Origin: Halobaculum limi | GTDB lineage: Archaea > Halobacteriota > Halobacteria > Halobacteriales > Haloferacaceae | Direction: 5' to 3' | Length of the DNA: 64,000 nucleotides | Assembly (NCBI RefSeq): GCF_029490015.1 | Contig: NZ_CP120468.1 | Location: forward strand, 124,001-188,000 | Shown: piece after piece, positions 1 through 64,000 of the stretch | Numbering within the stretch: position 1 is the first letter of the stretch | Layout: the number at the start of each line of letters is the position of its first letter | Translations under genes and position numbers: made by a program | The notes under the pieces: generated by a model | The model's database searches: none | What the model was told of the DNA's origin: nothing | The model's input: only the letters and a program-made list of their open reading frames with translations

Positions 1-96
1 AGTCTGTTTGCCGCGGGTGCGGTCCAGACGTCGCTCGTCGCGGTTGGGATGCTCGTCATCCTCTACTCGCTGTTCGGCGAGGTGTCGGTGTCGTGA
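1..96 (+). CDS. C-terminal end of a small DUF7521-like membrane protein (truncated by window edge)
   Basis: The first reading frame is open from base 1 to a TGA at 94-96 and encodes 31 residues, mostly one hydrophobic helix with the segment AVQTSLVAVGMLVILYSLFG. This resembles the last helix of the small haloarchaeal three-helix membrane proteins I know as DUF7521. The next gene starts inside its stop codon (GTGA overlap), so the two are co-transcribed and are probably paralogues in tandem. No function is known. The start lies outside the window. Confidence 0.6.
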   Translation, partial: SLFAAGAVQTSLVAVGMLVILYSLFGEVSVS

Positions 97-368
97 CCGA
101 CGGTACGCACCTCGCGCTGGGCGTCGTCCGCGCGGCCGTCCTCGTGTTGGGTGTCGGCGTAACCGTGACTGCCGCCCGTGCGTACCACCGAGTCGGCGAA
201 CCGTACCTCCGTGACGCCGCCGTCGCCTTCGGCGTCATCACCGCCGGTGTGCTCGTCGAGGGAGTGTTGTTCCAGTTCACAACCCTCGACCTGACCGCAG
301 TCCACCTCGTCGAGTCCGTCGCTATCGGCGTCGGATTCTTGATTCTCCTCCGGTCGCTGCGCGCGTGA
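93..368 (+). CDS. DUF7521-like small membrane protein
   Basis: This is a 91-residue protein with three predicted membrane helices (about residues 8-25, 40-58 and 68-88) and a basic loop around AYHRVGEPYLRD. It starts with GTG at 93, overlapping the stop codon of the preceding gene by 3 bases, which indicates translational coupling. The pattern of hydrophobic helix, short ARAYRR-like loop and two further helices fits the haloarchaeal DUF7521 group, often found near HTH regulators. The family has no established biochemical role. The family name is from memory, not from a search. Confidence 0.65.
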   Translation: MTDGTHLALGVVRAAVLVLGVGVTVTAARAYHRVGEPYLRDAAVAFGVITAGVLVEGVLFQFTTLDLTAVHLVESVAIGVGFLILLRSLRA

Positions 369-414
369 TTCCGCGGCGGAACTATACGCCTCCACCCCCT
401 TCTGTACGAACGAG

Positions 415-1542
415 ATGAACGGGTCCGAACGCGGCCACACGAGTCGCGTTCGCGGCGTCGTCGCACGCACGCTTCGCCGCGTCGAGCCACCGCCACGCGT
501 CGTCGACTGGGCCATCGCCGTCGCGGTCGCCGTCGAAGTCGCCTCGGGACTGTACTCGTTCACGCAGGGGACGCCGAGCGGCGCGTGGGTGTTCTGGTTC
601 CACTCGACGGTCGGCCTGACGCTCGCGGCGCTCGTCGCGTTCAAACTGTACCGCGTTCGCCGTCGAGTGACCAGCGCCGCCGCGTGGGACCGATTCACCC
701 CTATCTCGGTCCTCCAGGCGATCGTCACGCTCGCGGCGCTCGGGACGGGTGTGTTCTGGGTGCTCGGCGGCAACGTCCCTATCTTCGCGTGGACGACGCT
801 GAACCTCCACGTCGGCCTGGGCCTCCTGCTGGTCCCGCTGGTCCTGTGGCACCTCCGCGGACGGTACCACTCCCCACGAGCCCTCGACCCCGACCGCCGG
901 GCGGCGCTGAAGGTCGGCGCTCTCCTCGTCGCGGGCACGGTCGCGTGGCGAGTGACCGAGAGCGCCGACACCGTCCTCGGTGGCGCGAGCAGACGGTTCA
1001 CCGGGTCGAAACCGACGGGCGACCTCTACGACACCGAGACGGAGGGTGGCGGCTTCCCCGTCACGTCGTGGGTCGCCGACGACCCCGACCCCGTCGACCG
1101 CGCAGCGTGGACGCTGTCGGTGCGTGGCCTCGTCGACGAGGAACTCGACCTGTCGTACGCCGGCCTCGCCGGGGACGGCCCCGACCGTGAACTGGACGCG
1201 ACGCTCGACTGCACCTCCGGGTGGTACACCCACCAGCGATGGGGCGGCGTCCGCGTCGGCGACCTGCTCGATTCCGCGGGCGTCGACGAGCGTGCCCGCT
1301 ACGTTCGCTTCACCTCGGTCACGGGCTACCGCTGGTCACTCCCGGTCGAGGAGGCCCGCGATGCCCTCCTCGCGACGCACGTCCGCGGCGACCGACTCAG
1401 CCACGGGCACGGCGCACCCGCTCGACTCGTCGCGGCGGGGCGTCGAGGGTTCCAGTGGGTGAAATGGGTCGAGTCGGTGGAGGTGCGCGAGCGAGGCGAC
1501 CCGATGCAGTGGCTCGTGACGCTGGTCTCCGGCTTCGATTAG
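415..1542 (+). CDS. Membrane-anchored molybdopterin (sulfite-oxidase fold) oxidoreductase with N-terminal cytochrome b domain
   Basis: The 375-residue protein combines two modules. Residues about 30-180 form four to five membrane helices with candidate heme-ligand histidines at 63 (WFHSTVGL), 132 (NLHVGLG) and 146 (LWHLRGR), like cytochrome b561/YedZ-type anchors. Residues about 215-375 form a sulfite-oxidase-type molybdopterin domain; Cys266 in LDCTSGW is the expected molybdenum ligand, and RGFQWVKWV is the conserved end of the fold. The fusion suggests electron exchange between membrane quinones and an extracytoplasmic Moco site. The substrate is unknown; sulfoxide or protein-methionine sulfoxide reduction is one possibility. 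A TATA-like CTATAC at 382-387 lies 28 bases upstream of ATG 415, supporting a leaderless start. It converges with the next gene with a 4-base overlap. Confidence 0.85.
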   Translation: MNGSERGHTSRVRGVVARTLRRVEPPPRVVDWAIAVAVAVEVASGLYSFTQGTPSGAWVFWFHSTVGLTLAALVAFKLYRVRRRVTSAAAWDRFTPISVLQAIVTLAALGTGVFWVLGGNVPIFAWTTLNLHVGLGLLLVPLVLWHLRGRYHSPRALDPDRRAALKVGALLVAGTVAWRVTESADTVLGGASRRFTGSKPTGDLYDTETEGGGFPVTSWVADDPDPVDRAAWTLSVRGLVDEELDLSYAGLAGDGPDRELDATLDCTSGWYTHQRWGGVRVGDLLDSAGVDERARYVRFTSVTGYRWSLPVEEARDALLATHVRGDRLSHGHGAPARLVAAGRRGFQWVKWVESVEVRERGDPMQWLVTLVSGFD

Positions 1543-2045
1543 TCGTCGTCGCCACCGACCGCGTCGACGTCGGCTTCCTGCGGACTGACGACGTGAACGT
1601 GGCCGTCGGCGGCGACCGCGTCGGCGACGCCCGCGGGGAAGAACGGCGCGTCGGCCGCGCGCAGGTCCGCGAGCGAACGCCAGTACGCCTCGTACTCGAT
1701 GCGCTCGCCGTCCGCGCCGTCGACGCCTGCGAACGTCTCCCGGTCGTACAGCACGTCGTCCACGAACGTCGCCGCCCGGACGACGGCGAACTCGTGGTGC
1801 GACTCGCCGCCGAACTCGAACAGGTTCTCGACAGTGCAGAACGCGGGCCCGGCGTCGACGGCGACGCCCAACTCCTCGCGAAACTCGCGCTCCAGCGCCG
1901 CGTCACTCGGCTCTCCCGGCTCGATACCGCCGCCGATGAAGCGATGGAAGTGGGTATCGTCGGTGCCGGACAGTCGCTGCACGAGGTACTCGCCGGTGTC
2001 TGGACGACGGAGTGCGCCGAGGACGACGCCGCGGATGTCGGTCAT
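1539..2045 (-). CDS. NUDIX hydrolase
   Basis: This is a 168-residue protein with a perfect Nudix box: GGIEPGE, seven residues, then REFREELGV (G-x5-E-x7-REUxEExGU, residues about 39-61). The glutamates of REFREE would bind the magnesium ions used to hydrolyse a nucleoside-diphosphate-linked substrate. The C-terminal third (about 120-168) is acidic and lies outside the core fold. The substrate cannot be told from the sequence. It is a single gene on the minus strand, converging on the molybdopterin protein gene. Confidence 0.88.
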   Translation of the reverse strand: MTDIRGVVLGALRRPDTGEYLVQRLSGTDDTHFHRFIGGGIEPGEPSDAALEREFREELGVAVDAGPAFCTVENLFEFGGESHHEFAVVRAATFVDDVLYDRETFAGVDGADGERIEYEAYWRSLADLRAADAPFFPAGVADAVAADGHVHVVSPQEADVDAVGGDDD

Positions 2046-2078
2046 TGTCGGAGTGTAAGGTCAGTGTGCTGGGTGGTC

Positions 2079-2876
2079 TCAGTCCAACTCGCCCTGTCGG
2101 ATCGCTCGCTCTGCCTCTTCCAGCGCAGCCTCGGGGTCGAACGCCTCGACGATCGCTCGTAGTTCCTCGTCGCTCGCGTCGGCCAAGTCTTCGGCGTGGC
2201 GGGTAATGTTCGGCACCGCGCGGATGATGTTGTCGACGATGGGGACGGCGGCGACCTGCGCCGACCGACTCATCGGATTGAGGTCGATGACGATCTCCGT
2301 TTTCCCCATCGCACCCAGCGCCTCCGCGCGGTCGCCGTCCTCCAACGGCACGACGACCACGTCGGCGTCGCCGATGCCGTCGGCGTCTACCTTCGCGCGT
2401 TCGTGACTCAAGCCCGGAATCCGGCCGTCCGCGGTCAATCCCTTCACCTCGCTCGCACCGTGGTCGCGGAGGTGCTCGGCGATAGCCTCCATCCGCTCAG
2501 GCGTGCGGTTGAACAAGTTCACCTCGACGTCCGCGCCGGTCGCCGCCGCAAGGGCGACGATTTCGCCAGGGACGAGCGCCGCGACGTTGCCGTTCACCGA
2601 GAGCACCGGGTGGTCGGCGAGCAGGAGGTGTGCAGCGGCGACGCGGGCGGCCTCGTCGGCGCTGGGGAGCGTCTCCTCGCCGAGCAGGTAGTCGAACGCC
2701 TCGCCGCGTCCCTCGGCGATGAGGCCCTGTTTCGAGGTGATCCCGAGGTCGACACCGTGCTCGATTCGGTGACGAGTGAGCAGCGACTGATACCGTGGGT
2801 GGTCCTCGGGAATCTCCGACTCGTGTTCGGGGTCCGCGGGCACCTCCGGGTCGCCCGCGTCGGCGTCATCGGTCAT
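2079..2876 (-). CDS. 4-phosphopantoate--beta-alanine ligase (archaeal phosphopantothenate synthetase, PPS)
   Basis: This enzyme joins 4-phosphopantoate and beta-alanine using ATP in the archaeal route to coenzyme A. The 265-residue protein matches the family throughout: SLLTRHRIEHGVDLGI near the N terminus, SVNGNVAALVPGE and the asparagine-rich LFNRTPERMEAIAEHL in the middle, and IDLNPMSRSAQVA followed by VDNIIRAVPNIT near the end. I chose ATG 2876 over an in-frame start 63 bases upstream because a T-rich element (about 2900-2908) lies 27 bases before it and the shorter protein begins with a typical acidic haloarchaeal tail. The pantoate kinase gene lies 78 bases upstream on the same strand. 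Confidence 0.92.
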   Translation of the reverse strand: MTDDADAGDPEVPADPEHESEIPEDHPRYQSLLTRHRIEHGVDLGITSKQGLIAEGRGEAFDYLLGEETLPSADEAARVAAAHLLLADHPVLSVNGNVAALVPGEIVALAAATGADVEVNLFNRTPERMEAIAEHLRDHGASEVKGLTADGRIPGLSHERAKVDADGIGDADVVVVPLEDGDRAEALGAMGKTEIVIDLNPMSRSAQVAAVPIVDNIIRAVPNITRHAEDLADASDEELRAIVEAFDPEAALEEAERAIRQGELD

Positions 2877-2954
2877 ACGACGGTATCGACACCGCGGTGC
2901 GAAAAACGCATTCACTCGCGATAGTGGCTGAGTCGGCACGAGGCTCGGGGGAGG

Positions 2955-3824
2955 CTACTCGTCAACTCGGAGCGTCGCACCCGTCGGGTGGATCGAACAC
3001 GCCTGCGCGTCATACCCGGCGTCCGACAGGCCCGTGCCGAGCGCGAACACCGTCCGCCCGAGCATCGCCATCGAGGCGAGGCCGCCCTCGGCTTCGACCG
3101 CCTCGACCGCCTCCGCCACCTCGGGCACGAGCAGGCCCGCCTCGCTCGCGAACTCCCGGCCGGCCGCGAGCAGTTCGAGTTCGTCGGGCCCGCGCATCAA
3201 CCGCGTCAGTGCCGCCTCACCCGCCTCGCGAACCGGGTCGAGGTCGCCGCCGAGGACGCGTTCGGTCGACAGTTCGCCGAAGGAGACGTACTCGACGCGC
3301 GGGCGGGCAGGGACGCCGTCCATCCGGCCGTACCCCGGCGGTCCCGGCTCCAGTCGAACCGGGAGGCCGCCGCGGAACTGTCCGACGACGTCGCCCAGTC
3401 CCGTCCCGGCGGCGGCCTCTGCGGCGTGGGCGGTTCGCACCAGGTCGTTCTCCGAGCGCTCCAGGTCGAAGACGGCGTTGGCCGCGAGCGCCGTCGCCAG
3501 CGCCGCCCCGCCGGAGACGCCGAAGCCCGCACCGACGGGGACGTCGCTGGTCACCTCGACCTCGGCCGTGACGCCGAGCGAGGAGAGCACTCGGCCGACT
3601 GGCTCCATCTCGGCGGGCGTGCCGTCCAGGCGAAGGTCGGCGGTTCCCGTGGCGGCCGCATCCCGCTCTGTGTCGCCGTCGGCCATCGAGCGGACCGTCA
3701 CCTCGACGCCGTCGGAGAGTGCGAGACCGGCGCCGCGAGACCCCGCACGGACGGGGTCGGAGTCAGGGTACGGCGCGAAGAAGGCGGTGATGTGTCCCGG
3801 TGCGAACGCGGTCGCCTCGTCCAT
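2955..3824 (-). CDS. Pantoate kinase (PoK, GHMP superfamily)
   Basis: Pantoate kinase phosphorylates pantoate to 4-phosphopantoate, the step before PPS. The 289-residue sequence begins with the family signature AFAPGHITAFFAPY, carries the GHMP ATP-binding loop PVGAGFGVSGGAAL (about residues 95-109), and includes GTGLGDVVGQFRGGLPVR and MAMLGRTVFALG further on. Length and order fit archaeal PoK. Together with PPS downstream it forms the archaeal replacement for the bacterial PanC/CoaA branch. It diverges from the cupin gene, with start codons 115 bases apart. Confidence 0.92.
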   Translation of the reverse strand: MDEATAFAPGHITAFFAPYPDSDPVRAGSRGAGLALSDGVEVTVRSMADGDTERDAAATGTADLRLDGTPAEMEPVGRVLSSLGVTAEVEVTSDVPVGAGFGVSGGAALATALAANAVFDLERSENDLVRTAHAAEAAAGTGLGDVVGQFRGGLPVRLEPGPPGYGRMDGVPARPRVEYVSFGELSTERVLGGDLDPVREAGEAALTRLMRGPDELELLAAGREFASEAGLLVPEVAEAVEAVEAEGGLASMAMLGRTVFALGTGLSDAGYDAQACSIHPTGATLRVDE

Positions 3825-3939
3825 ACACGCCGAACCGGCGGGGACCGAGTATGGGTTTCGGTTCTCCAGCGGCGCGGCGACGTGTCAGCCACCGGACTGC
3901 TACCCGCGGGCTTTTGCCCCGCCACGCGACTTCCCCGGT

Positions 3940-4530
3940 ATGGACCACGTCGTCGTCGACGACCTCGACAACTCGCTGCAACCGGCGGCGGTGATGCGCC
4001 ACCTCACCGACCCCCTGGGCTGTACGGATCTGGCAATCAACTACTACGAACTCGACCCCGGTGACTCGTTCGCGTTCGCGTACCACAACCACGAGGTGCA
4101 AGAGGAGGTGTTCGTCGTCCTCTCGGGAACCGCGACGTGGGTGGTCGGCCCCGAACCGGAGAACGCGGACTTCAGCGACGCCGGCGACCCCGAGGAGCGC
4201 CGCGAGGTCGAGGTGGGACCGATGGAGGCAATCCGCATCCCGCCGGGGCAGTTTCAGCGCGGGTGGAACCGGCCTCCCTCGGAAACGGACGGCGGCGGCG
4301 ACGACGACGCCGAAGCCGAGCGCGTGACTGCACTCGCACTCGGCGCGCCGTTAGCCTACGGCGAACAACTGAAGCGCGACGACTGCCCGGCGTGTGGCAA
4401 GGAGGTGTCGGTGACAATCGAGCGTGCACCCGACGACGAGTCGCAGTTGATCACGCAGTGTGTCGACTGCGGGAACGAGGTAGCGCGGTGGCGACGCGGC
4501 GACGACGGCGAGAACGAGCGGATCCGATAA
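3940..4530 (+). CDS. Cupin-domain protein with C-terminal zinc-ribbon-like segment
   Basis: The 196-residue protein has a cupin barrel (about residues 25-135): HNHEVQEEVFVVLSG followed by an IPPGQFQRG second motif, with candidate metal ligands at the two histidines and the glutamate. The C-terminal part (about 145-190) contains CPACGKE and CVDCGNE, a pair of CxxC motifs typical of a treble-clef or zinc ribbon, joined by an acidic linker GGGDDDAEAE. ATG 3940 is preceded at 24-29 bases by CTTTTG, consistent with a leaderless transcript. Function is unknown; the combination suggests a small-molecule or metal-sensing role, which is only inference. Confidence 0.8.
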   Translation: MDHVVVDDLDNSLQPAAVMRHLTDPLGCTDLAINYYELDPGDSFAFAYHNHEVQEEVFVVLSGTATWVVGPEPENADFSDAGDPEERREVEVGPMEAIRIPPGQFQRGWNRPPSETDGGGDDDAEAERVTALALGAPLAYGEQLKRDDCPACGKEVSVTIERAPDDESQLITQCVDCGNEVARWRRGDDGENERIR

Positions 4531-4531
4531 C

Positions 4532-4876
4532 TCACTCGCCGCGTGCGGTCTCGTAACTCGCGCGGAGGTAGCGTTCGAGGTCACACGCCGCCGCTGCCTC
4601 CGGCGGGAGGACGGCCCACGCGTCGACGGTTCGCGGGCCTGCCCTGAACGCTTCGACGGCGTGTTCGCTGGCGAGACGGTCACGGTCGTCGTCGGGCAGG
4701 CGCGTGAGTGCGACGCCCTGCGTCGAGAGAACGGCGAACAGCGTGCCGTCGGCGGTGTAGGAGGGACACCCGAACATCGTCGTGTGGGCGACGCCCGGCC
4801 AGTTCTCCGTCGTTCGGTCGAGTACCGCGCGGAGGTCGCCCACGGCCTCCTCGTCGTAGTACGCGCTGGGACTCAT
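4532..4876 (-). CDS. TfoX/Sxy-like N-terminal domain protein
   Basis: This is a 114-residue soluble protein. The stretch HTTMFGCPSYTADGTLFAVLS followed by GVALTRLP resembles the TfoX-N/YjbR-like fold (MFGG...Y-x-DG-x-x-FA pattern). ATG 4876 was chosen because the family alignment starts near MSPSAYYDEE and the upstream in-frame extension is basic and unlike haloarchaeal coding sequence. In haloarchaea such proteins are not shown to control competence, so no function is assigned. It is convergent with the cupin gene, with 1 base between the genes. Confidence 0.65.
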   Translation of the reverse strand: MSPSAYYDEEAVGDLRAVLDRTTENWPGVAHTTMFGCPSYTADGTLFAVLSTQGVALTRLPDDDRDRLASEHAVEAFRAGPRTVDAWAVLPPEAAAACDLERYLRASYETARGE

Positions 4877-4986
4877 TACGGTGGCTACGCGAGTAAAGAA
4901 TCTATGTGTATCGGTGCCAAGAACCACGGAAGTGTGTCCGGCGTCGTTCGGAGATAACAGACGAAAATCGACCGATTCCAGGTCGT

Positions 4987-6291
4987 CTACGGCGACAGAC
5001 GCTGGCGGTCGCGCGGGAAGAGGACAGCTTCGCGGATGTTGTCTAAGTCGAGCATCGTCATAATGAGGCGCTCTGCGCCCATCCCCCACCCGGCGTGGGG
5101 CGGCATCCCGTACTTGAACATCTTGGTGTAGTACTCGAACTCCTCGGGGTCGAGTCCCTGCTGCTCGAACCCGGCGATGAGGTGGTCGTGACGGTGTTCA
5201 CGCTGGCCGCCCGAGACGAGTTCCATCCGCGGGTGCATCATGTCGAAGCCCGTGGACTTCTCGTCGTCGTCGTCGTGGTCTTTGATGTAGAACGGCTTGA
5301 CCTCCGAGGGCCAGTCGGTGATGAAGTAGTGCTCGCCGACCTCCTGTCCGAGGACGTGTTCGGCCTCCGTCGAGAGGTCGTCGCCCCACACGAGGTGGTC
5401 GTCGAGTTCGCCCGTCGCGTTGATGCGGTCGAGCGCCTCCTGGTAGCTCAGGCGCGGGAAGTCGCCCTCGGGCACCGCGAAGTCGTCGGCGAGGCCGAGT
5501 TCTTCGAGTTCGTCGGCGCACTCGTCTTGCACCGCCTCGTAGGCAGCCTTCGTGACGGCCTCGGCGACGTCCATCGCCTCGGTGTGGTCGCAGAACGCGC
5601 CCTCGAAGTCGATAGAGTGGGCCTCGTTGAGGTGTCGCGGCGTGTTGTGCTCCTCGGCGCGGAAGATCGGGCCGATCTCGAAGACGCGTTCGAGGTTGGA
5701 ACCGGCCATCAGCTGCTTGAACAGTTGCGGGCTCTGGTTCATGAACGCCTCCTCGCCGAAGTAGGAGATCGGGAACAGTTCCGTGCCGCCCTCGGTGCCG
5801 GTGGCGACGATCTTCGGCGTGTTGATCTCGGTGGCGTCCTGCTGGCGGAACGTCTCGCGAACCGTCTCCAGCACCTTCGCGCGAATCTCGAACACCGCCT
5901 GCACCTCCGACTTGCGGAGGTCCAGCGTGCGGTTGTCGAGGCGGGTCGGGAGTTCAGCGTCGACTTTCCCGGAGGGGTCGAGCGGGAGTTCCGGGTCTGC
6001 GGGCGCGATGACTTCGATGTCGGTCGGGACGACCTCGACGCCGGTGGGCGCACGAGGCTCCTCTTTCACGTCGCCCTCGACTTTGAGGACGGACTCGCGG
6101 TGGGCGTCGAGTCCGGTCTCGACCATCTCCTCGTCCATCTCGTCTTTCTCCAGTTTGACCTGGATCTTGCCGGACTTGTCGCGGAGGATGAGGAAGGCGA
6201 TACCGCCGAGGTCGCGGGTCTCGTGGACCCAGCCGGCGACGGTGACCGTCTCACCGGGAGTCGCGTCCGCCGTGTAGGTTCGGCCGTGCAT
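4987..6291 (-). CDS. aspS: Aspartyl-tRNA synthetase, archaeal type (probably nondiscriminating)
   Basis: A class IIb aminoacyl-tRNA synthetase of 434 residues, the usual length for haloarchaea. An N-terminal OB fold (about 15-100; [19 protein letters not shown]) binds the anticodon. The catalytic core has motif 2 ([14 protein letters not shown]) and motif 3 ([16 protein letters not shown], ending [10 protein letters not shown]). The archaeal enzyme lacks the large bacterial insertion. Haloarchaea make Asn-tRNA by amidating Asp-tRNA(Asn), so this enzyme is expected to charge both tRNA(Asp) and tRNA(Asn); GatB of the amidating complex is encoded at 32434-33951. GTTTAAAG at 6315-6322 is placed for a leaderless transcript. 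Confidence 0.97.
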
Positions 6292-6399
6292 ACCTGCCGA
6301 TTCCGCCGCGAGACTTTAAACTCGGTCGATCCCCGTTCTCGTCCCTCCCGAATCCGTACCACGGAGAAGCCGACGGGGCGTCGGCGCTCGGAGCGTACG

Positions 6400-6405
6400 T
6401 TTATA
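6400..6405 (+). promoter_or_regulatory. TATA box of the histidine kinase gene
   Basis: TTTATA at 6400-6405 in an otherwise GC-rich stretch lies 25 bases before GTG 6430. This spacing is what archaeal leaderless transcripts require and is the main reason for choosing the GTG start rather than ATG 6481. Confidence 0.6.
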
Positions 6406-6429
6406 CGCCACGACACGAATCGGGCGTCA

Positions 6430-7680
6430 GTGACGTCTTCGGGAGGTTCGGGGGGCCCGACCGACGCGGCCGCTGAGGGGATGCCGGAGTCGACGGAGCC
6501 AGCGGTGCCGCCGTGGCGGTCGCCCGCGCTCGCGGTGGGGGGTGCGTTCACCGCCGCGCTCGTCGTGTTGACCGCGGGATTCGCGTTCACCGAGGCCGAT
6601 CGCACCGCGGGATCGCTCGTGCTCGGTCTCGTCGGTCCGCTGGCGGCGGTCTGGGCGTACGGGGTCGTCCTCGCGTGGGTCGCGCGAGTCGACCCGCCGC
6701 GTCGCCACCACACGCGACTGACCGGGTGGCTCGTGGTCGGCGTCATCCCGTTCGTCGTCGGCGGCGTGATCAATCAGGCGTATATGGCCGCCGTCGGGTC
6801 GCTCACGGGCGTCTCCGCGACCGCGGCGGGGTGGTGGGCCTGCGGCGGCGTCGTCTTCGGCGCGGCCGTCGGCATCGGCGACGTGCGCGTGCGGATGCGG
6901 ACGGCCGAGGCGGAGGCGGCGAACGCTCGCAATGAACGCTTCGTCGAGGTGTTAACCGTCCTCAATCGGGTGTTGCGACACGACGTGCGCAACGACCTCA
7001 CGGTTATCGCCGGCTACATCGACCTCGCGAGACGCGAGAGCGACCCGTCGATCCACGAGTACCTCGACGGCATCCAGAACCGTGCCGAACGGATCGAGCG
7101 ACTGAGCGACCACGCGGCGCTGGCGGAAGACGCGGTGATGGGCGAGGACACGCACACGGGGGCGACCGATATGGCGCGGGTCGTCAGACGCGTCGTCGGC
7201 GCTATCGACCGCGACTACCCGGAGGCGACCGTCTCGCTTCGCGTCGACGCCGCCGACCGCACCGCGTGGGTCCCCGACCACGACCTGCTGGAGTCGGCAA
7301 TCCACAACGTTGTCGAGAACGCCGTCGAACACGCCGACCACGCCGACCCGACCGTCGACGTCGTCGTGCAGGTTCGTGACGCCGAGGAGGGCGACGCGGT
7401 TCGCGTGGTCGGAGGCGACGGCCCCACCGCGGCCGGCGAGGTGGTCGAAGTCGTCGTCACCGACGACGGGCCGGGCTTCCCCGACCGCGAGCGGACCGTG
7501 CTGGAAGAAGGTGGCGAGGAGGCACTCGAACACAGTTCCGGGATGGGGCTGTGGGTCGTCCACTGGATCGTCGACGCCGTCGGCGGCGAGACCGACGTGA
7601 CCTCGCGTGACGGCGACGGGAGCGTCGTCACGCTTCGGTTCCCGCGCGTCGACGAGGACGCGAGTGCAGACGACGAGTGA
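6430..7680 (+). CDS. Membrane sensor histidine kinase
   Basis: The 416-residue protein starts with GTG at 6430 (ATG 6481 is the alternative). Residues about 30-155 form four membrane helices with almost no extracellular loops. The kinase core follows: H-box VLRHDVRNDLTVI with phospho-acceptor His184, N-box VVENAVEHA, G1 VTDDGPGFPD and G2 SSGMGLWVVHWIVDAVGG. Haloarchaeal kinases of this type (RHDxRND) usually pair with stand-alone receiver or Bat-type regulators; no response regulator gene is adjacent here, so the partner and signal are unknown. It diverges from aspS and converges on the GGGP synthase gene. Confidence 0.88.
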   Translation: MTSSGGSGGPTDAAAEGMPESTEPAVPPWRSPALAVGGAFTAALVVLTAGFAFTEADRTAGSLVLGLVGPLAAVWAYGVVLAWVARVDPPRRHHTRLTGWLVVGVIPFVVGGVINQAYMAAVGSLTGVSATAAGWWACGGVVFGAAVGIGDVRVRMRTAEAEAANARNERFVEVLTVLNRVLRHDVRNDLTVIAGYIDLARRESDPSIHEYLDGIQNRAERIERLSDHAALAEDAVMGEDTHTGATDMARVVRRVVGAIDRDYPEATVSLRVDAADRTAWVPDHDLLESAIHNVVENAVEHADHADPTVDVVVQVRDAEEGDAVRVVGGDGPTAAGEVVEVVVTDDGPGFPDRERTVLEEGGEEALEHSSGMGLWVVHWIVDAVGGETDVTSRDGDGSVVTLRFPRVDEDASADDE

Positions 7681-7763
7681 CGAGCAGTCGAGCGGTGACG
7701 CTCACGGTGGCGAACGGCTGAGTGGCAGAGCGGAGAACGGACCGCAGCGGGCGGGAGGGTGTG

Positions 7764-8486
7764 TTACGCGTCGGCCAGTTCGGAGTGGGCGTCTTTGACG
7801 CCTTCGACCGTCTCGCGAACGGCGTCTGCGCCCTCGTCGTGGAGAAGGTCGCCGACGACGACGGCGTCGGCAACCTGTCCCATCGCGTGGGCGTCGTCGT
7901 AGTCGTGGATGCCACCGCCGTAGAACAGCGTCGACTCGTCGAGGGCGTCGTGGGCGGCCTTCACCGTCTCGCGGTCGCCGAGCGTCCCGGAGTACTCCAC
8001 GTAGACGATGTCCTGGCCGAACATCCGCTCGGCGACGCGGGCGTACGCGCCCACCTCGTCGGGCGTGAGGTCGCAGTCGGCGCTGGTCAACTGCGCCGCA
8101 GAGGCCTCGGGGTTGAGGACGATGTACGCCTCGGTGTGGGTGCGCTCCCAGTCGAGGTCGTCGGCGATACGGACCCACTCTTTGTGCGCGCCGGTGATCC
8201 AAAACGGCTCGCCCGCGTTGAACACCGTCGGGATGAGGTAGCCGTCCAGCGCCTCGTCGTCGACGACGACGCCCGGGTTCGACGGCTCTTGGTACAGCGG
8301 CACATCGTGTTCCTTGCACGCCTCGATGACGCGCGTGGCCTTCTCGGAGGTCACGTCGAGCGTGCCACCGATTTCGATAGCGTCCGTGCCGGTCTTGCAG
8401 GCGTCCGCGAACGTCTCGTCTGCGTGCAGGTCTTTGTCCGGGTCGATCTTCAGGATGTGGTCCCACTCCGCCCAGGGCGCACTCAT
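7764..8486 (-). CDS. Geranylgeranylglyceryl phosphate synthase (GGGP synthase)
   Basis: This enzyme makes the first ether bond of archaeal lipids by joining sn-glycerol-1-phosphate and geranylgeranyl diphosphate. The 240-residue TIM barrel has family landmarks: HILKIDPDK at strand 1, [12 protein letters not shown] at strand 2, [37 protein letters not shown] and the phosphate-binding [12 protein letters not shown] near the end. Length and motifs fit the haloarchaeal PcrB-like group. A TATA-like element at 8512-8520 lies 26-34 bases before ATG 8486. Confidence 0.95.
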
Positions 8487-8581
8487 ATTGGCTGTTGGTG
8501 GTGTGAGGAAGGCTAAAAAGGGCGCGGATGCGCGACACCCGAGGTTTGATAGTTCGTGAGCGGCCCTCGATTAGGTATCAG

Positions 8582-11500
8582 ATGAGTCAGGCGACGCTTG
8601 GGTCCGCGCCCTACCGCAACTCCAACCTCTTCTCGGGCTACTATCTCGACGAACGAGTCGACGACCTCGATGCGTGGGACTGCGACGAGGACGCACAGGC
8701 CGCGTTCGAGGAGCTACAAGCCCTCTGGGAGGGTGAGCGCGAGTTGGTCGACGGGTACAACGAGGACACGCTACTCGGGTCGTGGATCGACGAGGTGCTC
8801 GACGTACTTGGGTTCGATACGATTCAGGAGACATCGCTCCCGGAGACGAACGGCTACATCGACCGCGTCCTGTTCGACTCCCCGGAGGACCGCCGCGACG
8901 CGATGATGATGCAGCAAGACGGGATGGTCTCGGGGACGTTCGGGAAGGCGTCGGCGTTGCTGGAGGCGAAGCGGTGGGGTGCTTCGTTCGAGAAGACGTT
9001 CAGCGAACAGCGACAGTACCGCGACGCCTCCCACCAAGTGAAGTACTACCTCGAACGGACGCCCGATTCGCTTCGGTGGGGTGTGCTCACGAACGGGCGC
9101 AAGTGGCGACTGTACGGGATCAAAGACTACGAGACGCAGACGTACTACGAGGTCGACCTGCCCGAACTGCTCGAATCCGGGAGCGTGGAGGCGTTCAAAT
9201 ATTTCTACGTGTTCTTCCGGTCGGCGGCGTTCCGCGAGGTGTCGGGCACGTCGTTCCTCGACACGGTCTGGAACGAGTCGGAGACCGCCGCACAGGAGTT
9301 GGGCGAGGACCTGCAGGACAACGTCTTCACCGCACTCCGGGTGCTCGGCGAGGGCTTCGTCGAGTCGAACGACCTCGACATCGGCGACGACGATGCCGCC
9401 GTAACCGAGGAGGAACTGAAAGAGCACTCGCTGGTCCTCCTGTATCGGCTGATGTTCGTCCTGTACGCCGAGTCACGCGGCTTGATCAGCCCCGACGACC
9501 CGGCGCGACGCGCGGAGTACGACGAGCACTTCAGCCTCGACGAACTCCGACGAGAGATACACGAGGAGGTAAACTCGGGACAGACGTTCGACGAGTACAG
9601 CACCTACTCCACGTCGATGTGGAGTCGACTGGAGGACCTGTTTCGCCTCGTCGACTCCGGCGAGGAGTCACTGGGCATCCCGCCGTACAACGGTGGGCTG
9701 TTCGACCGCGACGAGCACGCTTTCCTCGCCGACCACGAGGTGTCGGACCGCTACCTCGCGGAGGTAGTGTACCGTCTCGGGACGACGCAGGCCGACAACG
9801 GCGAGGGGTTCGTCCTCGCGGACTACGCCGACCTCGACACGCGCCACCTCGGGACCATCTACGAGGGACTGCTCGAACACGAGTTCCGCATCGCACCCGA
9901 GGAGTACGCAGCCGTCAGCGAGGACGGCGGGCAGGTGTGGAAGCCCGCGACGGAGGTTAGCGTCGCCGACGCCGTCGAGACGGTCGAGGCGGGGGAACTG
10001 TACGTCGTCAACGACGACGGCGAGCGGAAGGCCACGGGCGCGTACTACACGCCCGACTACGTGGTGACGTACATCGTCGAGGAGACGGTCGACCCCCTCA
10101 TCGAGGAGATAGACGCGGACCTCGCGGACCGGGGCATCGAGGCGGGGACGCAGGAGTACGTGTTCCGCTTCGCCGACGAGGTGCTCGACCTGACTGTCCT
10201 CGACCCGGCAATGGGCTCGGGGCACTTCCTCACGAAGGCGACAGGCTACCTCGCAGAGCGCGTGATGGAACGCGCCCGTGAGGTGGAGTCGACGGCGGGT
10301 GTCCTCGACGAACAGGACATCCGACGGCGCGTCTCGCGGGAGTGCATCTACGGCGTCGACATCAACGATATGGCGGTCGAACTCGCCAAACTGTCGATGT
10401 GGCTGGAGACGCTCGCGGAGGAGAAACCGCTCGCGTTCCTCGACCACCACCTCAAGGCGGGCAACTCGCTGGTCGGGTCGGATATCAGCGAAGTGCTCTC
10501 AGAGGACGAGGAGGAGTCTGCGGACGGTCAGATGACGCTATTCGAGGCGGTAGCACACGCCCGCCAGCGCACGCTGGAGCACGTGATGGAGTTGATGGGC
10601 GACCTGCTGGCCATCGACAACGACGACTACGCAGACATCAAGTCGATGGAGGAGTTGTACGCCGAGATTCGCGACGACCCACTGTACAGTCGCCTGTTCG
10701 AGTTGGCGAATGTCCACACCGCCGAGCGGTTCGGCCTCGACGTGCCCGAAGGCGTCTACGAGGAGATGGCCGGCGCTATCGAGAGCGAGGCGGAGTGGAG
10801 TGAGGTGCGTGAGAACGACTGGTTCCGGTCAGCACAGACAATGGCGAAGGAGGAGGACTTCTTCCATTGGGAACTGGAGTACCCCGAGGTATTCTTTGAT
10901 CGAGACGGTGAGAAGCTTGGAGATGACGGGTTCGACGCAGTCGTTGGCAACCCTCCCTGGGGTCAACCGATTAGTGGTAAAGATTATCTGAAAACCAGAT
11001 ACTCGAAAGTCGTCAAGAGATTGCCGGACAGCTTTGCATACTTTTCTTATTTATCTCAGAAATTGGCCAAACAATCAAGTACATTTGGGATGATTGTTCC
11101 GAATGCATCTCTTTTCCAAAGTGAATACAGTAAGCTCAGGTATGAACTGACCAGTAATGGACTAACAAAAGTAATTGACCTCGGAGAAGGAGTATTCAAA
11201 GGAGTAGTTGCACCTGCAGCGATTATAATCGCTGATCGCAATAATCTGGGCGAATCGATTCAAATATCAAATTTACGGCAGCAATCAGAAATTCCTGACA
11301 GTGACAAATTGAAATTTCTGCTATACCCCAGATCAAATGTACTATCTGATGAGGGCCACACTATTCCAACATACAAAGCAGAAGTAAGCAAACTTCGGCT
11401 AGATACTCTAAAGCATAACACCCAATTCGGTAAGAAATTCGATGTGAATCAGGGCGTACAGACTGGTGGTGATGATATTTTCACCGTTACTTCCCCTGAC

Positions 11501-12778
11501 GTGTCGAAGCATAATTTAGAGTCCGAATACGTCAAACCAACTATCTTTGGGTCCGACTTGAAGCCCTATTTGATAGGCGGAAGAGAACAGTATGTGTTGT
11601 ACATTAATAGAAACACAAACAAAAAAAATATAAAAAATATACTAGAATACCTTGAACAGTACCGTGAGGAACTGGAATCAAATAGTGAAGTCAGTAAGGG
11701 CATCCGTCCTTGGTACTCGCTTCACCGGCCACGAAACCCAGAACTATTCGAGCAAGACAAAGTACTCTTGCGTCAAACTGGAGATACTCTCAAATGTGCT
11801 TTAGATACTGAGCATTATTTCAATATACACAGTCTATTGTGTCTGGCATACAAAGAAAATGCCACCCAACAAGTTGGATTGGGTGCTGTAGCTTGCATTC
11901 TAAATTCAACTCTACTAAGAGAGTTTTACGATAGCATTACACAAGAAAGAGGTCGTGTGTTCGCTGAGGTCAAACCTCAAAATATAAACAAGCTCCCCTT
12001 CCCCAATACCGAAGCCGTAGAAAGCAGCATCCTCTCTGATGATGTACTGTCAACTGCAGCTGGTGATCAAAAGCTCGAAGGTTCCCTTTCAAAAGCCTCT
12101 GAAAGCAAATATTCGTTGGTTGCCGCCTTGGAAAATCTATATCCAGTCAGATCAGATATTGTTCAAAGTCAAGACTCCCTCAATTTGTCTTTGCTTGACC
12201 ATCTTGGTACTTTCTCCGATGGTGATACCTTGTCCGACATCGGGCTGCCTCAACCCCCACAGAACGCTGCTGACTCGGTCCTACAGGAGACGACCGAGCA
12301 GAAGCCGAACCTTAGAGTTGGCCACGCGGAGGTGGCACGTGAATCAACCACTACTGTCGAAATTCGTCTCACCGCACGCTACAAACCCGACGACGAGGAT
12401 GCCCACGAGACGGACCGGTGGGGATACACCGAGACGGATCCACTACCGGCGCTTCGGATCACCGACCTGACCGAGACGGAAGCCGACCTCATCGAGCACT
12501 TCGTCCCCGTCGCCGTCGACGAGGCGGGCGGCTTCGCGGGCTTCCGCGAGACGGCGACCAAGACCAACTCGCTGGTCGACCGCCTGCGTGCGCTGACGCT
12601 GCCCGCCGTCGGCGACGTGCGCGACGGCCTGGAGAGTTACATCGAGACGAAGGAGCGAGCGGAGGAACTGGAGGAGCAGATCGAACGGACCGACGATCTG
12701 ATCGACGAGATCGTGTACGAACTGTACGGCCTCAGCGACGAGGAGATCGAGATCGTCGAGGAGGCGGTCAGGGAGTAG
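8582..12778 (+). CDS. Type IIG-like (Eco57I/PglX-type) fused restriction endonuclease-methyltransferase with AT-rich specificity region
   Basis: The 1398-residue protein combines several modules. Residues about 60-200 look like a PD-(D/E)xK nuclease: ALLEAKRWG (Glu128, Lys130), then HQVKYYLERT and GVLTNGRKWRLY, as in type I/IIG nuclease domains. The N6-adenine methyltransferase core has motif I DPAMGSGHFL (from residue 541) and motif IV NPPW (790-793). About 795-1220 is the region expected to hold target recognition, and the C terminus is a coiled coil (EELEEQIERTDDLIDEI). One protein would cut and methylate DNA. From about 10970 to 12240 the DNA is strongly AT-rich while both flanks are GC-rich, with no loss of frame. 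No separate R, S or BREX gene lies beside it. ATG 8582 begins the conserved part. Confidence 0.88.
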   Translation: MSQATLGSAPYRNSNLFSGYYLDERVDDLDAWDCDEDAQAAFEELQALWEGERELVDGYNEDTLLGSWIDEVLDVLGFDTIQETSLPETNGYIDRVLFDSPEDRRDAMMMQQDGMVSGTFGKASALLEAKRWGASFEKTFSEQRQYRDASHQVKYYLERTPDSLRWGVLTNGRKWRLYGIKDYETQTYYEVDLPELLESGSVEAFKYFYVFFRSAAFREVSGTSFLDTVWNESETAAQELGEDLQDNVFTALRVLGEGFVESNDLDIGDDDAAVTEEELKEHSLVLLYRLMFVLYAESRGLISPDDPARRAEYDEHFSLDELRREIHEEVNSGQTFDEYSTYSTSMWSRLEDLFRLVDSGEESLGIPPYNGGLFDRDEHAFLADHEVSDRYLAEVVYRLGTTQADNGEGFVLADYADLDTRHLGTIYEGLLEHEFRIAPEEYAAVSEDGGQVWKPATEVSVADAVETVEAGELYVVNDDGERKATGAYYTPDYVVTYIVEETVDPLIEEIDADLADRGIEAGTQEYVFRFADEVLDLTVLDPAMGSGHFLTKATGYLAERVMERAREVESTAGVLDEQDIRRRVSRECIYGVDINDMAVELAKLSMWLETLAEEKPLAFLDHHLKAGNSLVGSDISEVLSEDEEESADGQMTLFEAVAHARQRTLEHVMELMGDLLAIDNDDYADIKSMEELYAEIRDDPLYSRLFELANVHTAERFGLDVPEGVYEEMAGAIESEAEWSEVRENDWFRSAQTMAKEEDFFHWELEYPEVFFDRDGEKLGDDGFDAVVGNPPWGQPISGKDYLKTRYSKVVKRLPDSFAYFSYLSQKLAKQSSTFGMIVPNASLFQSEYSKLRYELTSNGLTKVIDLGEGVFKGVVAPAAIIIADRNNLGESIQISNLRQQSEIPDSDKLKFLLYPRSNVLSDEGHTIPTYKAEVSKLRLDTLKHNTQFGKKFDVNQGVQTGGDDIFTVTSPDVSKHNLESEYVKPTIFGSDLKPYLIGGREQYVLYINRNTNKKNIKNILEYLEQYREELESNSEVSKGIRPWYSLHRPRNPELFEQDKVLLRQTGDTLKCALDTEHYFNIHSLLCLAYKENATQQVGLGAVACILNSTLLREFYDSITQERGRVFAEVKPQNINKLPFPNTEAVESSILSDDVLSTAAGDQKLEGSLSKASESKYSLVAALENLYPVRSDIVQSQDSLNLSLLDHLGTFSDGDTLSDIGLPQPPQNAADSVLQETTEQKPNLRVGHAEVARESTTTVEIRLTARYKPDDEDAHETDRWGYTETDPLPALRITDLTETEADLIEHFVPVAVDEAGGFAGFRETATKTNSLVDRLRALTLPAVGDVRDGLESYIETKERAEELEEQIERTDDLIDEIVYELYGLSDEEIEIVEEAVRE

Positions 12779-12794
12779 GAGCGATCGGCTCAGA

Positions 12795-13586
12795 TTAGCC
12801 CGCCAACTCCCGATAGTACGACACCGAGAACACGCCGAGAAACCCGCCGAACAGCGTCCCGCCGACGACGATGACGACCGCGATGGCGACGGGAGGCACG
12901 GTCGGAAGCCCACTGACGACCGACATCGCCGGACCGTTTGGCTGTGACAGCAGCGACGCGGCGGCCCCGACGAGACCGAACCCGCCCGCCAGCACCGCGA
13001 CCACCAGCGAGTAGCCGACGACGCTCACGAGGTTCGAGGAGACGAGCGAGGCGCTACGACGGATCGACTCGACGGCGTCGCAGTCGTCGATCACGATAGC
13101 CTGCGCGTAGAACTGGACGAAGAACGCGAGCAGGACGTACGCGAGGAGGAATCCACCACCGAGGATCGCCAGTCCAGCGAGGACGGGAGTACTGGGCGTT
13201 CCGCCGCCGGGGTAGAGGCTGACGACGGCGACGAAGACGCCGAAGATGGTGATGAGACCGAACAGGAGGTTCACCGCGACGACCGCGAGGTACACCAGAA
13301 ACACCTGGACGAAGTTCGCCACCCCCTCGCCGACGAACGTCGCCAGCGACGTGTGGCCGTCGAGTGCCTCGTCGGCCATCCCGACGAGTCCCGCGTGCAC
13401 GAACGGGACTGCGACGAGGTACAGCAACGACAACACGAGCGAGATGGCGCTGGCGAGCAACGGCGCACGAGACTGTAACAGCAGTTGCGGCGTCTGCAAC
13501 GCCGAGAGCACGAGGACCGGGACGAGGACGACGGGATTGCGGACGAGCGCCGAGGGCGTCCGTCGGAGGGCTGACAGGAGGGCCAT
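12795..13586 (-). CDS. Multi-pass membrane protein (DUF7847-like)
   Basis: The 263-residue protein has about six hydrophobic helices and an amphipathic stretch VIDDCDAVESIRRSASLVSSN between helices four and five, which is typical of haloarchaeal DUF7847 proteins (related to glycerophosphodiester-phosphodiesterase membrane domains). No catalytic residues are visible. ATG 13586 is favoured over a start 21 bases upstream because CTTTATCG at about 13608-13615 gives leaderless spacing. It converges with the restriction gene, 16 bases apart. The role is unknown. Confidence 0.7.
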   Translation of the reverse strand: MALLSALRRTPSALVRNPVVLVPVLVLSALQTPQLLLQSRAPLLASAISLVLSLLYLVAVPFVHAGLVGMADEALDGHTSLATFVGEGVANFVQVFLVYLAVVAVNLLFGLITIFGVFVAVVSLYPGGGTPSTPVLAGLAILGGGFLLAYVLLAFFVQFYAQAIVIDDCDAVESIRRSASLVSSNLVSVVGYSLVVAVLAGGFGLVGAAASLLSQPNGPAMSVVSGLPTVPPVAIAVVIVVGGTLFGGFLGVFSVSYYRELAG

Positions 13587-13661
13587 ACGCGAACAGGTCG
13601 TCAGCAAGCGATAAAGGTACTGACTGGTCGGAGCGAGGACTACGGCCCCGGCCGTCGGCGA

Positions 13662-16600
13662 TCAGTCCGCCTTCGCCTGCCAGCCCCGGATCGTGTCCGG
13701 GCCGACGCCGTCCATCTTCTCCGCGAGTGCGTCGGGTTCCATCTCCTTGAGCGAGGCCACGTCGTCGACGCCCGCGTCCTTCAGTTTCTTCGCCGTCTTC
13801 TCGCCGATACCCTCGATGGTCTCCAACTCCGAGCCGGCCTGGCGAGACTGGTACTCGCGGTAGTTGCAGATGGGACAGCCGAGTTCCCACGGTTCGTCGC
13901 CCGAGTGGACGACTAAGTGCGGGAGGTCGTGTTCCTCGCACTGCTCGTCGGTCACTTCGATCTCACCGCGCCGCGGGAGCGGCAGCGAGTAGTCGCAGTC
14001 GGGGTAGCGGGTACACCCGACGAGTCGCGACCCCGAGCGGAGCCGTTTGATCGCGAGTTCCCCGCCGTGTTCCTCGCCACAGTCGGGGCAGACGCCGATG
14101 ACCTCGTCTTCCTCCTCGTCGGCCTCGTCGGCCTGGCACTGCGGACAGCCGTGGACGAACGTCTTGCGCCCGGCGAGCATCTTGACGTGGTTCAGTTCGT
14201 GCTCCTCGCACGTCTCGTCGAGGATGAGCGGCTTGCCCGTCGACGGGAGCGGCAGGGTGTACTCACAGTCGGGGTAGCCGTCACAGCCGACGAAGTACGA
14301 CCCGGCCCGCGACTTCCGGACGAGGAGCGTGTCGCCGCACTCGGGACACGGCCCGAGTTGCTTGTCGGCCTTCAGCGACTTCTGAAGGTGGTCGCCGACC
14401 TCCTCGCGCGACTCCGCGAGTTCCTCGAACACGCGTTCGAGCATCTCTCGGGACTCGTCGGCCACCTCGTCGAACTCCTTCTCGCCGCTGGCGATGGCCT
14501 GCATATCTGCCTCCAGTTGGGCAGTCATCGCGTCGCTGACGATGTGGTCTGCGAACTCCTCGCTGGCCTCAACGACGGCCTTCGCCAGCCCCGTCGGGCG
14601 GGGCGGGTCGCTCTCGATGTAGCCGCGGTCGTACAGTTTCTGGATGACGTCGTGACGGGTCGAGTTGTGAACGATCACGCCACCCGTAACGGCGAAGTTG
14701 GGCGCCTCGTTCGAGACTGACAGGTCATACACAGCTCCATCGTACTCCCGCTCGTCAACCGCACGGACAGTTGTGTATGAGGGATATCCGAGAACCGTTG
14801 CGTATATCGAGTCCGTAAATCCGGATGCCGCGTAGCGAATCACCCGATTGCGGTCTGGGCTCCTGTTGCTCCCTTCAACCTCCGTTCGGATGTACTCGTC
14901 TTCACGGAGCTCGCGGAGAATATCGTTCACCCGCCCGCGACTGAGGCCAAGCTTGGCAGCGAGTTCGTCCGAGGTGCGAGCCTCTTCGCGGGCACATTCG
15001 AGCAGACGTGCTTTGTGCTGAACTACGTCGTACGCTCGAAGCCCGTCGAGTGCGCGGTAGAATTTCTCGTCGCTCGTGATCGGTACGATATCGACGAACC
15101 GTTCGAGGTTCTTCCGTCCCCGAATGTGGAGCTTGTGTTGATTCGTATCGATTTTCGAGTCGATCCCGAATTCGCTGAGCATCTCCCCGATGCCAGCAAG
15201 CAGGTCGTGGTCGATGTTCGAGATGAACGCCTTGCGCTCGCGCGAAACGTGCCCCTCGTCATCGAACATCGCTCCGATGAACGCGGGGGCACACTTCGCC
15301 GGTACTTCGGGGCAACCGTCACTCGTTACGGACTGAAGCACATAGTGGAGCACACGACCGACGCTTGACGGAATGTCGACATGGTACTTCTCTTTGTGGT
15401 GTTCCTCTCGGCCGGGATGCTGCCGAATCGGAGGTCGAATACCGAACAGCGTCTCGATGTCTGAGATGAACGTCTCGATCAGCCGGAGATCCGTATTGTG
15501 GTAGCGAACGTCGACGGCGTTTTCGGATTCATCGACGTGAATCGATCCGTCGCCGAGCAGGTTCCCGATTACACTGGCGAGCGTTGGCGTCCATCGTATC
15601 GGGAACGGGTTCTCGAACTCGATGTCATTGTTCAGTCCTCGGAGTGTATCGGGTCGGATCCCGAGTTCAGCGAGCAACCACACGGGTGCTCCTCGGCGCC
15701 CGGTCTCTATCGAGGAGATCCGCCTCTGATCAGTGCCGAGACGGGTCGCAAGCTCACGTTGTGTTTCACCAGTATCGGCGCGGGTCTGTTCAACTGACGT
15801 ACCACAATCAACTCCGAAAAGCTTCGTCGAATCGGTGGCATCATCGACAAATTCCTCCCACGAGACGGCGGTGGGTGCGCCGGTGGTCGTTGGGTGATTC
15901 GACGGCGGCGCCCGAGCTGTCAACAGTTCGTCGCCGGGAGAGACTCTGGCCGCTGGTATGACCTCATATGAGTCGCCGGAGCGGACGTACATTGGGTGGT
16001 CGTCGGTGACAGAGAGGGCCCCCGAATCCGAGGTGACCTCCACTATCCGTTCGGTCGACTCCAACGGGCGTCTGCTGACCAGCTCGCTGGCGAATTCACT
16101 CGTTTTCTCCTCTCCCTCTGCAAAGGATATCGTCTGTGGTCCGCCGGCTGTCGTTCCGATATCGGTTGCTCCGTCCGCAAGCACGACCTGCTCTTCCTCG
16201 AAGAGATCAGCGACTGGGCGGCGTTCGATATCCCCGTTCTCCGTCCGTGCGAGCACAGGCGTGTCACCGGTAAGGCACTTCGTCCCGATACCGAGGTCTT
16301 CCATTTTCTCGATGAGGCGCGACTGGCCGTACCGCCGCGGCGGTTGGGTCTGCTTCGCCTCGAACTCGGTGTCCGTGATGGTCAGCGCCTCGCCTTCGGT
16401 CACGTCGGGGACGAAGCTCTCGTTGGTCGAGAGGTACGGGTACACCGCGTGGTAGCCCTCATCGAGGAGGCGCTTCCCGTTCGCCTTCAGCGAGAGGGGG
16501 CCGTCGTTGACGCCGACGGCGTCCTCACCCTCGTCCACCTCGCTGACGACGCGGAGGTGCTCCCACTCGGCGTCGGGCGCACACGTCGCGAGGAAGCGCC

Positions 16601-17801
16601 GGACGACGAGTTCGTACACGTCCCACTCGTCGTCCGACAACTCCGAGGCCGCCGGGAGTTCGCCCGTCGGGTGAATCGGCGGGTGGTCGGTCGTCTCCTC
16701 GTCGCCCTCGGTAGGCGTGATGTCGTCCAGTTCGAGGAGCGATTCGGCGTCGTCGCCGAACTCACGGCCCATCGAGAGGTCGTCGAGGAGTTCTCGCTCG
16801 TCCAAGTCCTCGGGGTAGACCGTGTTGTCCGTGCGCGGGTAGGTGATGTAGCCGGCGGTGTACAGGTCCTCGGCCATACTCATCGCACGCTGGGCAGAGT
16901 AGCCGATAGAGGAGGCCGCGCGGATGAACTGCGTCGTGTTGAACGGCGCGGGCGGTTCGTCCGTCCGGCGGCGACGACGTACGGAGGAGACGGTCGCCGT
17001 CTCTGCCACCTTCAGGCGGTCGTAGACGGCCTCGGCGGTCGCCTCGTCCCAGACGCGTTCGGCCTCGGTGCCGTCGTCGTCCTCGTAGAAGTACTGCGCC
17101 TCGAACGCGTCGGCGTCGGCGTCCGCCTTCAGGAGGTCGGCGAACAGTTCCCAGTAGTCCTCGGGGTCGAACGCCTCGATTTCGCGCTCGCGGTCGACGA
17201 TCAGTTTGAGCGTCGGCCCCTGCACCCGACCGACGGAGATGAAGTCGTCGCCCAACTGCCGCGCGGACAGCGAGAGGAACCGCGTCAGCGACGCCCCCCA
17301 GATGAGGTCGATGATCTGCCGGGCCTCGCCCGCGGCGGCCAGGTCGAAGTCGATCTGATCGCGGTTCTCGAAGGCCTCGGTCACCTCACGCTGGGTGATC
17401 GAGGAGAACCGAACCCGGTCGACGGGCACGTCCTCGTTCACCTCGCGAATGAGTTCGTACGCCTCCTTGCCGATCAACTCTCCCTCACGGTCATAGTCGG
17501 TCGCGATGACGACCCGATCCGCCTCCCGCGAGAGGAGTCGAAGCGCCCGGACGATGCCCTCCTGTGTGGGTCGCTTGCGGACGGGTGCGTCGATGAGTTC
17601 CACTGGCTCTACGTCGCGCCAGTCGTCGTACTCCGGCGGGAAGTCGACCGCGACGACGTGACCCGACAGTCCGATACACCGGGTTCCGCCCCAGCAGTAG
17701 ACGTTGACGCCGGCGCGACGCTCCGTGTCGAAGTTCTCCCCCGAGAGAATCTCCGAGAGTCGTCGTGCGGCGTTGTCTTTCTCGGTGACGATCAGTTCCA
17801 T
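13662..17801 (-). CDS. topA: DNA topoisomerase I (type IA) precursor containing an intein
   Basis: The precursor has 1379 residues; removing the 538-residue intein leaves 841, normal for a haloarchaeal TopA. The TOPRIM domain (1-150) has Glu7 and the DxD of TDYDREGE (102-104). The catalytic tyrosine is Tyr321 in GYITYPRTDN. The intein interrupts the conserved sequence LGIGTK/STRHDV, which corresponds to the bacterial GIGRPSTY motif. After the core come Cys-rich zinc-binding units (CPECGD, CEEHELNH, CPQC, CPDCGEE, CPIC) and a helix-hairpin-helix end (IEGIGEKTAKKLKDAG). The enzyme relaxes negative supercoils through a 5'-phosphotyrosine intermediate. TTTACC at about 17833-17838 is a plausible TATA element. 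Confidence 0.96.
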   Translation of the reverse strand: MELIVTEKDNAARRLSEILSGENFDTERRAGVNVYCWGGTRCIGLSGHVVAVDFPPEYDDWRDVEPVELIDAPVRKRPTQEGIVRALRLLSREADRVVIATDYDREGELIGKEAYELIREVNEDVPVDRVRFSSITQREVTEAFENRDQIDFDLAAAGEARQIIDLIWGASLTRFLSLSARQLGDDFISVGRVQGPTLKLIVDREREIEAFDPEDYWELFADLLKADADADAFEAQYFYEDDDGTEAERVWDEATAEAVYDRLKVAETATVSSVRRRRRTDEPPAPFNTTQFIRAASSIGYSAQRAMSMAEDLYTAGYITYPRTDNTVYPEDLDERELLDDLSMGREFGDDAESLLELDDITPTEGDEETTDHPPIHPTGELPAASELSDDEWDVYELVVRRFLATCAPDAEWEHLRVVSEVDEGEDAVGVNDGPLSLKANGKRLLDEGYHAVYPYLSTNESFVPDVTEGEALTITDTEFEAKQTQPPRRYGQSRLIEKMEDLGIGTKCLTGDTPVLARTENGDIERRPVADLFEEEQVVLADGATDIGTTAGGPQTISFAEGEEKTSEFASELVSRRPLESTERIVEVTSDSGALSVTDDHPMYVRSGDSYEVIPAARVSPGDELLTARAPPSNHPTTTGAPTAVSWEEFVDDATDSTKLFGVDCGTSVEQTRADTGETQRELATRLGTDQRRISSIETGRRGAPVWLLAELGIRPDTLRGLNNDIEFENPFPIRWTPTLASVIGNLLGDGSIHVDESENAVDVRYHNTDLRLIETFISDIETLFGIRPPIRQHPGREEHHKEKYHVDIPSSVGRVLHYVLQSVTSDGCPEVPAKCAPAFIGAMFDDEGHVSRERKAFISNIDHDLLAGIGEMLSEFGIDSKIDTNQHKLHIRGRKNLERFVDIVPITSDEKFYRALDGLRAYDVVQHKARLLECAREEARTSDELAAKLGLSRGRVNDILRELREDEYIRTEVEGSNRSPDRNRVIRYAASGFTDSIYATVLGYPSYTTVRAVDEREYDGAVYDLSVSNEAPNFAVTGGVIVHNSTRHDVIQKLYDRGYIESDPPRPTGLAKAVVEASEEFADHIVSDAMTAQLEADMQAIASGEKEFDEVADESREMLERVFEELAESREEVGDHLQKSLKADKQLGPCPECGDTLLVRKSRAGSYFVGCDGYPDCEYTLPLPSTGKPLILDETCEEHELNHVKMLAGRKTFVHGCPQCQADEADEEEDEVIGVCPDCGEEHGGELAIKRLRSGSRLVGCTRYPDCDYSLPLPRRGEIEVTDEQCEEHDLPHLVVHSGDEPWELGCPICNYREYQSRQAGSELETIEGIGEKTAKKLKDAGVDDVASLKEMEPDALAEKMDGVGPDTIRGWQAKAD
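14664..16277 (-). mobile_element. Mini-mobile intein in TopA: LAGLIDADG homing endonuclease plus two HTH-like segments
   Basis: The intein covers precursor residues 509-1046 (538 aa). Its first residue is Cys (block A CLTGDTPV), block B has the TxxH motif (VTDDHPMY), and it ends with VIVHN followed by extein Ser, so splicing would use Cys1, the terminal His-Asn and Ser+1. Two dodecapeptide motifs, IGNLLGDGSI (237-246) and FIGAMFDDEGHV (333-344), mark a LAGLIDADG endonuclease. Before it, residues about 160-210 (TQRELATRLGTDQRRISSIETG) look like an XRE-type helix-turn-helix. After it, about 433-466 (TSDELAAKLGLSRGRVNDIL) resembles a winged helix. GC content is lower than in the extein, fitting recent acquisition. 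Confidence 0.93.
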
Positions 17802-17872
17802 CAGTTGCCGGAGAGTATGCCGAAACCCCGGGTAAACCTTTCGTGGGAGGACGTGACGGGGCGGGAACCGCC

Positions 17873-19333
17873 CTACTCGGGCGCGACGACTTCGTCAGCC
17901 ACCTTGTGGAGATGCCAGCGGTCGTACAGGAGGTTGACCTCGTGGTCCTGGACTCGGAACTCGACGGGCACGGACTCCCCGGCGTCGTTCGGCGTGTGGA
18001 AGGTGTACGGGTCCGTCTCCGACTCCGTGAGCGGGAGCGACTCGCCGCCCAGTGGTCCCGCGAGTTCGAGGCGGAGCGTTCCCCCGTCGCGGGCGACGTA
18101 CCCGCGCTTCACGCCCCGATACGCGGTGTACTCGCCCGTGAGGCGGTCGAATCGCCGGCGGCGCTCGAAGAAAGGGACCGCCCCCTGCGGGTCCGCACCG
18201 ACCGCACACGCGAACACGCCCTCGCCGAGGCGGACGAGCGGATACCCCGGCGACGCGTTGGCGGCGACGACGACGCCGAGGCCCGTCTCGGGGGCGAAGC
18301 CGACGTACGCCGAGGAGACGGCGATAGAGCCGCTGTGCCCGACTAGATCGTAGCCGCAACACTCGCGCGTCCGCCATCCGTAGCCGTACGGGCCGCTCGG
18401 CGTGTCGATACGGCCCTCGGTGAGCGTGTCGACGGCCTCGCCCGAGACGACCGTTCTGCCGTCGACCGTACCGCCGTCGAGGAACAGCCTGACGTACCGC
18501 GCGAGGTCGGAGACGGACGCGAGCAGGCCGCCCGCGGGCCGCGACAACTCCCGGGTGGGCAACGACGCCGCGACGAGGTCACCGTCTTCCTGGAGGTAGA
18601 CGGTCGCGTGGTCATCGTCCATCGAGAACTCCATATCGTCGAAGGTGGTGCGCTCCATCCCAAGCGGGTCGAGGACGTGTTCGGCCACGTAGCGGTCGTA
18701 GGGGCGACCCGTCACCGCTTCGACGACGTCGCCGAGGAGGACGTATCCCGCGTTGGCGTAGGCGAACCGCTCGCCGGGCGACCCGACGACCTCGCGGCGT
18801 GCCGCGGCGTCGCCGCCGACCACACCACCATCGCGGTCACCACCGCCAACCGCGCTCTCTCCGCGGTCACCACCGCCAACCGCGTCTTCGATGTGCGCCC
18901 GGAAGTCCGCCGTACTCGCCAGCGGGAGCGTGTCCGTGTCGCGGCGGAGTCGCCGCCCGATGAGCGCCTCGCTGGTGCCGAGCGACGGCAGGCCCGACGA
19001 GTGCGACAGGAGGTGATGAAGCCGAATCGGATCGTCTGAGTCGTCACCCAGGTCGACGTCGAGGTAGTCGCGAACGGGGTCGTCGAACGCGACCATCCCC
19101 GCCTCTTGGAGTTGTGCGAGTGCGAGCGCCGTGACGGACTTCGTCACCGACCCAATGCCGTACAGCGTCTCTGGCGTCGCCGGACGATTCCCGGCCAAAT
19201 CGCGCGACCCGAATCCGTCGGCGTAGCGAATCCCGTCGCGGTCGACGACGGCGACGCTGACGCCGGGGAGACGGTCACGTCGCATCGTCCGGCGGAGGAG
19301 GCTGGCCGTCGCGGCGCGGGCGTCGTCGGTCAT
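17873..19333 (-). CDS. Beta-lactamase-fold serine hydrolase (class C/PBP-like)
   Basis: The 486-residue protein has the serine beta-lactamase/DD-peptidase motifs: SVTK with nucleophile Ser62 and Lys65, the tyrosine motif YANAGY, and HSGS as the KTG equivalent. The C-terminal domain (about 385-486) has the RLTGEYTAYRG-type lipocalin-like sequence seen in AmpC-like hydrolases. No signal peptide is visible, so it is probably cytoplasmic. Archaea lack peptidoglycan, so an esterase or peptidase role is likely. A Gly/Asp-rich insertion around residues 152-174 (GGGDRGESAVGGGDRDGG) comes from a short DNA duplication near 18832-18890. ATG 19333 is followed by the conserved N terminus. Confidence 0.87.
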   Translation of the reverse strand: MTDDARAATASLLRRTMRRDRLPGVSVAVVDRDGIRYADGFGSRDLAGNRPATPETLYGIGSVTKSVTALALAQLQEAGMVAFDDPVRDYLDVDLGDDSDDPIRLHHLLSHSSGLPSLGTSEALIGRRLRRDTDTLPLASTADFRAHIEDAVGGGDRGESAVGGGDRDGGVVGGDAAARREVVGSPGERFAYANAGYVLLGDVVEAVTGRPYDRYVAEHVLDPLGMERTTFDDMEFSMDDDHATVYLQEDGDLVAASLPTRELSRPAGGLLASVSDLARYVRLFLDGGTVDGRTVVSGEAVDTLTEGRIDTPSGPYGYGWRTRECCGYDLVGHSGSIAVSSAYVGFAPETGLGVVVAANASPGYPLVRLGEGVFACAVGADPQGAVPFFERRRRFDRLTGEYTAYRGVKRGYVARDGGTLRLELAGPLGGESLPLTESETDPYTFHTPNDAGESVPVEFRVQDHEVNLLYDRWHLHKVADEVVAPE

Positions 19334-19438
19334 ACCCGTCACTCGCGGGCGGGCGACTTCAAGCCGCCCCCGGCCGTCGTTCGCGCCTCGCGTGCCGCTT
19401 CCCGAAGGGGTATGCCGGATGCGACCCCCGAGGGCCCT

Positions 19439-20182
19439 ATGCCCGAGACCGAACACGACCTGTCGACGATGACGTGGGAGGACGCCGGTGACGCACTCTT
19501 GACCGCCGACGCCGTCGTCGTCCCGACCGGCAGCACCGAACAACACTCCGTCCACCTCCCGCTGTCGACCGATTCGCTTCGCGCGGACCACCTCTCGGCG
19601 GAGTTGGTGGAGACGGCGCCAGACCACGGCCTCGACTTACTTCGTGCGCCGACGCTCCCGTACGGGTACAGCGAGCACCACATGCCGTTCCCGGGGACGG
19701 TGACGCTGTCGCAGGACACGTACAAGTCGGCGCTCATCGATATCGGGGCGTCACTGGCCGAACACGGGGCCGAACGCGTCCTCTTTCTCAACTGCCACGG
19801 CGGGAACAAGGAGGCGCTGTCGCTCGCGACAGACCGCCTGAACCGCGACCACGACGTGGCCGCCCACTTCGTCCACTGGACGGACTTCGGGCGCGAGCAG
19901 TTACAGGAGCACTTCGGTGAGGGGTGGGGCCACGCCGGCGACCACGAGACGAGTTTCGTCGAACTCGTGCGCGAGGACCTCGTGAAAAGCGAGAAGAAGG
20001 AGCCACAGGAGGCGAAGGATCTGCCGGAGACGCGCTCGTGGACCTACTTCTCTGACGTGACCGAACTCGGCGGGATGGGCGACCCGACGAACTCCGACCC
20101 GGAGTTTATGCAGACGGTCGTCGCCGACACAACCGACCGGATTCTGGAGGCGCTGACGAGCGACATCGAGAACGGCTGGTGA
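19439..20182 (+). CDS. Creatininase-family amidohydrolase
   Basis: The 247-residue protein has the creatininase signature: VVPTGSTEQHSVHLPLSTDS with metal-binding Glu, His and Asp, then LFLNCHGGNKEAL and GHAGDHETSFVELV. The family includes creatinine amidohydrolase and the archaeal formamide hydrolase ArfB, which acts early in riboflavin and F420 biosynthesis. Haloarchaea make F420, so ArfB is possible, but the family contains several paralogues and the motifs do not decide. ATG 19412 is an in-frame alternative start that would add nine residues; no promoter settles it. It diverges from the serine hydrolase gene. Confidence 0.82.
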   Translation: MPETEHDLSTMTWEDAGDALLTADAVVVPTGSTEQHSVHLPLSTDSLRADHLSAELVETAPDHGLDLLRAPTLPYGYSEHHMPFPGTVTLSQDTYKSALIDIGASLAEHGAERVLFLNCHGGNKEALSLATDRLNRDHDVAAHFVHWTDFGREQLQEHFGEGWGHAGDHETSFVELVREDLVKSEKKEPQEAKDLPETRSWTYFSDVTELGGMGDPTNSDPEFMQTVVADTTDRILEALTSDIENGW

Positions 20183-20279
20183 GCCGTCCACGGTCGGCGC
20201 GGTCGACGAGTCGGTGGTCGGGTGCGCTCGGCTCTCACACCGACCCGAGGGTTATTATCCCCGTTCGCGACCAGCCGAT

Positions 20280-21038
20280 ATGACCGACACGGACGCTCCA
20301 CACCCATCGCCAGCGGAACTGTACGACCTCCAATACAGCGACGTGGACCGCGGCGACGTGCCCTTCTACGTCGACTGCGCCCGCGCCGCCGACGGTCCCG
20401 TGCTCGAACTCGCCTGCGGCACGGGCCGTATCCACCTCCCACTCTTGCGGGCGGGCGTCGACGCCGACGGCATCGACGTGGACCCAGCGTCGCTCGACCG
20501 CCTACGCGAGAAGGCCGCCGCCGAGGGCCTCGACCCGTCGGTCCGCGTCGGCGATATGACCGTACTCGACACCGACCGCGAGTACGACCTCGTGATCTGC
20601 CCGTTCAATGCGCTCCACCACGCGACGACGCTGGCGGGCCTGCAGGCGACACTCGCCGGCGTCCACGACGCTCTCGCGCCGGGCGGCCAGTTCGTCTTCG
20701 ACGTGTTCGTTCCGCGCTTCGACGTAATCTGCGAGACGTACGACGAGTGGCAAGAGCGCAGCGTCGAGTACGAGGGCAGCGAGTACACGGTCCGCATCCG
20801 GTCGACCGTCGCAGACCACGTCGAGCAACTGTACACCGTCGAGACGGAACTGCTCGCACCCGACGGCGAGACGCTCATCGGAGACCGGATGCAACTGGCG
20901 ATGTTCCCGAAGCGACTCCTGGAGGTCGTCGTCGCGGAGTCACCGTTCGCGTCGGCGTCGCTCGCGGGCGGCTTCGACGGTGAAGACCTGGCAGAGACGC
21001 AGGACGTGCAACTGTGGACGCTCGAAGCGGCCGAGTGA
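20280..21038 (+). CDS. Class I SAM-dependent methyltransferase
   Basis: The 252-residue protein has the Rossmann methyltransferase motifs: motif I VLELACGTGRIHLPL (about residues 40-54), the acidic post-I residue in GIDVDPASL, GDMTVLD (motif II region) and LVICPFNALHH (motif IV). The end resembles small-molecule methyltransferases of the methyltransf_25 type. The substrate is unknown. A TATA-like TTATTA at 20252-20257 lies 23-28 bases before ATG 20280, supporting a leaderless start. Confidence 0.85.
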   Translation: MTDTDAPHPSPAELYDLQYSDVDRGDVPFYVDCARAADGPVLELACGTGRIHLPLLRAGVDADGIDVDPASLDRLREKAAAEGLDPSVRVGDMTVLDTDREYDLVICPFNALHHATTLAGLQATLAGVHDALAPGGQFVFDVFVPRFDVICETYDEWQERSVEYEGSEYTVRIRSTVADHVEQLYTVETELLAPDGETLIGDRMQLAMFPKRLLEVVVAESPFASASLAGGFDGEDLAETQDVQLWTLEAAE

Positions 21039-21061
21039 GTCGCGACGGAGCGACGGGCGGT

Positions 21062-22168
21062 TCAGGCTGTGGGGTCGCCGCTGTCGCCGCTGGACCCCAT
21101 CTCCGACTCCATCGCGCCCTCGTCACCCTCGCCCGTCCGCCGAGCGTACAGCGCGAGCAACACCGCGCCGGCACCGATCACCGTCAGCGCGAGGCGGAAC
21201 AGGCCGCCGCCGGGGATGAACCGAGAGACACCGACGAGGAGGACGCCGAGCGCGAGCGCGTACCAGCGGGCGTACGCGACGTCGCCGCGGTCGACCGCCC
21301 GCAGGCCCCACGTCCCGAGGACGTACGCCCCGAGGACGAGGCCGACCCACAGGAGGACGCCGTAGGTGATCGCACCCAAGAACGCGAGCGGGATACCGAT
21401 GATCGTCACTGCGAGCAGCACCAGAAGGACTGGCCCGACCAGGAGCGTCCCGAGGCCGATTCCGCCGCTGTACGCGGTCCGTCCGAGACCGAGGTCACCG
21501 ACTTCCGAGACGAACCGGGGGACGACCGCCAACAGGATCGACCCGAGTGCGAGGTGGACGAGCACGGTGTAGACGACGCTCACCCACGAAGGGAGGGTGA
21601 ACAAGGATATCTCCGCGGCGTCGAAGCCGCCGAAGTCGAGGTCGGTCGCGCGTACGTCGCCCGCGACGCTCGCACCCTCGTTCGTGAACTCCTCGGTGTC
21701 GTACAGGAGGTCGCCGCCGATGGCGGCGGCGGAGCCAACCTGGAGCGTGTCGGCCTCGACGCTGAGCGTGCCGTCCACCTGTCCGTCGATCAACACCGCA
21801 CCGGCGCCGATCTCTGCGTCGCCGACGAGGACGCCACTCTCACGGAGAGTGAACGACCCGGCGGCGAACTGGGTCGCACCTTCGACACGACCTTCGACAG
21901 TCACCGCGCCCGCGACACCCGTCAGATCTCCGGTGACGACGCCCGTGGGCGCGATGACGACGGTTCCGGCGGCGGCCTGCAAGTCGCCGTCGACGGTCCC
22001 GCGAACGATGATCGTTCCACCGGCAGCCTCGAGGTCGTCGGCGACGGTCTCGCCTTCTGCGATCACGACGGTGCCACCCGCTCTGGATTCGGCCGCCGCG
22101 ACGGGCACGCTCGCGACCAACAAGAGCGCGAACACCACCGCGACTAGCCGTACGGCTACGGTAGTCAT
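21062..22168 (-). CDS. Secreted/membrane bactofilin-like (polymer-forming) protein
   Basis: The 368-residue protein begins with a cleavable signal peptide (about 1-26, ending PVAAAES). Residues about 30-165 are a beta-helical repeat of the bactofilin type, with recurring GTVVIAEGETV, GTIIVRGTVDGD, GTVVIAPTGVVTGD and GAVLIDGQVDGT units every 17-20 residues. Four or more membrane helices follow (about 190-345) and the tail is acidic. In haloarchaea such proteins are annotated as polymer-forming cytoskeletal proteins, but the signal peptide places the repeat domain outside the cell. ATG 22168 is preceded by GTTTATCAT (about 22192-22200) at leaderless spacing. Confidence 0.78.
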   Translation of the reverse strand: MTTVAVRLVAVVFALLLVASVPVAAAESRAGGTVVIAEGETVADDLEAAGGTIIVRGTVDGDLQAAAGTVVIAPTGVVTGDLTGVAGAVTVEGRVEGATQFAAGSFTLRESGVLVGDAEIGAGAVLIDGQVDGTLSVEADTLQVGSAAAIGGDLLYDTEEFTNEGASVAGDVRATDLDFGGFDAAEISLFTLPSWVSVVYTVLVHLALGSILLAVVPRFVSEVGDLGLGRTAYSGGIGLGTLLVGPVLLVLLAVTIIGIPLAFLGAITYGVLLWVGLVLGAYVLGTWGLRAVDRGDVAYARWYALALGVLLVGVSRFIPGGGLFRLALTVIGAGAVLLALYARRTGEGDEGAMESEMGSSGDSGDPTA

Positions 22169-22285
22169 ACCGATCACACTAACGTCGTGTTGGATGATAA
22201 ACACGACTCACAGGGGTGAACACGGGATAGACCACTGGTAGCCATCCGGCTCCGACCCACAGCGTGCGGGCGTTCCGTCGGCGTC

Positions 22286-24196
22286 TCAGACGTGCTCTGC
22301 GAGGAACGCCGCGATGGCTTCGAACTCCTCGATCAGGTTCTCACGACTCGTCGTGTGGTGGCCCTCGTCGTCGAAGATCAGTTTCTCGACGGGCACACCC
22401 TGCTCGCGGACCGCCTCGACGACCTGTTCGGCCTCGCCCACCGGCACGCGCGGGTCGTTCGCGCCGTGTTGGACGAACAGCGGACACCGAACCTCGTCGA
22501 TGTGCGTCAACGGCGAGATGGATTTCAGGAACTCGTAGTCCTCGTCCAGACTGCCGTACTCGGCCTCGCGGTGGCTGCGGCGCCACTCGCCGGTGTTCTC
22601 CAAGAAGGTGGTGAAGTCCGCGATGCCGACGAAGTCGACGGCGGCGGCCCACAACTCGGGGTACTCCGTGATGGCTGCGAGGACCATGAAGCCGCCGTAC
22701 GAGCGGCCGTACGCGACGATGCGGTCGTCGTCGACTTCGGGGACGCCGCCGAGCCATTCGACACCCGCTGCGACGTCGTCGACGGTGTCCATCCGCTTTT
22801 CGACGTCGTCGAGGTGGGAGTACGCCGTGCCGTACCCCGACGACCCGCGGACGTTCGGTTCCAACACCGCGTACCCCTGATTCAGGAAAAACTGCTTCGT
22901 CGGGTAGAACCACGGGCGACGCTGGTGTTCGGGACCGCCGTGGATGTCGACGATGGCGGGCACCGGGTCGTCCGCGCTCGCGCCCGGCGGGAGCGTCCAG
23001 TACGCCGGAATCTCCCGGCCATCGAACGTCTCGTAGTGGACCGTTTCGGGCGCGTGAAACGCCGACTCGGGGAGGCCGTTGCGACCGACCGGCGTCCAGT
23101 CGGCCACCTCGTCGTCGCCGAATGCGACCGAGCGAACGCCGTACGGTGTCGTCGGCGACGTGTGGGTGAACGCGAGTCGCTCGGCGTCCGGGCCGAACGT
23201 CAGCCCCGAGACGACGCCGTTGACGGCGGGCGTCTCGACGGGGTCGAACACGGCCGCTGCGGCCACGTCCGCCGCGTCCGCCGCGTCGGTGTCCCCCTCT
23301 GCGACCGTGAGCGTCCCCGCGTGCAGCGACGAGTAGCCGCCCTCGTTGACCGTGTACGCGAAGCGCCCGCTGTCGCGGTCGAACGCGAGGCCGTCGACGT
23401 CCCACGCGTCGCTTCCGGGGTCGCCGGTCGCCTCGTCGTACCCCGCAACGGGCGTGACCGCGCCGGTGTCGAGTGAGACGCGCCCCACGTAGGCGGTGTC
23501 GCTGCCGCAGTTGGTCACACAGAGGAGGCCGCCCGCGCCGTCGAAGTGGACGTGTGCGTACGTCGCCTCCTCGTCGTCCGAGAGGTGGGTCGTCTCGCCC
23601 GTCTCCACGTCGAGGAGCGTGAGGTCCTCGTCGTAACTGGAGTGGGCTTTCGTGAGCACGAGTCGCCGACCCTCGGGGCCGACGGCGGCGACGTTCAACC
23701 ACCCGCCGGGGCCTTCGTACACGCGTTCGGGATCGCCAGCGGATGTGACGGTGCCGTCGGCGGCGACGCCCCCGACGTCCTGGACGTACACGTCGAAGCG
23801 GGCGTCGGCCTCGCGGTTGGCGGTGTAGGCGATGCGGTCGCCGTCGGGTCCCCACGCGCCCCACGAGTGCTTGGACTCGGGGTCGGTAGTGAGCGCCCGT
23901 TCGACGCCTGTGGCGAGGTCGTAGTGGTACAGTTGGTCGCGTTCGTCGCTCCCGGCGTCCATCGCGTAGACGAACGACTCGTCGGCGGGCGAGGCCGCGA
24001 GCGCAGAGACGCGTTCCTCGTGAGGCGTGAGGCGGTCGGGCCACCCGCCCGCCTCGTCGACGGTCCACACCTGCGGCGTCCCCGAGGTGTCCGCGAGAAA
24101 GCAGAGTCGACCCTCGGGCGTCAGCGTCGGCGTGTCGGCGTGGTCGATGGCGAGGAAGCGGGCGACCGGGTGGCCGGTCGCGTCGGCGTCAGGCAT
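22286..24196 (-). CDS. S9-family serine peptidase (acylaminoacyl-peptidase/prolyl-oligopeptidase type)
   Basis: The 636-residue protein has an N-terminal seven-bladed beta-propeller-like region (about 1-370; repeated WGPDGDRIAY and LAASPADESFVY patterns) and a C-terminal alpha/beta hydrolase. The catalytic serine is in GRSYGGFM, the aspartate in HGANDPRVPV and the histidine in DDEGHHTT. The oxyanion/HGGP motif DIHGGPEHQ is present. It would remove residues from short peptides in the cytoplasm; no signal peptide is seen. ATG 24196 is preferred over GTG 24202 because CCTTTAGCC at 24222-24230 gives leaderless spacing. Confidence 0.92.
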   Translation of the reverse strand: MPDADATGHPVARFLAIDHADTPTLTPEGRLCFLADTSGTPQVWTVDEAGGWPDRLTPHEERVSALAASPADESFVYAMDAGSDERDQLYHYDLATGVERALTTDPESKHSWGAWGPDGDRIAYTANREADARFDVYVQDVGGVAADGTVTSAGDPERVYEGPGGWLNVAAVGPEGRRLVLTKAHSSYDEDLTLLDVETGETTHLSDDEEATYAHVHFDGAGGLLCVTNCGSDTAYVGRVSLDTGAVTPVAGYDEATGDPGSDAWDVDGLAFDRDSGRFAYTVNEGGYSSLHAGTLTVAEGDTDAADAADVAAAAVFDPVETPAVNGVVSGLTFGPDAERLAFTHTSPTTPYGVRSVAFGDDEVADWTPVGRNGLPESAFHAPETVHYETFDGREIPAYWTLPPGASADDPVPAIVDIHGGPEHQRRPWFYPTKQFFLNQGYAVLEPNVRGSSGYGTAYSHLDDVEKRMDTVDDVAAGVEWLGGVPEVDDDRIVAYGRSYGGFMVLAAITEYPELWAAAVDFVGIADFTTFLENTGEWRRSHREAEYGSLDEDYEFLKSISPLTHIDEVRCPLFVQHGANDPRVPVGEAEQVVEAVREQGVPVEKLIFDDEGHHTTSRENLIEEFEAIAAFLAEHV

Positions 24197-24261
24197 ACGC
24201 ACAGGGGCGGCGGCCCGCGGCTAAAGGGTTGGGCAGGCGGCGAGATGCGTTCGGGCGGCGG

Positions 24262-25773
24262 TCACACCTCGGCGTCCGCGAACCGCTCTAAGAACGCCGC
24301 AGTCGTCCGAATCCCGTTCTCGAAGCAGTTCAGATCGAGGTGTTCGTTCGGCGAGTGGTTCCCTTGGTCGGGGTTCGCGTACGGGACGACCAACACGGGC
24401 ACGTCCGCGAGGGAGTCGACGCGGCGGAAGAACGCCGCCGGAAGCGACCCGCCGAGGACGGGCAGTTCCACCGGGTCAGCGTCCCACACCGCCGACAGCG
24501 CCGCGAGAACTGGGTCGCTCGCGGGTGAGTCGACGGGCGTCTTCATCGGTGGGAACCCCGTCCCCTTGCTCACCTCCACGTCCGGGTGGACGCTCGCGAC
24601 GTGGTCGCGGATGCGCTCGAACGCCCGGTCCGGGTCCTGTCCCGGAACGAGTCGGGAGTCGAGTTTCGCCGTCGCCGTGTGGGGAATGACGGTCTTGCTC
24701 CCCTCGCCCTGGTATCCGGCGTCGAGGCCGTTCACGGTTATCGTCGGCTCCAACAACAGGCGCTCGTAGTAGCCGCGGTCGGTCGTGAAGTGCGTGAGGT
24801 CGAGGTCCGTCTTCACCTCGTCGGCGTCGTCCGGGAGCGCATCGACCAGCGCTCGGTCGGCGTCTGTCACGGCGACGTCGTCGTAGAAGCCGTCGACGGC
24901 GACACAGTCGCCGCCGGAGGGGTAGCCACGGCCGGAGTCGGAGTCGGGGTGACGCCCGGTGAGGGAGGCGACCACCTCTGTGAGTTCGGTCGCCGCGTTG
25001 GGAACGGGACCACCGAAGTTGCCCGAGTGGAGGTCGGTGTTCGCCGTCGTCAAGTCGAGTTGGAACGTGAGGATGCCGCGGTTGCCATAGATGAGCGTCG
25101 GGCGGCCCGAGCGGTGCTGTGGCCCGTCGGCGACGTACACCAGGTCGGCGTCGCGGATAGCGGCGGCAGGGGCGTCCGACTCGGTAGCGGGGTCCGCTCG
25201 CTCGCGGGTCGCGTCGCTCCCTGCTCGCGGTTCCGAGGATTCGCCTCGCTCGTCCTCGCACTCCCCATCGAGGTACGCTTTCAAGCCCAGACTCCCGCTC
25301 TCTTCACCACCCTCGACGAGCAGTTTCACCGTGACATCAGGCATCGCGTCGGCCCGGTCGAGGGCGTCGACGGCGAACGCGTGCGCGGTGAACTGCCCCT
25401 TGTTGTCGCCCGCGCCGCGGCAGTAGATGCTCCCGTCGCGCACCGTCGGCTCGAACGGTGGTGAGTCCCACTGCTCGGGATGTTCGGCCGGTTGCACGTC
25501 GTAGTGGCCGTAGAACAGCACCGTCGGCGCGTCGGGGTCGTCTGCGACCCGTTCGCCGTACACCAGCGGGTAGCGATCCGTCTCGATGCGGCGGGCGTCG
25601 AAGCCGTGCGAGGTGAGGAGGTCGCAGACGGCGTCGGCACCGCCGTCCATCCCCTCGCCGGTCGCACTGATGGTACGCAGGCGCAGGAGGTCGAACAGCG
25701 ACTCGCGGTAGTCGTCGAGGTGGTCGTCGACGGTTGGGTCGGCGGCGCTGGCCAGCGGCGACGTGTCGGTCAT
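24262..25773 (-). CDS. M20-family metallopeptidase (dipeptidase type)
   Basis: The 503-residue protein has the two-zinc M20 motifs: LFYGHYDVQPAE (His and following Asp), YCRGAGDNKGQF (bridging Asp), LLVEGGEESGS (catalytic Glu and metal Glu) and NHSPNEHLDL near the end. The middle lid domain includes NTDLHSGNFGG. A low-complexity acidic/basic insertion (about residues 175-212, GECEDERGESSEPRAGS onward) sits between the catalytic halves and is absent from the family core. It would cleave dipeptides or small peptides in the cytoplasm. ATG 25773 begins the acidic N terminus; the S9 peptidase lies downstream on the same strand. Confidence 0.9.
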   Translation of the reverse strand: MTDTSPLASAADPTVDDHLDDYRESLFDLLRLRTISATGEGMDGGADAVCDLLTSHGFDARRIETDRYPLVYGERVADDPDAPTVLFYGHYDVQPAEHPEQWDSPPFEPTVRDGSIYCRGAGDNKGQFTAHAFAVDALDRADAMPDVTVKLLVEGGEESGSLGLKAYLDGECEDERGESSEPRAGSDATRERADPATESDAPAAAIRDADLVYVADGPQHRSGRPTLIYGNRGILTFQLDLTTANTDLHSGNFGGPVPNAATELTEVVASLTGRHPDSDSGRGYPSGGDCVAVDGFYDDVAVTDADRALVDALPDDADEVKTDLDLTHFTTDRGYYERLLLEPTITVNGLDAGYQGEGSKTVIPHTATAKLDSRLVPGQDPDRAFERIRDHVASVHPDVEVSKGTGFPPMKTPVDSPASDPVLAALSAVWDADPVELPVLGGSLPAAFFRRVDSLADVPVLVVPYANPDQGNHSPNEHLDLNCFENGIRTTAAFLERFADAEV

Positions 25774-25877
25774 AGGCGACACCGCGTGTGCAGGGGGCTT
25801 CGGTGTTTGCCCGGCGGCGCGGCGTGCCGGAAGTCACGGGGGGAGTGTTAGCAACGACAGGTCGATTTTGATGCCAA

Positions 25878-25909
25878 GGTTAATATTTCGGTGATATAGA
25901 TTAATAACC
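25878..25909 (+). promoter_or_regulatory. AT-rich promoter with imperfect palindrome (candidate metal-regulator operator)
   Basis: The 32 bases directly before the metal-transport operon start and end with GGTTA and TAACC and hold AT-rich half sites (GGTTAATAT and ATTAATAACC). TTAATATT at 25880-25887 is positioned as a TATA box for ATG 25914. Overlap of a palindrome with the TATA box is what a DtxR/MntR-type repressor site looks like; the regulator itself is not in the window. Confidence 0.5.
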
Positions 25910-25913
25910 AGAG

Positions 25914-26954
25914 ATGGAACACACTCGACGATCCCTCCTCGGGTCCGCAGGAGCGCTCGCCGCCGGATCGCTGGCCGGTTGTCTCGGCGCACGCGGCGGT
26001 GGAAACACTACCGAGTCGACGACCGCACAGGCGTCGTTCTTCGTGTTCGGTGACATCGCGGCGACGGTCGCGGGCGGCGCGACGAGCACCGACCTCCTCG
26101 TTCCGATCGGACAACACGGCCACGGTTGGGAACCCGGGCCGCGCGTCCGTGAAGCGATCCGCGACGCCGACCTCCTCGTTCACGGGATGACAGGGTTTCA
26201 GCCGTGGGTCGACGACATCGCGGCCGACCTGATGGCCGACGACGCCGACGTGACGACGGTCGACGCGAGCGCCGGTGTCGACCTGCTCCCGGCGTCTGGA
26301 GACCACGACCACGGCGACGACCACTCCGGTACCGAACAGCACGAAGAGGGAGAGCATCACGACGAACACACTGAAATCGAACACCACGAAGAGGAGAGCG
26401 ACGGCCACGACCACGCCGGCGCGATGGATCCTCACTTCTGGATGGACCCGCGCCGCGTCGCCGACGCCACCGCGACCGTCCAGGAGGCGCTCTCAGCGGT
26501 CGACCCCGACGCCGCCGACGCACACGCCGAGAACGCCGAGTCGTTCGTCGCCGAACTCGACTCACTCGACGACCGTATCGCCGCAACGATCGAAGACGCA
26601 CCTCGCGAGACGATACTCGTCGCCGGACACAACTCGTTCCAGTACCTCGGCGACCGCTACGGCGTCCACGTCGAGGCGCTCACTGGGGTCGGCCCCGACG
26701 ACCAACCGACGACGCGCGACATCGAACGGGCGCGGGAACTCGTCGAGACGCACGACCTGCGGTACGTCTGTGCCGACCCCATCGAGTCGCAGCGAGCGGC
26801 AGACCAGATCGTCGCCGAGACGGACGCCGAAGAAGTCCTCCCACTGACGGCGATGCCGGGCCTGACCGACGAGTGGGCAGACGACGACTGGGGCTACCTC
26901 GACGTGATGCGGGAAGTTAATCTCCCGACGCTCGAACGAGTACTGACTGAATGA
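25914..26954 (+). CDS. Zinc/manganese-type ABC transporter substrate-binding lipoprotein (ZnuA/TroA-like)
   Basis: The 346-residue protein has a Tat-type lipoprotein signal (RRSLLGS, lipobox LAGCLG) and a TroA/ZnuA fold. Metal-ligand histidines are expected in GQHGHGWEP, MDPHFWMDP and GHNSFQYL, with the acidic MPGLTDEWADDD at the end. Residues about 125-170 form a His/Asp/Glu-rich loop (DHDHGDDHSG, EHHDEH, GHDHAG), a known feature of zinc-specific binding proteins. It delivers metal to the ABC pair encoded next, with a 4-base ATGA overlap. The promoter palindrome at 25878-25909 suggests metal-dependent repression. Zinc is favoured over manganese because of the His-rich loop, but this is not proven. 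Confidence 0.9.
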   Translation: MEHTRRSLLGSAGALAAGSLAGCLGARGGGNTTESTTAQASFFVFGDIAATVAGGATSTDLLVPIGQHGHGWEPGPRVREAIRDADLLVHGMTGFQPWVDDIAADLMADDADVTTVDASAGVDLLPASGDHDHGDDHSGTEQHEEGEHHDEHTEIEHHEEESDGHDHAGAMDPHFWMDPRRVADATATVQEALSAVDPDAADAHAENAESFVAELDSLDDRIAATIEDAPRETILVAGHNSFQYLGDRYGVHVEALTGVGPDDQPTTRDIERARELVETHDLRYVCADPIESQRAADQIVAETDAEEVLPLTAMPGLTDEWADDDWGYLDVMREVNLPTLERVLTE

Positions 26955-27694
26955 GCGCCGCCATCGATCTGCAGGACGTGACGTTCGCGTACGGCGACCG
27001 CCCGGTGGTGGAGGACGTGTCGCTGACCGTCGAAGCGGGGGAGTTCCTTGGCCTCGTCGGCCCCAATGGCTCCGGGAAGACGACCCTACTCGAACTGATC
27101 ATCGGTCTCAACCGTCCTGACGGCGGCACCGTCTCCCTGTTCGGTGAGTCGCCGGAGCGAGCCGTCTCGGGCGGGCGCGTCGGCTACGTGCCGCAGGACG
27201 TCGGCGAGGCGGCCAACGAGATGCCCATCACCGTCGCTGAGGTGGTGCGGATGGGTCGCTACCCCGGCCGCCTGTTCGGCCGGTTCAGCGACGCCGACCG
27301 CCGGGCCGTCGAGACGGCGATGGAGCGCGTCGGCATCACGGATCTGGCGGACCGCCGCGTCGGGCGCCTCTCGGGCGGCCAACGCCAACGGGCGTTCATC
27401 GCGCGGGCCCTGGCGGCCGAGGCGGACCTGCTGGCGCTGGACGAACCGACGGTCGGCGTCGACGCCGAGTCGCGCGAGGCGTTCTACGACCTGCTCGCCG
27501 AACTCAACGAGGAGGGGATGACTGTCGTCCTCATCGAACACGACATCGGCGTCGTCACCGCCCGCGCGAGTGAGGTGGCGTGTCTCAACCGTGAACTGTT
27601 CTTCCACGGCGACCCCGAGGCGTTCGTCGAGACGAGCGCGCTCGCAGAGGCGTACGGCAACGCACAACACGTCGTCGCTCACGACCACCCATGA
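26951..27694 (+). CDS. Metal ABC transporter ATP-binding protein (ZnuC-like)
   Basis: A 247-residue ABC ATPase with Walker A GPNGSGKTT (about residues 38-46), Q-loop VPQDVG, signature LSGGQRQRAFIARAL, Walker B LLALDEPTVGVD and the switch histidine in VLIEHD. Length and the sequence KTTLLELIIGL fit the ZnuC/MntB group. It overlaps both neighbouring genes by 4 bases (ATGA), giving a tight binding protein-ATPase-permease operon. Confidence 0.93.
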   Translation: MSAAIDLQDVTFAYGDRPVVEDVSLTVEAGEFLGLVGPNGSGKTTLLELIIGLNRPDGGTVSLFGESPERAVSGGRVGYVPQDVGEAANEMPITVAEVVRMGRYPGRLFGRFSDADRRAVETAMERVGITDLADRRVGRLSGGQRQRAFIARALAAEADLLALDEPTVGVDAESREAFYDLLAELNEEGMTVVLIEHDIGVVTARASEVACLNRELFFHGDPEAFVETSALAEAYGNAQHVVAHDHP

Positions 27695-28683
27695 CCGGTG
27701 TTCCGCTCGCGGCTACACTGGTGACCGTGCTGGAGTTCGTCCTCGACACCGTCTGGGGCGGCCTACTCGACGCCCTCGCGGGCGTGACTGGGATCGATGT
27801 CCTCGCGTCGCCGTTTATGCAGCGAGCGTACCTCGCGGCCGTCTGCGTCGCCGTCGTCGGCCCGCTCGTCGGGTCGTTCCTGGTCCACCGCGACCTGGCG
27901 ATGATCGGCGACACGCTCGCGCACGCGGCGTTCGCGGGCGTCGCCGCCGGCCTGTTCGCCAACGCGGTGTTCGCGACGAGCGTCCCACCGCTGGCGACGG
28001 CGCTGGTGGTCGCCGCGGCCGCCGCGCTGGTCGTTCAGTCGCTCGTCGACTACGCAGGCACCTCCCGCGACACGTCGCTGGCCATCGTCCTCACGGGGTC
28101 GTTCGCCGTCGGGAGCGTCCTCATCACCGCCGCCGACGGGGGTATCGCCGTCGGAATCAACGCCTACCTGTTCGGGTCGCTCGCGACCGTCTCGCGGGCG
28201 AACGCCGGCATCCTCCTCGCGATGACCGTCTTCGTCGGTCTCGCGGTGGGCGCCGCCTACCGACCGCTCGTGTACGTCACCTTCGACGAGGTGGGCGCTC
28301 GTGCCGCCGGCATCGACGTGCGCCTGTACAGTCGCCTGTTGGCCGTCCTCACCGCGGTCGTGGTGGTCGGTGCGATGCAGATTATGGGCGTCATCCTCGT
28401 CGCCGCGATGCTCGTCGTCCCGGTGGCGACGGCTGCGCCCGTGACGGGGTTCAAGCGGTCGATGGCCGCGAGCGTCGTCGCCGGCCTCGTCGCCACGCTC
28501 GGCGGCGTCACGCTGTCGTACTGGTACGACGTCGCCGCCGGCGGGACGGTCGTCCTCGTCGCCATCGCCTGTTACGCCGCCGTCCTCGGGTGGACGCGCG
28601 TTCGAGGTCGGGTCGCCGTCGGTTCCGCAGGTGCGAGTTCCAGCGCCGACCCGAGCCGTGGCGACGCCGACGGGAGCGAGTGA
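27691..28683 (+). CDS. Metal ABC transporter permease (ZnuB/ABC-3 family)
   Basis: The 330-residue protein has eight to nine membrane helices and the ABC-3 signature LVGSFLVHRDLAMIGDTLAHAAFAGVAAG near residues 67-95, with DEVGARAAGIDV marking the cytoplasmic loop that contacts the ATPase. The last about 25 residues are polar and low in complexity. It is the last gene of the metal-import operon and starts within the end of the ATPase gene. Confidence 0.93.
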   Translation: MTGVPLAATLVTVLEFVLDTVWGGLLDALAGVTGIDVLASPFMQRAYLAAVCVAVVGPLVGSFLVHRDLAMIGDTLAHAAFAGVAAGLFANAVFATSVPPLATALVVAAAAALVVQSLVDYAGTSRDTSLAIVLTGSFAVGSVLITAADGGIAVGINAYLFGSLATVSRANAGILLAMTVFVGLAVGAAYRPLVYVTFDEVGARAAGIDVRLYSRLLAVLTAVVVVGAMQIMGVILVAAMLVVPVATAAPVTGFKRSMAASVVAGLVATLGGVTLSYWYDVAAGGTVVLVAIACYAAVLGWTRVRGRVAVGSAGASSSADPSRGDADGSE

Positions 28684-28743
28684 CCGACTGACCGCGCGTT
28701 CGCGACCGCCCGTTTCTTGCCGCTCCCGCTTGGGCGTCGGAGT

Positions 28744-29472
28744 ATGGACACCCGCTCGCGCGTCCACCTCGTCATCGCCCTCCTCCTCGTCGCCGCGCCG
28801 CTGTGGGGACCGCCGCTGGACCTGACCGGCCCGGACTACGAGTACCGAACCGTCGACCTCGCGGCCGAGGACGGCAATCTCACCGTCGACCACGACGACC
28901 TCGCCGCCGAGGACCGACCGATCGACTACTTCGAAGCCCCCAGCGACCAGATCGCTTGCTTCTCGCGGTGGGCGACGGTCGACCACGACCGCGGCTGTTA
29001 CCTCGACTCGCGTCTCCGTGGGGGTGACGTCGCCGTCGACTACCCACCGATCGGCGGCTTCAACGGGATGCCGACGACCGACGACGCGCCGTACGTCGCG
29101 TTCGGCCTCCACAGCCCCGTGTACGAGCGCACGCTCACCTACGACGACGCGAACGAGACGTTCGTCTTCGGTCTCGACCGGGTCGACGCACGGACGGCGC
29201 TCGCGGATGTCGCGGACGACCCCGAGTACGCGCCGCCGGTGATCCAGCGGGCGCTCGACGACGGCTCCGCCCGCCGCGACGAGGCTATCGCGTGGTTCGA
29301 CGAGAACCGCATCTACCGCCACGACGGCGGCTACGTTCTCGTGTACGAGGAGCCTATCTACGACGGCTACTCCGAGAAGCCGGGCGTCGAACGCGGCTTC
29401 GAGACGCTTTCCGTCCTCGTCGGCGCGGTGTTGCTGTTCCGGGTCGGGCGCGACAGCGTCCGCGAGTCGTAA
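28744..29472 (+). CDS. Hypothetical membrane-anchored extracellular protein
   Basis: I do not recognise this 242-residue protein. It has an N-terminal hydrophobic helix (about 8-24, signal or anchor), a long acidic soluble domain with two cysteines (ACFSRW and GCYLDS, about residues 76 and 90) that could form a disulfide, and a weak hydrophobic helix near the C terminus (FETLSVLVGAVLLFRV) followed by a basic tail. The topology suggests a domain outside the membrane held at both ends. GTTTCTT about 27 bases before ATG 28744 is a possible TATA element. It follows the metal-import operon by 60 bases but appears to have its own promoter. Confidence 0.7.
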   Translation: MDTRSRVHLVIALLLVAAPLWGPPLDLTGPDYEYRTVDLAAEDGNLTVDHDDLAAEDRPIDYFEAPSDQIACFSRWATVDHDRGCYLDSRLRGGDVAVDYPPIGGFNGMPTTDDAPYVAFGLHSPVYERTLTYDDANETFVFGLDRVDARTALADVADDPEYAPPVIQRALDDGSARRDEAIAWFDENRIYRHDGGYVLVYEEPIYDGYSEKPGVERGFETLSVLVGAVLLFRVGRDSVRES

Positions 29473-29548
29473 CGGCGAAGCCGGCCGCGACGACCGCCTC
29501 CACAATCCTTAGGCTCCGGCGACCCACCGGAACGGTAGAGACTCGCGT

Positions 29549-31045
29549 ATGGCGAACACCGACGCACGCGTCGATATGACTGAGGGAGCGGTGACGCCAC
29601 GACTGTTCTCGCTGGCGTGGCCGCTCGTCCTTGGCAACCTCCTCCAGACGCTGTACAACATCGCGGACGTGTTCTGGGTCGGCCGCGTCAGCCCCGAAGC
29701 CGTCGCCGCCGTCTCACTGATGTTCCCCCTCTCGTGGATGTTCGTCTCCACCGCGATGGGCCTCACGGCGGCGACCATTGCACTCGTCTCCCAACACGTC
29801 GGCGCCGGCGAGGACCGCCGCGCCGACGAGGTGGTCGGACAGACGACCATCCTCGCGATCGCCGTCTCTGTCGTCCTCGCAGTCGTCGGCCTCGCGGCCC
29901 GCCGTCCGCTCTTACGCTGGATCGGTGCGGAGGGCGCGGTGTTCACCGAGTCGCTGGCGTACATCGAGGTCATCTTCCTCACCCTGCCGCTCACGTTCCT
30001 CTTCTTCGCGTTTCGCGCCTCCCTCCAGGGCGCGGGCGACACCAAGACCGCAATGTGGCTCGTGGCTGCCTCCGCCGGCGTCAACATCGTCATCGACCCG
30101 ATATTCGTGCTCGGATGGGGTCCGGTGCCAGCGATGGGCACCCGCGGCGCGGCCATCGCGACGTTCATCGCGCGGGCGCTGGCGGCCGTCGCCGGTATCT
30201 ACGTCCTCCTGAAGGGTGACTGGGGCATCCAACTCCACGTGCGCGACCTGAAGCCGAATCGCGAGGTGCTGGCGAAACTCGTCGACGTCGGGTATCCCGG
30301 CACGCTCGACGGGTGGGCGCGGTCGTTCGCAGCGGTGGCGATGGCGGCGCTGGTCGCGCGGTTCGGCCCCGCGGCGACCGCCGCGTACGGCGTGGGCGTC
30401 CGCCTGATGTCCGTCTCGTGGACGGTCGCGGGCGCGGTCGGACAGGCGACGGCCACCGGCGTCGGGCAGAACCTCGGTGCGGGGACGCCCGACCGCGCGG
30501 GCAGGGTGGCCTGGACCGCGACCGGCGGGACGATGGCCGTCCTGTTCGCCGTCGGGGGACTGTTCTGGCTGTTCCCGGCGACCGCCATCCGCGTGTTCGT
30601 CGCCGACGCCGCCGTCGTCACCGAGGGCGTCTCGTTCCTCAAGATTACGGCGCTCGCGTGGGCGGCGTTCGGCGGGTTGATGGTGTTGCAGGGGGCGTTC
30701 CGCGGCGCGGGCGACACCCGCACCGCGATGGGCCTGTCGCTGCTGTCGCGGTGGGGACTTCGCATCCCCGCGGCTATCGTCCTCGCGTACTCGTTCACCG
30801 TCGTCGTCCCCGGCGTCGGCCCCGTGTCGGGACTGGGACTCGGCCCGGATGGCCTCTGGTGGGCGTGGACGTTCGGTGCGGTCGGGTCGCTCGTGGTCGG
30901 GGCGCTGTGGTTCCTCCGGGGGACGTGGCAGGCGGGCGTCCTCGACGACGACACAGACGAAGCAGGAGCCACCGCAGACGACACCTCGGAGGACAACGCT
31001 CGCGGCGACGACGCCGGCGACGTTCCCGCCGTCGACGACGACTGA
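29549..31045 (+). CDS. MATE-family efflux transporter
   Basis: The 498-residue protein has twelve membrane helices in two homologous halves. The first half begins RLFSLAWPLVLGNLLQTLYNIADVFWVG, the standard MATE N terminus, and the second half begins DVGYPGTLDGWARSFAAVAM. Such proteins export cationic or drug-like compounds in exchange for sodium or protons. The last about 45 residues form an acidic low-complexity tail (DDTDEAGATADDTSEDN) common in haloarchaea. The start is uncertain between ATG 29549 and ATG 29576. Confidence 0.92.
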   Translation: MANTDARVDMTEGAVTPRLFSLAWPLVLGNLLQTLYNIADVFWVGRVSPEAVAAVSLMFPLSWMFVSTAMGLTAATIALVSQHVGAGEDRRADEVVGQTTILAIAVSVVLAVVGLAARRPLLRWIGAEGAVFTESLAYIEVIFLTLPLTFLFFAFRASLQGAGDTKTAMWLVAASAGVNIVIDPIFVLGWGPVPAMGTRGAAIATFIARALAAVAGIYVLLKGDWGIQLHVRDLKPNREVLAKLVDVGYPGTLDGWARSFAAVAMAALVARFGPAATAAYGVGVRLMSVSWTVAGAVGQATATGVGQNLGAGTPDRAGRVAWTATGGTMAVLFAVGGLFWLFPATAIRVFVADAAVVTEGVSFLKITALAWAAFGGLMVLQGAFRGAGDTRTAMGLSLLSRWGLRIPAAIVLAYSFTVVVPGVGPVSGLGLGPDGLWWAWTFGAVGSLVVGALWFLRGTWQAGVLDDDTDEAGATADDTSEDNARGDDAGDVPAVDDD

Positions 31046-31090
31046 TCGGGTCGGGGTGGGGCGACGGCGCGGCGACTCGCAGGTGACGCG

Positions 31091-32326
31091 CTACGTCTCG
31101 ACGGTCACGTAGCCGTCCTGTGGCGCGTCGACCGTGGCCGCCTCGCGGAACGATTCGTCGCCGAACACGAGGACGACGAGGTCGTCGCGCGGTCGCTCGA
31201 TCCGGAAGCGCACGCCGTTCGCCTCGCGTGGGCCGCCGTCGCTGGCGGTCAGGTACGCCTCGAACGCCGTCGTGAACTCGGTTGCGTTTGCCGGGTCGTC
31301 GAAGGCGAGCGCCCAGACGTACCCGCGGTCGTCGCCGTTCGACAGCGCCACGCGCTTGTCGTTGCCCCAGCCGTCGGCCCCCGCCGCAGCCTGGGATTCT
31401 GGGAGTTCCGTTCCGAGGACGCCCCTGACGAACAACTCGCCCATCCGGGTGCGCTCCGCCGTTTGGTTCCACTCGCCGTCCTCGCCAGGCCGGTGGTCGA
31501 GCGTGAGCGTCGGCGGATACCGCGCGTCGGTAGCGTTCGCGTGGATGAGTTCCTCCGTCGTCCGCGGCGGCGACCGATACACCGCCGAGAGGTTCTCGGG
31601 GTCGTCGATCCGACGCTCGACGTACCGGAAGCCGAAGTAGTATTTCATCAGCGAGAGGCGGTTCGCACCGGAGGCGTTCACGTACCGCGTGCGCCACTGG
31701 CTGGTGTTCCGACCGACCGACGGCGGGAGCGACGACGGAAGGTGTCGGTCGGCGTAGCGAGACGCGACGAACTCGGCCGCGCCCTCGGTGACTGACCGCC
31801 CCGCGGTCACGCCGTCGTGGGTCGCCGGGACCACGTCGTACACCGCCTCGTAGGCGTCGACGCGGAACTGCGTGATGTGGACGTACTCATGGACGAGGAC
31901 GTACTCGGCGACCACCGGGTCACCCGTGGCCGTCTGGTACGAGAGGTGGACCGTGAAGGGGTCCTCGACGTAGCCGAGGTACGATGGTGACCCGTTGACC
32001 GCGTCGACGCCGAGCGCCCGCCTGAAGCCGGGGGCGGGCGGGTCGTCGCGGTCCAGTCCCTCGCGGGGACTGTCGACGTCGACGGACAACGGCGGGTCAG
32101 CCTCGATACCGCGGACCGCCAGCAGGTCTTCCCACACGGGGTTCGGGTCGACCGTGAGGTTGCCGCCGGTCACCTCGATTCTGTCGAGGTCCTCTGTGTA
32201 CGTCCGGTTCGGGTCGCCGTCGGGACTCTTGCTCCACCGAGCGGTCGTGTCGGGCGGGCCGCCACAACCGGCGAGGACGAGAAGGAACGCAAGCGAGAGG
32301 GCGACGATCGGGCGACGAGAGGGCAT
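31091..32326 (-). CDS. Secreted lipoprotein with HExxH zinc-metallopeptidase motif (Hvo_1808-like surface protein)
   Basis: The 411-residue protein has a lipoprotein signal (lipobox LAGCGG at about residues 18-23) and many N-x-T/S sequons. Residues about 160-170 contain HEYVHI, an HExxH motif, followed about 40 residues later by VTEGAAEFVAS, whose Glu could be the third zinc ligand (gluzincin arrangement). This suggests a cell-surface zinc metallopeptidase. The overall sequence resembles a family I remember as Hvo_1808 surface proteins. ACTATTGT about 27 bases upstream supports ATG 32326. Activity is inferred from motifs only. Confidence 0.78.
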   Translation of the reverse strand: MPSRRPIVALSLAFLLVLAGCGGPPDTTARWSKSPDGDPNRTYTEDLDRIEVTGGNLTVDPNPVWEDLLAVRGIEADPPLSVDVDSPREGLDRDDPPAPGFRRALGVDAVNGSPSYLGYVEDPFTVHLSYQTATGDPVVAEYVLVHEYVHITQFRVDAYEAVYDVVPATHDGVTAGRSVTEGAAEFVASRYADRHLPSSLPPSVGRNTSQWRTRYVNASGANRLSLMKYYFGFRYVERRIDDPENLSAVYRSPPRTTEELIHANATDARYPPTLTLDHRPGEDGEWNQTAERTRMGELFVRGVLGTELPESQAAAGADGWGNDKRVALSNGDDRGYVWALAFDDPANATEFTTAFEAYLTASDGGPREANGVRFRIERPRDDLVVLVFGDESFREAATVDAPQDGYVTVET

Positions 32327-32433
32327 ACCAGTCGCTCGGACTGGGGTGACAATAGTGCTTCGAGTCTGATAGGAATCGCGTCGGGCAAGTCGGGTGAACG
32401 GGCCGCGCGGACTGAGACGACTGCCGACCGTGC

Positions 32434-33951
32434 CTACTCGTCGAGTCGCTCGCGCAGCATCCCGTTCACGTCGCCGGGGTCGGCGGAGCCACCGGTCTTC
32501 GCCATCACTTGCCCGACGAGGAAGTTGATAGCGCCGCCCTCACCGGCGTGGTAGTCCTCGACGGCGTCGGGGTTCTCGTCGATTGCTTCCTCGACGGCGG
32601 TAGCGACTTCGTCGTCGTCAGCGGTGCCGAGGCCCTCGCGGTCGATGACCTCGTCGGGGGTCAGTCCCTCGTCGAGCATCGTGCGGAGGACCACCTCCTC
32701 GGCGTTCTTCGTCGTCACCTCGTCGGTGGCGACGAGTTCGACGAGGCGGGTGAACTCGTCGAGGCGGTCGGTGACGTCCTCGACGGCCATATCGCGGTAG
32801 TTGAGTTCGCCAAGCAGGGTGTCGGCGACCCACGCGGCCGCGAGGTCGGGGTCGAACTCTTCGGCAACCTCCTCGTAGAAGTCGGCGACGGCCTTCCGGG
32901 AGGTGAGTTTCGACGCCGCCTCGGCGTCGAGGCCGTACTCCGCACGGAAGCGCTCGCGGCGGGCGTCCGGGAGTTCCGGGATGTCGATGCGCTGTTTCCA
33001 GTCGGACACCTGCAGGGCCGGCAGGTCGGCCTCGCCGAAGTACCGGTAGTCTTTCTCCTCCTCCTTCGAGCGCATCGAAACAGTGTTTCCGTGCGTCTCG
33101 TTGAAGTGGCGCGTCTCCTGAGCGACGGCCTTCCCGCGCTTGATGAGGTTCTCTTGGCGGTTGCGCTCGTAGCTGAGTGCCTTCTCCGCGCCCTTGTGGC
33201 TGGAGATGTTCTTGACCTCGGTGCGGTTCGCAGACTCCAAGACGTCCTCGCTGATGGTGCCGTCGTCGGCCACCTCGTCGGCGTCGACCATCGAGAGGTT
33301 GGCGTCGATGCGGAGACTGCCGTCGCGACTCGCGTCGAACACGCCGAGGTACTCCAGCACCTCCTCCAGTTTCTCGAGGAACGCGCGCACCTCCTTCGGG
33401 TGGCGGAAGTCAGGTTCGGTGACGACCTCCATCAGCGGCGTTCCAGCGCGGTTGTAGTCGACAAGCGAGTAGTCCGCACGGTCGACCGACGTGGTGCGCA
33501 CGTCGAGGTCCGCGGGGCCCTCACGGACGTGGCGGAGACTGCCCGGGTCTTCTTCGAGGTGGGCGCGGCGGACGTTCACCGTCCGGCGGTCACCTTCGTG
33601 GGAGAACTCCAGTTCCCCGTCGGCACACAGCGGCGCGTCGTACTGGGTGATCTGGAAGTTCTTGGGGAGGTCGGGGTAGTAGTAGTTCTTCCGGTGGAAT
33701 CTGGTCTCCTCGGGGATGTCGGCGTCGAGCGCCTTCCCCACCTTGACGGCGGCCTCGACGGCCGCCTCGTTGAGAACCGGGAGGGCTCCGGGGAGCCCGA
33801 GACAGGTGGGACAGACGCGCGTGTTGGGCTCCTCGTCTTCGACGGGGTCGGTCGAACACCCGCAGAAGATCTTGGTGTCCGTCTCGAGTTGGACGTGGAC
33901 CTCCAACCCGATGACGGGCACCAACTCGGCCCGCTCGGCTGCTCGTGCCAT
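32434..33951 (-). CDS. gatB: Asp-tRNA(Asn)/Glu-tRNA(Gln) amidotransferase subunit B (GatB)
   Basis: GatB binds the mischarged tRNA and activates its side chain for amidation within GatCAB. The 505-residue protein begins VPVIGLEVHVQLETDTKIFCGC, has the paired zinc cysteines CGC and CPTC, the phosphate-transfer core GLPGALPVLNEAAV and YYYPDLPKNFQITQYD, and a C-terminal YqeY-like tail domain (about 360-505). Haloarchaea use it to make Asn-tRNA and, with GatDE, Gln-tRNA. It fits with the nondiscriminating AspRS at 4987-6291. It is a single gene here; GatA and GatC are not adjacent. GCTTTACC at 33978-33986 is a plausible TATA element. Confidence 0.97.
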   Translation of the reverse strand: MARAAERAELVPVIGLEVHVQLETDTKIFCGCSTDPVEDEEPNTRVCPTCLGLPGALPVLNEAAVEAAVKVGKALDADIPEETRFHRKNYYYPDLPKNFQITQYDAPLCADGELEFSHEGDRRTVNVRRAHLEEDPGSLRHVREGPADLDVRTTSVDRADYSLVDYNRAGTPLMEVVTEPDFRHPKEVRAFLEKLEEVLEYLGVFDASRDGSLRIDANLSMVDADEVADDGTISEDVLESANRTEVKNISSHKGAEKALSYERNRQENLIKRGKAVAQETRHFNETHGNTVSMRSKEEEKDYRYFGEADLPALQVSDWKQRIDIPELPDARRERFRAEYGLDAEAASKLTSRKAVADFYEEVAEEFDPDLAAAWVADTLLGELNYRDMAVEDVTDRLDEFTRLVELVATDEVTTKNAEEVVLRTMLDEGLTPDEVIDREGLGTADDDEVATAVEEAIDENPDAVEDYHAGEGGAINFLVGQVMAKTGGSADPGDVNGMLRERLDE

Positions 33952-34011
33952 TGAACCGGGGTTTGCGACGCCGCAGGTAAAGCCTGACGGGACGCACGCG
34001 CCGACGCTCGA

Positions 34012-34338
34012 CTACGCGCCGTCGGACTCGAACTGCGTGAAGAAGACGCCGAGGGCGACGAGGATCGTGAACGCGTCGACCGCCCCGTGAACGACGGCGG
34101 TGAACTCGCTCCACAGCGGGCCGATCACCGGCGACGTGAACGCCGAGGCGACGCCGAGAATCGCGACGGCGGCGTCACCTACGAGGAATCCCGCTCCGAG
34201 GATCACGAGCGACAGCGCCGCGTACCGGACGATCCGGACGAGTGGAAACGGGCCGCCGGGGAAGGCCGTCCGGATGGTCACCGCGACCGGAACGAGCGAG
34301 TCCGGCACGACGGCGGCGAGCGAGCGGTCCGAGGACAT
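34012..34338 (-). CDS. Small membrane protein of unknown function
   Basis: The 108-residue protein has three predicted helices (about 35-55, 58-78 and 85-103); no family is recognised. ATG 34338 was chosen because CTTTTGATT (about 34364-34372) gives leaderless spacing, whereas the start 15 bases upstream does not. It stands between gatB and the trkA-like gene on the same strand, 46 bases downstream of the latter. Confidence 0.6.
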   Translation of the reverse strand: MSSDRSLAAVVPDSLVPVAVTIRTAFPGGPFPLVRIVRYAALSLVILGAGFLVGDAAVAILGVASAFTSPVIGPLWSEFTAVVHGAVDAFTILVALGVFFTQFESDGA

Positions 34339-34384
34339 ACCGACACGGTTCATCGGCCCGAATCAAAAGTGTGCGGCGACCTGC

Positions 34385-35053
34385 TCACCCAGTTCGACGT
34401 GCGCCACCGCGGAACAGCGTCACGATCTCGTCGCTTACGGCCGGTTCCGCCGCGACGACGTACGAGCGGCCCGCCTCTAACACCGTCTCCGACCCGGCGA
34501 TCCGGTCGCCGTCGCCGTCGGAGACGACGAGACTCCCACTGGGAAGCGCGATGTCGGTGAGCGATCGGCCGGCGACCGGCGCTCCCTCGGCGACCTCGAT
34601 CTCCAGGACCTCCACCGCACCAGTCACGTCTTCGAGCGCACGGACCCCGCGGTCGACGGCGTTCGCCGCCGCGCGTGCCCCCGCACGCTCGGGGAACACC
34701 ACCTCGTCGACGAGGGCGTCGTACTCGTCGGCGACGTCGTGGTCGGTGCGCATCACGGTCCGGACGCCGTCGGCCAGTCGCGAGACAGCCATACACACCG
34801 CGAGGTTCGTCCCGGTGGTGCCGGTGAGCGCGGCGACGACGTCGACGCGGCCGAGGTCGGCTTGTTCGAGCACGCTCGGTCTGGTCGCGTCGCCGCGGAT
34901 CACCGTGGCGACGTACTCGTCGGCGAACGCGTCGGCGACGGCGGGGTCCTGTTCGATGACGACGACATCGTGACCGTGGTCGTCAAGCAGGTGCGCCGCG
35001 CGACCGCCGACTCGACCACAGCCGATGACGAGGACACGAAGTGGCCCGGACAT
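34385..35053 (-). CDS. TrkA-type NAD-binding regulatory protein (RCK_N + RCK_C)
   Basis: The 222-residue protein starts with a Rossmann nucleotide-binding site (LVIGCGRVGGRAAHLL, residues 7-22; acidic VIEQDP at strand 2) and continues as an RCK_N domain (GDATRPSVLEQADL, VMRTDHD), followed by an RCK_C domain (about 140-210; EIEVAEGAPVAGRSLTDI). It would sense NAD(H) or related nucleotides and gate a transporter. Its start codon lies 3 bases after the stop of the APC permease, so it is the second gene of that operon and most likely regulates that permease rather than a Trk potassium channel, none of which is adjacent. Confidence 0.88.
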   Translation of the reverse strand: MSGPLRVLVIGCGRVGGRAAHLLDDHGHDVVVIEQDPAVADAFADEYVATVIRGDATRPSVLEQADLGRVDVVAALTGTTGTNLAVCMAVSRLADGVRTVMRTDHDVADEYDALVDEVVFPERAGARAAANAVDRGVRALEDVTGAVEVLEIEVAEGAPVAGRSLTDIALPSGSLVVSDGDGDRIAGSETVLEAGRSYVVAAEPAVSDEIVTLFRGGARRTG

Positions 35054-35056
35054 ATC

Positions 35057-36604
35057 TCAGGCGTCCCCCTCGTCGGTGTTAGGCGCGTCGGCCGACGCCG
35101 CCGCAGTACCGTCCGATGCGGGGCTCCCGCCGGCAGCCACCGATCCCGGCCCAGCGTCGGAGTCCGTCTCCGCCTCGGCGCCGGCGGAGCCGTCTCGAAG
35201 CCGGTCGAGCGCGTAGTAGGCGACCACTCCGGCGAGAATCCACCCCGCGCTCAACACGAGCGCGAGGCGGTCGGTGCCGAGGAGGTACTCGACGAGCACC
35301 CCCGCGAGGACGAGGTTGAGCACGATGCCGATGATCGGCGTCAGGGGGTAGTACGGCACCTCGTACGGGCGAGCCATATCGGGGCGGCGGCGACGCAGGC
35401 GGATCACCGCGCCGTTGACGACGATGAACGACAGCAGGAAGAACAGGCTCGACATATTGCCGGCGCTCGCGGTCGGCAGCGAGACGGACGCCAGCATCAC
35501 GACGGCGCTTGCGAGGATAGCGACGAACGGCGTCCCGTAGCGGTGGTGGATGTTCCCGAACGACGGGAGCAGTTGCCCCTCTCGGCCCATCGAGAACGCC
35601 ACCCGCGAGGAGGCGATGACGACCGCGTTCAGCGCCGTCACCGTCGAGAACACCGCGCCGAACACGATGACCGCGCCACCGTTTCGGATCACAGGGAGGT
35701 TGGTCGGCATAAACGAGGTGGCCGCCGCCGCGATGCCGGCCTCGCCGGCGGCCGCGAGACCGTCCGCGCCCAAGGTACCGATCGCGACCGTGACGACAGC
35801 GAGGTAGACGACGACCGTCGCCGCGAGGCTGACGAAGATGGCCTTCGGGATGTTCTCGCGGGGGTTCTCCACCTCCTCGGTGACGGTCGTGATGAGGTCG
35901 TACCCCTCGAAGGCGATGAACGTCAGGCCCATCGCAGGGAGGATGCTCGCGGCCCCGCCGGTGTCGGGGAACAGCGGATCGAAGTTCTGGAGAGTGAAAC
36001 TCGCCTCGCCGGGTCCGCCCGCCGACGCGAGGCCGAACGCGACGAACACGACGAGGATAGACACCTTCACGATGGTGAAGATGGTCTCGACGCTCCCGCT
36101 GGCGGCCGTCGAGACGGCGTTGACCGCGACGAGCAGTGCGACCGCGCTCATCGCCAGGCCGACGTTCGCCGGGATGGCGACCGGCACCACCGGCACGGCG
36201 ACCGCGCCGACCGCGTCCGGTGGGGGGACGTAGCCGTACACGTGGAGGAGTTCGAGGAAGTTCGGTGCGAATCCGAGCGCGTACAGACCGCCGGCGATCA
36301 TATACGCGAACCACAACATCCACCCCATCACGAAGGAGGCGACGTCGCCGAACACTTCGCGGACGAAGGCGTATCCGCCACCGGACTTGGGAATCGCCGC
36401 GGCCAACTCCGCGTACGACAGTCCGGTGAACGCCGTGACGACCCCGTTGAGTGCGAACACGAGGATCGCCGCCGGCCCGGATATTTCCGCCGCGAGGCCG
36501 GTCAACACGAAGATGCCCGCGCCGATCATCGCCCCCATCCCGATCATCGTCGCGTCGAGCAGTCCCAGTTCCGCCGCTGGCTTGCGTGTCCCCTCTCGAC
36601 TCAT
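35057..36604 (-). CDS. APC-superfamily amino acid permease
   Basis: The 515-residue protein has twelve membrane helices with the APC landmarks: LGLLDATMIGMGAMIGAGIFVLTG at helix 1, GLSYAELAAAIPKSGGGYAFVREVFG at helices 2-3 and FIAFEGYDLITTVTEEVENP at helix 6. It would import amino acids or amines with a cation. The C-terminal 45 residues are Asp/Ala-rich and low in complexity. The gene is followed after 3 bases by the TrkA-type regulator, an arrangement suggesting nucleotide-gated transport. Confidence 0.92.
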   Translation of the reverse strand: MSREGTRKPAAELGLLDATMIGMGAMIGAGIFVLTGLAAEISGPAAILVFALNGVVTAFTGLSYAELAAAIPKSGGGYAFVREVFGDVASFVMGWMLWFAYMIAGGLYALGFAPNFLELLHVYGYVPPPDAVGAVAVPVVPVAIPANVGLAMSAVALLVAVNAVSTAASGSVETIFTIVKVSILVVFVAFGLASAGGPGEASFTLQNFDPLFPDTGGAASILPAMGLTFIAFEGYDLITTVTEEVENPRENIPKAIFVSLAATVVVYLAVVTVAIGTLGADGLAAAGEAGIAAAATSFMPTNLPVIRNGGAVIVFGAVFSTVTALNAVVIASSRVAFSMGREGQLLPSFGNIHHRYGTPFVAILASAVVMLASVSLPTASAGNMSSLFFLLSFIVVNGAVIRLRRRRPDMARPYEVPYYPLTPIIGIVLNLVLAGVLVEYLLGTDRLALVLSAGWILAGVVAYYALDRLRDGSAGAEAETDSDAGPGSVAAGGSPASDGTAAASADAPNTDEGDA

Positions 36605-36673
36605 TCGTTAGTTCGTCAGGACCGTACTGGCCCTCCTATGAAAGGGCACGGGTCGCGTCGGGAAGTCGCAGAA

Positions 36674-36904
36674 TCAGCGAGCGTACAGTTTCGTCCCGAG
36701 CATCCCGGTCAGTCGCGAGCGATCCGACGGCGACACGGCGACGTAGGGGTTGTCGACGGGTCCGAACACGTCGACGACGCGACCCACAGTGTCGAGCGAC
36801 TCGTCGACGACCTCGCTACCGATTCGCGCCGGGTCGGTGTCCGCGGGAACGCGAACGACCGCGAGACCCTGCGCGGTTCTGACGACTTCGCCGACGCGCT
36901 GCAT
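36674..36904 (-). CDS. gar1: H/ACA RNA-protein complex protein Gar1
   Basis: The 76-residue protein fits archaeal Gar1: RVGEVVRTAQGLAVVRVP, then VVDESLDTVGRVVDVFGPVDNPYVAV and a basic end (GTKLYAR). Gar1 binds Cbf5 and promotes turnover of H/ACA-guided pseudouridylation of rRNA. It follows the SRP19 gene by 6 bases, a gene pair I know as conserved in haloarchaea. Confidence 0.9.
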   Translation of the reverse strand: MQRVGEVVRTAQGLAVVRVPADTDPARIGSEVVDESLDTVGRVVDVFGPVDNPYVAVSPSDRSRLTGMLGTKLYAR

Positions 36905-36910
36905 CGCGGG

Positions 36911-37192
36911 TCAGTCCCCGCGGATGACGCCGAGGTACGCCCCGACGGCCTGCACGAGGTCGTTCTTCGCCGTCTCGTCGGTTCCCGTGACGACCACACA
37001 GCCGCGCGTCTCGAACTCCCGGCTGTACGCTTTGTCCCGTTCTATCTTCGCGTCGTAGCCGACCTGTTGGACGGCCTTCGCGATCTCGTCGACCGTCGGC
37101 TCAGACACCGCGAGGTCCTCGGGGACGCGTCGCCCCTCGGCACGGGTGAACGCCGCATCGAAGTACGCGGGCCAGAGGACGTTCTCGACCAT
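36911..37192 (-). CDS. srp19: Signal recognition particle 19 kDa protein
   Basis: The 93-residue protein matches archaeal SRP19: [49 protein letters not shown] and GCVVVTG. It binds helices 6 and 8 of 7S RNA and helps load SRP54. ATG 37192 is chosen over the longer reading frame because CCCTTTTTCC (about 37217-37226) lies at leaderless distance and the conserved domain starts at the second residue. It is the first gene of the srp19-gar1 pair. Confidence 0.94.
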
Positions 37193-37271
37193 ACCCCGAA
37201 CGCCGACGCCCGCGCGGAAAAAGGGTGCTATCGTCGGTCGCCGCACTCGACGAGCGCGCGGGGATCGAGTG

Positions 37272-37727
37272 CTATCGTTCGCGCTCTGTCTCGCGGTCGC
37301 GGGTCGTCTCCCGTCGCTCGCGGCGGCGGCGGTCCTCGACGTCTTCCAGCGACTCAGACTCCAGTAGGCGGTCGAGTTTCCGCTCGAACTGCTCGTCGGT
37401 GAGGTCGCCCCGCGCGTAGCGGTCGCGGAGGGTGGCGAGGGCGTCGCTCGTGTCGGCGTCGCTCGGCGCAGTGTCGTCCGTCTCGTCGGCCGTCGAGGTG
37501 TCGAGCGGGTCGAGTCCCTTGACCTCCTCGTCCCACCACTCGTCGACGTCGCTCTCGTCGCCGAACAGCAGCGCCGTCAACGGCACGACGACGACGTAGC
37601 CGAACAGGAGGGCCGCGAGCCACCAGTCTTGCCCCGTGAACAGCGCCGCCAGCCAGATGCCGGTGACGAGCGTGCTCACGATGCCGGTGGCGTTTTCGCG
37701 GAATCGATCGGCAGGGCTCGCGCTCAT
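37272..37727 (-). CDS. Two-helix membrane protein with SHOCT-like domain
   Basis: The 151-residue protein has two membrane helices (about 15-32 and 36-55), an acidic linker and a SHOCT-type segment ([26 protein letters not shown], about 98-123) followed by a strongly charged tail ([12 protein letters not shown]). SHOCT segments occur at the ends of many membrane proteins and are thought to mediate oligomerisation. No specific role is known. GATTTATTC near 37750 supports ATG 37727. Confidence 0.75.
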
Positions 37728-37766
37728 ACCGGGCGATCCGAGGGAGAAAGAATAAATCGACCGACG

Positions 37767-38951
37767 TTACCGCTCGCGCCGCGCGAGCAACGCCGACCCG
37801 AGGACCGCCAACACCGCCAGCGCGACGCCGAATCCGGGGCCGGTGGTCTCGGTGGGCGAACTCGCCGGCGTGTCGTCGACGGCGGTCGGCGAGTCGGTGA
37901 TCGGTTGGCTCTCGGTCGCCGTGGCGGTCGGGGTCGCCATCGCCGCGACCGCCTCCGCGCGGGTTTCGAACTCGGCGTTCGCCGCCGCGTCGGGGTGGAA
38001 GCCGCGCGTCAGCGTCCGTACGCCGGTCACGACCGACCGCGGCGCTGGCTGCGTCATCCAGTTGCTGTCGACGCTGACCGTGTTGTTGTCCTCGACGGCA
38101 GGCATACTCGTGTACGGTTCCTGTCCGAGGAGGTACGACGACGACTCGGTGACGACGAGATACTCAGGAGCCAACTCGAGGAGGACCTCACTGTTGACCT
38201 GCGGATAGCCGGTCAGATTACGCTCGGCAGCGACGTTCGCGCCGCCCGAGACGGACAGCATCGCGTCGATGTACGTGTCCGTGCCGGCGACGTAGCCGCC
38301 GCCGAGCGGGTACAGCACGCGAACGTCCTCACCGTCGGCGGTCGCCTCGCGTGCCGTCTCGACGTTCGCCATCATCCAGGCGTTCGCCTCGGCGGCGCCC
38401 TCGCAGTTGCCGGTCAACTGCCCGATGAGCGTCGTCTTCTCGCGGACATCCTCGATGGTGGTCGCCGTCGAGAAGTGGAACACCGTCAGCCCCGCGTCCC
38501 GAAGCGATCGAACCGTCTCGGTCGAGGTCGTGTTCGGCGCGAGCACCAGGTCGGGGCTCGTTCCCACGACCTTCTCGACGCTCGCACCGAAGCCGGAACC
38601 AGAGACGTTCGTCTTCGCGTCAGCACCGTCCAGGTACGAGGCGTACTGGGTCACGCCGACCACCTGCGACTCGCCGCCGATCTCCCACATCGTCTGGGCG
38701 GCGCTCGGGTTCAACGTCGTCACCCGCTCGGGGCGTTCGTCCAACGTTACCTCCGTCCCCGTGGCGTCAGTCGCCGAGACGGGGAACGTACACGTAGTCT
38801 GTGTCTGTGCCGATGCGAGCGCGTGTGCGCCCACGTCGGTCGTCGTCGCTGTGCTCGCGCTCCCGGCAGATCCGGTGGCAGCGACCGCAGGTACCGCCGA
38901 GACGAGCAGCAACGAGACGACCAACAGCGTCGTGATCCGTGATGCGTTCAC
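37767..38951 (-). CDS. PGF-CTERM-anchored ABC substrate-binding protein (BtuF/FecB-like)
   Basis: The 394-residue protein has a signal peptide (SRITTLLVVSLLLVSAVPAVAA), a periplasmic-binding domain of the cobalamin/siderophore type (RVTTLNPSAAQTMWEIGG, SPDLVLAPNTTSTETV and YLVVTESSSYL), a Thr/Ser-rich spacer, and a C-terminal PGF-CTERM tail (TTGPGFGVALAVLAVLGS, then RR). The tail should be processed and lipid-anchored by archaeosortase A, encoded at 48808-49842. GTG 38951 is chosen because the shared palindromic TATA box is centred 29.5 bases away. The matching permease and ATPase are transcribed divergently. The ligand could be cobalamin, heme or a siderophore. Confidence 0.9.
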   Translation of the reverse strand: MNASRITTLLVVSLLLVSAVPAVAATGSAGSASTATTTDVGAHALASAQTQTTCTFPVSATDATGTEVTLDERPERVTTLNPSAAQTMWEIGGESQVVGVTQYASYLDGADAKTNVSGSGFGASVEKVVGTSPDLVLAPNTTSTETVRSLRDAGLTVFHFSTATTIEDVREKTTLIGQLTGNCEGAAEANAWMMANVETAREATADGEDVRVLYPLGGGYVAGTDTYIDAMLSVSGGANVAAERNLTGYPQVNSEVLLELAPEYLVVTESSSYLLGQEPYTSMPAVEDNNTVSVDSNWMTQPAPRSVVTGVRTLTRGFHPDAAANAEFETRAEAVAAMATPTATATESQPITDSPTAVDDTPASSPTETTGPGFGVALAVLAVLGSALLARRER

Positions 38952-38975
38952 GTCGCCAGCAACCGGACAATACAA

Positions 38976-38985
38976 TAAATATTTA
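38976..38985. promoter_or_regulatory. Single palindromic TATA box serving two divergent leaderless genes
   Basis: TAAATATTTA is a perfect 10-base palindrome. Its centre lies 29.5 bases from the G of GTG 38951 on the minus strand and 29.5 bases from the G of GTG 39010 on the plus strand. No other TATA-like element is present between the genes, so one box probably directs both transcripts of the importer. Confidence 0.75.
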
Positions 38986-39009
38986 CCTAATGCAAACAGC
39001 CTTGAGTTC

Positions 39010-40149
39010 GTGACACGCGTCTGGCGTCGAACGGCCGCCTACTCGGTGGGCCTGTTCGCGGTGTTGGTCGCCGCAGTGACCGTGAGCGCCGGCATTGGCC
39101 CGGTCTCGGTGCCCGCGCGGACAGTCGTCGCAGTCGTCGCCAACGCCGTCGTCGTCCCCGCGGGCGTCGAGTGGGTAAGCGCCGGCGGCGCGGGCGGTCC
39201 CCTGACTGCGGGACTGCCGCTTCGGGTGCAGTTCGCGCATCCGTTCGCGTTCGCCGTCTCCGACACCCACGAGGCCATCGTAATGCGCGTGCGCCTGCCG
39301 CGCATCCTGCTGGCGGCGTTCGTCGGCATCGCCCTCGCTGCTGCGGGAACGGTGATGCAGGGCTTCTTCCGCAACCCGATGGCCGACCCCGGCGTCATCG
39401 GCGTCTCCTCTGGCGCCGCGGTGGGCGCGGTGTCGTGGATCGTCGCCTCCTCGGCGCTCCTCTCGCTGGTTGGGCCCCTTCGGCCGTTCTTGGCCGACGG
39501 CGCAGGACTCCAGATCGCCGCCTTCTGTGGGGCGCTCGTCGCCGGGTTCGGCGTCTACCTCATCGCCTCTCGAGACGGTCGGACGCCGGTCGCGACGCTG
39601 TTGCTCGCTGGCGTCGCCGTCCAGACGTTCCTCGGCGCGGTCGTCTCGTATCTCCTCCTGCGCTCGGGTGAGTCGATCCGCCGGGTGACGTACTGGCTGA
39701 TGGGGCACTTGAGCGGGGCGACGTGGGCGGAAGTGGCGGTCGCGGCCGTCCTCGTCCCGGCGCTGACACTTGTGCTGTTCGCGTACGCCCGCGACCTGAA
39801 CGTCCTCCTGTTGGGTGAGTCGGACGCCGTCGCCCTCGGCGTCGACGCCGAGCGAAGTAAGCGGGCGCTGCTCGCCATCTCGTCGGTGCTGACGGGCGCT
39901 GCGGTCGCCGTTTCCGGCGTCATCGGCTTCGTCGGCCTCATCGTCCCCCACGGGGTACGCCTGCTCGTGGGGCCGGACCACCGGATCCTCCTGCCGACGA
40001 GTGCGCTCGCGGGCGGGAGTTTCCTCGTCGCTGCGGATACGGTCGCCCGGTCGGGGCTTGCAGAACTGCCGGTCGGCATCGTCACCGCCGCCGCGGGCGC
40101 ACCGTTCTTCCTGTACCTGCTTCGGACGCGGGAGGTGTACGCGCTGTGA
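39010..40149 (+). CDS. FecCD/BtuC-family ABC transporter permease
   Basis: The 379-residue protein has about ten membrane helices and the family motifs RLPRILLAAFVGIALAAAGTVMQGFFRNPMADPGVIGVSSGAA and, near the end, SGVIGFVGLIVPHGVRLLVGPDHR. The preceding reading frame is open far upstream, but the palindromic TATA box and the family N terminus favour GTG 39010. It overlaps the ATPase gene by 4 bases and imports whatever the binding protein at 37767-38951 captures. Confidence 0.92.
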   Translation: MTRVWRRTAAYSVGLFAVLVAAVTVSAGIGPVSVPARTVVAVVANAVVVPAGVEWVSAGGAGGPLTAGLPLRVQFAHPFAFAVSDTHEAIVMRVRLPRILLAAFVGIALAAAGTVMQGFFRNPMADPGVIGVSSGAAVGAVSWIVASSALLSLVGPLRPFLADGAGLQIAAFCGALVAGFGVYLIASRDGRTPVATLLLAGVAVQTFLGAVVSYLLLRSGESIRRVTYWLMGHLSGATWAEVAVAAVLVPALTLVLFAYARDLNVLLLGESDAVALGVDAERSKRALLAISSVLTGAAVAVSGVIGFVGLIVPHGVRLLVGPDHRILLPTSALAGGSFLVAADTVARSGLAELPVGIVTAAAGAPFFLYLLRTREVYAL

Positions 40150-41000
40150 GCGACTCCGGCGGAACCGAGACGACCGAAGAGGCCGGAGACACACCCCTCA
40201 TCGACGTCCGCGACCTCGTCGTCTCTCGCGGCGGCGAATGCATCCTCGACGGCGTCTCGGTGTCGGTCGACCGTGGCGAACTCGTCGGCCTCGTCGGCCC
40301 CAACGGCGCTGGCAAGACGACGCTCATCGCGGCGTGCAACGGCACGCTCGCGTTCGACAGCGGGTCGATCCTGCTTGATGGCCGAGAGCGAACGACCCTC
40401 TCTCAACGCGAGGTCGCTCGCCTCGTCGCGACCGTCCCGCAGGAGACGAACACCGCCTTCGAGTTCGACGTGGAGACGGTCGTGGAGATGGGCCGGACGG
40501 CCTACGTCTCGCGGTTCGGGACGACGACCGACGACGACCGCGCGGCGGTCCGCCGTGCGATGGAGCGGGCAGAGGTGTCCGAGTTCGCCGACCGCTCGGT
40601 GACGACACTGTCGGGCGGGGAACGCCAGCGGGTGCTGTTCGCGCGGGCGTTGGCCGCCGAGACGCCGGCGCTCCTGCTGGACGAACCGACCGCGAGTCTC
40701 GACATCAACCACCAACTCCGCACGCTCGAACTCGTGCGCGAGGCTGTCGACGACGGGAAGGCCGCGCTGGCGGCCATCCACGACCTGAACCTCGCCGCCC
40801 GCGTCTGCGACCGTCTCGTTCTCCTCGCGAACGGTCGCGTTCGCGCGACTGGGTCGCCGCGTGAGGTGCTCGCTGCCGACGCCATCGACGAGGCGTTCGG
40901 CGTCCGCACCGCCGTCAACGATGATCCTGCCGTCGGGTCACCGATGGTGACGGCGCTTCGAGACGACGACGTGGCACCCTGGAACGGCCGCGCGGAGTAA
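40146..41000 (+). CDS. ABC transporter ATP-binding protein (BtuD/FecE-like)
   Basis: A 284-residue ABC ATPase starting with GTG inside the permease stop codon (GTGA). Walker A GPNGAGKTT, Q-loop VPQETN, signature LSGGERQRVLFARAL, Walker B LLLDEPTASLD and switch AIHDLNLAAR are all present. The C-terminal about 50 residues (IDEAFGVRTAVNDDPAVG) extend beyond the core, as in cobalamin and iron-siderophore ATPases. It completes the importer operon. Confidence 0.93.
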   Translation: MSDSGGTETTEEAGDTPLIDVRDLVVSRGGECILDGVSVSVDRGELVGLVGPNGAGKTTLIAACNGTLAFDSGSILLDGRERTTLSQREVARLVATVPQETNTAFEFDVETVVEMGRTAYVSRFGTTTDDDRAAVRRAMERAEVSEFADRSVTTLSGGERQRVLFARALAAETPALLLDEPTASLDINHQLRTLELVREAVDDGKAALAAIHDLNLAARVCDRLVLLANGRVRATGSPREVLAADAIDEAFGVRTAVNDDPAVGSPMVTALRDDDVAPWNGRAE

Positions 41001-41080
41001 GTCGCGAGCAGCGTGACGGCGCAGCCGCCGAATCCGTCCCGGACCGGTAGCCCTTTTCGCTCGTGTCGACGACTCCGAGT

Positions 41081-42070
41081 ATGTCTACGCCGTGTGTTCG
41101 CGCGCCCCTCGAGTCCGGCGAGGCGACGCGACAGGCGCTCGCGGAGCACGACCTCCTCGACGGCGACCGCGAAATCGCCGTCGAAGACGGTGACATCTAC
41201 GTCCCCGTCGTCGACGCCGACGCCGCCCGCGACGCTGGCTACGACGTCGTCGACCGCGTGACGGCCGAACGCGACGGGCCGACGCCGCCCGCAGAGATCC
41301 TCGGCTTCGAACCCACCTACGAGCGGCTCGGCGACGTCGTGATCATCGACGAGGACGACCCCGACCGCGCCCGCGAGATAGCCGACGCCATCGTCGAGTC
41401 GGACGTGCCCTGCGAGACGGTCGTCAACCGCGCCTCGAAGGTGTCCGGCGAGTTCCGCGTGCGCGAGTGGGACGTGTTGTACGGCGACGACACCGAGACC
41501 GTCCACCGCGAGTACGGCCACGAGTTCGCCCTCGACATCGCGGAGGTGTACTTCTCGCCGCGCCTCGCCACCGAACGCCACCGAGTCACCGAACAGGTCA
41601 ACGACGGAGAACGCGTCGTCGATATGTTCGCGGGCGTCGGCCCGTTCGCGATTCCGATGGCCGCCCGCGGTGGCGACGTCCTCGCGTGTGACGTGAACCC
41701 GGCCGCCATCCGATACCTCCGGGAGAACGCCGAGCGCAACGGCGTCGCAGAACGGATTACGCTGCTAGAGGGCGACGTGCGCGAGACGACCGCCGACTAC
41801 GACGGCTGGGCCGACCGCGTCGTGATGAACCTCCCGCACAGCGCCGACGACTTCCTCGACACCGCCGTGCGCCTCGCGAGCGACGACTGCGTGCTCCACC
41901 TTTACGACATCCAGCACGAAGACGACCCGTTCGGTCCGGGCGAGCGTGCCATCCGCGAGGCCGCCGAGCCAGCGGGCTACGAAGTGGAGGTGCTGACGCG
42001 CCACGAGGTGCGCTCGTACGCGCCCCACGAACTCAACGTCTGTCTGGACGTGCGGATTCACCGGTCGTGA
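41081..42070 (+). CDS. tRNA (guanine37-N1)-methyltransferase Trm5
   Basis: The 329-residue protein has an N-terminal D1-like domain (about 1-75), a middle segment VVNRASKVSGEFRVREWDVLYG with the conserved arginines, and a class I methyltransferase core: VVDMFAGVGPFAIPMA (motif I), ACDVNPAAIRYLREN and the catalytic-loop motif VMNLPHSA. It forms m1G37 next to the anticodon and in archaea also begins wyosine synthesis. CTTTTCGC about 27 bases before ATG 41081 favours this start over GTG 41063. A tRNA gene follows. Confidence 0.93.
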   Translation: MSTPCVRAPLESGEATRQALAEHDLLDGDREIAVEDGDIYVPVVDADAARDAGYDVVDRVTAERDGPTPPAEILGFEPTYERLGDVVIIDEDDPDRAREIADAIVESDVPCETVVNRASKVSGEFRVREWDVLYGDDTETVHREYGHEFALDIAEVYFSPRLATERHRVTEQVNDGERVVDMFAGVGPFAIPMAARGGDVLACDVNPAAIRYLRENAERNGVAERITLLEGDVRETTADYDGWADRVVMNLPHSADDFLDTAVRLASDDCVLHLYDIQHEDDPFGPGERAIREAAEPAGYEVEVLTRHEVRSYAPHELNVCLDVRIHRS

Positions 42071-42149
42071 GGCGTCGTGTGAACGATGGGCACGGCGTCA
42101 CGCATTCGGAATCCTTATTTCCGTGATAGCAGTACGATGGATTGCACGC

Positions 42150-42222
42150 GCCGGTGTAGCTCAGCTGGCAGAGCGATTCCTTCGTAAGGAATAGGCCGAG
42201 GGTTCAAATCCCTCCACCGGCT
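42150..42222 (+). tRNA. tRNA-Thr (anticodon CGT)
   Basis: The 73-base gene folds as a cloverleaf. GCCGGTG (42150-42156) pairs with CACCGGC (42215-42221), followed by discriminator T. The D arm is GCTC/GAGC. The anticodon stem ATTCC/GGAAT encloses loop TTCGTAA with anticodon CGT, reading ACG threonine codons. The T arm is GAGGG/CCCTC around TTCAAAT. There is no intron and CCA is not encoded. CTTATTT about 33 bases upstream (near 42112-42118) is a likely TATA element. Confidence 0.95.
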
Positions 42223-42321
42223 CTCCGTTCTCTCTCAGAACGAGCTTTCACAGCGTTGGCGCCGTCGAACTCCCCAGCCAATGGCAACTGTCGAAGCCAC
42301 GCGAGACATAGAGCGCAAACT

Positions 42322-42339
42322 GGGTACCTGAAGGTACCC
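42322..42339. repeat. Perfect hairpin downstream of tRNA-Thr
   Basis: GGGTACC and GGTACCC form a perfect 7-base inverted repeat with a TGAA loop in the 169-base spacer between the tRNA and the next gene. It has no T run on either side, so it is a weak terminator candidate; it could also be a remnant of an integrated element, as tRNA 3' ends are common attachment sites. I saw no repeat of the tRNA 3' end in the window. Confidence 0.4.
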
Positions 42340-42391
42340 GTGGTCGACACACCGTGGAGTGAACGTAAGCGGGGGTTGGCGATCCGATCCG

Positions 42392-42577
42392 TCAGGGACT
42401 GGCGCGGAACTCGCCGTGTTTCATCCCGAGGAAGAACGCGACGACCGAGAAGACGATCATCGAGGGCAGGACCATCATGAACACCGTCGAGGCGGTCATC
42501 ACGGACGTGAGCGCGACCGCCGCGACGGCGACGATTGCAGCGAGCGGGAGCACCGAGCGCGCGAAGTCGAATTCCAT
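42392..42577 (-). CDS. Small two-helix membrane protein (DUF7333-like)
   Basis: The 61-residue protein MEFDFARSV... has two hydrophobic helices (about 8-28 and 31-50) and ends GMKHGEFRASP. The length and the HGE(F/Y)RA end resemble a haloarchaeal family I remember as DUF7333. Its function is unknown. It has its own region between the tRNA and the ATP-grasp gene. Confidence 0.6.
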   Translation of the reverse strand: MEFDFARSVLPLAAIVAVAAVALTSVMTASTVFMMVLPSMIVFSVVAFFLGMKHGEFRASP

Positions 42578-42762
42578 ACACTGCGTTGGGGCTGGACAGA
42601 CAAAATCGTTGAGGAACCAGACCCCCTGAGACGCTGGGAGACACCCCGCGGCGGAATGTAGACAGCGACCGAGTGATCGATAGCCGTGCTCGATTCACCA
42701 CGCGACACCAGTCACGTTACCAGGAGTTCGACAGGGTGGTCGGTCGGCTATTTGTCCCCGAC

Positions 42763-44055
42763 TCAGTTCCCACGTGGCGTCACCACGTCGTCTGGGACCG
42801 GCCCGGCGACCGACCGACCGCCGCGTGCAGCGACCGTTCGGAGGCGGCGCGCGGCCGTTCGACCGCCGACGGCGGCGACGCCAACGAGCGAACGGAGCGT
42901 CGGCACCGGGTCGTTCACCGAGACGAACGCCTGTTTCGCGACAAAGCACGCCCATAGGAACTGTGCGATAGCCGCCGGGTTCCCGGCACGCAGTTGCTCG
43001 GAGAGCCATTTCACGTCGCCGTAGAGGAGTCGGTGAAACAGCGGAACCGGATTGGTGTAATCCGGCGGGTCGACCGTCTCGCCGCGGAGGAGGCGGTAGT
43101 GGTGCCACGGGATGTCGACGCCGCTCTCGATGGCGAACGGCACCGACCCCCAGTAGCGGCCGTTCACCTCGATGAGGTACGACTCGCCGGCGGGCGTGCG
43201 CATGAACTCGACCATCGCTGGGCCGGTCCACTCGAGTGCCCGGATGATTGTCTCGGCGGCCTCGAACATCTCGGGGTCGTGAACTGGGCGCAACAGCGTC
43301 GACTCCCCGCCCGAAGCGGGGTACGTGCGGACACGCTCTTCTTGGAAGTGGAGGAGAATCTCACCGGCGTCGGCGAGGACGACCGTCGTCGTCGTCGACC
43401 CCGGAATCCGCGCTTGGACCATCGGGTAGTGGTCTTCTTCTGCCAGCACCGGGTGGCGTTCGAGGAGGCGTTCGTACGTCTCGACCAGTTCCGCCGGTGA
43501 GTCGGCGTAGTTGTCGTCACCGACGCGGGTGAAGTGACACTCGCCCTCCGAGTCCCACACCGTCTTGCTCCGTGGTTTCACGACCACCGGGTAGGTGATG
43601 TCGTCCGCGAGCGCCGCCACCGTCGCCGGCGATTCGGGCGTCCACGTCTCGGGCGTGCGGACGGGCAACGAGGTGGCCAGTCGGAACAGTCGGGCCTTGT
43701 CGTACGGGATGGCGAATCGCTCCCAGTCTTCGACGGCGACGGTCGTTCCGGTGCGTTCGAGCGTCTCCTTGTGGCGCGAACACACCGCCGACGTTGAGTC
43801 CAGTACGGGGAACACCACCTCGTACGAGGACGCCTCCAGATGTTCGAGGAGGTGGTCGACGAACCGTTGTTCCGAGCGGTGTGGGTCCGGGTGGTGATAG
43901 CCGCCGACGCTGTGACGCGAGAGTCGCCCCAGCGAGGAGCGTACGTGGCTCCCGGCAGTCACCGACAGTCCGCGTCGACCGAGCGACCTGACCAGTGAGA
44001 GGCCAGCCTGCCCGTTCGCATCGAGTACGAGTACCGAACCATTGGCAAGAGTCAT
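42763..44055 (-). CDS. ATP-grasp carboxylate-amine ligase family protein
   Basis: The 430-residue protein has a Rossmann-like preATP-grasp start (VLVLDANGQAGLSLVRSLGRRG) and an ATP-grasp core: TYPVVVKPRSKT (ATP-binding lysine), PMVQARIPG and, for magnesium, EFMRTPAGESYLIEVNGRYWGS. The C-terminal about 80 residues are helical and hydrophobic (AIAQFLWACFVAKQAF), suggesting membrane association. It would join a carboxylate and an amine using ATP; substrates are unknown. GATATAAC about 36 bases upstream suggests a short leader. Confidence 0.85.
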   Translation of the reverse strand: MTLANGSVLVLDANGQAGLSLVRSLGRRGLSVTAGSHVRSSLGRLSRHSVGGYHHPDPHRSEQRFVDHLLEHLEASSYEVVFPVLDSTSAVCSRHKETLERTGTTVAVEDWERFAIPYDKARLFRLATSLPVRTPETWTPESPATVAALADDITYPVVVKPRSKTVWDSEGECHFTRVGDDNYADSPAELVETYERLLERHPVLAEEDHYPMVQARIPGSTTTTVVLADAGEILLHFQEERVRTYPASGGESTLLRPVHDPEMFEAAETIIRALEWTGPAMVEFMRTPAGESYLIEVNGRYWGSVPFAIESGVDIPWHHYRLLRGETVDPPDYTNPVPLFHRLLYGDVKWLSEQLRAGNPAAIAQFLWACFVAKQAFVSVNDPVPTLRSLVGVAAVGGRTAARRLRTVAARGGRSVAGPVPDDVVTPRGN

Positions 44056-44382
44056 CGATGTCCGGTGACTCGCGAGCGACGGGGATTGTTATATCGACTG
44101 GTGGCGGCGTGTAAGCAGACCTTTCAGCCGAATCCGCCTCGCGAGCGTGAACTGCCGACCCTGCCACTCGCGGACGGAAGACGGTGACACGTGTGCGGAC
44201 AGCAAAACCGCACTACCTGAGCCCCGACGACACCGACGGTAGGGATTCGACCGGTATCAAGCGTCAGTAAGTAGATAAAATCGTGTCAACAAGTAGGGGT
44301 CCTGGACGGAGGGTCGGAGACCGGAGTCCGTCCGCTGACCAGTACGCCCCGAGGAGGTGCGACGGTCGGGCCGCGACCCCGA
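44056..44382. other. Intergenic stretch without recognised gene
   Basis: The 327 bases between the ATP-grasp start and the end of the MscS-like gene hold the ATP-grasp promoter (TATATC near 44090) and otherwise lower-GC sequence, including TAAGTAGATAAAA near 44268-44280. I see no conserved coding frame or RNA structure. Confidence 0.5.
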
Positions 44383-45153
44383 TCAGTCGTCGTCGGCCGC
44401 GGGAGCCTCACCGCCCTCCATCCGCTCGCGGCCCTCGGGCCGCGGGGTCGCCGCCGAGATGCGGCCGGCCCAGTCGGCGATGTTCTCCTGGACGTAGGTG
44501 TGGCCACCCCACCCGAGTGCGATACCGATGCCGATGGCCAGCGCCGCCGCGAGGCCCCACGCCGTCGCCTGGGCGAACACGGTGAGGATGTTGGTGTCGA
44601 CGCCCATCGTCGACAGGCCGATGACGAGCACTGTGAAGTACAGGAACAAGCGCGCGGCCGTCGCGAACCACGAGGTGTAGCCCGTCTCGGTCGCCGCCTC
44701 CGTTCGGGTGATAGCGTCGCCGATGAAGTCAGCGACGACGAAGCCCAACACGATCACCAGCAACCCGGCCACGAACGCCGGGAGGTACGAGACGGCCTCT
44801 TGGATCCACTGCGACAGGACTGGGATCGCGAGCACGTCCGCCGCCGTGAGGATCGCGACCGCGTAGACGAACCACTTTCCGAGCGTCCCGAACGCCTTCG
44901 AGACCGCCGCTTCAGTCCCGCCGAGGATCGACCCCAACGGCGTCGCCAACACCGCTCGGTCTATCTCGATGCGATCGGCGAGGACGCGGATGACACGTGC
45001 CACGCCGAGACCCAAGACCCACCCGATCAGGAGGACGGCGACCGCACCGAGGAGGCGTGGGAGGAACGCGAGGAGTTCTGCGACCGTCTGCTGGAGCGAT
45101 TCGGTGAACCCGACCTGTACGATAAACTGGCTTGCTTCGACTTCGAGTGTCAT
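44383..45153 (-). CDS. Small-conductance mechanosensitive-channel-like membrane protein (conserved TM helix family)
   Basis: The 256-residue protein has five hydrophobic helices. The segments LPRLLGAVAVLLIGWVLGLGVARVI and YLPAFVAGLLVIVLGFVVADFIGDAI are the repeated conserved-TM-helix motif found next to MscS domains, and GLAAALAIGIGIALGWGGHTYVQE resembles the MscS pore helix. A full MscS beta domain is missing, so channel activity is uncertain. The last about 25 residues are charged. Confidence 0.78.
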   Translation of the reverse strand: MTLEVEASQFIVQVGFTESLQQTVAELLAFLPRLLGAVAVLLIGWVLGLGVARVIRVLADRIEIDRAVLATPLGSILGGTEAAVSKAFGTLGKWFVYAVAILTAADVLAIPVLSQWIQEAVSYLPAFVAGLLVIVLGFVVADFIGDAITRTEAATETGYTSWFATAARLFLYFTVLVIGLSTMGVDTNILTVFAQATAWGLAAALAIGIGIALGWGGHTYVQENIADWAGRISAATPRPEGRERMEGGEAPAADDD

Positions 45154-45322
45154 CGCAGACTACACGTACGCACGCTCGTGTGTTAGTTAGAAACTGCCAC
45201 GAATATCGAGATTCTCATCCAAAGGAGACCCTACTCGGAATCGAGATACACAGACGCTACCGACTCGAAGATCGACAGACGACGAGGGCGTGGGCGGAAG
45301 TCACCGCCACCCGAAGCGCCGA

Positions 45323-46453
45323 TCAGTTAGTGTCCCGGTCACCGAGACCGACGACCCAGTCGTCGAGGGAGTCGAACCCGATTCGCTCGACTTCCGGCGT
45401 CAACGGATACGCAACGAGCGTGCTCGGAGAGGCGGCCATCGAGAGCGGCGGACGTGTGTCCGGGAGGAAGCCGAACGCCGAGAACACCGACTCGTGGATG
45501 GATCCATCGGCGGCCGTGACGACATCCACGTCACGGAATTCTCGGAGGACGCGGTCGAGGAGCGCGGTCTCTGCGTCACGCCGTTCACGCTCGCCAGCGG
45601 AGGCGTGAAGCCGCTCCGACCGGAGCGGAAGCACCTCCGTCAGCGCCGCACGCGACTGCCCCTCGGTCGCGTCGCGACCGACAACGGCACCTAAGACGGG
45701 CCGGCCCGCCCGTTCGACGGTGTAGGCGGTGTAGTGCCAGTTGGGGTTGCCGAAGCGCCAGTCGAAGTACGTCTCGTCGCGGACGACGTGGAGACGATCA
45801 GGAACCGAACGCCGGTACAGGTCCGCGAGTGTCTCGACCGGGAGCAGAGGATGTCGACGAACAGTGAGGGTGCGATCAGACGGGGCACGCGTGCGAGCGA
45901 CCCTGAGGGCCCCGCCGACCACAGCTCGGGCGACGGGTTCGGCGACGCTCGCTACCGGGCCCAGCGAGGTCTCGACGAACTCGACCGGGTTGTGAACGCG
46001 ATAGCGAGTAGAGACCGTGCCGACCTCGCACCAGCCGTGTTTGAGGCTGCCCGGAAGCGTCGCGTGGTTCGGATAATTGAAAAATAGCGCCGCTGGGCCG
46101 CCATCGTACGCTTCCTTCATAAACTCCGTCATCCGCGAGTACACGCCCTGACGTCGGTACTCTGGGTGGACCATCGTATCGCCGGGTTGGAGCGCGGGCA
46201 ACGACAAGCCCTCGTGAGCGACTTCGAAGCCGACACCGGACTTTGCGCCGATCACTCGGTCGCCGTCGACGGCGACGACGACGGGGACGTGGTCGAAGTA
46301 GGGGTTGTCGACGAATTTCCAGTCGAACCAAGCGTCGCCAGCGTGGCCGAAGACCGTCTCGTGAAGGTCAAGGTAGCTGTCGCGGTCGTCCGGCCTGAAT
46401 AGTCTGACCGCGTATGCGCCCTCGTTAGCTACGTTACTTGACACAGTGTGCAT
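45323..46453 (-). CDS. GNAT-family N-acetyltransferase (two-lobed, about 380 residues)
   Basis: The 376-residue protein has an N-terminal GNAT domain with the acetyl-CoA site MVHPEYRRQGVYSRMTEF (about residues 96-112) and a second lobe of similar size (DETYFDWRFGNPNWHYTAYTV). This layout is seen in GNAT proteins of surface-polysaccharide loci. ATG 46453 lies 1 base after the stop codon of the CoA-transferase gene, so the two form an operon. The acceptor is unknown. Confidence 0.8.
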   Translation of the reverse strand: MHTVSSNVANEGAYAVRLFRPDDRDSYLDLHETVFGHAGDAWFDWKFVDNPYFDHVPVVVAVDGDRVIGAKSGVGFEVAHEGLSLPALQPGDTMVHPEYRRQGVYSRMTEFMKEAYDGGPAALFFNYPNHATLPGSLKHGWCEVGTVSTRYRVHNPVEFVETSLGPVASVAEPVARAVVGGALRVARTRAPSDRTLTVRRHPLLPVETLADLYRRSVPDRLHVVRDETYFDWRFGNPNWHYTAYTVERAGRPVLGAVVGRDATEGQSRAALTEVLPLRSERLHASAGERERRDAETALLDRVLREFRDVDVVTAADGSIHESVFSAFGFLPDTRPPLSMAASPSTLVAYPLTPEVERIGFDSLDDWVVGLGDRDTN

Positions 46454-46454
46454 C

Positions 46455-47702
46455 TCACTCCTCCGGATCGCCATCCCCCGACCCGTCGGTTCGCGTCGGC
46501 ACGCGTCCGTTCGCAGCCTCATCGAGCAACTCGGTCGTCTCCGGCCAGGAGTCGTCGTCGCCGTCGAGGAGGTCACCCCGGTGTTGGTCAAGCAACGGCG
46601 CGGGCCCCGTCGGACCCGTCGGCGTCGCCGTCATCTTAATCGGCGACCCGGCGACAGTCACCTGGTTATCGGTTCCGGGGATGCCCAACTCCACCAGCAT
46701 CTCTCGGCTGTCGGCAATGCCGTCGGCGAACACGTCGGCAACGGTTCGGACGGGAGCCGTCGGCACGACCGTCTCTAAGACGTCGAGTACCTCCTCGACG
46801 GTCCGCTCGCTCGTCCAGTCAGAGATAGTCTCGCGAAGCCACTCACGATTCTCCAGCCGGACTGACTGCTCGCGGAAGGCCGTCAATTCTGGTCGGCCGA
46901 TGGCCTCAACGAGGTTATCCCACTGGCTGGGGCCGATGGCCGCGATGACGACCTGGCCGTCGCTCGCGGGGAACGCATCGTATGGGAAGAGGATCGGATG
47001 TGAGTTGCCGTTCCGCCCGGGGACCTCGCCTGTCATCGAGTACTGGTACACCGTCCGCTCGCACATCGACACCATCGCGTCGTACATCGAGGTGTCGACA
47101 AACTGCCCCTCGCCGGTTCGTTCGCGGTGATGGAGCGCCGAGAGGATGCCGACGGCGCTCAACGCGCCGGTGAACAGGTCACCGATCCCGATACCGAACT
47201 TCGTCGGTGGGTCGTCAGGTTGCCCGTTAATCTGCATCACGCCGGCCATTGCCTGGACGATGAGGTCGTACGCGGGGCGCTGTTGCTGTGACGTCGCACC
47301 TGTTCGCGGGTCGCCAAACCCGCGAATCGCGGCGTACACGAGACCGGGATTGCGCTCGTGTAGCGTCTCATACGAGAGGTCGAACCGCTCCATCGTCCCC
47401 GCACGGTAGTTCTCAACGAGGACGTCCGCGCGGTCGACGAGACTGAGGAAGTCCTCGCGGTCGTCCTCGTCAGTCAAATCAAGTTCAAGACTCAACTTCC
47501 CGCGATTGACGCTCTGGAAGTAGCCACCGTACGCTTCGCTCTCGTCGTCGTGGTGAAACGGTGGTGTTCGTCTCACCCAGTCGCCTCCCGGTGGCTCGAC
47601 TTTGAGGACGTTCGCCCCCATATCGGCGAGCAGCATCGTGCAGTACGGACCTCCCAAAACGCGAGTAAGGTCGAGTACTGCGAGATCGTCGAGTGAACCC
47701 AT
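46455..47702 (-). CDS. CaiB/BaiF-family CoA-transferase
   Basis: The 415-residue protein is a family III CoA-transferase: LAVLDLTRVLGGPYCTMLLADMGANVLKVEPPGGD at the start, VLVENYRAGTMERFDLSYE, then GQFVDTSMYDAM, whose Asp would be the catalytic residue forming the acyl-anhydride, and GRNGNSHP later. It moves CoA between organic acids. Haloarchaea have family members in the methylaspartate cycle and in carnitine- or oxalate-like pathways; the neighbours here do not indicate which. It is translationally linked to the GNAT gene downstream. Confidence 0.9.
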   Translation of the reverse strand: MGSLDDLAVLDLTRVLGGPYCTMLLADMGANVLKVEPPGGDWVRRTPPFHHDDESEAYGGYFQSVNRGKLSLELDLTDEDDREDFLSLVDRADVLVENYRAGTMERFDLSYETLHERNPGLVYAAIRGFGDPRTGATSQQQRPAYDLIVQAMAGVMQINGQPDDPPTKFGIGIGDLFTGALSAVGILSALHHRERTGEGQFVDTSMYDAMVSMCERTVYQYSMTGEVPGRNGNSHPILFPYDAFPASDGQVVIAAIGPSQWDNLVEAIGRPELTAFREQSVRLENREWLRETISDWTSERTVEEVLDVLETVVPTAPVRTVADVFADGIADSREMLVELGIPGTDNQVTVAGSPIKMTATPTGPTGPAPLLDQHRGDLLDGDDDSWPETTELLDEAANGRVPTRTDGSGDGDPEE

Positions 47703-47958
47703 AGCCTACCCCACCCGAGGGATACGTAATGTTATTTTGCGTGAATTTCCTCGTAGGAAGACGATAGCACACAACTGCGAGAATCTACCCAAGAAAGTCA
47801 CCCGTACGACAGGAGGGTTATTCAGTCGGCCGCCGATCGTTAATCGGAACGAACCGATAGCAGGTGGCGGGAGCGGATCACCTACGAGCGATGCACGTCG
47901 GTCACCGATCTGCACCACAGAGCGAAACCGGGAAGCGCCGTGCCGGCCTCGCGACGGT

Positions 47959-48768
47959 ATGCTCACGTTCATCGGACTGGGGCTGTGGGACGAACGGTCG
48001 GTCACCGTCGAGGGCCGCGACGCCCTCCGATCTGCCGACCGCGTGTTCGCAGAGTTTTACACCAGTCGCCTCGCCGGAACCACCGTCGCCGACCTCGAAC
48101 GCCACCACGGGATCGATATCGAGGTTCGCGACCGCGACGGCGTCGAACGCGACCCCGAACCGATCCTCGACGCCGCCGCCGACGGCGACGTCGCCTTCTG
48201 CACCGCCGGCGACACCATGATATCGACGACGCACGTCGACCTCCGGGTTCGCGCGGCCGAACGTGGCATCGAGACGCGAGTGATCCACGGTGTCACCGCC
48301 CAGTCGGCCGCCTCGTCGCTCACGGGGCTCCAGAACTACCGGTTCGGAAAGGCCGTTACGTTGCCGTTCGAGTACGCCCACGGCGCCGACGGGACGCCAC
48401 AGAGTGTCATCGACGGCATCGAAGCGAACCGCGAGCGTGGTCTGCACACGCTCGTGTACCTCGATATCAAGGTCGCTGGCTCCTCGCCCGCCGGTCCTGC
48501 AGAGGGCGAACCAGACGAGTACATGACTGCCGACCACGCGGCGAACGCGCTGGCACGCGACTGGGACGACGACGCCGTCGGCGTCGCCGTCGCGCGTGCG
48601 GGCAGTCCCGACCCGGTCGTCGCCGCCGACACGCTGGGGGCGCTATCGACGCGTGAGTTCGGCGATCCGCTTCACCTCCTCGTCATCCCCGGTGAGATTC
48701 ACCACCTCGAAGCGGAGGCACTCGCAGAGCTGGGTGGGTGTCCGCGATCGGCACTGCCGGAGCGATAA
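47959..48768 (+). CDS. dph5: Diphthine synthase
   Basis: Dph5 methylates the modified histidine of elongation factor 2 with SAM during diphthamide synthesis. The 269-residue protein has the tetrapyrrole-methylase fold: LTFIGLGLWDERSVTVEG (motif A), FCTAGDTMISTTHVDLRVRA (SAM site) and HGVTAQSAASSLTGLQNYRFGKAVTLPF, the diphthine-synthase signature. An acidic insertion (PAGPAEGEPDEYMTAD) near 180-195 is typical of haloarchaea. ATG 47959 starts at the conserved first residue. Confidence 0.95.
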   Translation: MLTFIGLGLWDERSVTVEGRDALRSADRVFAEFYTSRLAGTTVADLERHHGIDIEVRDRDGVERDPEPILDAAADGDVAFCTAGDTMISTTHVDLRVRAAERGIETRVIHGVTAQSAASSLTGLQNYRFGKAVTLPFEYAHGADGTPQSVIDGIEANRERGLHTLVYLDIKVAGSSPAGPAEGEPDEYMTADHAANALARDWDDDAVGVAVARAGSPDPVVAADTLGALSTREFGDPLHLLVIPGEIHHLEAEALAELGGCPRSALPER

Positions 48769-48807
48769 GGTCGCTTCTACGTCTGAAGATCCGGAGCCGG
48801 TCTCTCG

Positions 48808-49842
48808 TTATCGCGTTCGGTCGTCGCCGGGTGCGTCGCTCGTACGGCCATCGCCGTCGGCCCGGTAGGCGGGGTCCGTCGTCGCCGGTTCTCGCGGCAG
48901 GTCGAGCGACTCCAAGAGGTCGTACTCCTCTTTCGTGATCATATAGAGGACGTCCTCAATGACGGTGACGAGTTCGGGCAATTCCCGGACGACGAGGTAG
49001 GTGATGCCGACGAGGGCGACGACCGCCAGCACCTGTGAGATGACCCGGTCGGAGAGGAAGAACGACACCATATACGGGTCGCTCGACCCGAACAGCAGGA
49101 GGACCTCATCAACGAACAGTTGCAGGTATTGGTTGCCGAACGTGATGCCGATGAACGTCGTCCGCAGGACGTTCAACAGCCAGATGATCGGGATGGAGAC
49201 CGCAAGCGCTCGCACCTTACGCCCGAACGGGGCGCGAACCGCCGCGATGAGGCCGGCGAAGATGGCCATACTCCCAAGGCCGGTACACGCGAGAACGATT
49301 TCGAACAGCAGGCCGTGGTTCTCGGGCGTGACGAAGCGATAGGCGTTGTGGTAGCCAAGGACCGGCCCGGTGACCCGTTCGGGGTCGTAGCCGAGTTGCC
49401 CGATGAGCCACCCGGTCTGGTCGGTGACGACGAGGATGAGCGTCCGCTTGAGCGGTTCGACCGTCTCGAACGGGAAGTAGACGACGCCCATCGCGGCGAC
49501 GGCCCGCGAGAGGACGAGCAATGAGTCACGCCCATTCCACAGCAGCCACCCGGCGTACAGACACGCGGGCACCGCCAGTAACGAGAGGACGCCCTCGACG
49601 TAGCTCTTCTGCGTGAACGCGAAGTGTGGGAACAGCGCCAGCCAGAAGGCCGCGAACAGGCCCCACCCGGCAGTCGCGAGCGTTCGTTCGGGCGGGACTG
49701 CGAGTGAATCGAGACGCTGGCGAAGCGCCACCACTCGGTCGGACGACCCCGTGCGGTGTCGGCGAACGTACTCGACGCCGGCGGCCGCGAGGAACGTCGC
49801 GATCACCACCCACCCGAGGAGGTCGGTGAAGAGACTCGCCAT
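48808..49842 (-). CDS. artA: Archaeosortase A
   Basis: ArtA recognises PGF-CTERM tails on exported proteins, removes them and helps attach an archaeal lipid. The 344-residue protein has about eight membrane helices and the exosortase/archaeosortase triad: Cys186 in LACTGLGSMAIF, Arg227 in LNVLRTTFIG and Arg266 in LSDRVISQ. These spacings (41 and 39 residues) match those I recall for the Haloferax enzyme. Its likely main substrate, the S-layer glycoprotein, is encoded directly upstream on the same strand, and a second PGF-CTERM protein lies at 37767-38951. GCTTTACCC about 30 bases before ATG 49842 is a plausible TATA element. Confidence 0.96.
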   Translation of the reverse strand: MASLFTDLLGWVVIATFLAAAGVEYVRRHRTGSSDRVVALRQRLDSLAVPPERTLATAGWGLFAAFWLALFPHFAFTQKSYVEGVLSLLAVPACLYAGWLLWNGRDSLLVLSRAVAAMGVVYFPFETVEPLKRTLILVVTDQTGWLIGQLGYDPERVTGPVLGYHNAYRFVTPENHGLLFEIVLACTGLGSMAIFAGLIAAVRAPFGRKVRALAVSIPIIWLLNVLRTTFIGITFGNQYLQLFVDEVLLLFGSSDPYMVSFFLSDRVISQVLAVVALVGITYLVVRELPELVTVIEDVLYMITKEEYDLLESLDLPREPATTDPAYRADGDGRTSDAPGDDRTR

Positions 49843-49944
49843 TCGTTCTCAGATCGGCGCTCTCGGGTAAAGCCCTTGTCGTCTGGTGTGATGGTCGTGC
49901 GCGACCGCGAGCGACACGGCTGTCGCTGTGGGTGTGGCGCGTCG

Positions 49945-49992
49945 AAAGAAAGGGTCCGCGTGAAGCGGAAGGTGACCGGGTTACGCCCGGTC
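49945..49992 (-). terminator. Terminator-like double hairpin after the S-layer gene
   Basis: On the minus strand, directly after the S-layer stop codon, GACCGGG/CCCGGTC (49974-49980 and 49986-49992) forms a strong hairpin. It is followed by a second, CCGC/GCGG (49956-49968), and then the T-rich run CCCTTTCTTT (about 49945-49954). This fits efficient termination of a highly expressed transcript before artA. Confidence 0.6.
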
Positions 49993-50001
49993 AGTCGTTA
50001 T

Positions 50002-52605
50002 TTAGTTGTCGCGGCGAGCGGCGAGCAGCGCAGCACCGATGAGCGCGATGACGGCGAGCACGGCACCGAAGCCGGGCGTCGTCGACTCGGTCTCAGTCGG
50101 CGTCGCGGTGTCGTCGCCACCGGAGTCAGACGGCGTCGCGGTCGCGGTGGCCGTCGCAGTGGCCGTCGCGGTCGCGGTCGCCGTCGCAGTCGCGGTGTCG
50201 TCAGACGGCGTCGCGGTTGCAGTCGGCGTGGCCGTGGAGGCCTGGCCGACCTGACCGTCAGCCGTGACGTCCTCGCCGGGGCCGCGGACGGTCACGCTGA
50301 ACGTGTCACCCTCGGACTGGCCCGAGAAGTTGAACGACGCGTTGTACGTGCCGTCAGCCTGCACAGTCACGGTCTCCGTGTTGAAGAACCGTGGCTGGGT
50401 GTCGCCCGTGGAGCGGACGCGGATGGTCAGCTCGGTGCCGGGCGCCAGGTTGGTCGTTCCGGAGATGACCTGGTCACTCGAAGCGGAGACGGAGACCGGG
50501 TCAGCGTCGAGCTCGGTGTCGATGGACTCGACCTCGAACGTCGCGTTGACGGACTCCTCGTCCTCTTCCTCGTCGGACTCGAGGAGACGGTCGTCAGCGA
50601 CCGTGAAGGTTGCCTGGAACTCGTCGCCCGAGGCAACATCGACGGGGTCGCCGTTACGCGTGACGTTCAGTTCGTTGGAGCCGGTGTCGACCGCAACGTA
50701 GTAGGCACCGTCGCCCTCGATGAGGGTGACAGCGTCACCGGAGTCAAGGACGTTGATGACCTTGGGGTCACGGTTCTGGACCGGGTTGGTCTGCTCGACA
50801 GTGAGGGTCAGGTTGCCGTTAGTGACTGCGTCACTAAGGCCGCCCTGAGCCTCGACGACACCCTCCAGGCCGGTCGCGGTGACCTGGTGGATGACGTAGT
50901 CGCCTGCGGTGATGGTGTCGTCCTGCGTGACGGCACCGTCCTCGATGAGCGACACGACGTCACTCTCAGTCACGCCGTCTTCACCGTCAGCGTCCAGGTC
51001 GGCGCCACCGGGCGCCGTCCAGAGCTGCATACTGTCGGTGCTGCGCTCAGCGAAGAACAGCGTACCGATGTCCTGCGGCGAGTCGAGGACCGTTGCGGGG
51101 TCCTCGGACGTGCTGGTCGCGATCGTGTACTCGCCCGTCGCGAGGATCGCGCTGATGTTCGTCTGACCGGTGAGTTCCGCGGTGTCGTCGCTGCCCGCAG
51201 CAGAGACGATGTTGTCGTTGTCGAACGCGGTGGCGGAGCCAGCCGTGTACGTGTTGAACTCGATGGTGACTTCGCCGTCGTCGTCACCGTCCTCAACACT
51301 GATGTTCGCCTGGTAACCGTCCTCGTCCTCGTCCCCGACGACGACCGTCGCGGAGGAGGCAGCACCGTCGAGTTCGACCGTGATGTTAGCGATGTCGCCC
51401 TTCGGGACTTCGACGTTGCCGTCCTGGAAGTTCGACTCGCCAGCACCGACGTCGATCACGGTGACCGACGCGGAGTCCGAGACACCAGTGTCCTCGACCG
51501 TCGAGGTGATGGTGTAGTTACCTGCGTCCATACCGGAGAAGTTCGCGGTGAACGAGTCAGTCGCGGAGCCAGCGACAACGAGTTCGTTTTCGTCGTCGTC
51601 GTCAGCATCGCGGACGTCGCCCACGCTATCGCCACCGAGAATGTCCTGAAGGTCCTCAGCGTCGACGTCGTCGCCGTCGTACGTGGCCTCAAGGACGTGG
51701 TTGTAGTTTGCGCGGTTCGAGTCAGCCTCGAACTCGACTTCAACGTTGTCGCTCGGACCGGAGTTGTCGACCTCGTCCTCGCTGAAGGAGACCGAGAGGT
51801 CCTGCTCAGCGAGTTCGAACGGGTAGGTGTCCGTACCGTCCGTGATGAAGTAGGAGCCAGTCTCGCGACCCTCCGTGCTGAACGTAACGTAGCCGTCGGG
51901 GCCAGTGTTACGCTGCGAGATGAGGTCGGAGCCGTCACTGGTGTTGCGGCGGAGCGTCACGTCGACGTCGTCACCGAACTGCGAGGTGCCGACAGACTGA
52001 CCGGCCCAGACGACAGGCTCGTCGGTGGTGCTGGTCAGGTTGACGTCAGCGGAGCCAGACGTGGACACCGCTTCGATGTTGAGCGTCTGGACTGCAACGT
52101 CATTGATGTCCGCGTTACCGCCGTCCGTAACGGTGAGGTTCGCAGACGATTGCGTGTCGCTCGCGACGTTGCCCCAGTCGACGGTTGCGGTGAAGTTCAC
52201 CGTCACCGTCTGGTTGGTCGCGCTGGTGTCAGGCGAGATGTCGAACGTCACCGCGTTGTTCGAGCCACCGCGCGCGTCCGTCAGGGACGGACCACCAGTG
52301 GTCGAGATCGAATCGCCGGAGGCGTTCGTGATCTCGAAGCCGCTTGTGCTGGTGATCTCTGCCTGGGAGGGCAGCGACACCGTGAAGGTGTCCGTGTTAC
52401 CGTCGTCACTGATGTTCTGTACCGTGAAGGAAACGTCGTGAGTCACCGTCGTTCCTTCGGTCACGTCCGTGTTGGTGAACGTGTTAACCGACGGTGAGTC
52501 GGCCGCTGCCGCTGTCCCGGTGAACGCGACGGTGCCCGCGAAAACGGAGAACACCATCAGCGCCGCCAGGATCAGGGCGCGGATCTTCTTGTTATAGTCT
52601 GTCAT
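50002..52605 (-). CDS. csg: S-layer major cell-surface glycoprotein with PGF-CTERM tail
   Basis: The 867-residue protein builds the paracrystalline cell envelope. It begins with the highly conserved haloarchaeal S-layer signal peptide (NKKIRALILAALMVFSVFAG, cleavage after about residue 34 in GTAAA). A long acidic series of Ig-like beta domains follows, with many N-x-S/T sequons for N-glycosylation. Near the C terminus lies an alternating Thr-Ala spacer (about nine TA units, DNA about 50130-50225), expected to be O-glycosylated. The end has the archaeosortase signal TTPGFGAVLAVIALIGAALL with a basic tail. ATG 52605 is the start of the conserved signal peptide. The codon composition is less GC-rich than neighbouring genes. 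Confidence 0.96.
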   Translation of the reverse strand: MTDYNKKIRALILAALMVFSVFAGTVAFTGTAAAADSPSVNTFTNTDVTEGTTVTHDVSFTVQNISDDGNTDTFTVSLPSQAEITSTSGFEITNASGDSISTTGGPSLTDARGGSNNAVTFDISPDTSATNQTVTVNFTATVDWGNVASDTQSSANLTVTDGGNADINDVAVQTLNIEAVSTSGSADVNLTSTTDEPVVWAGQSVGTSQFGDDVDVTLRRNTSDGSDLISQRNTGPDGYVTFSTEGRETGSYFITDGTDTYPFELAEQDLSVSFSEDEVDNSGPSDNVEVEFEADSNRANYNHVLEATYDGDDVDAEDLQDILGGDSVGDVRDADDDDENELVVAGSATDSFTANFSGMDAGNYTITSTVEDTGVSDSASVTVIDVGAGESNFQDGNVEVPKGDIANITVELDGAASSATVVVGDEDEDGYQANISVEDGDDDGEVTIEFNTYTAGSATAFDNDNIVSAAGSDDTAELTGQTNISAILATGEYTIATSTSEDPATVLDSPQDIGTLFFAERSTDSMQLWTAPGGADLDADGEDGVTESDVVSLIEDGAVTQDDTITAGDYVIHQVTATGLEGVVEAQGGLSDAVTNGNLTLTVEQTNPVQNRDPKVINVLDSGDAVTLIEGDGAYYVAVDTGSNELNVTRNGDPVDVASGDEFQATFTVADDRLLESDEEEDEESVNATFEVESIDTELDADPVSVSASSDQVISGTTNLAPGTELTIRVRSTGDTQPRFFNTETVTVQADGTYNASFNFSGQSEGDTFSVTVRGPGEDVTADGQVGQASTATPTATATPSDDTATATATATATATATATATATPSDSGGDDTATPTETESTTPGFGAVLAVIALIGAALLAARRDN

Positions 52606-52760
52606 AGTTTGCTTTGGATTGCATCGCACCGCAAGCGGCAACCCTCGCAACCGACTCCTTCCGCAGACCTACGCCACAGCCGAGACCGCCCCGGCGTGAC
52701 TTGGAGTGATTCACGCGAGCCACCATGGGTAGGGGTACGTCGAACCTTTCCAACGTCTCC

Positions 52761-52770
52761 GGTAAATACT
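52761..52770 (-). promoter_or_regulatory. Likely TATA box of the S-layer gene
   Basis: On the minus strand the sequence reads AGTATTTACC, an AT-rich island in GC-rich surroundings. It would place the transcript start near 52738, giving a leader of roughly 130 bases. S-layer genes of other haloarchaea also have long leaders, unlike most leaderless genes in this window. Confidence 0.5.
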
Positions 52771-52789
52771 TTGTGTGGTTCGCCGAGGT

Positions 52790-53723
52790 GTGTTATTGGT
52801 TCTCAGTGTCCCTGCTGCCTGTTTTCAGGCGATCGACGGATCGAGCCACAAAACACATATACAAATAATATACTTCTCACTCAGTAATCACGTATATTCC
52901 ACTCAGCCAGCGAGTAGCTAAATGTGTTTAACGGGGGTCACAGCTGCTTATGACGCAATTTGGACCGAATTGGGAATCATCTTGAATGCCCGCTGGTACA
53001 CTCATCGTGGTTGTCCGTGTTCTCGGAGCTCGACCACTGTCGGGTGGCCATCAACGCGGACGAACCTCACCATTACCTCTTCCACAATCGGATCTAACGG
53101 GTCATACTCGCTGTAGCGCGAGTTTCAAGCCTGCAGCGGCGTCGAATCTGTGATCACAGTCGGCGAACGGCCCCGGAAGAGAGTAAGAGCAGACTCGAAC
53201 ATCGAAGTGTGGGAGTGGTCGGACACAACAGCCTGGGTGGAGCAAATACCCCACAATTCGGGCCTAGCAGGCCTGTACGCGCACTCTGCGCCCTGGAGTT
53301 AGTCGGTGTCGAGGGGCCTATCGTGCGTGCAAATAGTTTCACAATCGGTTCTCGTCTATCGATTCCAACGGTAGCAGTTCCAGCTTCAACGCCGAGGTCA
53401 CGGGCAATCCTCACCCGCAACGAGCGACCCCGTCAGCGTGAGCGAAGTCGGGTGCGTAGGTGATGTGAAGCGATCCCCGAGTGTCGATGTCGCTCTTCGA
53501 AGGTCGGTAGTTCTGTCTTGCATCGCTTGCCTTGGGTGGCTCCGCCAGATGGTTCTTCATCACTCTCTCTTGCACCGTCCCTGGCCTGCTCTTCCGGCGA
53601 TACACATCGATTGTGATCCCTAAGCAACGAACGGTATGAGTCGTAGAGCCCGTTTCACGCCGATAGACTGACTCTCACCGATTGTGACAATCAGGTTCTC
53701 GTGCCCGCCTGACCGTGCCTCGC
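52790..53723. other. Gene-poor, lower-GC stretch with decayed-looking coding fragments
   Basis: No complete gene is recognised in these about 930 bases. Base composition drops below that of neighbouring genes (for example AAAACACATATACAAATAATATA near 52847-52871). On the minus strand an open stretch at 53002-53124 ends in ELREHGQPR and has protein-like composition but no good start. Another minus-strand stretch, 53310-53420, reads RVRIARDLGVEAGTATVGID. Neither matches a family I know. The area looks like an old insertion site or eroded genes. Confidence 0.45.
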
Positions 53724-53858
53724 CTACTGCAGCGAGTAGTGTGCGATCGAGCGTCCACACAGCGGACACCCGTCGACCCGTGCGGTAACGGTCAGTCCGC
53801 AGTGTCGGCACTCGTAGTAGTCAATCGCTTCCCCCCGTGTCTCCCCAGCGGTGTGCAT
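53724..53858 (-). CDS. Very small zinc-ribbon protein (rubrerythrin-like/DUF7129-like)
   Basis: From ATG 53858 the product has 44 residues: YYECRHCGLTVTARVDGCPLCGRS, a two-CxxC zinc ribbon. Short single-ribbon proteins of 40-50 residues are common in haloarchaea. The reading frame is open further upstream to ATG 53981, but that extension lacks typical haloarchaeal composition. The target is unknown; the family often binds nucleic acid or protein. Confidence 0.6.
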   Translation of the reverse strand: MHTAGETRGEAIDYYECRHCGLTVTARVDGCPLCGRSIAHYSLQ

Positions 53859-54009
53859 CTTGAATGAGCGGTATCCGGGTGGTACAATAATCCTTGAGGA
53901 CCGTTTCGGATAGTTTCGGACAGCAATCTGGGTCGCAACGGACGAAACAGTCAGCGAAAGAAACAGGTGTTTGGGAGTCACTCGCGGCTGATCCCGGCAG
54001 GTGCAGTGA

Positions 54010-54762
54010 TTACCGTTCGATCAGTTCGATCTCGTGGCCGTCCTGGTCTTTCGTGAACGCGTAGTTGTGATTGCAGGAGTCAGGGTCGCGGTAGTCCTCG
54101 GACTCGCGGGTCATCACCGCTTCCCAGTCGTCGTCGAGGTCGTCCACGCGCACGCAAAGATGCCCCCAGGCGTCGCCCATCTCGTAGGTGCGGCCGTCGT
54201 AGTTGTAGGTGAGCTCGACAGCCATCTCCTCAGGCGCGGCGTCCTCGGGCTTCATGAAGTAGTTCGCGAACGTGTCGGCCTCCCAGCGGCCGGTGTGTTC
54301 GTACTCGAAGGTGCGCGTCCAGTAGCCGAGCGCCTCGGTGGCGTCCTCGACGCGGATCATCGTGTGATCGATGGACCAGCGAGCGCCGTGGTCGCGCTCG
54401 ACGATCTCGATCTCGTGACCGTCGGGGTCTTTGACGAACGCGTAGCCGGGGTTCTCCTCGGGCGGGCGATAGTCCTCGACGCCCTCGTCCATCAGTTCCG
54501 CGTACGCCTCCTCGACGTCCTCGACGCGGACGGCGATGTGGCCCCAGGCGTCGCCCATCTCGTAAGAGTGGTCGCCGTGGTTGTAGGTGAGTTCGAGGAT
54601 GGCACCGTCCTCGTGCATGTCCTCGGGCCCGAGGAAGTAGTTCGTGAAGTCGCCGCCGTCCATCTCTCCTTTCACCTCGTAGTCGAGATGTGTCGTGTAC
54701 CAGTCGATAGCCTCCTCGTCGTCTTCCACCCGCATCATCACGTGGTCGAGCGTGTACGCCAT
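54010..54762 (-). CDS. Two-domain VOC (glyoxalase/bleomycin-resistance fold) protein
   Basis: The 250-residue protein consists of two homologous VOC domains. Domain 1 (1-125) runs DHVMMRVEDDEEAIDWYTTHL to KDPDGHEIEIVER; domain 2 (130-250) runs DHTMIRVEDATEALGYWTRTF to KDQDGHEIELIER. The metal-ligand positions (His near each start, Glu in EL/TYN and in HEIE/HEIEL) are kept in both. Lactoylglutathione-lyase-like activity is a common annotation, but haloarchaea lack glutathione, so the thiol partner, if any, differs (gamma-glutamylcysteine is possible). GCTTTTCG at about 54788-54796 supports ATG 54762. Confidence 0.9.
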   Translation of the reverse strand: MAYTLDHVMMRVEDDEEAIDWYTTHLDYEVKGEMDGGDFTNYFLGPEDMHEDGAILELTYNHGDHSYEMGDAWGHIAVRVEDVEEAYAELMDEGVEDYRPPEENPGYAFVKDPDGHEIEIVERDHGARWSIDHTMIRVEDATEALGYWTRTFEYEHTGRWEADTFANYFMKPEDAAPEEMAVELTYNYDGRTYEMGDAWGHLCVRVDDLDDDWEAVMTRESEDYRDPDSCNHNYAFTKDQDGHEIELIER

Positions 54763-54871
54763 ACGCGTGACAACTCCCGCGGCGTCGAAAAGCGTACCGA
54801 ACGGGGAACCGCCCGCGGCGACGACGCCCCCGGCACAGGGTTTTCTTCACGGCGCGTCGTACGCCTGGCAT

Positions 54872-56134
54872 ATGCGTCCCCGCAGCAGACGCTCGGTGCT
54901 GGCGGCAGCTGGCGCGACCCTCCTGGGAGGCTGTCTCGGCGGCGGACCCGCGACCGAGACGGCCGACCCGACCGCCACGGCCGGTTCGACACGAACGCCG
55001 ACCGCGACCGAAGCGACCGCGGAACCGTTCGACGGCCCGCCGCCGCTGGGTCGCGACGCCGTTCCGGAGGGTGCCGCGGCACCCCCGGCGTTCGCCGACG
55101 AACATACCTTCGACGGCTCATTCTCGAACGCGACAGATGTCGCGCCCCGCGGCGACGGTGCCTCCGTGTTGCTCACGGGCCAGTGGGGCGGGGGCACGAC
55201 AACCGCCACGCTCGTCGACGTGACCGCTGACGGACGGCCCGGCGAGCGCATCGCCGTCGAGGACTTGCCCACCAGCGAGATCCTGTTCCACCGGCATCTC
55301 GGTGATAGAACGGTGGTCGGAGGGTACCGGCGCGACGACGACACGTTCCGCACGTGGCTCCGCGGGATCGAAACCGGGGCGCGCGTCTTCGAGACGGACC
55401 TCGGTGAGCGGACGGTCGTCTCTGACGTCGCCGTCGTCGACAGCACGCTCGTAGCCGCCGGGGTGAAGCAGCCCCCGGACGACTCCAACGGGAACGGCGC
55501 AGCCGTCCTCCTGTGGGTCGATGCCGACGGTACCGTCGCCCGTCGGGTCACGTTCGACACGCCGGATGCCAACGAGCGGTTCTGGGCCGTCACGCCCACG
55601 ACGAACGGCTACCTCGCGGGGGGCTCCCGGAGCGACGACGTGTGGGTCGTCGCCGTCGACCACGAAGGGACCCGACGGTGGGAGCGACGAGTCCGCCGCG
55701 GCACCGAGTCGTACATCGTCGAGGGGCTCGCCGTCGGCGACACGGGAACGTACGCCGTCGCGAGGACCGAACAGTACGCGACGGGTGACAACCACGTCCT
55801 GCTGTTGGCCCTCGATCCCGGGCGCGAGGGGGCCGTCGAGTGGACGCGCGTGTTCGATCCGAACGCCGACGAGACAAGGCCAGGCGAGTTGTTCCCCGCG
55901 GCCATCGTCGACGACGGCGGCCCGCGGCTGGCCGGCCACACCCGCGGGCGTATCTGGCTGGGCGCGACCGATCCCGACGGTGCCGTCCGGTGGGCGGGCT
56001 ACCATCGGTTCCGTGCAGACGAGCACCTGCAGGCGCTCGCTAGCGTCGTCGACGGCCGGCTCATTTGTCACGGCCGGAGTGGATCCTATGACTCGGACAG
56101 CTCGACGCCGACGCCGTGGGTGGGGTGGCAGTAG
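54872..56134 (+). CDS. Tat-exported lipoprotein with beta-propeller-like repeats
   Basis: The 420-residue protein has a Tat lipoprotein signal (SRRSVLAAAG, lipobox LLGGCLG), a Thr-rich spacer (TADPTATAGSTRTPT) and a domain from about residue 80 to the end composed of recurring strands such as VLLWVDADGTVARRVTF, VWVVAVDHEGTRRWERRV and IWLGATDPDGAVRWAGY. These resemble PQQ-like or delta-60 repeat propellers. No catalytic residues are apparent; it probably binds partners or ligands at the cell surface. GTTTTCTT about 30 bases before ATG 54872 gives leaderless spacing. It is divergent from the VOC gene. Confidence 0.78.
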   Translation: MRPRSRRSVLAAAGATLLGGCLGGGPATETADPTATAGSTRTPTATEATAEPFDGPPPLGRDAVPEGAAAPPAFADEHTFDGSFSNATDVAPRGDGASVLLTGQWGGGTTTATLVDVTADGRPGERIAVEDLPTSEILFHRHLGDRTVVGGYRRDDDTFRTWLRGIETGARVFETDLGERTVVSDVAVVDSTLVAAGVKQPPDDSNGNGAAVLLWVDADGTVARRVTFDTPDANERFWAVTPTTNGYLAGGSRSDDVWVVAVDHEGTRRWERRVRRGTESYIVEGLAVGDTGTYAVARTEQYATGDNHVLLLALDPGREGAVEWTRVFDPNADETRPGELFPAAIVDDGGPRLAGHTRGRIWLGATDPDGAVRWAGYHRFRADEHLQALASVVDGRLICHGRSGSYDSDSSTPTPWVGWQ

Positions 56135-56238
56135 GCGCCAGTAGATCGGGACCAGGTCGAGATCGTCCCGCCGATTACGGGGGCGAACGCCGTCCAGCCA
56201 AACGCGCGTTCGGACGATGCTCGACCCCGACTGACCCT

Positions 56239-56700
56239 TCAGCACTCGGTAGCGCGGAGCCTCCGTCCTCAAGCGCGAGCGAAGCGAGCGGTAGAGCGGA
56301 GAGGAAGCGCGTTCGTGAAGGTTTAACAACGCCCGCGACGTACCCCGTGGTACTGCCGTCCTCGCACAAGCCGGGGTCGGGAAGAGCCACCAGTGAACTG
56401 GCTCCTGTGGTGCGATTCCAACGCACCCTGTACTCGGGAACGACGACCGCGAGCGGGTTCGACTCCCGCCCCTCAGTTGAGGGCAGAGCGTGAGAACACC
56501 GGGAATTAAATCGGCGGGACAATCCACGCGGACGGTCGAAGGTGGGCCTGAAAGCCCCCGCCCGAAGCGTGGACGGTAAGAGGAAGCCGGGCCGCGCCCA
56601 TGCACGGGGTCGCGGGGCACAATGTCGGTTCGGTAAAGCCCCGTCCTCAAGGAGTGACCGACCGCCGCAAGGCGGGAGGGAGCGAGTAGGGCGGGGTAGT
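56239..56700 (+). mobile_element. Remnant of an IS1341/IS605-type element (TnpB tail and guide-RNA-like ends)
   Basis: Two copies of CCGTCCTCAAG (56263-56273 and 56641-56651) each begin a structured segment closed by complementary sequence. The second runs GCCCCGTCC to GGGCGGGG with an inner hairpin CCGCC/GGCGG; the first runs CTCCGTCCTC to GAGCGGAG. Such motifs mark the 3' end of haloarchaeal tnpB genes, where the omega RNA is made. Between them the plus frame ending at 56493 reads SGRATSELA, similar to TnpB C termini (ATSQLA...SGT). The TnpB body, including RuvC residues, is missing. The family assignment is by memory of such ends, not by search. Confidence 0.5.
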
Positions 56701-57810
56701 TTACAACCGCTTCTTGCGCTTCTCGGGGACGTACCCGGCGTCGACGCGGGCCATCACGTCTGCGGCGTCGTCGTGGGTGAACGTCGGGGGTTCACTCAAC
56801 GAGAAAGTGTCCGCACGCGTGCCCGTCTCCCAGCGGAGCGCCGCCCCCGAGACGCCACCGGAGAACGGTGCCAGCGAGGGGCCGTATCGCTCGGCGAGTG
56901 CTTCGAGGAACGCACCGCGCGTGGCGGCCAGTTCGTCAGCGTACTTCGGCTTGCTCTTGTTGCGAGCGATGCCTGCGAACCACTGGTCGTTCTCGCCGTG
57001 GCGAACGTTCCAGAGGTGCGTCGCGAAGCGGTAGCGCAGGCGAGCGGTGTCGCGCAGCGCCTCGGTGAGCGCCCTGTCGAGTAAGCCCCCCTCATCGCCG
57101 GGCGTGTAGTCGAGAAACAACACGTCGCGGTTGATGCGCTTGAGGACGCTCGTATCCAGCAAGTCGAGACACAGGACGCCGTCGCCGTCGCGGACGCGCA
57201 TCGTCGGGTGGTCGCCGCTCGTGTCGACGACGCCCGTTCGGGGGCCGACCGCGAGGCGATACGCCGCTCGCAACGCGAACAGGTGGAACCACTCGATTCG
57301 ACCGCCGCGTGCGGCCTCGTCTGTGAGCGGTGGGGAGAACGTGTCGCCGTCAATGACGCGCGTCGGCGTCGCGTCCGGGGCCGGTGCGAGCGTCACATCG
57401 TCGCCGTCGGCGTCACAGTCGTCTGCACGGTACTCTCGGGTGCGGACGCCGTTCGCGAGCGTCGGGATCACGTCGACGGCCATCGGCACGGCGAGGAACG
57501 GTTGGACGAGTTTGTGCGTGACGACGTACACGTCTGAGGTGGCGAAGGGGACCACCGTCTCACCGAGTTCAGCGAGACGCGCCTTCATCACCGGGCCGTC
57601 GGCGGTATCGAACCAGTGCGGCGGCGCGACGGGCCCGTCGAAGTGCGTCCGGCGGACGTACTGGCCCATCCGGTCGACGAACTCGTCCGGAACGTCCACG
57701 CCGACGCGGTACCCCTTGAACCACCGCTCACCAGTCCCGCGGCGGCTTTGTTGGAAACACACGAGCGCGTCGGAATCCATCTGATCGGATGAAGCCAGCC
57801 GGGTACTCAT
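56701..57810 (-). CDS. Uncharacterised protein, 369 residues
   Basis: I do not recognise this soluble protein. It is rich in Asp and Arg with no membrane segment. Notable stretches are FKGYRVGVDVPDEFVDRMGQYVRRTHFDGP, VYVVTHKLVQPFLAVPMAVDVIPTLANGVRTREYRADD, RIEWFHLFALRAAYRLA and LRYRFATHLWNVRHGENDQWFAGIARNKSKPKY; the tail is basic (EKRKKRL). GC content is typical of the host, so it is not an obvious recent arrival. Its stop codon directly abuts the guide-RNA-like end of the TnpB remnant. ATG 57810 is taken as the start; ATG 57780 is possible. Confidence 0.7.
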   Translation of the reverse strand: MSTRLASSDQMDSDALVCFQQSRRGTGERWFKGYRVGVDVPDEFVDRMGQYVRRTHFDGPVAPPHWFDTADGPVMKARLAELGETVVPFATSDVYVVTHKLVQPFLAVPMAVDVIPTLANGVRTREYRADDCDADGDDVTLAPAPDATPTRVIDGDTFSPPLTDEAARGGRIEWFHLFALRAAYRLAVGPRTGVVDTSGDHPTMRVRDGDGVLCLDLLDTSVLKRINRDVLFLDYTPGDEGGLLDRALTEALRDTARLRYRFATHLWNVRHGENDQWFAGIARNKSKPKYADELAATRGAFLEALAERYGPSLAPFSGGVSGAALRWETGTRADTFSLSEPPTFTHDDAADVMARVDAGYVPEKRKKRL

Positions 57811-57936
57811 AACGCTTCGGCGCTAAATGTCACGAGTGATTCTCGCGCGGGCGCAAGCGGACGGCCGAGCACGTGCCCGCGAGCCACAACCCGACCGAGG
57901 CGACGGCTTTTGGACCCCGGGGACGTGGCACCGGAC

Positions 57937-58434
57937 GTGTACTCCCGACATCACGCCACAGTCTCTGCTGTCGTCGCTGCTGGACTCCTCATCGTTCTGC
58001 CGCTGGGGTCGACGACGGCGGTGACGGCGGTCGCGTGGCTGACGCTGACCGCCGCGGGCGTGCTCATCGACCTCGACCACTTCCTCGTGGCGCGACTTGT
58101 CCGGGGCGATTGGAAGAATACCCGGCGGGCGTTGGCGAACCCGCGTGCGGCCGTCGTCGACCAGTCGGCGCTGTTCGATGCAGGCGACCTCTGGCCGCTC
58201 GAACGACTCCTCAGTCACGCCGTCATCGTCCCCGTGGCAATCGCCGTGGCGTGGGCCACGGGTGGCGCAGTCGGAGACGCGGTCGATCCCGGGATGACCG
58301 CGAACGCGGCCGCGATTGCGATGGCCGTCGTCCTCTACGTCCACGTACTCACCGACCTCGTGTGGGACGTGTGGCGACAGGACGGCTACCACGAACAGGT
58401 CCGTGAGGTCGGAGACAACCCACGACGCGCGTGA
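57937..58434 (+). CDS. Membrane protein, possible membrane-bound metal-dependent hydrolase (YdjM/DUF457-like)
   Basis: The 165-residue protein has about four helices. It begins with SRHHATVSAVVAAG and continues with GVLIDLDHFLVARL and ERLLSHAVIVPV; His and Asp at these positions are the motifs of YdjM-type membrane hydrolases, whose activity is not established. GTG 57937 was chosen because the T-rich CTTTTGG (about 57903-57909) lies about 30 bases upstream; GTG 57925 and TTG 57910 are alternatives. It is divergent from the preceding gene. Confidence 0.65.
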   Translation: MYSRHHATVSAVVAAGLLIVLPLGSTTAVTAVAWLTLTAAGVLIDLDHFLVARLVRGDWKNTRRALANPRAAVVDQSALFDAGDLWPLERLLSHAVIVPVAIAVAWATGGAVGDAVDPGMTANAAAIAMAVVLYVHVLTDLVWDVWRQDGYHEQVREVGDNPRRA

Positions 58435-58465
58435 GCGGCGACTCCGGCGGTCACGCCCCCAGCGC

Positions 58466-58915
58466 TCACGCCCGCGTCCACACCGCATACCGCCACGTGG
58501 CCACCGCCCACAATGCGAGCGTTCCGACGGGGTACTCCGTCCGAAGCGGTTGGATGCTGAACTGGAGCGCGATGGCGGCGTTCAGCGCACCCGCGAGGAC
58601 GAGCAAGCCCGCGGTTACGCGGGGATCCTCTCGGTCGCGAAACGCGAGCGCGGCCGATACGAGTGCGAGCAACCAGCACATCGAGGCGAGGGCCCAGCGG
58701 TACAACAGCGGATATTGCGAGAGCGCAAAGTAGGTGGGGAGCGGTCGGGGGTAGACGATCGGCGTGAACGAGAGGCCCCCCCACGCGAACCGGAGAAACG
58801 GCACGCTACTGGCCGAAAACGTCTGGACGGACCACGGAACGAGTCCACACAAAAGGACCGCGAGGAAGATCCGACGGGGTGTCGCTCGCGGTAGGCGCGA
58901 AGAGAGCCGAGCCAC
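58466..58915 (-). CDS. Four-helix membrane protein of unknown function
   Basis: The 149-residue protein begins with GTG at 58915, 1 base after the stop codon of the DRG GTPase gene, so the two are an operon and the start is well supported. Hydrophobic segments lie at about 16-33, 60-80, 84-100 and 108-140, with a basic N terminus (ARLSSRLPRATPRR). No family is recognised with certainty. Confidence 0.65.
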   Translation of the reverse strand: MARLSSRLPRATPRRIFLAVLLCGLVPWSVQTFSASSVPFLRFAWGGLSFTPIVYPRPLPTYFALSQYPLLYRWALASMCWLLALVSAALAFRDREDPRVTAGLLVLAGALNAAIALQFSIQPLRTEYPVGTLALWAVATWRYAVWTRA

Positions 58916-58916
58916 G

Positions 58917-60026
58917 TTACTTGCGAGCGACGATACGGAGGACGTCCTCGTCGGCGAGTTCGTGGCCCTTCCCCACCTGCTGGTCGTCGTGTTTGGCGGA
59001 GTCGCCGGAAACACGGGCGAACTTGAACCGCTCGTCGAAGCTTCCACCGAGTTTCGTACAGGCGTCGCCGACGGTGTCGCCCTCGCGGAGCACCAGCGGT
59101 TCCTCGTAGTCGACGCCGCGGCCGGGCTTGTCCATATAGATACGGATGAGGCCGAGTGAGTCGAAGATGCGTTCTCTCAGCACGTCGAGTCCCTTCTCCT
59201 CAACGGCGGAGATGAACGTCGCCTCCTCGGGGTCGAGGCCGTGCGAGCGGAGGTCCTCGTACACCGTCGGGAGGTAGTCCTCGTCGATGAGGTCGGCCTT
59301 GTTGACGGCGACCATCGAGGGGAGGTACTCCCGGTTGTCCATCACGCCGTCGATGAGTTCGTCGATAGTGAGGTCGTGCGGGATGGTCACGTCGGCGTTG
59401 ACGAACCCGTGTGCGCGAAGGACGTCTTTCACCGTCTCCTCGTCGAGCGAGACGGTGTCGCGCATCGTCACCTGGATGCCGTCTTTGTGGGTCTTGCGGA
59501 CGGAGATATTGGGTGGATCGGTGTCGAGGCGAACCTTGTTCTCGTACAGTTCGTGCCGGAGGCGTTCGTACTGGTCGATCTCGAACACCGAGAGGACGAA
59601 CACGACGAGGTCTGCCGTGCGGACGACCGACAACACCTCTTTCCCGCCACCACGCCCACCGGCGGCACCTTCGATGAGGCCCGGCACGTCGAGGATCTGG
59701 ATGTTCGCGCCGCGGTACTTCAGCATCCCCGGGTTGACGTTGAGCGTCGTAAACTCGTACTCACCGGTCTCGCTGTCGGCGTTGGTCAGGGCGTTGATCA
59801 GCGTGGACTTGCCGACCGAGGGGAACCCGACGAGTGCGACCGTCGCGTCGCCGGTCTTCTCGACGGCGTATCCCTGGCCGCCGCCGGAGGAGGACTGGTT
59901 CTCCAGTTTCTCCTTCTTCTCCGCGAGTTTCGCCTTCAAGCGACCGATGTGCGCCTCGGTGGACTTGTTGTACGGCGTCTCGGATATCTCCTCGCGGAGT
60001 TCCTCGATCTCTTCCTCCAGTCCCAT
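58917..60026 (-). CDS. DRG/Obg-family GTPase with TGS domain
   Basis: The 369-residue protein has a coiled-coil N terminus (LEEEIEELREEIS, LKAKLAEKKEKLE), G1 GFPSVGKST (67-75), G2 in EFTTL, G3 DVPGLIEGA and G4 NKAD, and a C-terminal TGS domain (about 290-365; IRIYMDKPG to LADEDVLRIV). DRG GTPases bind ribosomes and are conserved in archaea and eukaryotes. ATG 60026 follows CGTTTAGAC at 60050-60058 with leaderless spacing; the open frame further upstream is basic and non-conserved. It is followed by a small membrane protein gene after 1 base. Confidence 0.94.
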   Translation of the reverse strand: MGLEEEIEELREEISETPYNKSTEAHIGRLKAKLAEKKEKLENQSSSGGGQGYAVEKTGDATVALVGFPSVGKSTLINALTNADSETGEYEFTTLNVNPGMLKYRGANIQILDVPGLIEGAAGGRGGGKEVLSVVRTADLVVFVLSVFEIDQYERLRHELYENKVRLDTDPPNISVRKTHKDGIQVTMRDTVSLDEETVKDVLRAHGFVNADVTIPHDLTIDELIDGVMDNREYLPSMVAVNKADLIDEDYLPTVYEDLRSHGLDPEEATFISAVEEKGLDVLRERIFDSLGLIRIYMDKPGRGVDYEEPLVLREGDTVGDACTKLGGSFDERFKFARVSGDSAKHDDQQVGKGHELADEDVLRIVARK

Positions 60027-60224
60027 CGCTAGACGATGGGCCGTCCGCGCGTCTAAACGCTTCCCTTTGCGGACACCGCGCGGGCGTTGGCCGCCACGAG
60101 TCGCCGTTGCTCGTTCGTGGGATGGTCTGTGACTGCCACCGCGCCACTGACGCCGGAGAATCACGGGTGATACGTACTTCGGTATCACTATATCCCGCGG
60201 TGCCGCTGCCGAAACCAACGAGCG

Positions 60225-60425
60225 ATGCCGGATCCCTCCCGCCTTCGTGATAGCACACAGATCGTCCTCCCGTGCGAGGAGTTAGACGGGATCAGGTCGT
60301 CCGTCGAGTCCGAGTTCACCGTCACCATCTTCTCGAAAGAGGACTACTGTCGGATCATCGGCAGCCCCGTCGAGATCAAGGCCCTCTCCGAGTATCTCGC
60401 CCGACACGGTATCACGCTCCCGTGA
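60225..60425 (+). CDS. Small conserved haloarchaeal protein (VNG_1110C-like)
   Basis: The 66-residue protein reads IVLPCEELDGIRSSVE and IIGSPVEIKALSEYLARHGITLP, and resembles a haloarchaeal family I remember as VNG_1110C. It has no membrane helix; a beta-alpha-beta fold is likely. CTATAT at 60188-60193 is a plausible TATA box. It lies upstream of the cytochrome oxidase cluster, though co-transcription is uncertain. Confidence 0.7.
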   Translation: MPDPSRLRDSTQIVLPCEELDGIRSSVESEFTVTIFSKEDYCRIIGSPVEIKALSEYLARHGITLP

Positions 60426-60501
60426 GTCGCTCTCTATCGCGCGGCGGCGAGGAGACAACGGCGACCGACAGGCTTTGAACGCGCAAGCCCGTGGGTGTGA
60501 T

Positions 60502-60879
60502 ATGGACGAGAACCCGGGGTTGAGTGAGGGGTACCGGCGGGCCAGTCCGTGGCCGCTGTTCATCGCGCTGGGACTGCCCATCGCAGAGGTGGGGATCCTC
60601 TTTGGACTGGTACCGCTCGCGGTCGGCGGACTTCTCCTGTTCTGTGGCTCTATCGCGGGGATGCTCCGTGAGGCCGAGTACACTGCTTCGGCGTGGCGGG
60701 CCCTGGCGGCGCTGTCGCTGTTGGTCGTCGCCGGCGGCGCGGCGCTGTGGTACGCGGACGCGACGACGCAGTCGGATCTCCTGATCCGTGCGTACTCGAT
60801 GGTCGGTGCGGGCGCGTTGATGCTCCTCGCCGGCGTCGGCGGGGAACTGTTCGCTCGCGACGCCGACCCTGCGCTGTGA
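60502..60879 (+). CDS. Four-helix membrane protein of the cytochrome oxidase locus (DUF7541-like)
   Basis: The 125-residue protein starts MDENPGLSEGYRRASPWPLFIALGLPIAEVG and has four hydrophobic helices. It resembles proteins that sit beside haloarchaeal cytochrome oxidase genes (DUF7541 in memory). GCTTTGAAC about 28 bases before ATG 60502 supports a leaderless start. It may assist oxidase assembly; that is only from context. Confidence 0.68.
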   Translation: MDENPGLSEGYRRASPWPLFIALGLPIAEVGILFGLVPLAVGGLLLFCGSIAGMLREAEYTASAWRALAALSLLVVAGGAALWYADATTQSDLLIRAYSMVGAGALMLLAGVGGELFARDADPAL

Positions 60880-60946
60880 GGTGACCGGCCCCGCGACCAA
60901 CGCGGAAATGGACAAGGTATTAGGCCACGCTGTGTAAGAAACGCAT

Positions 60947-61324
60947 ATGGCAGGTATCTTCGACAGGGACACCCTGCTGGATTTGACGGTGAACGTCATC
61001 CCGCTGGGTATCATCCTGTTCTTCGTCGTCGCATTCGTCGTCATCGACCCGTTCAGCGGCCTAGACTTCTACGGCCGCGTCCTCCAGATGGGACTGCTGG
61101 TGTTCCCGTTCGTCGCGCTGGTCATCCTCACGTACGTCTCGGGGAAGGCCATCGCGGGCGACGAGAAGCGCTCGGCCGTCTTCTTCCAGGGGCAGGCCAC
61201 CCTCGAGGACGCGAAGACGAAACACGAGATCGAAGAGGAGATCGAAGCCGAGATCAACGGCGACGTCGATGAAGAGGCAACCGACGGCGACGACGCAGAG
61301 GCGACAGAAACCGCCGACGCGTAA
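60947..61324 (+). CDS. DUF6684-like membrane protein, cytochrome oxidase accessory
   Basis: The 125-residue protein has two helices (about 12-32 and 42-65), then a conserved AIAGDEKRSAVFFQGQATLEDAK segment and an acidic coiled tail (HEIEEEIEAEINGD). Proteins of this pattern precede coxA-type genes in haloarchaea and are known as DUF6684. GTATTAGG (60914-60921) lies 26-33 bases before ATG 60947. Confidence 0.75.
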   Translation: MAGIFDRDTLLDLTVNVIPLGIILFFVVAFVVIDPFSGLDFYGRVLQMGLLVFPFVALVILTYVSGKAIAGDEKRSAVFFQGQATLEDAKTKHEIEEEIEAEINGDVDEEATDGDDAEATETADA

Positions 61325-61456
61325 GCCGTCTGACGGGTCGCGGCTCGCGACTCGTATCCTCTCTCGGATGAGTCGTTTCGAGAGGGTCAGATCCGGTCTG
61401 GAAAACCGGGGAGGGAACCCGAATCTTTCTTGTGTATTCGCCGCTGAAGCGTGTTT

Positions 61457-63244
61457 ATGGAGATTACCGGCCAACTACTGCTGACGGTGCTCATGGGAGC
61501 GTTCCTCCTGGGTGTCGCAGCCTTCCTCGCGCGGGTCGAGGACTGGCGCTCGTACACCCCCTTGGGTGCCGGCGGCAGCGCGGTCGGCGAGTCCGGGTAC
61601 GGTCACTCGGAGAAGCCGGCCGGCCTCATCCGCTGGTTCACGACGGTCGACCACAAGGACATCGGACTACTGTACGGCGCGTACGCAACAGTCGCGTTCG
61701 TCGTCGGCGGCCTGATGGTGGTACTGATGCGCGCGGAACTGGCCACGCCCGAGACGGACGTGCTCGCCTCCGCGACGTTCTACAACTCGCTGCTCACCAG
61801 CCACGGCATCACGATGCTGTTCCTGTTCGGGACGCCCATCATCGCGGCGTTCGCGAACTACCTCGTGCCGCTCATCATCGGCGCGGACGACATGGCGTTC
61901 CCCCGTATCAACGCCATCGCGTTCTGGCTCCTGCCGCCCGCGGCACTGCTCATCTGGGCGGGCTTCTTCCCCATCCCGGAGGTCATCCCCGCGCAGACCG
62001 CGTGGACGATGTACACGCCGCTGTCTGCCGGCGTTGGTAACGGGAACCAGATGAACGTCGGGGTCGACCTAATGCTACTCGGCTTGCACCTTTCGGGCGT
62101 CTCGGCGACGATGGGTGCGATCAACTTCATCGCGACCATCTTCACCGAACGCGCCGAGGAAGTCACTTGGGCCAACCTCGACATCTTCTCGTGGACCATC
62201 CTCACCCAGTCTGGGCTCATCCTGTTCGCGTTCCCCCTGCTCGGGAGCGCCCTGGTGATGCTCCTGCTGGACCGGAACTTCGCGACGACGTTCTTCGCGG
62301 TCGAGGGTGGCGGTCCCATCCTCTGGCAGCACCTGTTCTGGTTCTTCGGACACCCCGAAGTGTACATCCTCGTGCTGCCGCCGATGGGTATCGTGAGCTA
62401 CGTCCTGCCACGGTTCTCCGGACGGAAATTATTCGGCTTCAAGTTCGTCGTCTACTCCACGCTTGCCATCGGTGTGCTCTCCTTTGGCGTGTGGGCGCAC
62501 CATATGTTCGCGACGGGCATCGACCCGCGCCTCCGCGCGAGCTTTATGGCTGTGTCGTTGGCTATCGCCATCCCATCTGCTGTGAAGACGTTCAACTGGA
62601 TCACGACAATGTGGGGTGGGAACATTCGCCTCACCGCGCCGATGCTGTTCTGCATCGGCTTCGTGAGTAACTTCATCATCGGCGGCGTGACGGGCGTGTT
62701 CCTCGCGTCCATCCCCGTCAACCTCATCCTGCACGACACCTACTACGTCGTCGGCCACTTCCACTACATCGTGATGGGCGCCATCACCTTCGCCGGGATG
62801 GCGGGCATCTACTACTGGTTCCCGCTCGTCACCGGACGCTGGTACCAGCGTAGTCTCGCGAAGGCGCACTTCTGGCTGTGGATGATCGGCACCAACATCA
62901 CGTTCTTCGCGATGGTGCTGCTCGGCTACGGCGGTATGCCGCGCCGGTACGCCACCTACCTGCCGCAGTTCGCGACGCTCCACCAGATCGCGACGCTCGG
63001 GGCGTTCATGCTCCTCGTCGGCGGGATCATCTGGGTGTACAACGTGTTCGTCTCCTGGATGGAGGGCGCGCGCGTCGAGTCGGGCGACCCGTGGCGGCTG
63101 GACGAGACGAACCTCAACACCGCCGAGTGGGACTGGTTCGACGCCAAGCGCGAGACGTCGCTCGCGGCCACCGACGGCGGTGAAGAAGTGAAAGCTGACG
63201 GCGGCGAAGTCGTCGACGACGCGGACGATAGCGACGACGAGTAA
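61457..63244 (+). CDS. coxA: Cytochrome c oxidase (heme-copper oxidase) subunit I
   Basis: Subunit I holds heme a, heme a3 and CuB and reduces oxygen. The 595-residue protein has twelve or more helices with the heme ligands SHGITMLF and HFHYIVMG, and CuB ligands in FFGHPEVYILVLPP (His cross-linked to Tyr) and WAHHMFATG. HPEVY identifies an A-type oxidase. An N-terminal helix precedes the core (VLMGAFLLGVAAFLARVEDW), and the tail is acidic (EEVKADGGEVVDDAD). GTG 61451 is an in-frame alternative start. The donor is probably a halocyanin, since haloarchaea have little cytochrome c. Subunit II is not in the window. Confidence 0.96.
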   Translation: MEITGQLLLTVLMGAFLLGVAAFLARVEDWRSYTPLGAGGSAVGESGYGHSEKPAGLIRWFTTVDHKDIGLLYGAYATVAFVVGGLMVVLMRAELATPETDVLASATFYNSLLTSHGITMLFLFGTPIIAAFANYLVPLIIGADDMAFPRINAIAFWLLPPAALLIWAGFFPIPEVIPAQTAWTMYTPLSAGVGNGNQMNVGVDLMLLGLHLSGVSATMGAINFIATIFTERAEEVTWANLDIFSWTILTQSGLILFAFPLLGSALVMLLLDRNFATTFFAVEGGGPILWQHLFWFFGHPEVYILVLPPMGIVSYVLPRFSGRKLFGFKFVVYSTLAIGVLSFGVWAHHMFATGIDPRLRASFMAVSLAIAIPSAVKTFNWITTMWGGNIRLTAPMLFCIGFVSNFIIGGVTGVFLASIPVNLILHDTYYVVGHFHYIVMGAITFAGMAGIYYWFPLVTGRWYQRSLAKAHFWLWMIGTNITFFAMVLLGYGGMPRRYATYLPQFATLHQIATLGAFMLLVGGIIWVYNVFVSWMEGARVESGDPWRLDETNLNTAEWDWFDAKRETSLAATDGGEEVKADGGEVVDDADDSDDE

Positions 63245-63374
63245 GCGAACCGTCGCGCCGTCACTCCCGATTTCTTTTCTCTGCTCTCCGACCGAGGAGT
63301 GACGACGCTATCCTCACCGCGCGAAGCGTCACCGCCGTCGCTGAGACGATGCAGACGACGAACCGACGACTGCG

Positions 63375-63461
63375 CTACTGCAGAACGAGGATCAGGCCAG
63401 TCGCGAACATAAGCAGGGCGATGCTGCCGAGTACGATCCCGAGGAGGTCCTTGTCGCTCAT
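63375..63461 (-). CDS. 28-residue single-helix membrane protein
   Basis: A minus-strand frame begins ATG AGC GAC AAG at 63461 and ends TAG at 63375, encoding MSDKDLLGIVLGSIALLMF followed by ATGLILVLQ. It is a charged start and one membrane helix. A TATA-like GCTTTTGT about 27-34 bases upstream gives leaderless spacing, and composition is typical of a real membrane peptide. It lies opposite the space between coxA and the next gene and could be a tiny oxidase or other membrane subunit. No family is assigned. Confidence 0.6.
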   Translation of the reverse strand: MSDKDLLGIVLGSIALLMFATGLILVLQ

Positions 63462-63558
63462 ACTACATCGTGGGGGCGCGAGGACAAAAGCCCCGGCTTC
63501 CCGACCGCTCGTGCCTCGCGAGCGCAACCCCTATTCAGCCGCCGCTCGAACTCCAGTC

Positions 63559-63870
63559 GTGACTGGATCGACCGACGCGCAGTCCGACAGTGGGGCGACC
63601 GGCGGGTCACGAACCCTCGACGGACCGCGGTTCGTCCTCGTGTTGTACGTCCTGCTCACCGCTGTCGGCGGCGTCGGCGGCGTCCTCGTCGCGACGTTCG
63701 TCGACGGGATGACTGCACCCGCACTGTACGGCGTGTTCACGCTCCCACCGACGGCGCTCGGCTTCGGCCTGTACGGTGCCGTCACTATCGCGACCGTACT
63801 GGGCGTACCGCTAGCGCTCGTCGTCTACGTGTCGCGTCGGGTCGACGACCCACACGCCATCGACGAGTGA
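63559..63870 (+). CDS. Two-helix membrane protein (DUF7520-like)
   Basis: The 103-residue protein starts with GTG at 63559, 23-29 bases after CCTATTC (63530-63536), a suitable leaderless TATA element. It has a polar N terminus (TGSTDAQSDSG), helices at about 27-48 and 65-90, and PPTALGFGLYGAVTIAT between them. It resembles a haloarchaeal family I remember as DUF7520, which occurs near cytochrome oxidase genes. The function is unknown. Confidence 0.65.
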   Translation: MTGSTDAQSDSGATGGSRTLDGPRFVLVLYVLLTAVGGVGGVLVATFVDGMTAPALYGVFTLPPTALGFGLYGAVTIATVLGVPLALVVYVSRRVDDPHAIDE

Positions 63871-63968
63871 CGACGCGTCGGCGAACGAGAGCGTGTGGTG
63901 GCTCGCCTCCGTGTGCGGCACTCGCCCGCGGCGAAAGGACTAATCCCCATCCGTGAGTGGTGCGGCGT

Positions 63969-64000
63969 ATGTACAACGTAGTACTCGGCATCGACGAAGA
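63969..64000 (+). CDS. Universal stress protein (UspA family), N-terminal fragment cut by window end
   Basis: The last 32 bases start at ATG 63969 and encode MYNVVLGIDE, the first beta strand of the Usp fold (YxxVLxxxD). The rest lies beyond the window. Usp proteins bind ATP or act as stress-related dimers; the type cannot be told from this fragment. Confidence 0.75.
   Translation, partial: MYNVVLGIDE

Follow-up and report, generated by a model that had tools for sequence, protein, structure and literature searches.

Why does a GC-rich haloarchaeal genome carry a restriction-modification gene with an AT-rich middle, and does this composition reveal where that part came from? The gene lies in a stretch of 64,000 nucleotides from Halobaculum limi, which we refer to as the window. 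An initial annotation of this stretch proposed that the DNA-recognition part of a type IIG enzyme had been replaced from a low-GC donor, by recombination in conserved flanks. We consider it very probable that the AT-rich block is a module exchanged between relatives by recombination, its AT-richness being a lasting trait of the pool of such modules and no trace of one event.

The full open frame in the ORF list runs from 8528 to 12778 on the forward strand, and the ATG at 8582, which agrees with the starts of homologues, gives a protein of 1398 amino acids (residues are numbered from the upstream ATG at 8528, ATG 8582 being residue 19). In 200-base windows along the gene, GC is 0.60-0.69 before 10800, 0.37-0.45 at 11000-12200 and 0.60-0.69 again after about 12300, a drop from about 0.64 to 0.41. 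A three-segment fit to third-position GC (GC3) improves the log-likelihood by 169, places the change-points at 10889 and 12385, and gives values of 0.87, 0.40 and 0.89. In a 364-kb sample of the H. limi genome (15 chromosomal pieces and the window), no 1.2-kb stretch is poorer in GC than the block; outside the gene the minimum GC of a 1.2-kb window is 0.479 (3448 windows, mean 0.656, sd 0.045). Among the 44 long ORFs of this sample, it is the type IIG ORF that has the greatest internal synonymous-GC contrast. These results bear out the description of an AT-rich block between GC-rich flanks in one intact gene of 1398 codons. The edges originally placed at 10970 and 12240 hold for the protein-variable part, but the tract of unusual composition is wider. 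Protein similarity between relatives ends just past NPPW (10949-10960) and returns near 12185; AT-rich codons start about 20 codons upstream of NPPW and continue for about 65 codons past the start of the conserved C-terminal part.

The gene is predicted to encode a single-chain type IIG enzyme, made up of a PD-(D/E)XK nuclease, a helical connector, an adenine methyltransferase, a TaqI-like recognition domain and a conserved tail. Profile searches identify the Eco57I (PF07669) and N6_Mtase methyltransferase domains and a TaqI_C specificity domain. In the N-terminal part, D112, A147, K148 and Q170 are invariant among 43 homologues, with E or D at position 146. The closest fold to this part in VIA-align 2 is the nuclease of the type IIG enzyme BpuSI (Z 10.2, 143 residues, 3.8 A), with DrdV and HsdR also matched, and after the nuclease comes a helical part resembling BrxX and type I M subunits. 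The N-terminal model alone gave weak matches in Foldseek; with VIA-align 2 the same matches were headed by BpuSI, DrdV and HsdR. A nuclease, an adenine methyltransferase and a recognition domain in one polypeptide are what characterize a type IIG enzyme, and all three are found here, in agreement with the initial annotation. The motifs D112, E146, K148, DPAMGSGHF and NPPW are all present in the H. limi copy, and there is no stop. The genome holds one copy of the gene, and relatives at any match level occur in 79 of the 86 genera of the class Halobacteria searched.

The block had also been described as the recognition region past NPPW. The target recognition domain (TRD) does lie inside it, together with the second half of the methyltransferase fold; domain borders within the module follow profile matches and a structure model of moderate confidence (pLDDT 74.8). 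This single-chain order of nuclease, helical connector, methyltransferase and recognition is that of the type IIG BpuSI, DrdV and Eco57I family. Unlike those enzymes, that of H. limi has a long conserved C-terminal tail beyond the TRD, and the exchanged unit takes in the second half of the methyltransferase fold. The solved structures nearest to the methyltransferase and TRD of the model, those of CamA, M.BseCI and M.TaqI, are in contrast stand-alone methyltransferases without a nuclease. Two defence systems were considered and rejected. DISARM DrmMI is the best PADLOC profile (6.9e-104), and bacterial relatives adjoin drmD and drmA, but it is ruled out by the absence of an adjacent DISARM helicase (DrmD/DrmA): the neighbours of the H. 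limi gene are GGGP synthase, a histidine kinase and topoisomerase I, i.e. housekeeping genes. BREX PglX reaches 111 bits against a cut-off of 500. The features of the locus are collected in Table 1.

Table 1. Features of the type IIG locus, in positions of the window
Feature	Position	Strand	Basis
GGGP synthase, left neighbour, marker of the syntenic insertion site	7764..8486	-	TIGR04147; synteny
Type IIG restriction-modification gene (predicted), uninterrupted frame	8582..12778	+	ORF list; Eco57I, N6_Mtase, TaqI_C; homologue starts
PD-(D/E)XK nuclease residues D112, E146-A-K148, Q170	8861..9037	+	Conservation in homologues; fold near BpuSI
Methyltransferase SAM motif I, DPAMGSGHF	10202..10228	+	Near-invariant in homologue set A1
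AT-rich tract, about 1.5 kb, taking in codons of both conserved flanks	10889..12385	+	Third-position GC change-points; synonymous divergence and GC3 across flanks
Methyltransferase catalytic motif IV, NPPW; left limit of high protein similarity	10949..10960	+	Homologue alignment
Exchanged protein module, residues ~812-1219	10961..12184	+	15-24% identity to aligned homologues, bodies 43-78% identical
Module part 1: remainder of methyltransferase fold past motif IV, residues ~815-965 (approximate borders)	10970..11422	+	N6_Mtase match 798-923; CamA match 801-1177
TaqI-like C-terminal specificity domain, residues 1004-1157	11537..11998	+	PF12950, 3.2e-15; fold near CamA, M.BseCI, M.TaqI
Conserved C-terminal tail containing a long helix, residues 1220-1416; supplies homology for exchange on the right	12185..12778	+	At most 88% identity to same-genus copies; helix 882-920 of model
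Membrane protein flanking the insertion site on the right	12795..13607	-	Weak BPSS1780-family match; adjoins GGGP synthase in 7 gene-less relatives

Has this part of the gene been exchanged as a unit? In an alignment of full-length homologues, identity collapses directly past NPPW/Y and resumes at LNLSLLDHLG (residue ~1220), and relatives with flanks 75-97% and bodies 76-97% identical usually have modules only ~20-30% identical. Where the bodies of two homologues are at least 94% identical, module identity is below 40%, or the match is short, in 23 of 27 pairs. One relative even carries two copies in its genome with 96% identical bodies and unrelated modules. The converse is also found, as modules 74-75% identical sit on bodies that are just 42-49% identical (L131/L160 and L025/L150). 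The homologue set comprises intact frames of at least 1200 aa from one genome per species, and its members are related, so these counts are non-independent.

Separate trees of the gene segments, which the initial annotation named as a check, disagree as it anticipated. Tree distances of the body correlate with those of the C-terminus (rho 0.48, p 0.002) but not with those of the module (rho 0.03, p 0.25), and the two body clades switch 14 times on the module tree against 3 on the C-terminal one. When the body clade is enforced, the module data lose 1547 log units (AU p 6e-43), whereas the C-terminus data do not reject it (p 0.15). Shared modules on diverged bodies, together with this discordance, require exchange. 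Rapid divergence in place may add to the diversity of modules; it cannot account for shared modules on diverged bodies.

The junctions can also be located. On the left, synonymous divergence among 71 body-close pairs starts from a baseline of 0.25 and reaches 0.55-0.64 over the 15 codons that lead up to NPPW. On the right it falls from ~0.55 to 0.2 over residues 1220-1320; the pairs have genes in common and are non-independent, and we read these gradients as a pattern, with no formal test. Judging by these gradients, the crossovers sit in the conserved flanks, tightly placed at the left and loosely at the right. The two marks of an exchangeable TRD, a phylogeny discordant with its flanks and junctions in conserved flanking sequence, are both present. 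Replacement by recombination in conserved flanks, as first proposed, is upheld by the family pairs, the tree discordance and the divergence gradients. The proposal had named a further objection, that GC-rich relatives might carry the same AT-rich block, and half of this is found: relatives have an equally AT-rich block, but a different one (~20-30% identity), and replacement holds.

Modular exchange across the family, with junctions in the flanks and catalytic motifs left intact, can be read from the sequences themselves. For the H. limi copy, we infer from the family that it was exchanged in the same manner, because no donor or sister module was found. The unit would run from just past NPPW to residue ~1219, be drawn from a large shared pool and be taken up by homologous recombination within the conserved flanking sequences. 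With methylation and cleavage both expected to be guided by one recognition domain, a module swap would change the two specificities together and leave them matched. By sound analogy with known TRD swaps, this would be a change of specificity, including a new specificity in one step.

Another route to variable modules is inversion. Invertase-driven (shufflon-like) switching was rejected on account of the single gene copy in the genome and the lack of a long repeat around the gene, and neither silent second copies nor invertible arms were found in the H. limi genome. A second, inverted partial copy and a recombinase near the gene were seen only in two relatives (L034 and L181). Stacked C-terminal gene fragments in relatives were considered as a potential reserve of modules, but in L066, L110, L138, L158 and L184 no separate orphan module was found between such fragments.

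In seven same-genus relatives without the type IIG gene, GGGP synthase and the membrane protein are separated by 80-822 bases; in H. limi and one relative (G015) the gene lies between them, in the same orientation. The two genes are 76% identical in the body, 88% in the C-terminus and 19% in the module. It is possible that they are separate arrivals at a common site or the result of whole-gene replacement, because the G015 and H. limi (G000) bodies are not sisters on the body tree.

Is the low GC of the H. limi module a property of this module, or of all of them? For 131 non-redundant homologues, mean GC at fourfold-degenerate sites is lowest in the module (0.435), against 0.806 for the body and 0.738 for the C-terminus. 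Synonymous GC is lower in the module than in the body in 130 of these, regardless of host GC, and the H. limi module is merely the 40th lowest. Low GC can thus no longer be read as pointing to one low-GC donor, as the initial annotation had read it. Body GC tracks the GC of the locus around it (rho 0.79), and module GC has a rho of -0.05 with the body and is at most weakly related to the locus (rho 0.17, p 0.054). The haloarchaeal HsdS subunits have a synonymous GC of 0.43 against 0.69 in their neighbours, in all 15 cases with a usable neighbour. Bacterial plasmid relatives show a drop as well, mostly a weaker one, from 0.93 to 0.62 (Thermus), from 0.79 to 0.56 (Streptomyces) and from 0.78 to 0.76 (Nocardia). 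Low GC is therefore a lasting feature of recognition modules in haloarchaeal hosts, and we found no prior report of it as a family-wide, host-independent trait in the open-licence papers searched. We would give about even chances to a broader statement: that haloarchaeal type IIG and HsdS modules form a shared mobile pool, stably AT-rich (synonymous GC ~0.43) and not ameliorating, in which composition boundaries mark exchange units, not foreign donors.

As to the cause of the low GC, two accounts compete. Modules may escape a force that raises GC, or they may pass constantly through AT-rich replicons. The first can be stated as an addition to exchange, i.e. modules escape a force such as GC-biased conversion, which needs a similar partner, and their low GC is a mutation-driven equilibrium. 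Outgroup-polarised substitutions in close pairs, several of whose module pairs are near saturation, give an equilibrium synonymous GC of 0.43 for modules (present value 0.44) and 0.75 for bodies; broad triples, in which such substitutions near saturation, were set aside for these closer pairs. In the two closest pairs, on which the rate test is based, the AT-to-GC rate is lower in modules (21/106) than in bodies (36/81, p 0.0004), the GC-to-AT rate shows no clear difference (p 0.11), and the module does not drift towards host GC. The equal value in HsdS fits as well. However, gene conversion experiments in Haloferax volcanii revealed no clear GC dependence (PMC8223754), the alignable flanks also have AT-rich codons, and GC-rich modules exist: three of them (L292, L295 and L286) have a synonymous GC of 0.80-0.89. 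We regard escape as a tentative, rather doubtful addition.

Could the block nevertheless be a one-off, recent import from a low-GC organism that is still unameliorated? A module GC of 0.41 within a genome of 0.66 suggests it, as do the AT-rich codons that continue into the conserved flanks. Acidity also points this way, the H. limi module (D+E 12.3%, net charge 0) being the least acidic of 131 (z 2.6) and close in charge to bacterial modules. This may hint that the module came recently from an organism less adapted to salt, or it may only reflect strong DNA binding by the module. As a group, however, haloarchaeal modules are acidic (D+E 16.6%, net -0.06, against 12.2% and +0.01 in bacterial ones), so that the majority of them have probably long resided in halophiles. 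The near-universal GC-poor module, and the unexceptional rank of the H. limi copy, also argue against an import. Searches of Halobacteria, GTDB genome contigs, plasmids, phages and viral contigs turned up no donor of the module. Its best relatives in family and class genomes are 24-33% identical, plasmids gave no match, phages a single weak one (Halorubrum virus HRTV-9), and viral and genome contigs no confirmed one. For two other modules searched against plasmids, the top matches were haloarchaeal (48% and 38%), and bacterial ones stood at ~31-37%. A single import is, on this evidence, unlikely. The notion that a recognition domain requires AT-rich codons or residues and that the block diverges fast in place, with no exchange at all, draws on the same low GC in unrelated modules and HsdS, and is highly improbable: the GC-rich modules exclude an absolute composition constraint, the effect at fourfold-degenerate sites implies that residues do not force low GC, and shared modules and discordant trees require exchange.

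Exchange within a shared AT-rich pool, the reading we prefer, has parallels elsewhere, recognition-domain swapping being a known phenomenon. In the type III ModA phasevarion methyltransferases of Neisseria and Haemophilus, conserved 5' and 3' parts likewise enclose a variable recognition domain that is swapped as a block; these type III Mod proteins lack a nuclease, and the low GC described here is, by contrast, family-wide and host-independent. The GC of the modA12 recognition domain is significantly below that of both flanks, which was read there as evidence of transfer (PMC3311624). Type I HsdS, too, is a variable recognition unit, with equally low synonymous GC in haloarchaea, but unlike the H. 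limi enzyme it is a separate subunit with two half-TRDs. Type IIG systems are abundant in Halobacteria (PMC10609329). The H. volcanii genes HVO_A0006 and HVO_A0237 are type IIG with a PD-(D/E)XK N-terminus, fragmented and near a XerC/D integrase (PMC4389544); going by this published description, they resemble the H. limi gene, which is intact where theirs is split.

Here the swapping was quantified throughout an archaeal class, and its junctions and boundaries could be resolved. Low GC within a restriction gene is often taken as foreign origin, yet it need not imply a foreign donor. The roughly 130 natural modules on related bodies may serve as a map for testing whether cutting and methylation both change with a single swap. 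Furthermore, they offer a natural contrast for asking what holds haloarchaeal genomes GC-rich.

Directly upstream of the type IIG gene in two relatives (L034 and L181) there is a gene for an XerC-type tyrosine recombinase, 82% identical between the two loci, together with a small ORF, and past these an inverted partial type IIG copy that carries a different TRD and C-terminus. The inverted arms in L034 span 490 nt (87% identity). This arrangement could serve specificity switching driven by the recombinase.

Two type IIG copies, L017/L071 and L032, also occur in a single genome, G015. Their bodies are 96% identical and their modules unrelated; one is chromosomal, the other on a 240-kb contig (plasmid).

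Coordinates and loci of the features described
Feature	Location	Strand
Recombinase, type IIG gene and inverted partial copy	L034:2115-13010	
Recombinase, type IIG gene and inverted partial copy	L181:5379-11008	
C-terminal-only pieces	L060, L062-L068, L110, L138, L158, L184	
DNA topoisomerase I, intein-interrupted	window 13662-17801	-

Reduced copies are found as well. At L061, in a relative, the gene has shrunk to a 535-aa ORF joining residues 19-200 to 1186-1404 in a single frame, which keeps the nuclease start and the tail, without methyltransferase or TRD. Many genomes hold short C-terminal-only pieces (residues about 1230-1416), at times two or three consecutively downstream of a full gene, spaced 1-2 kb apart.

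In the window itself, the topoisomerase I intein (residues about 508-1050) has a GC of about 0.57, slightly below that of its host gene.

Rare homologues (L292, L295 and L286) have GC-rich modules, with a synonymous GC of 0.80-0.89, and these offer a helpful contrast when asking why modules are AT-rich.
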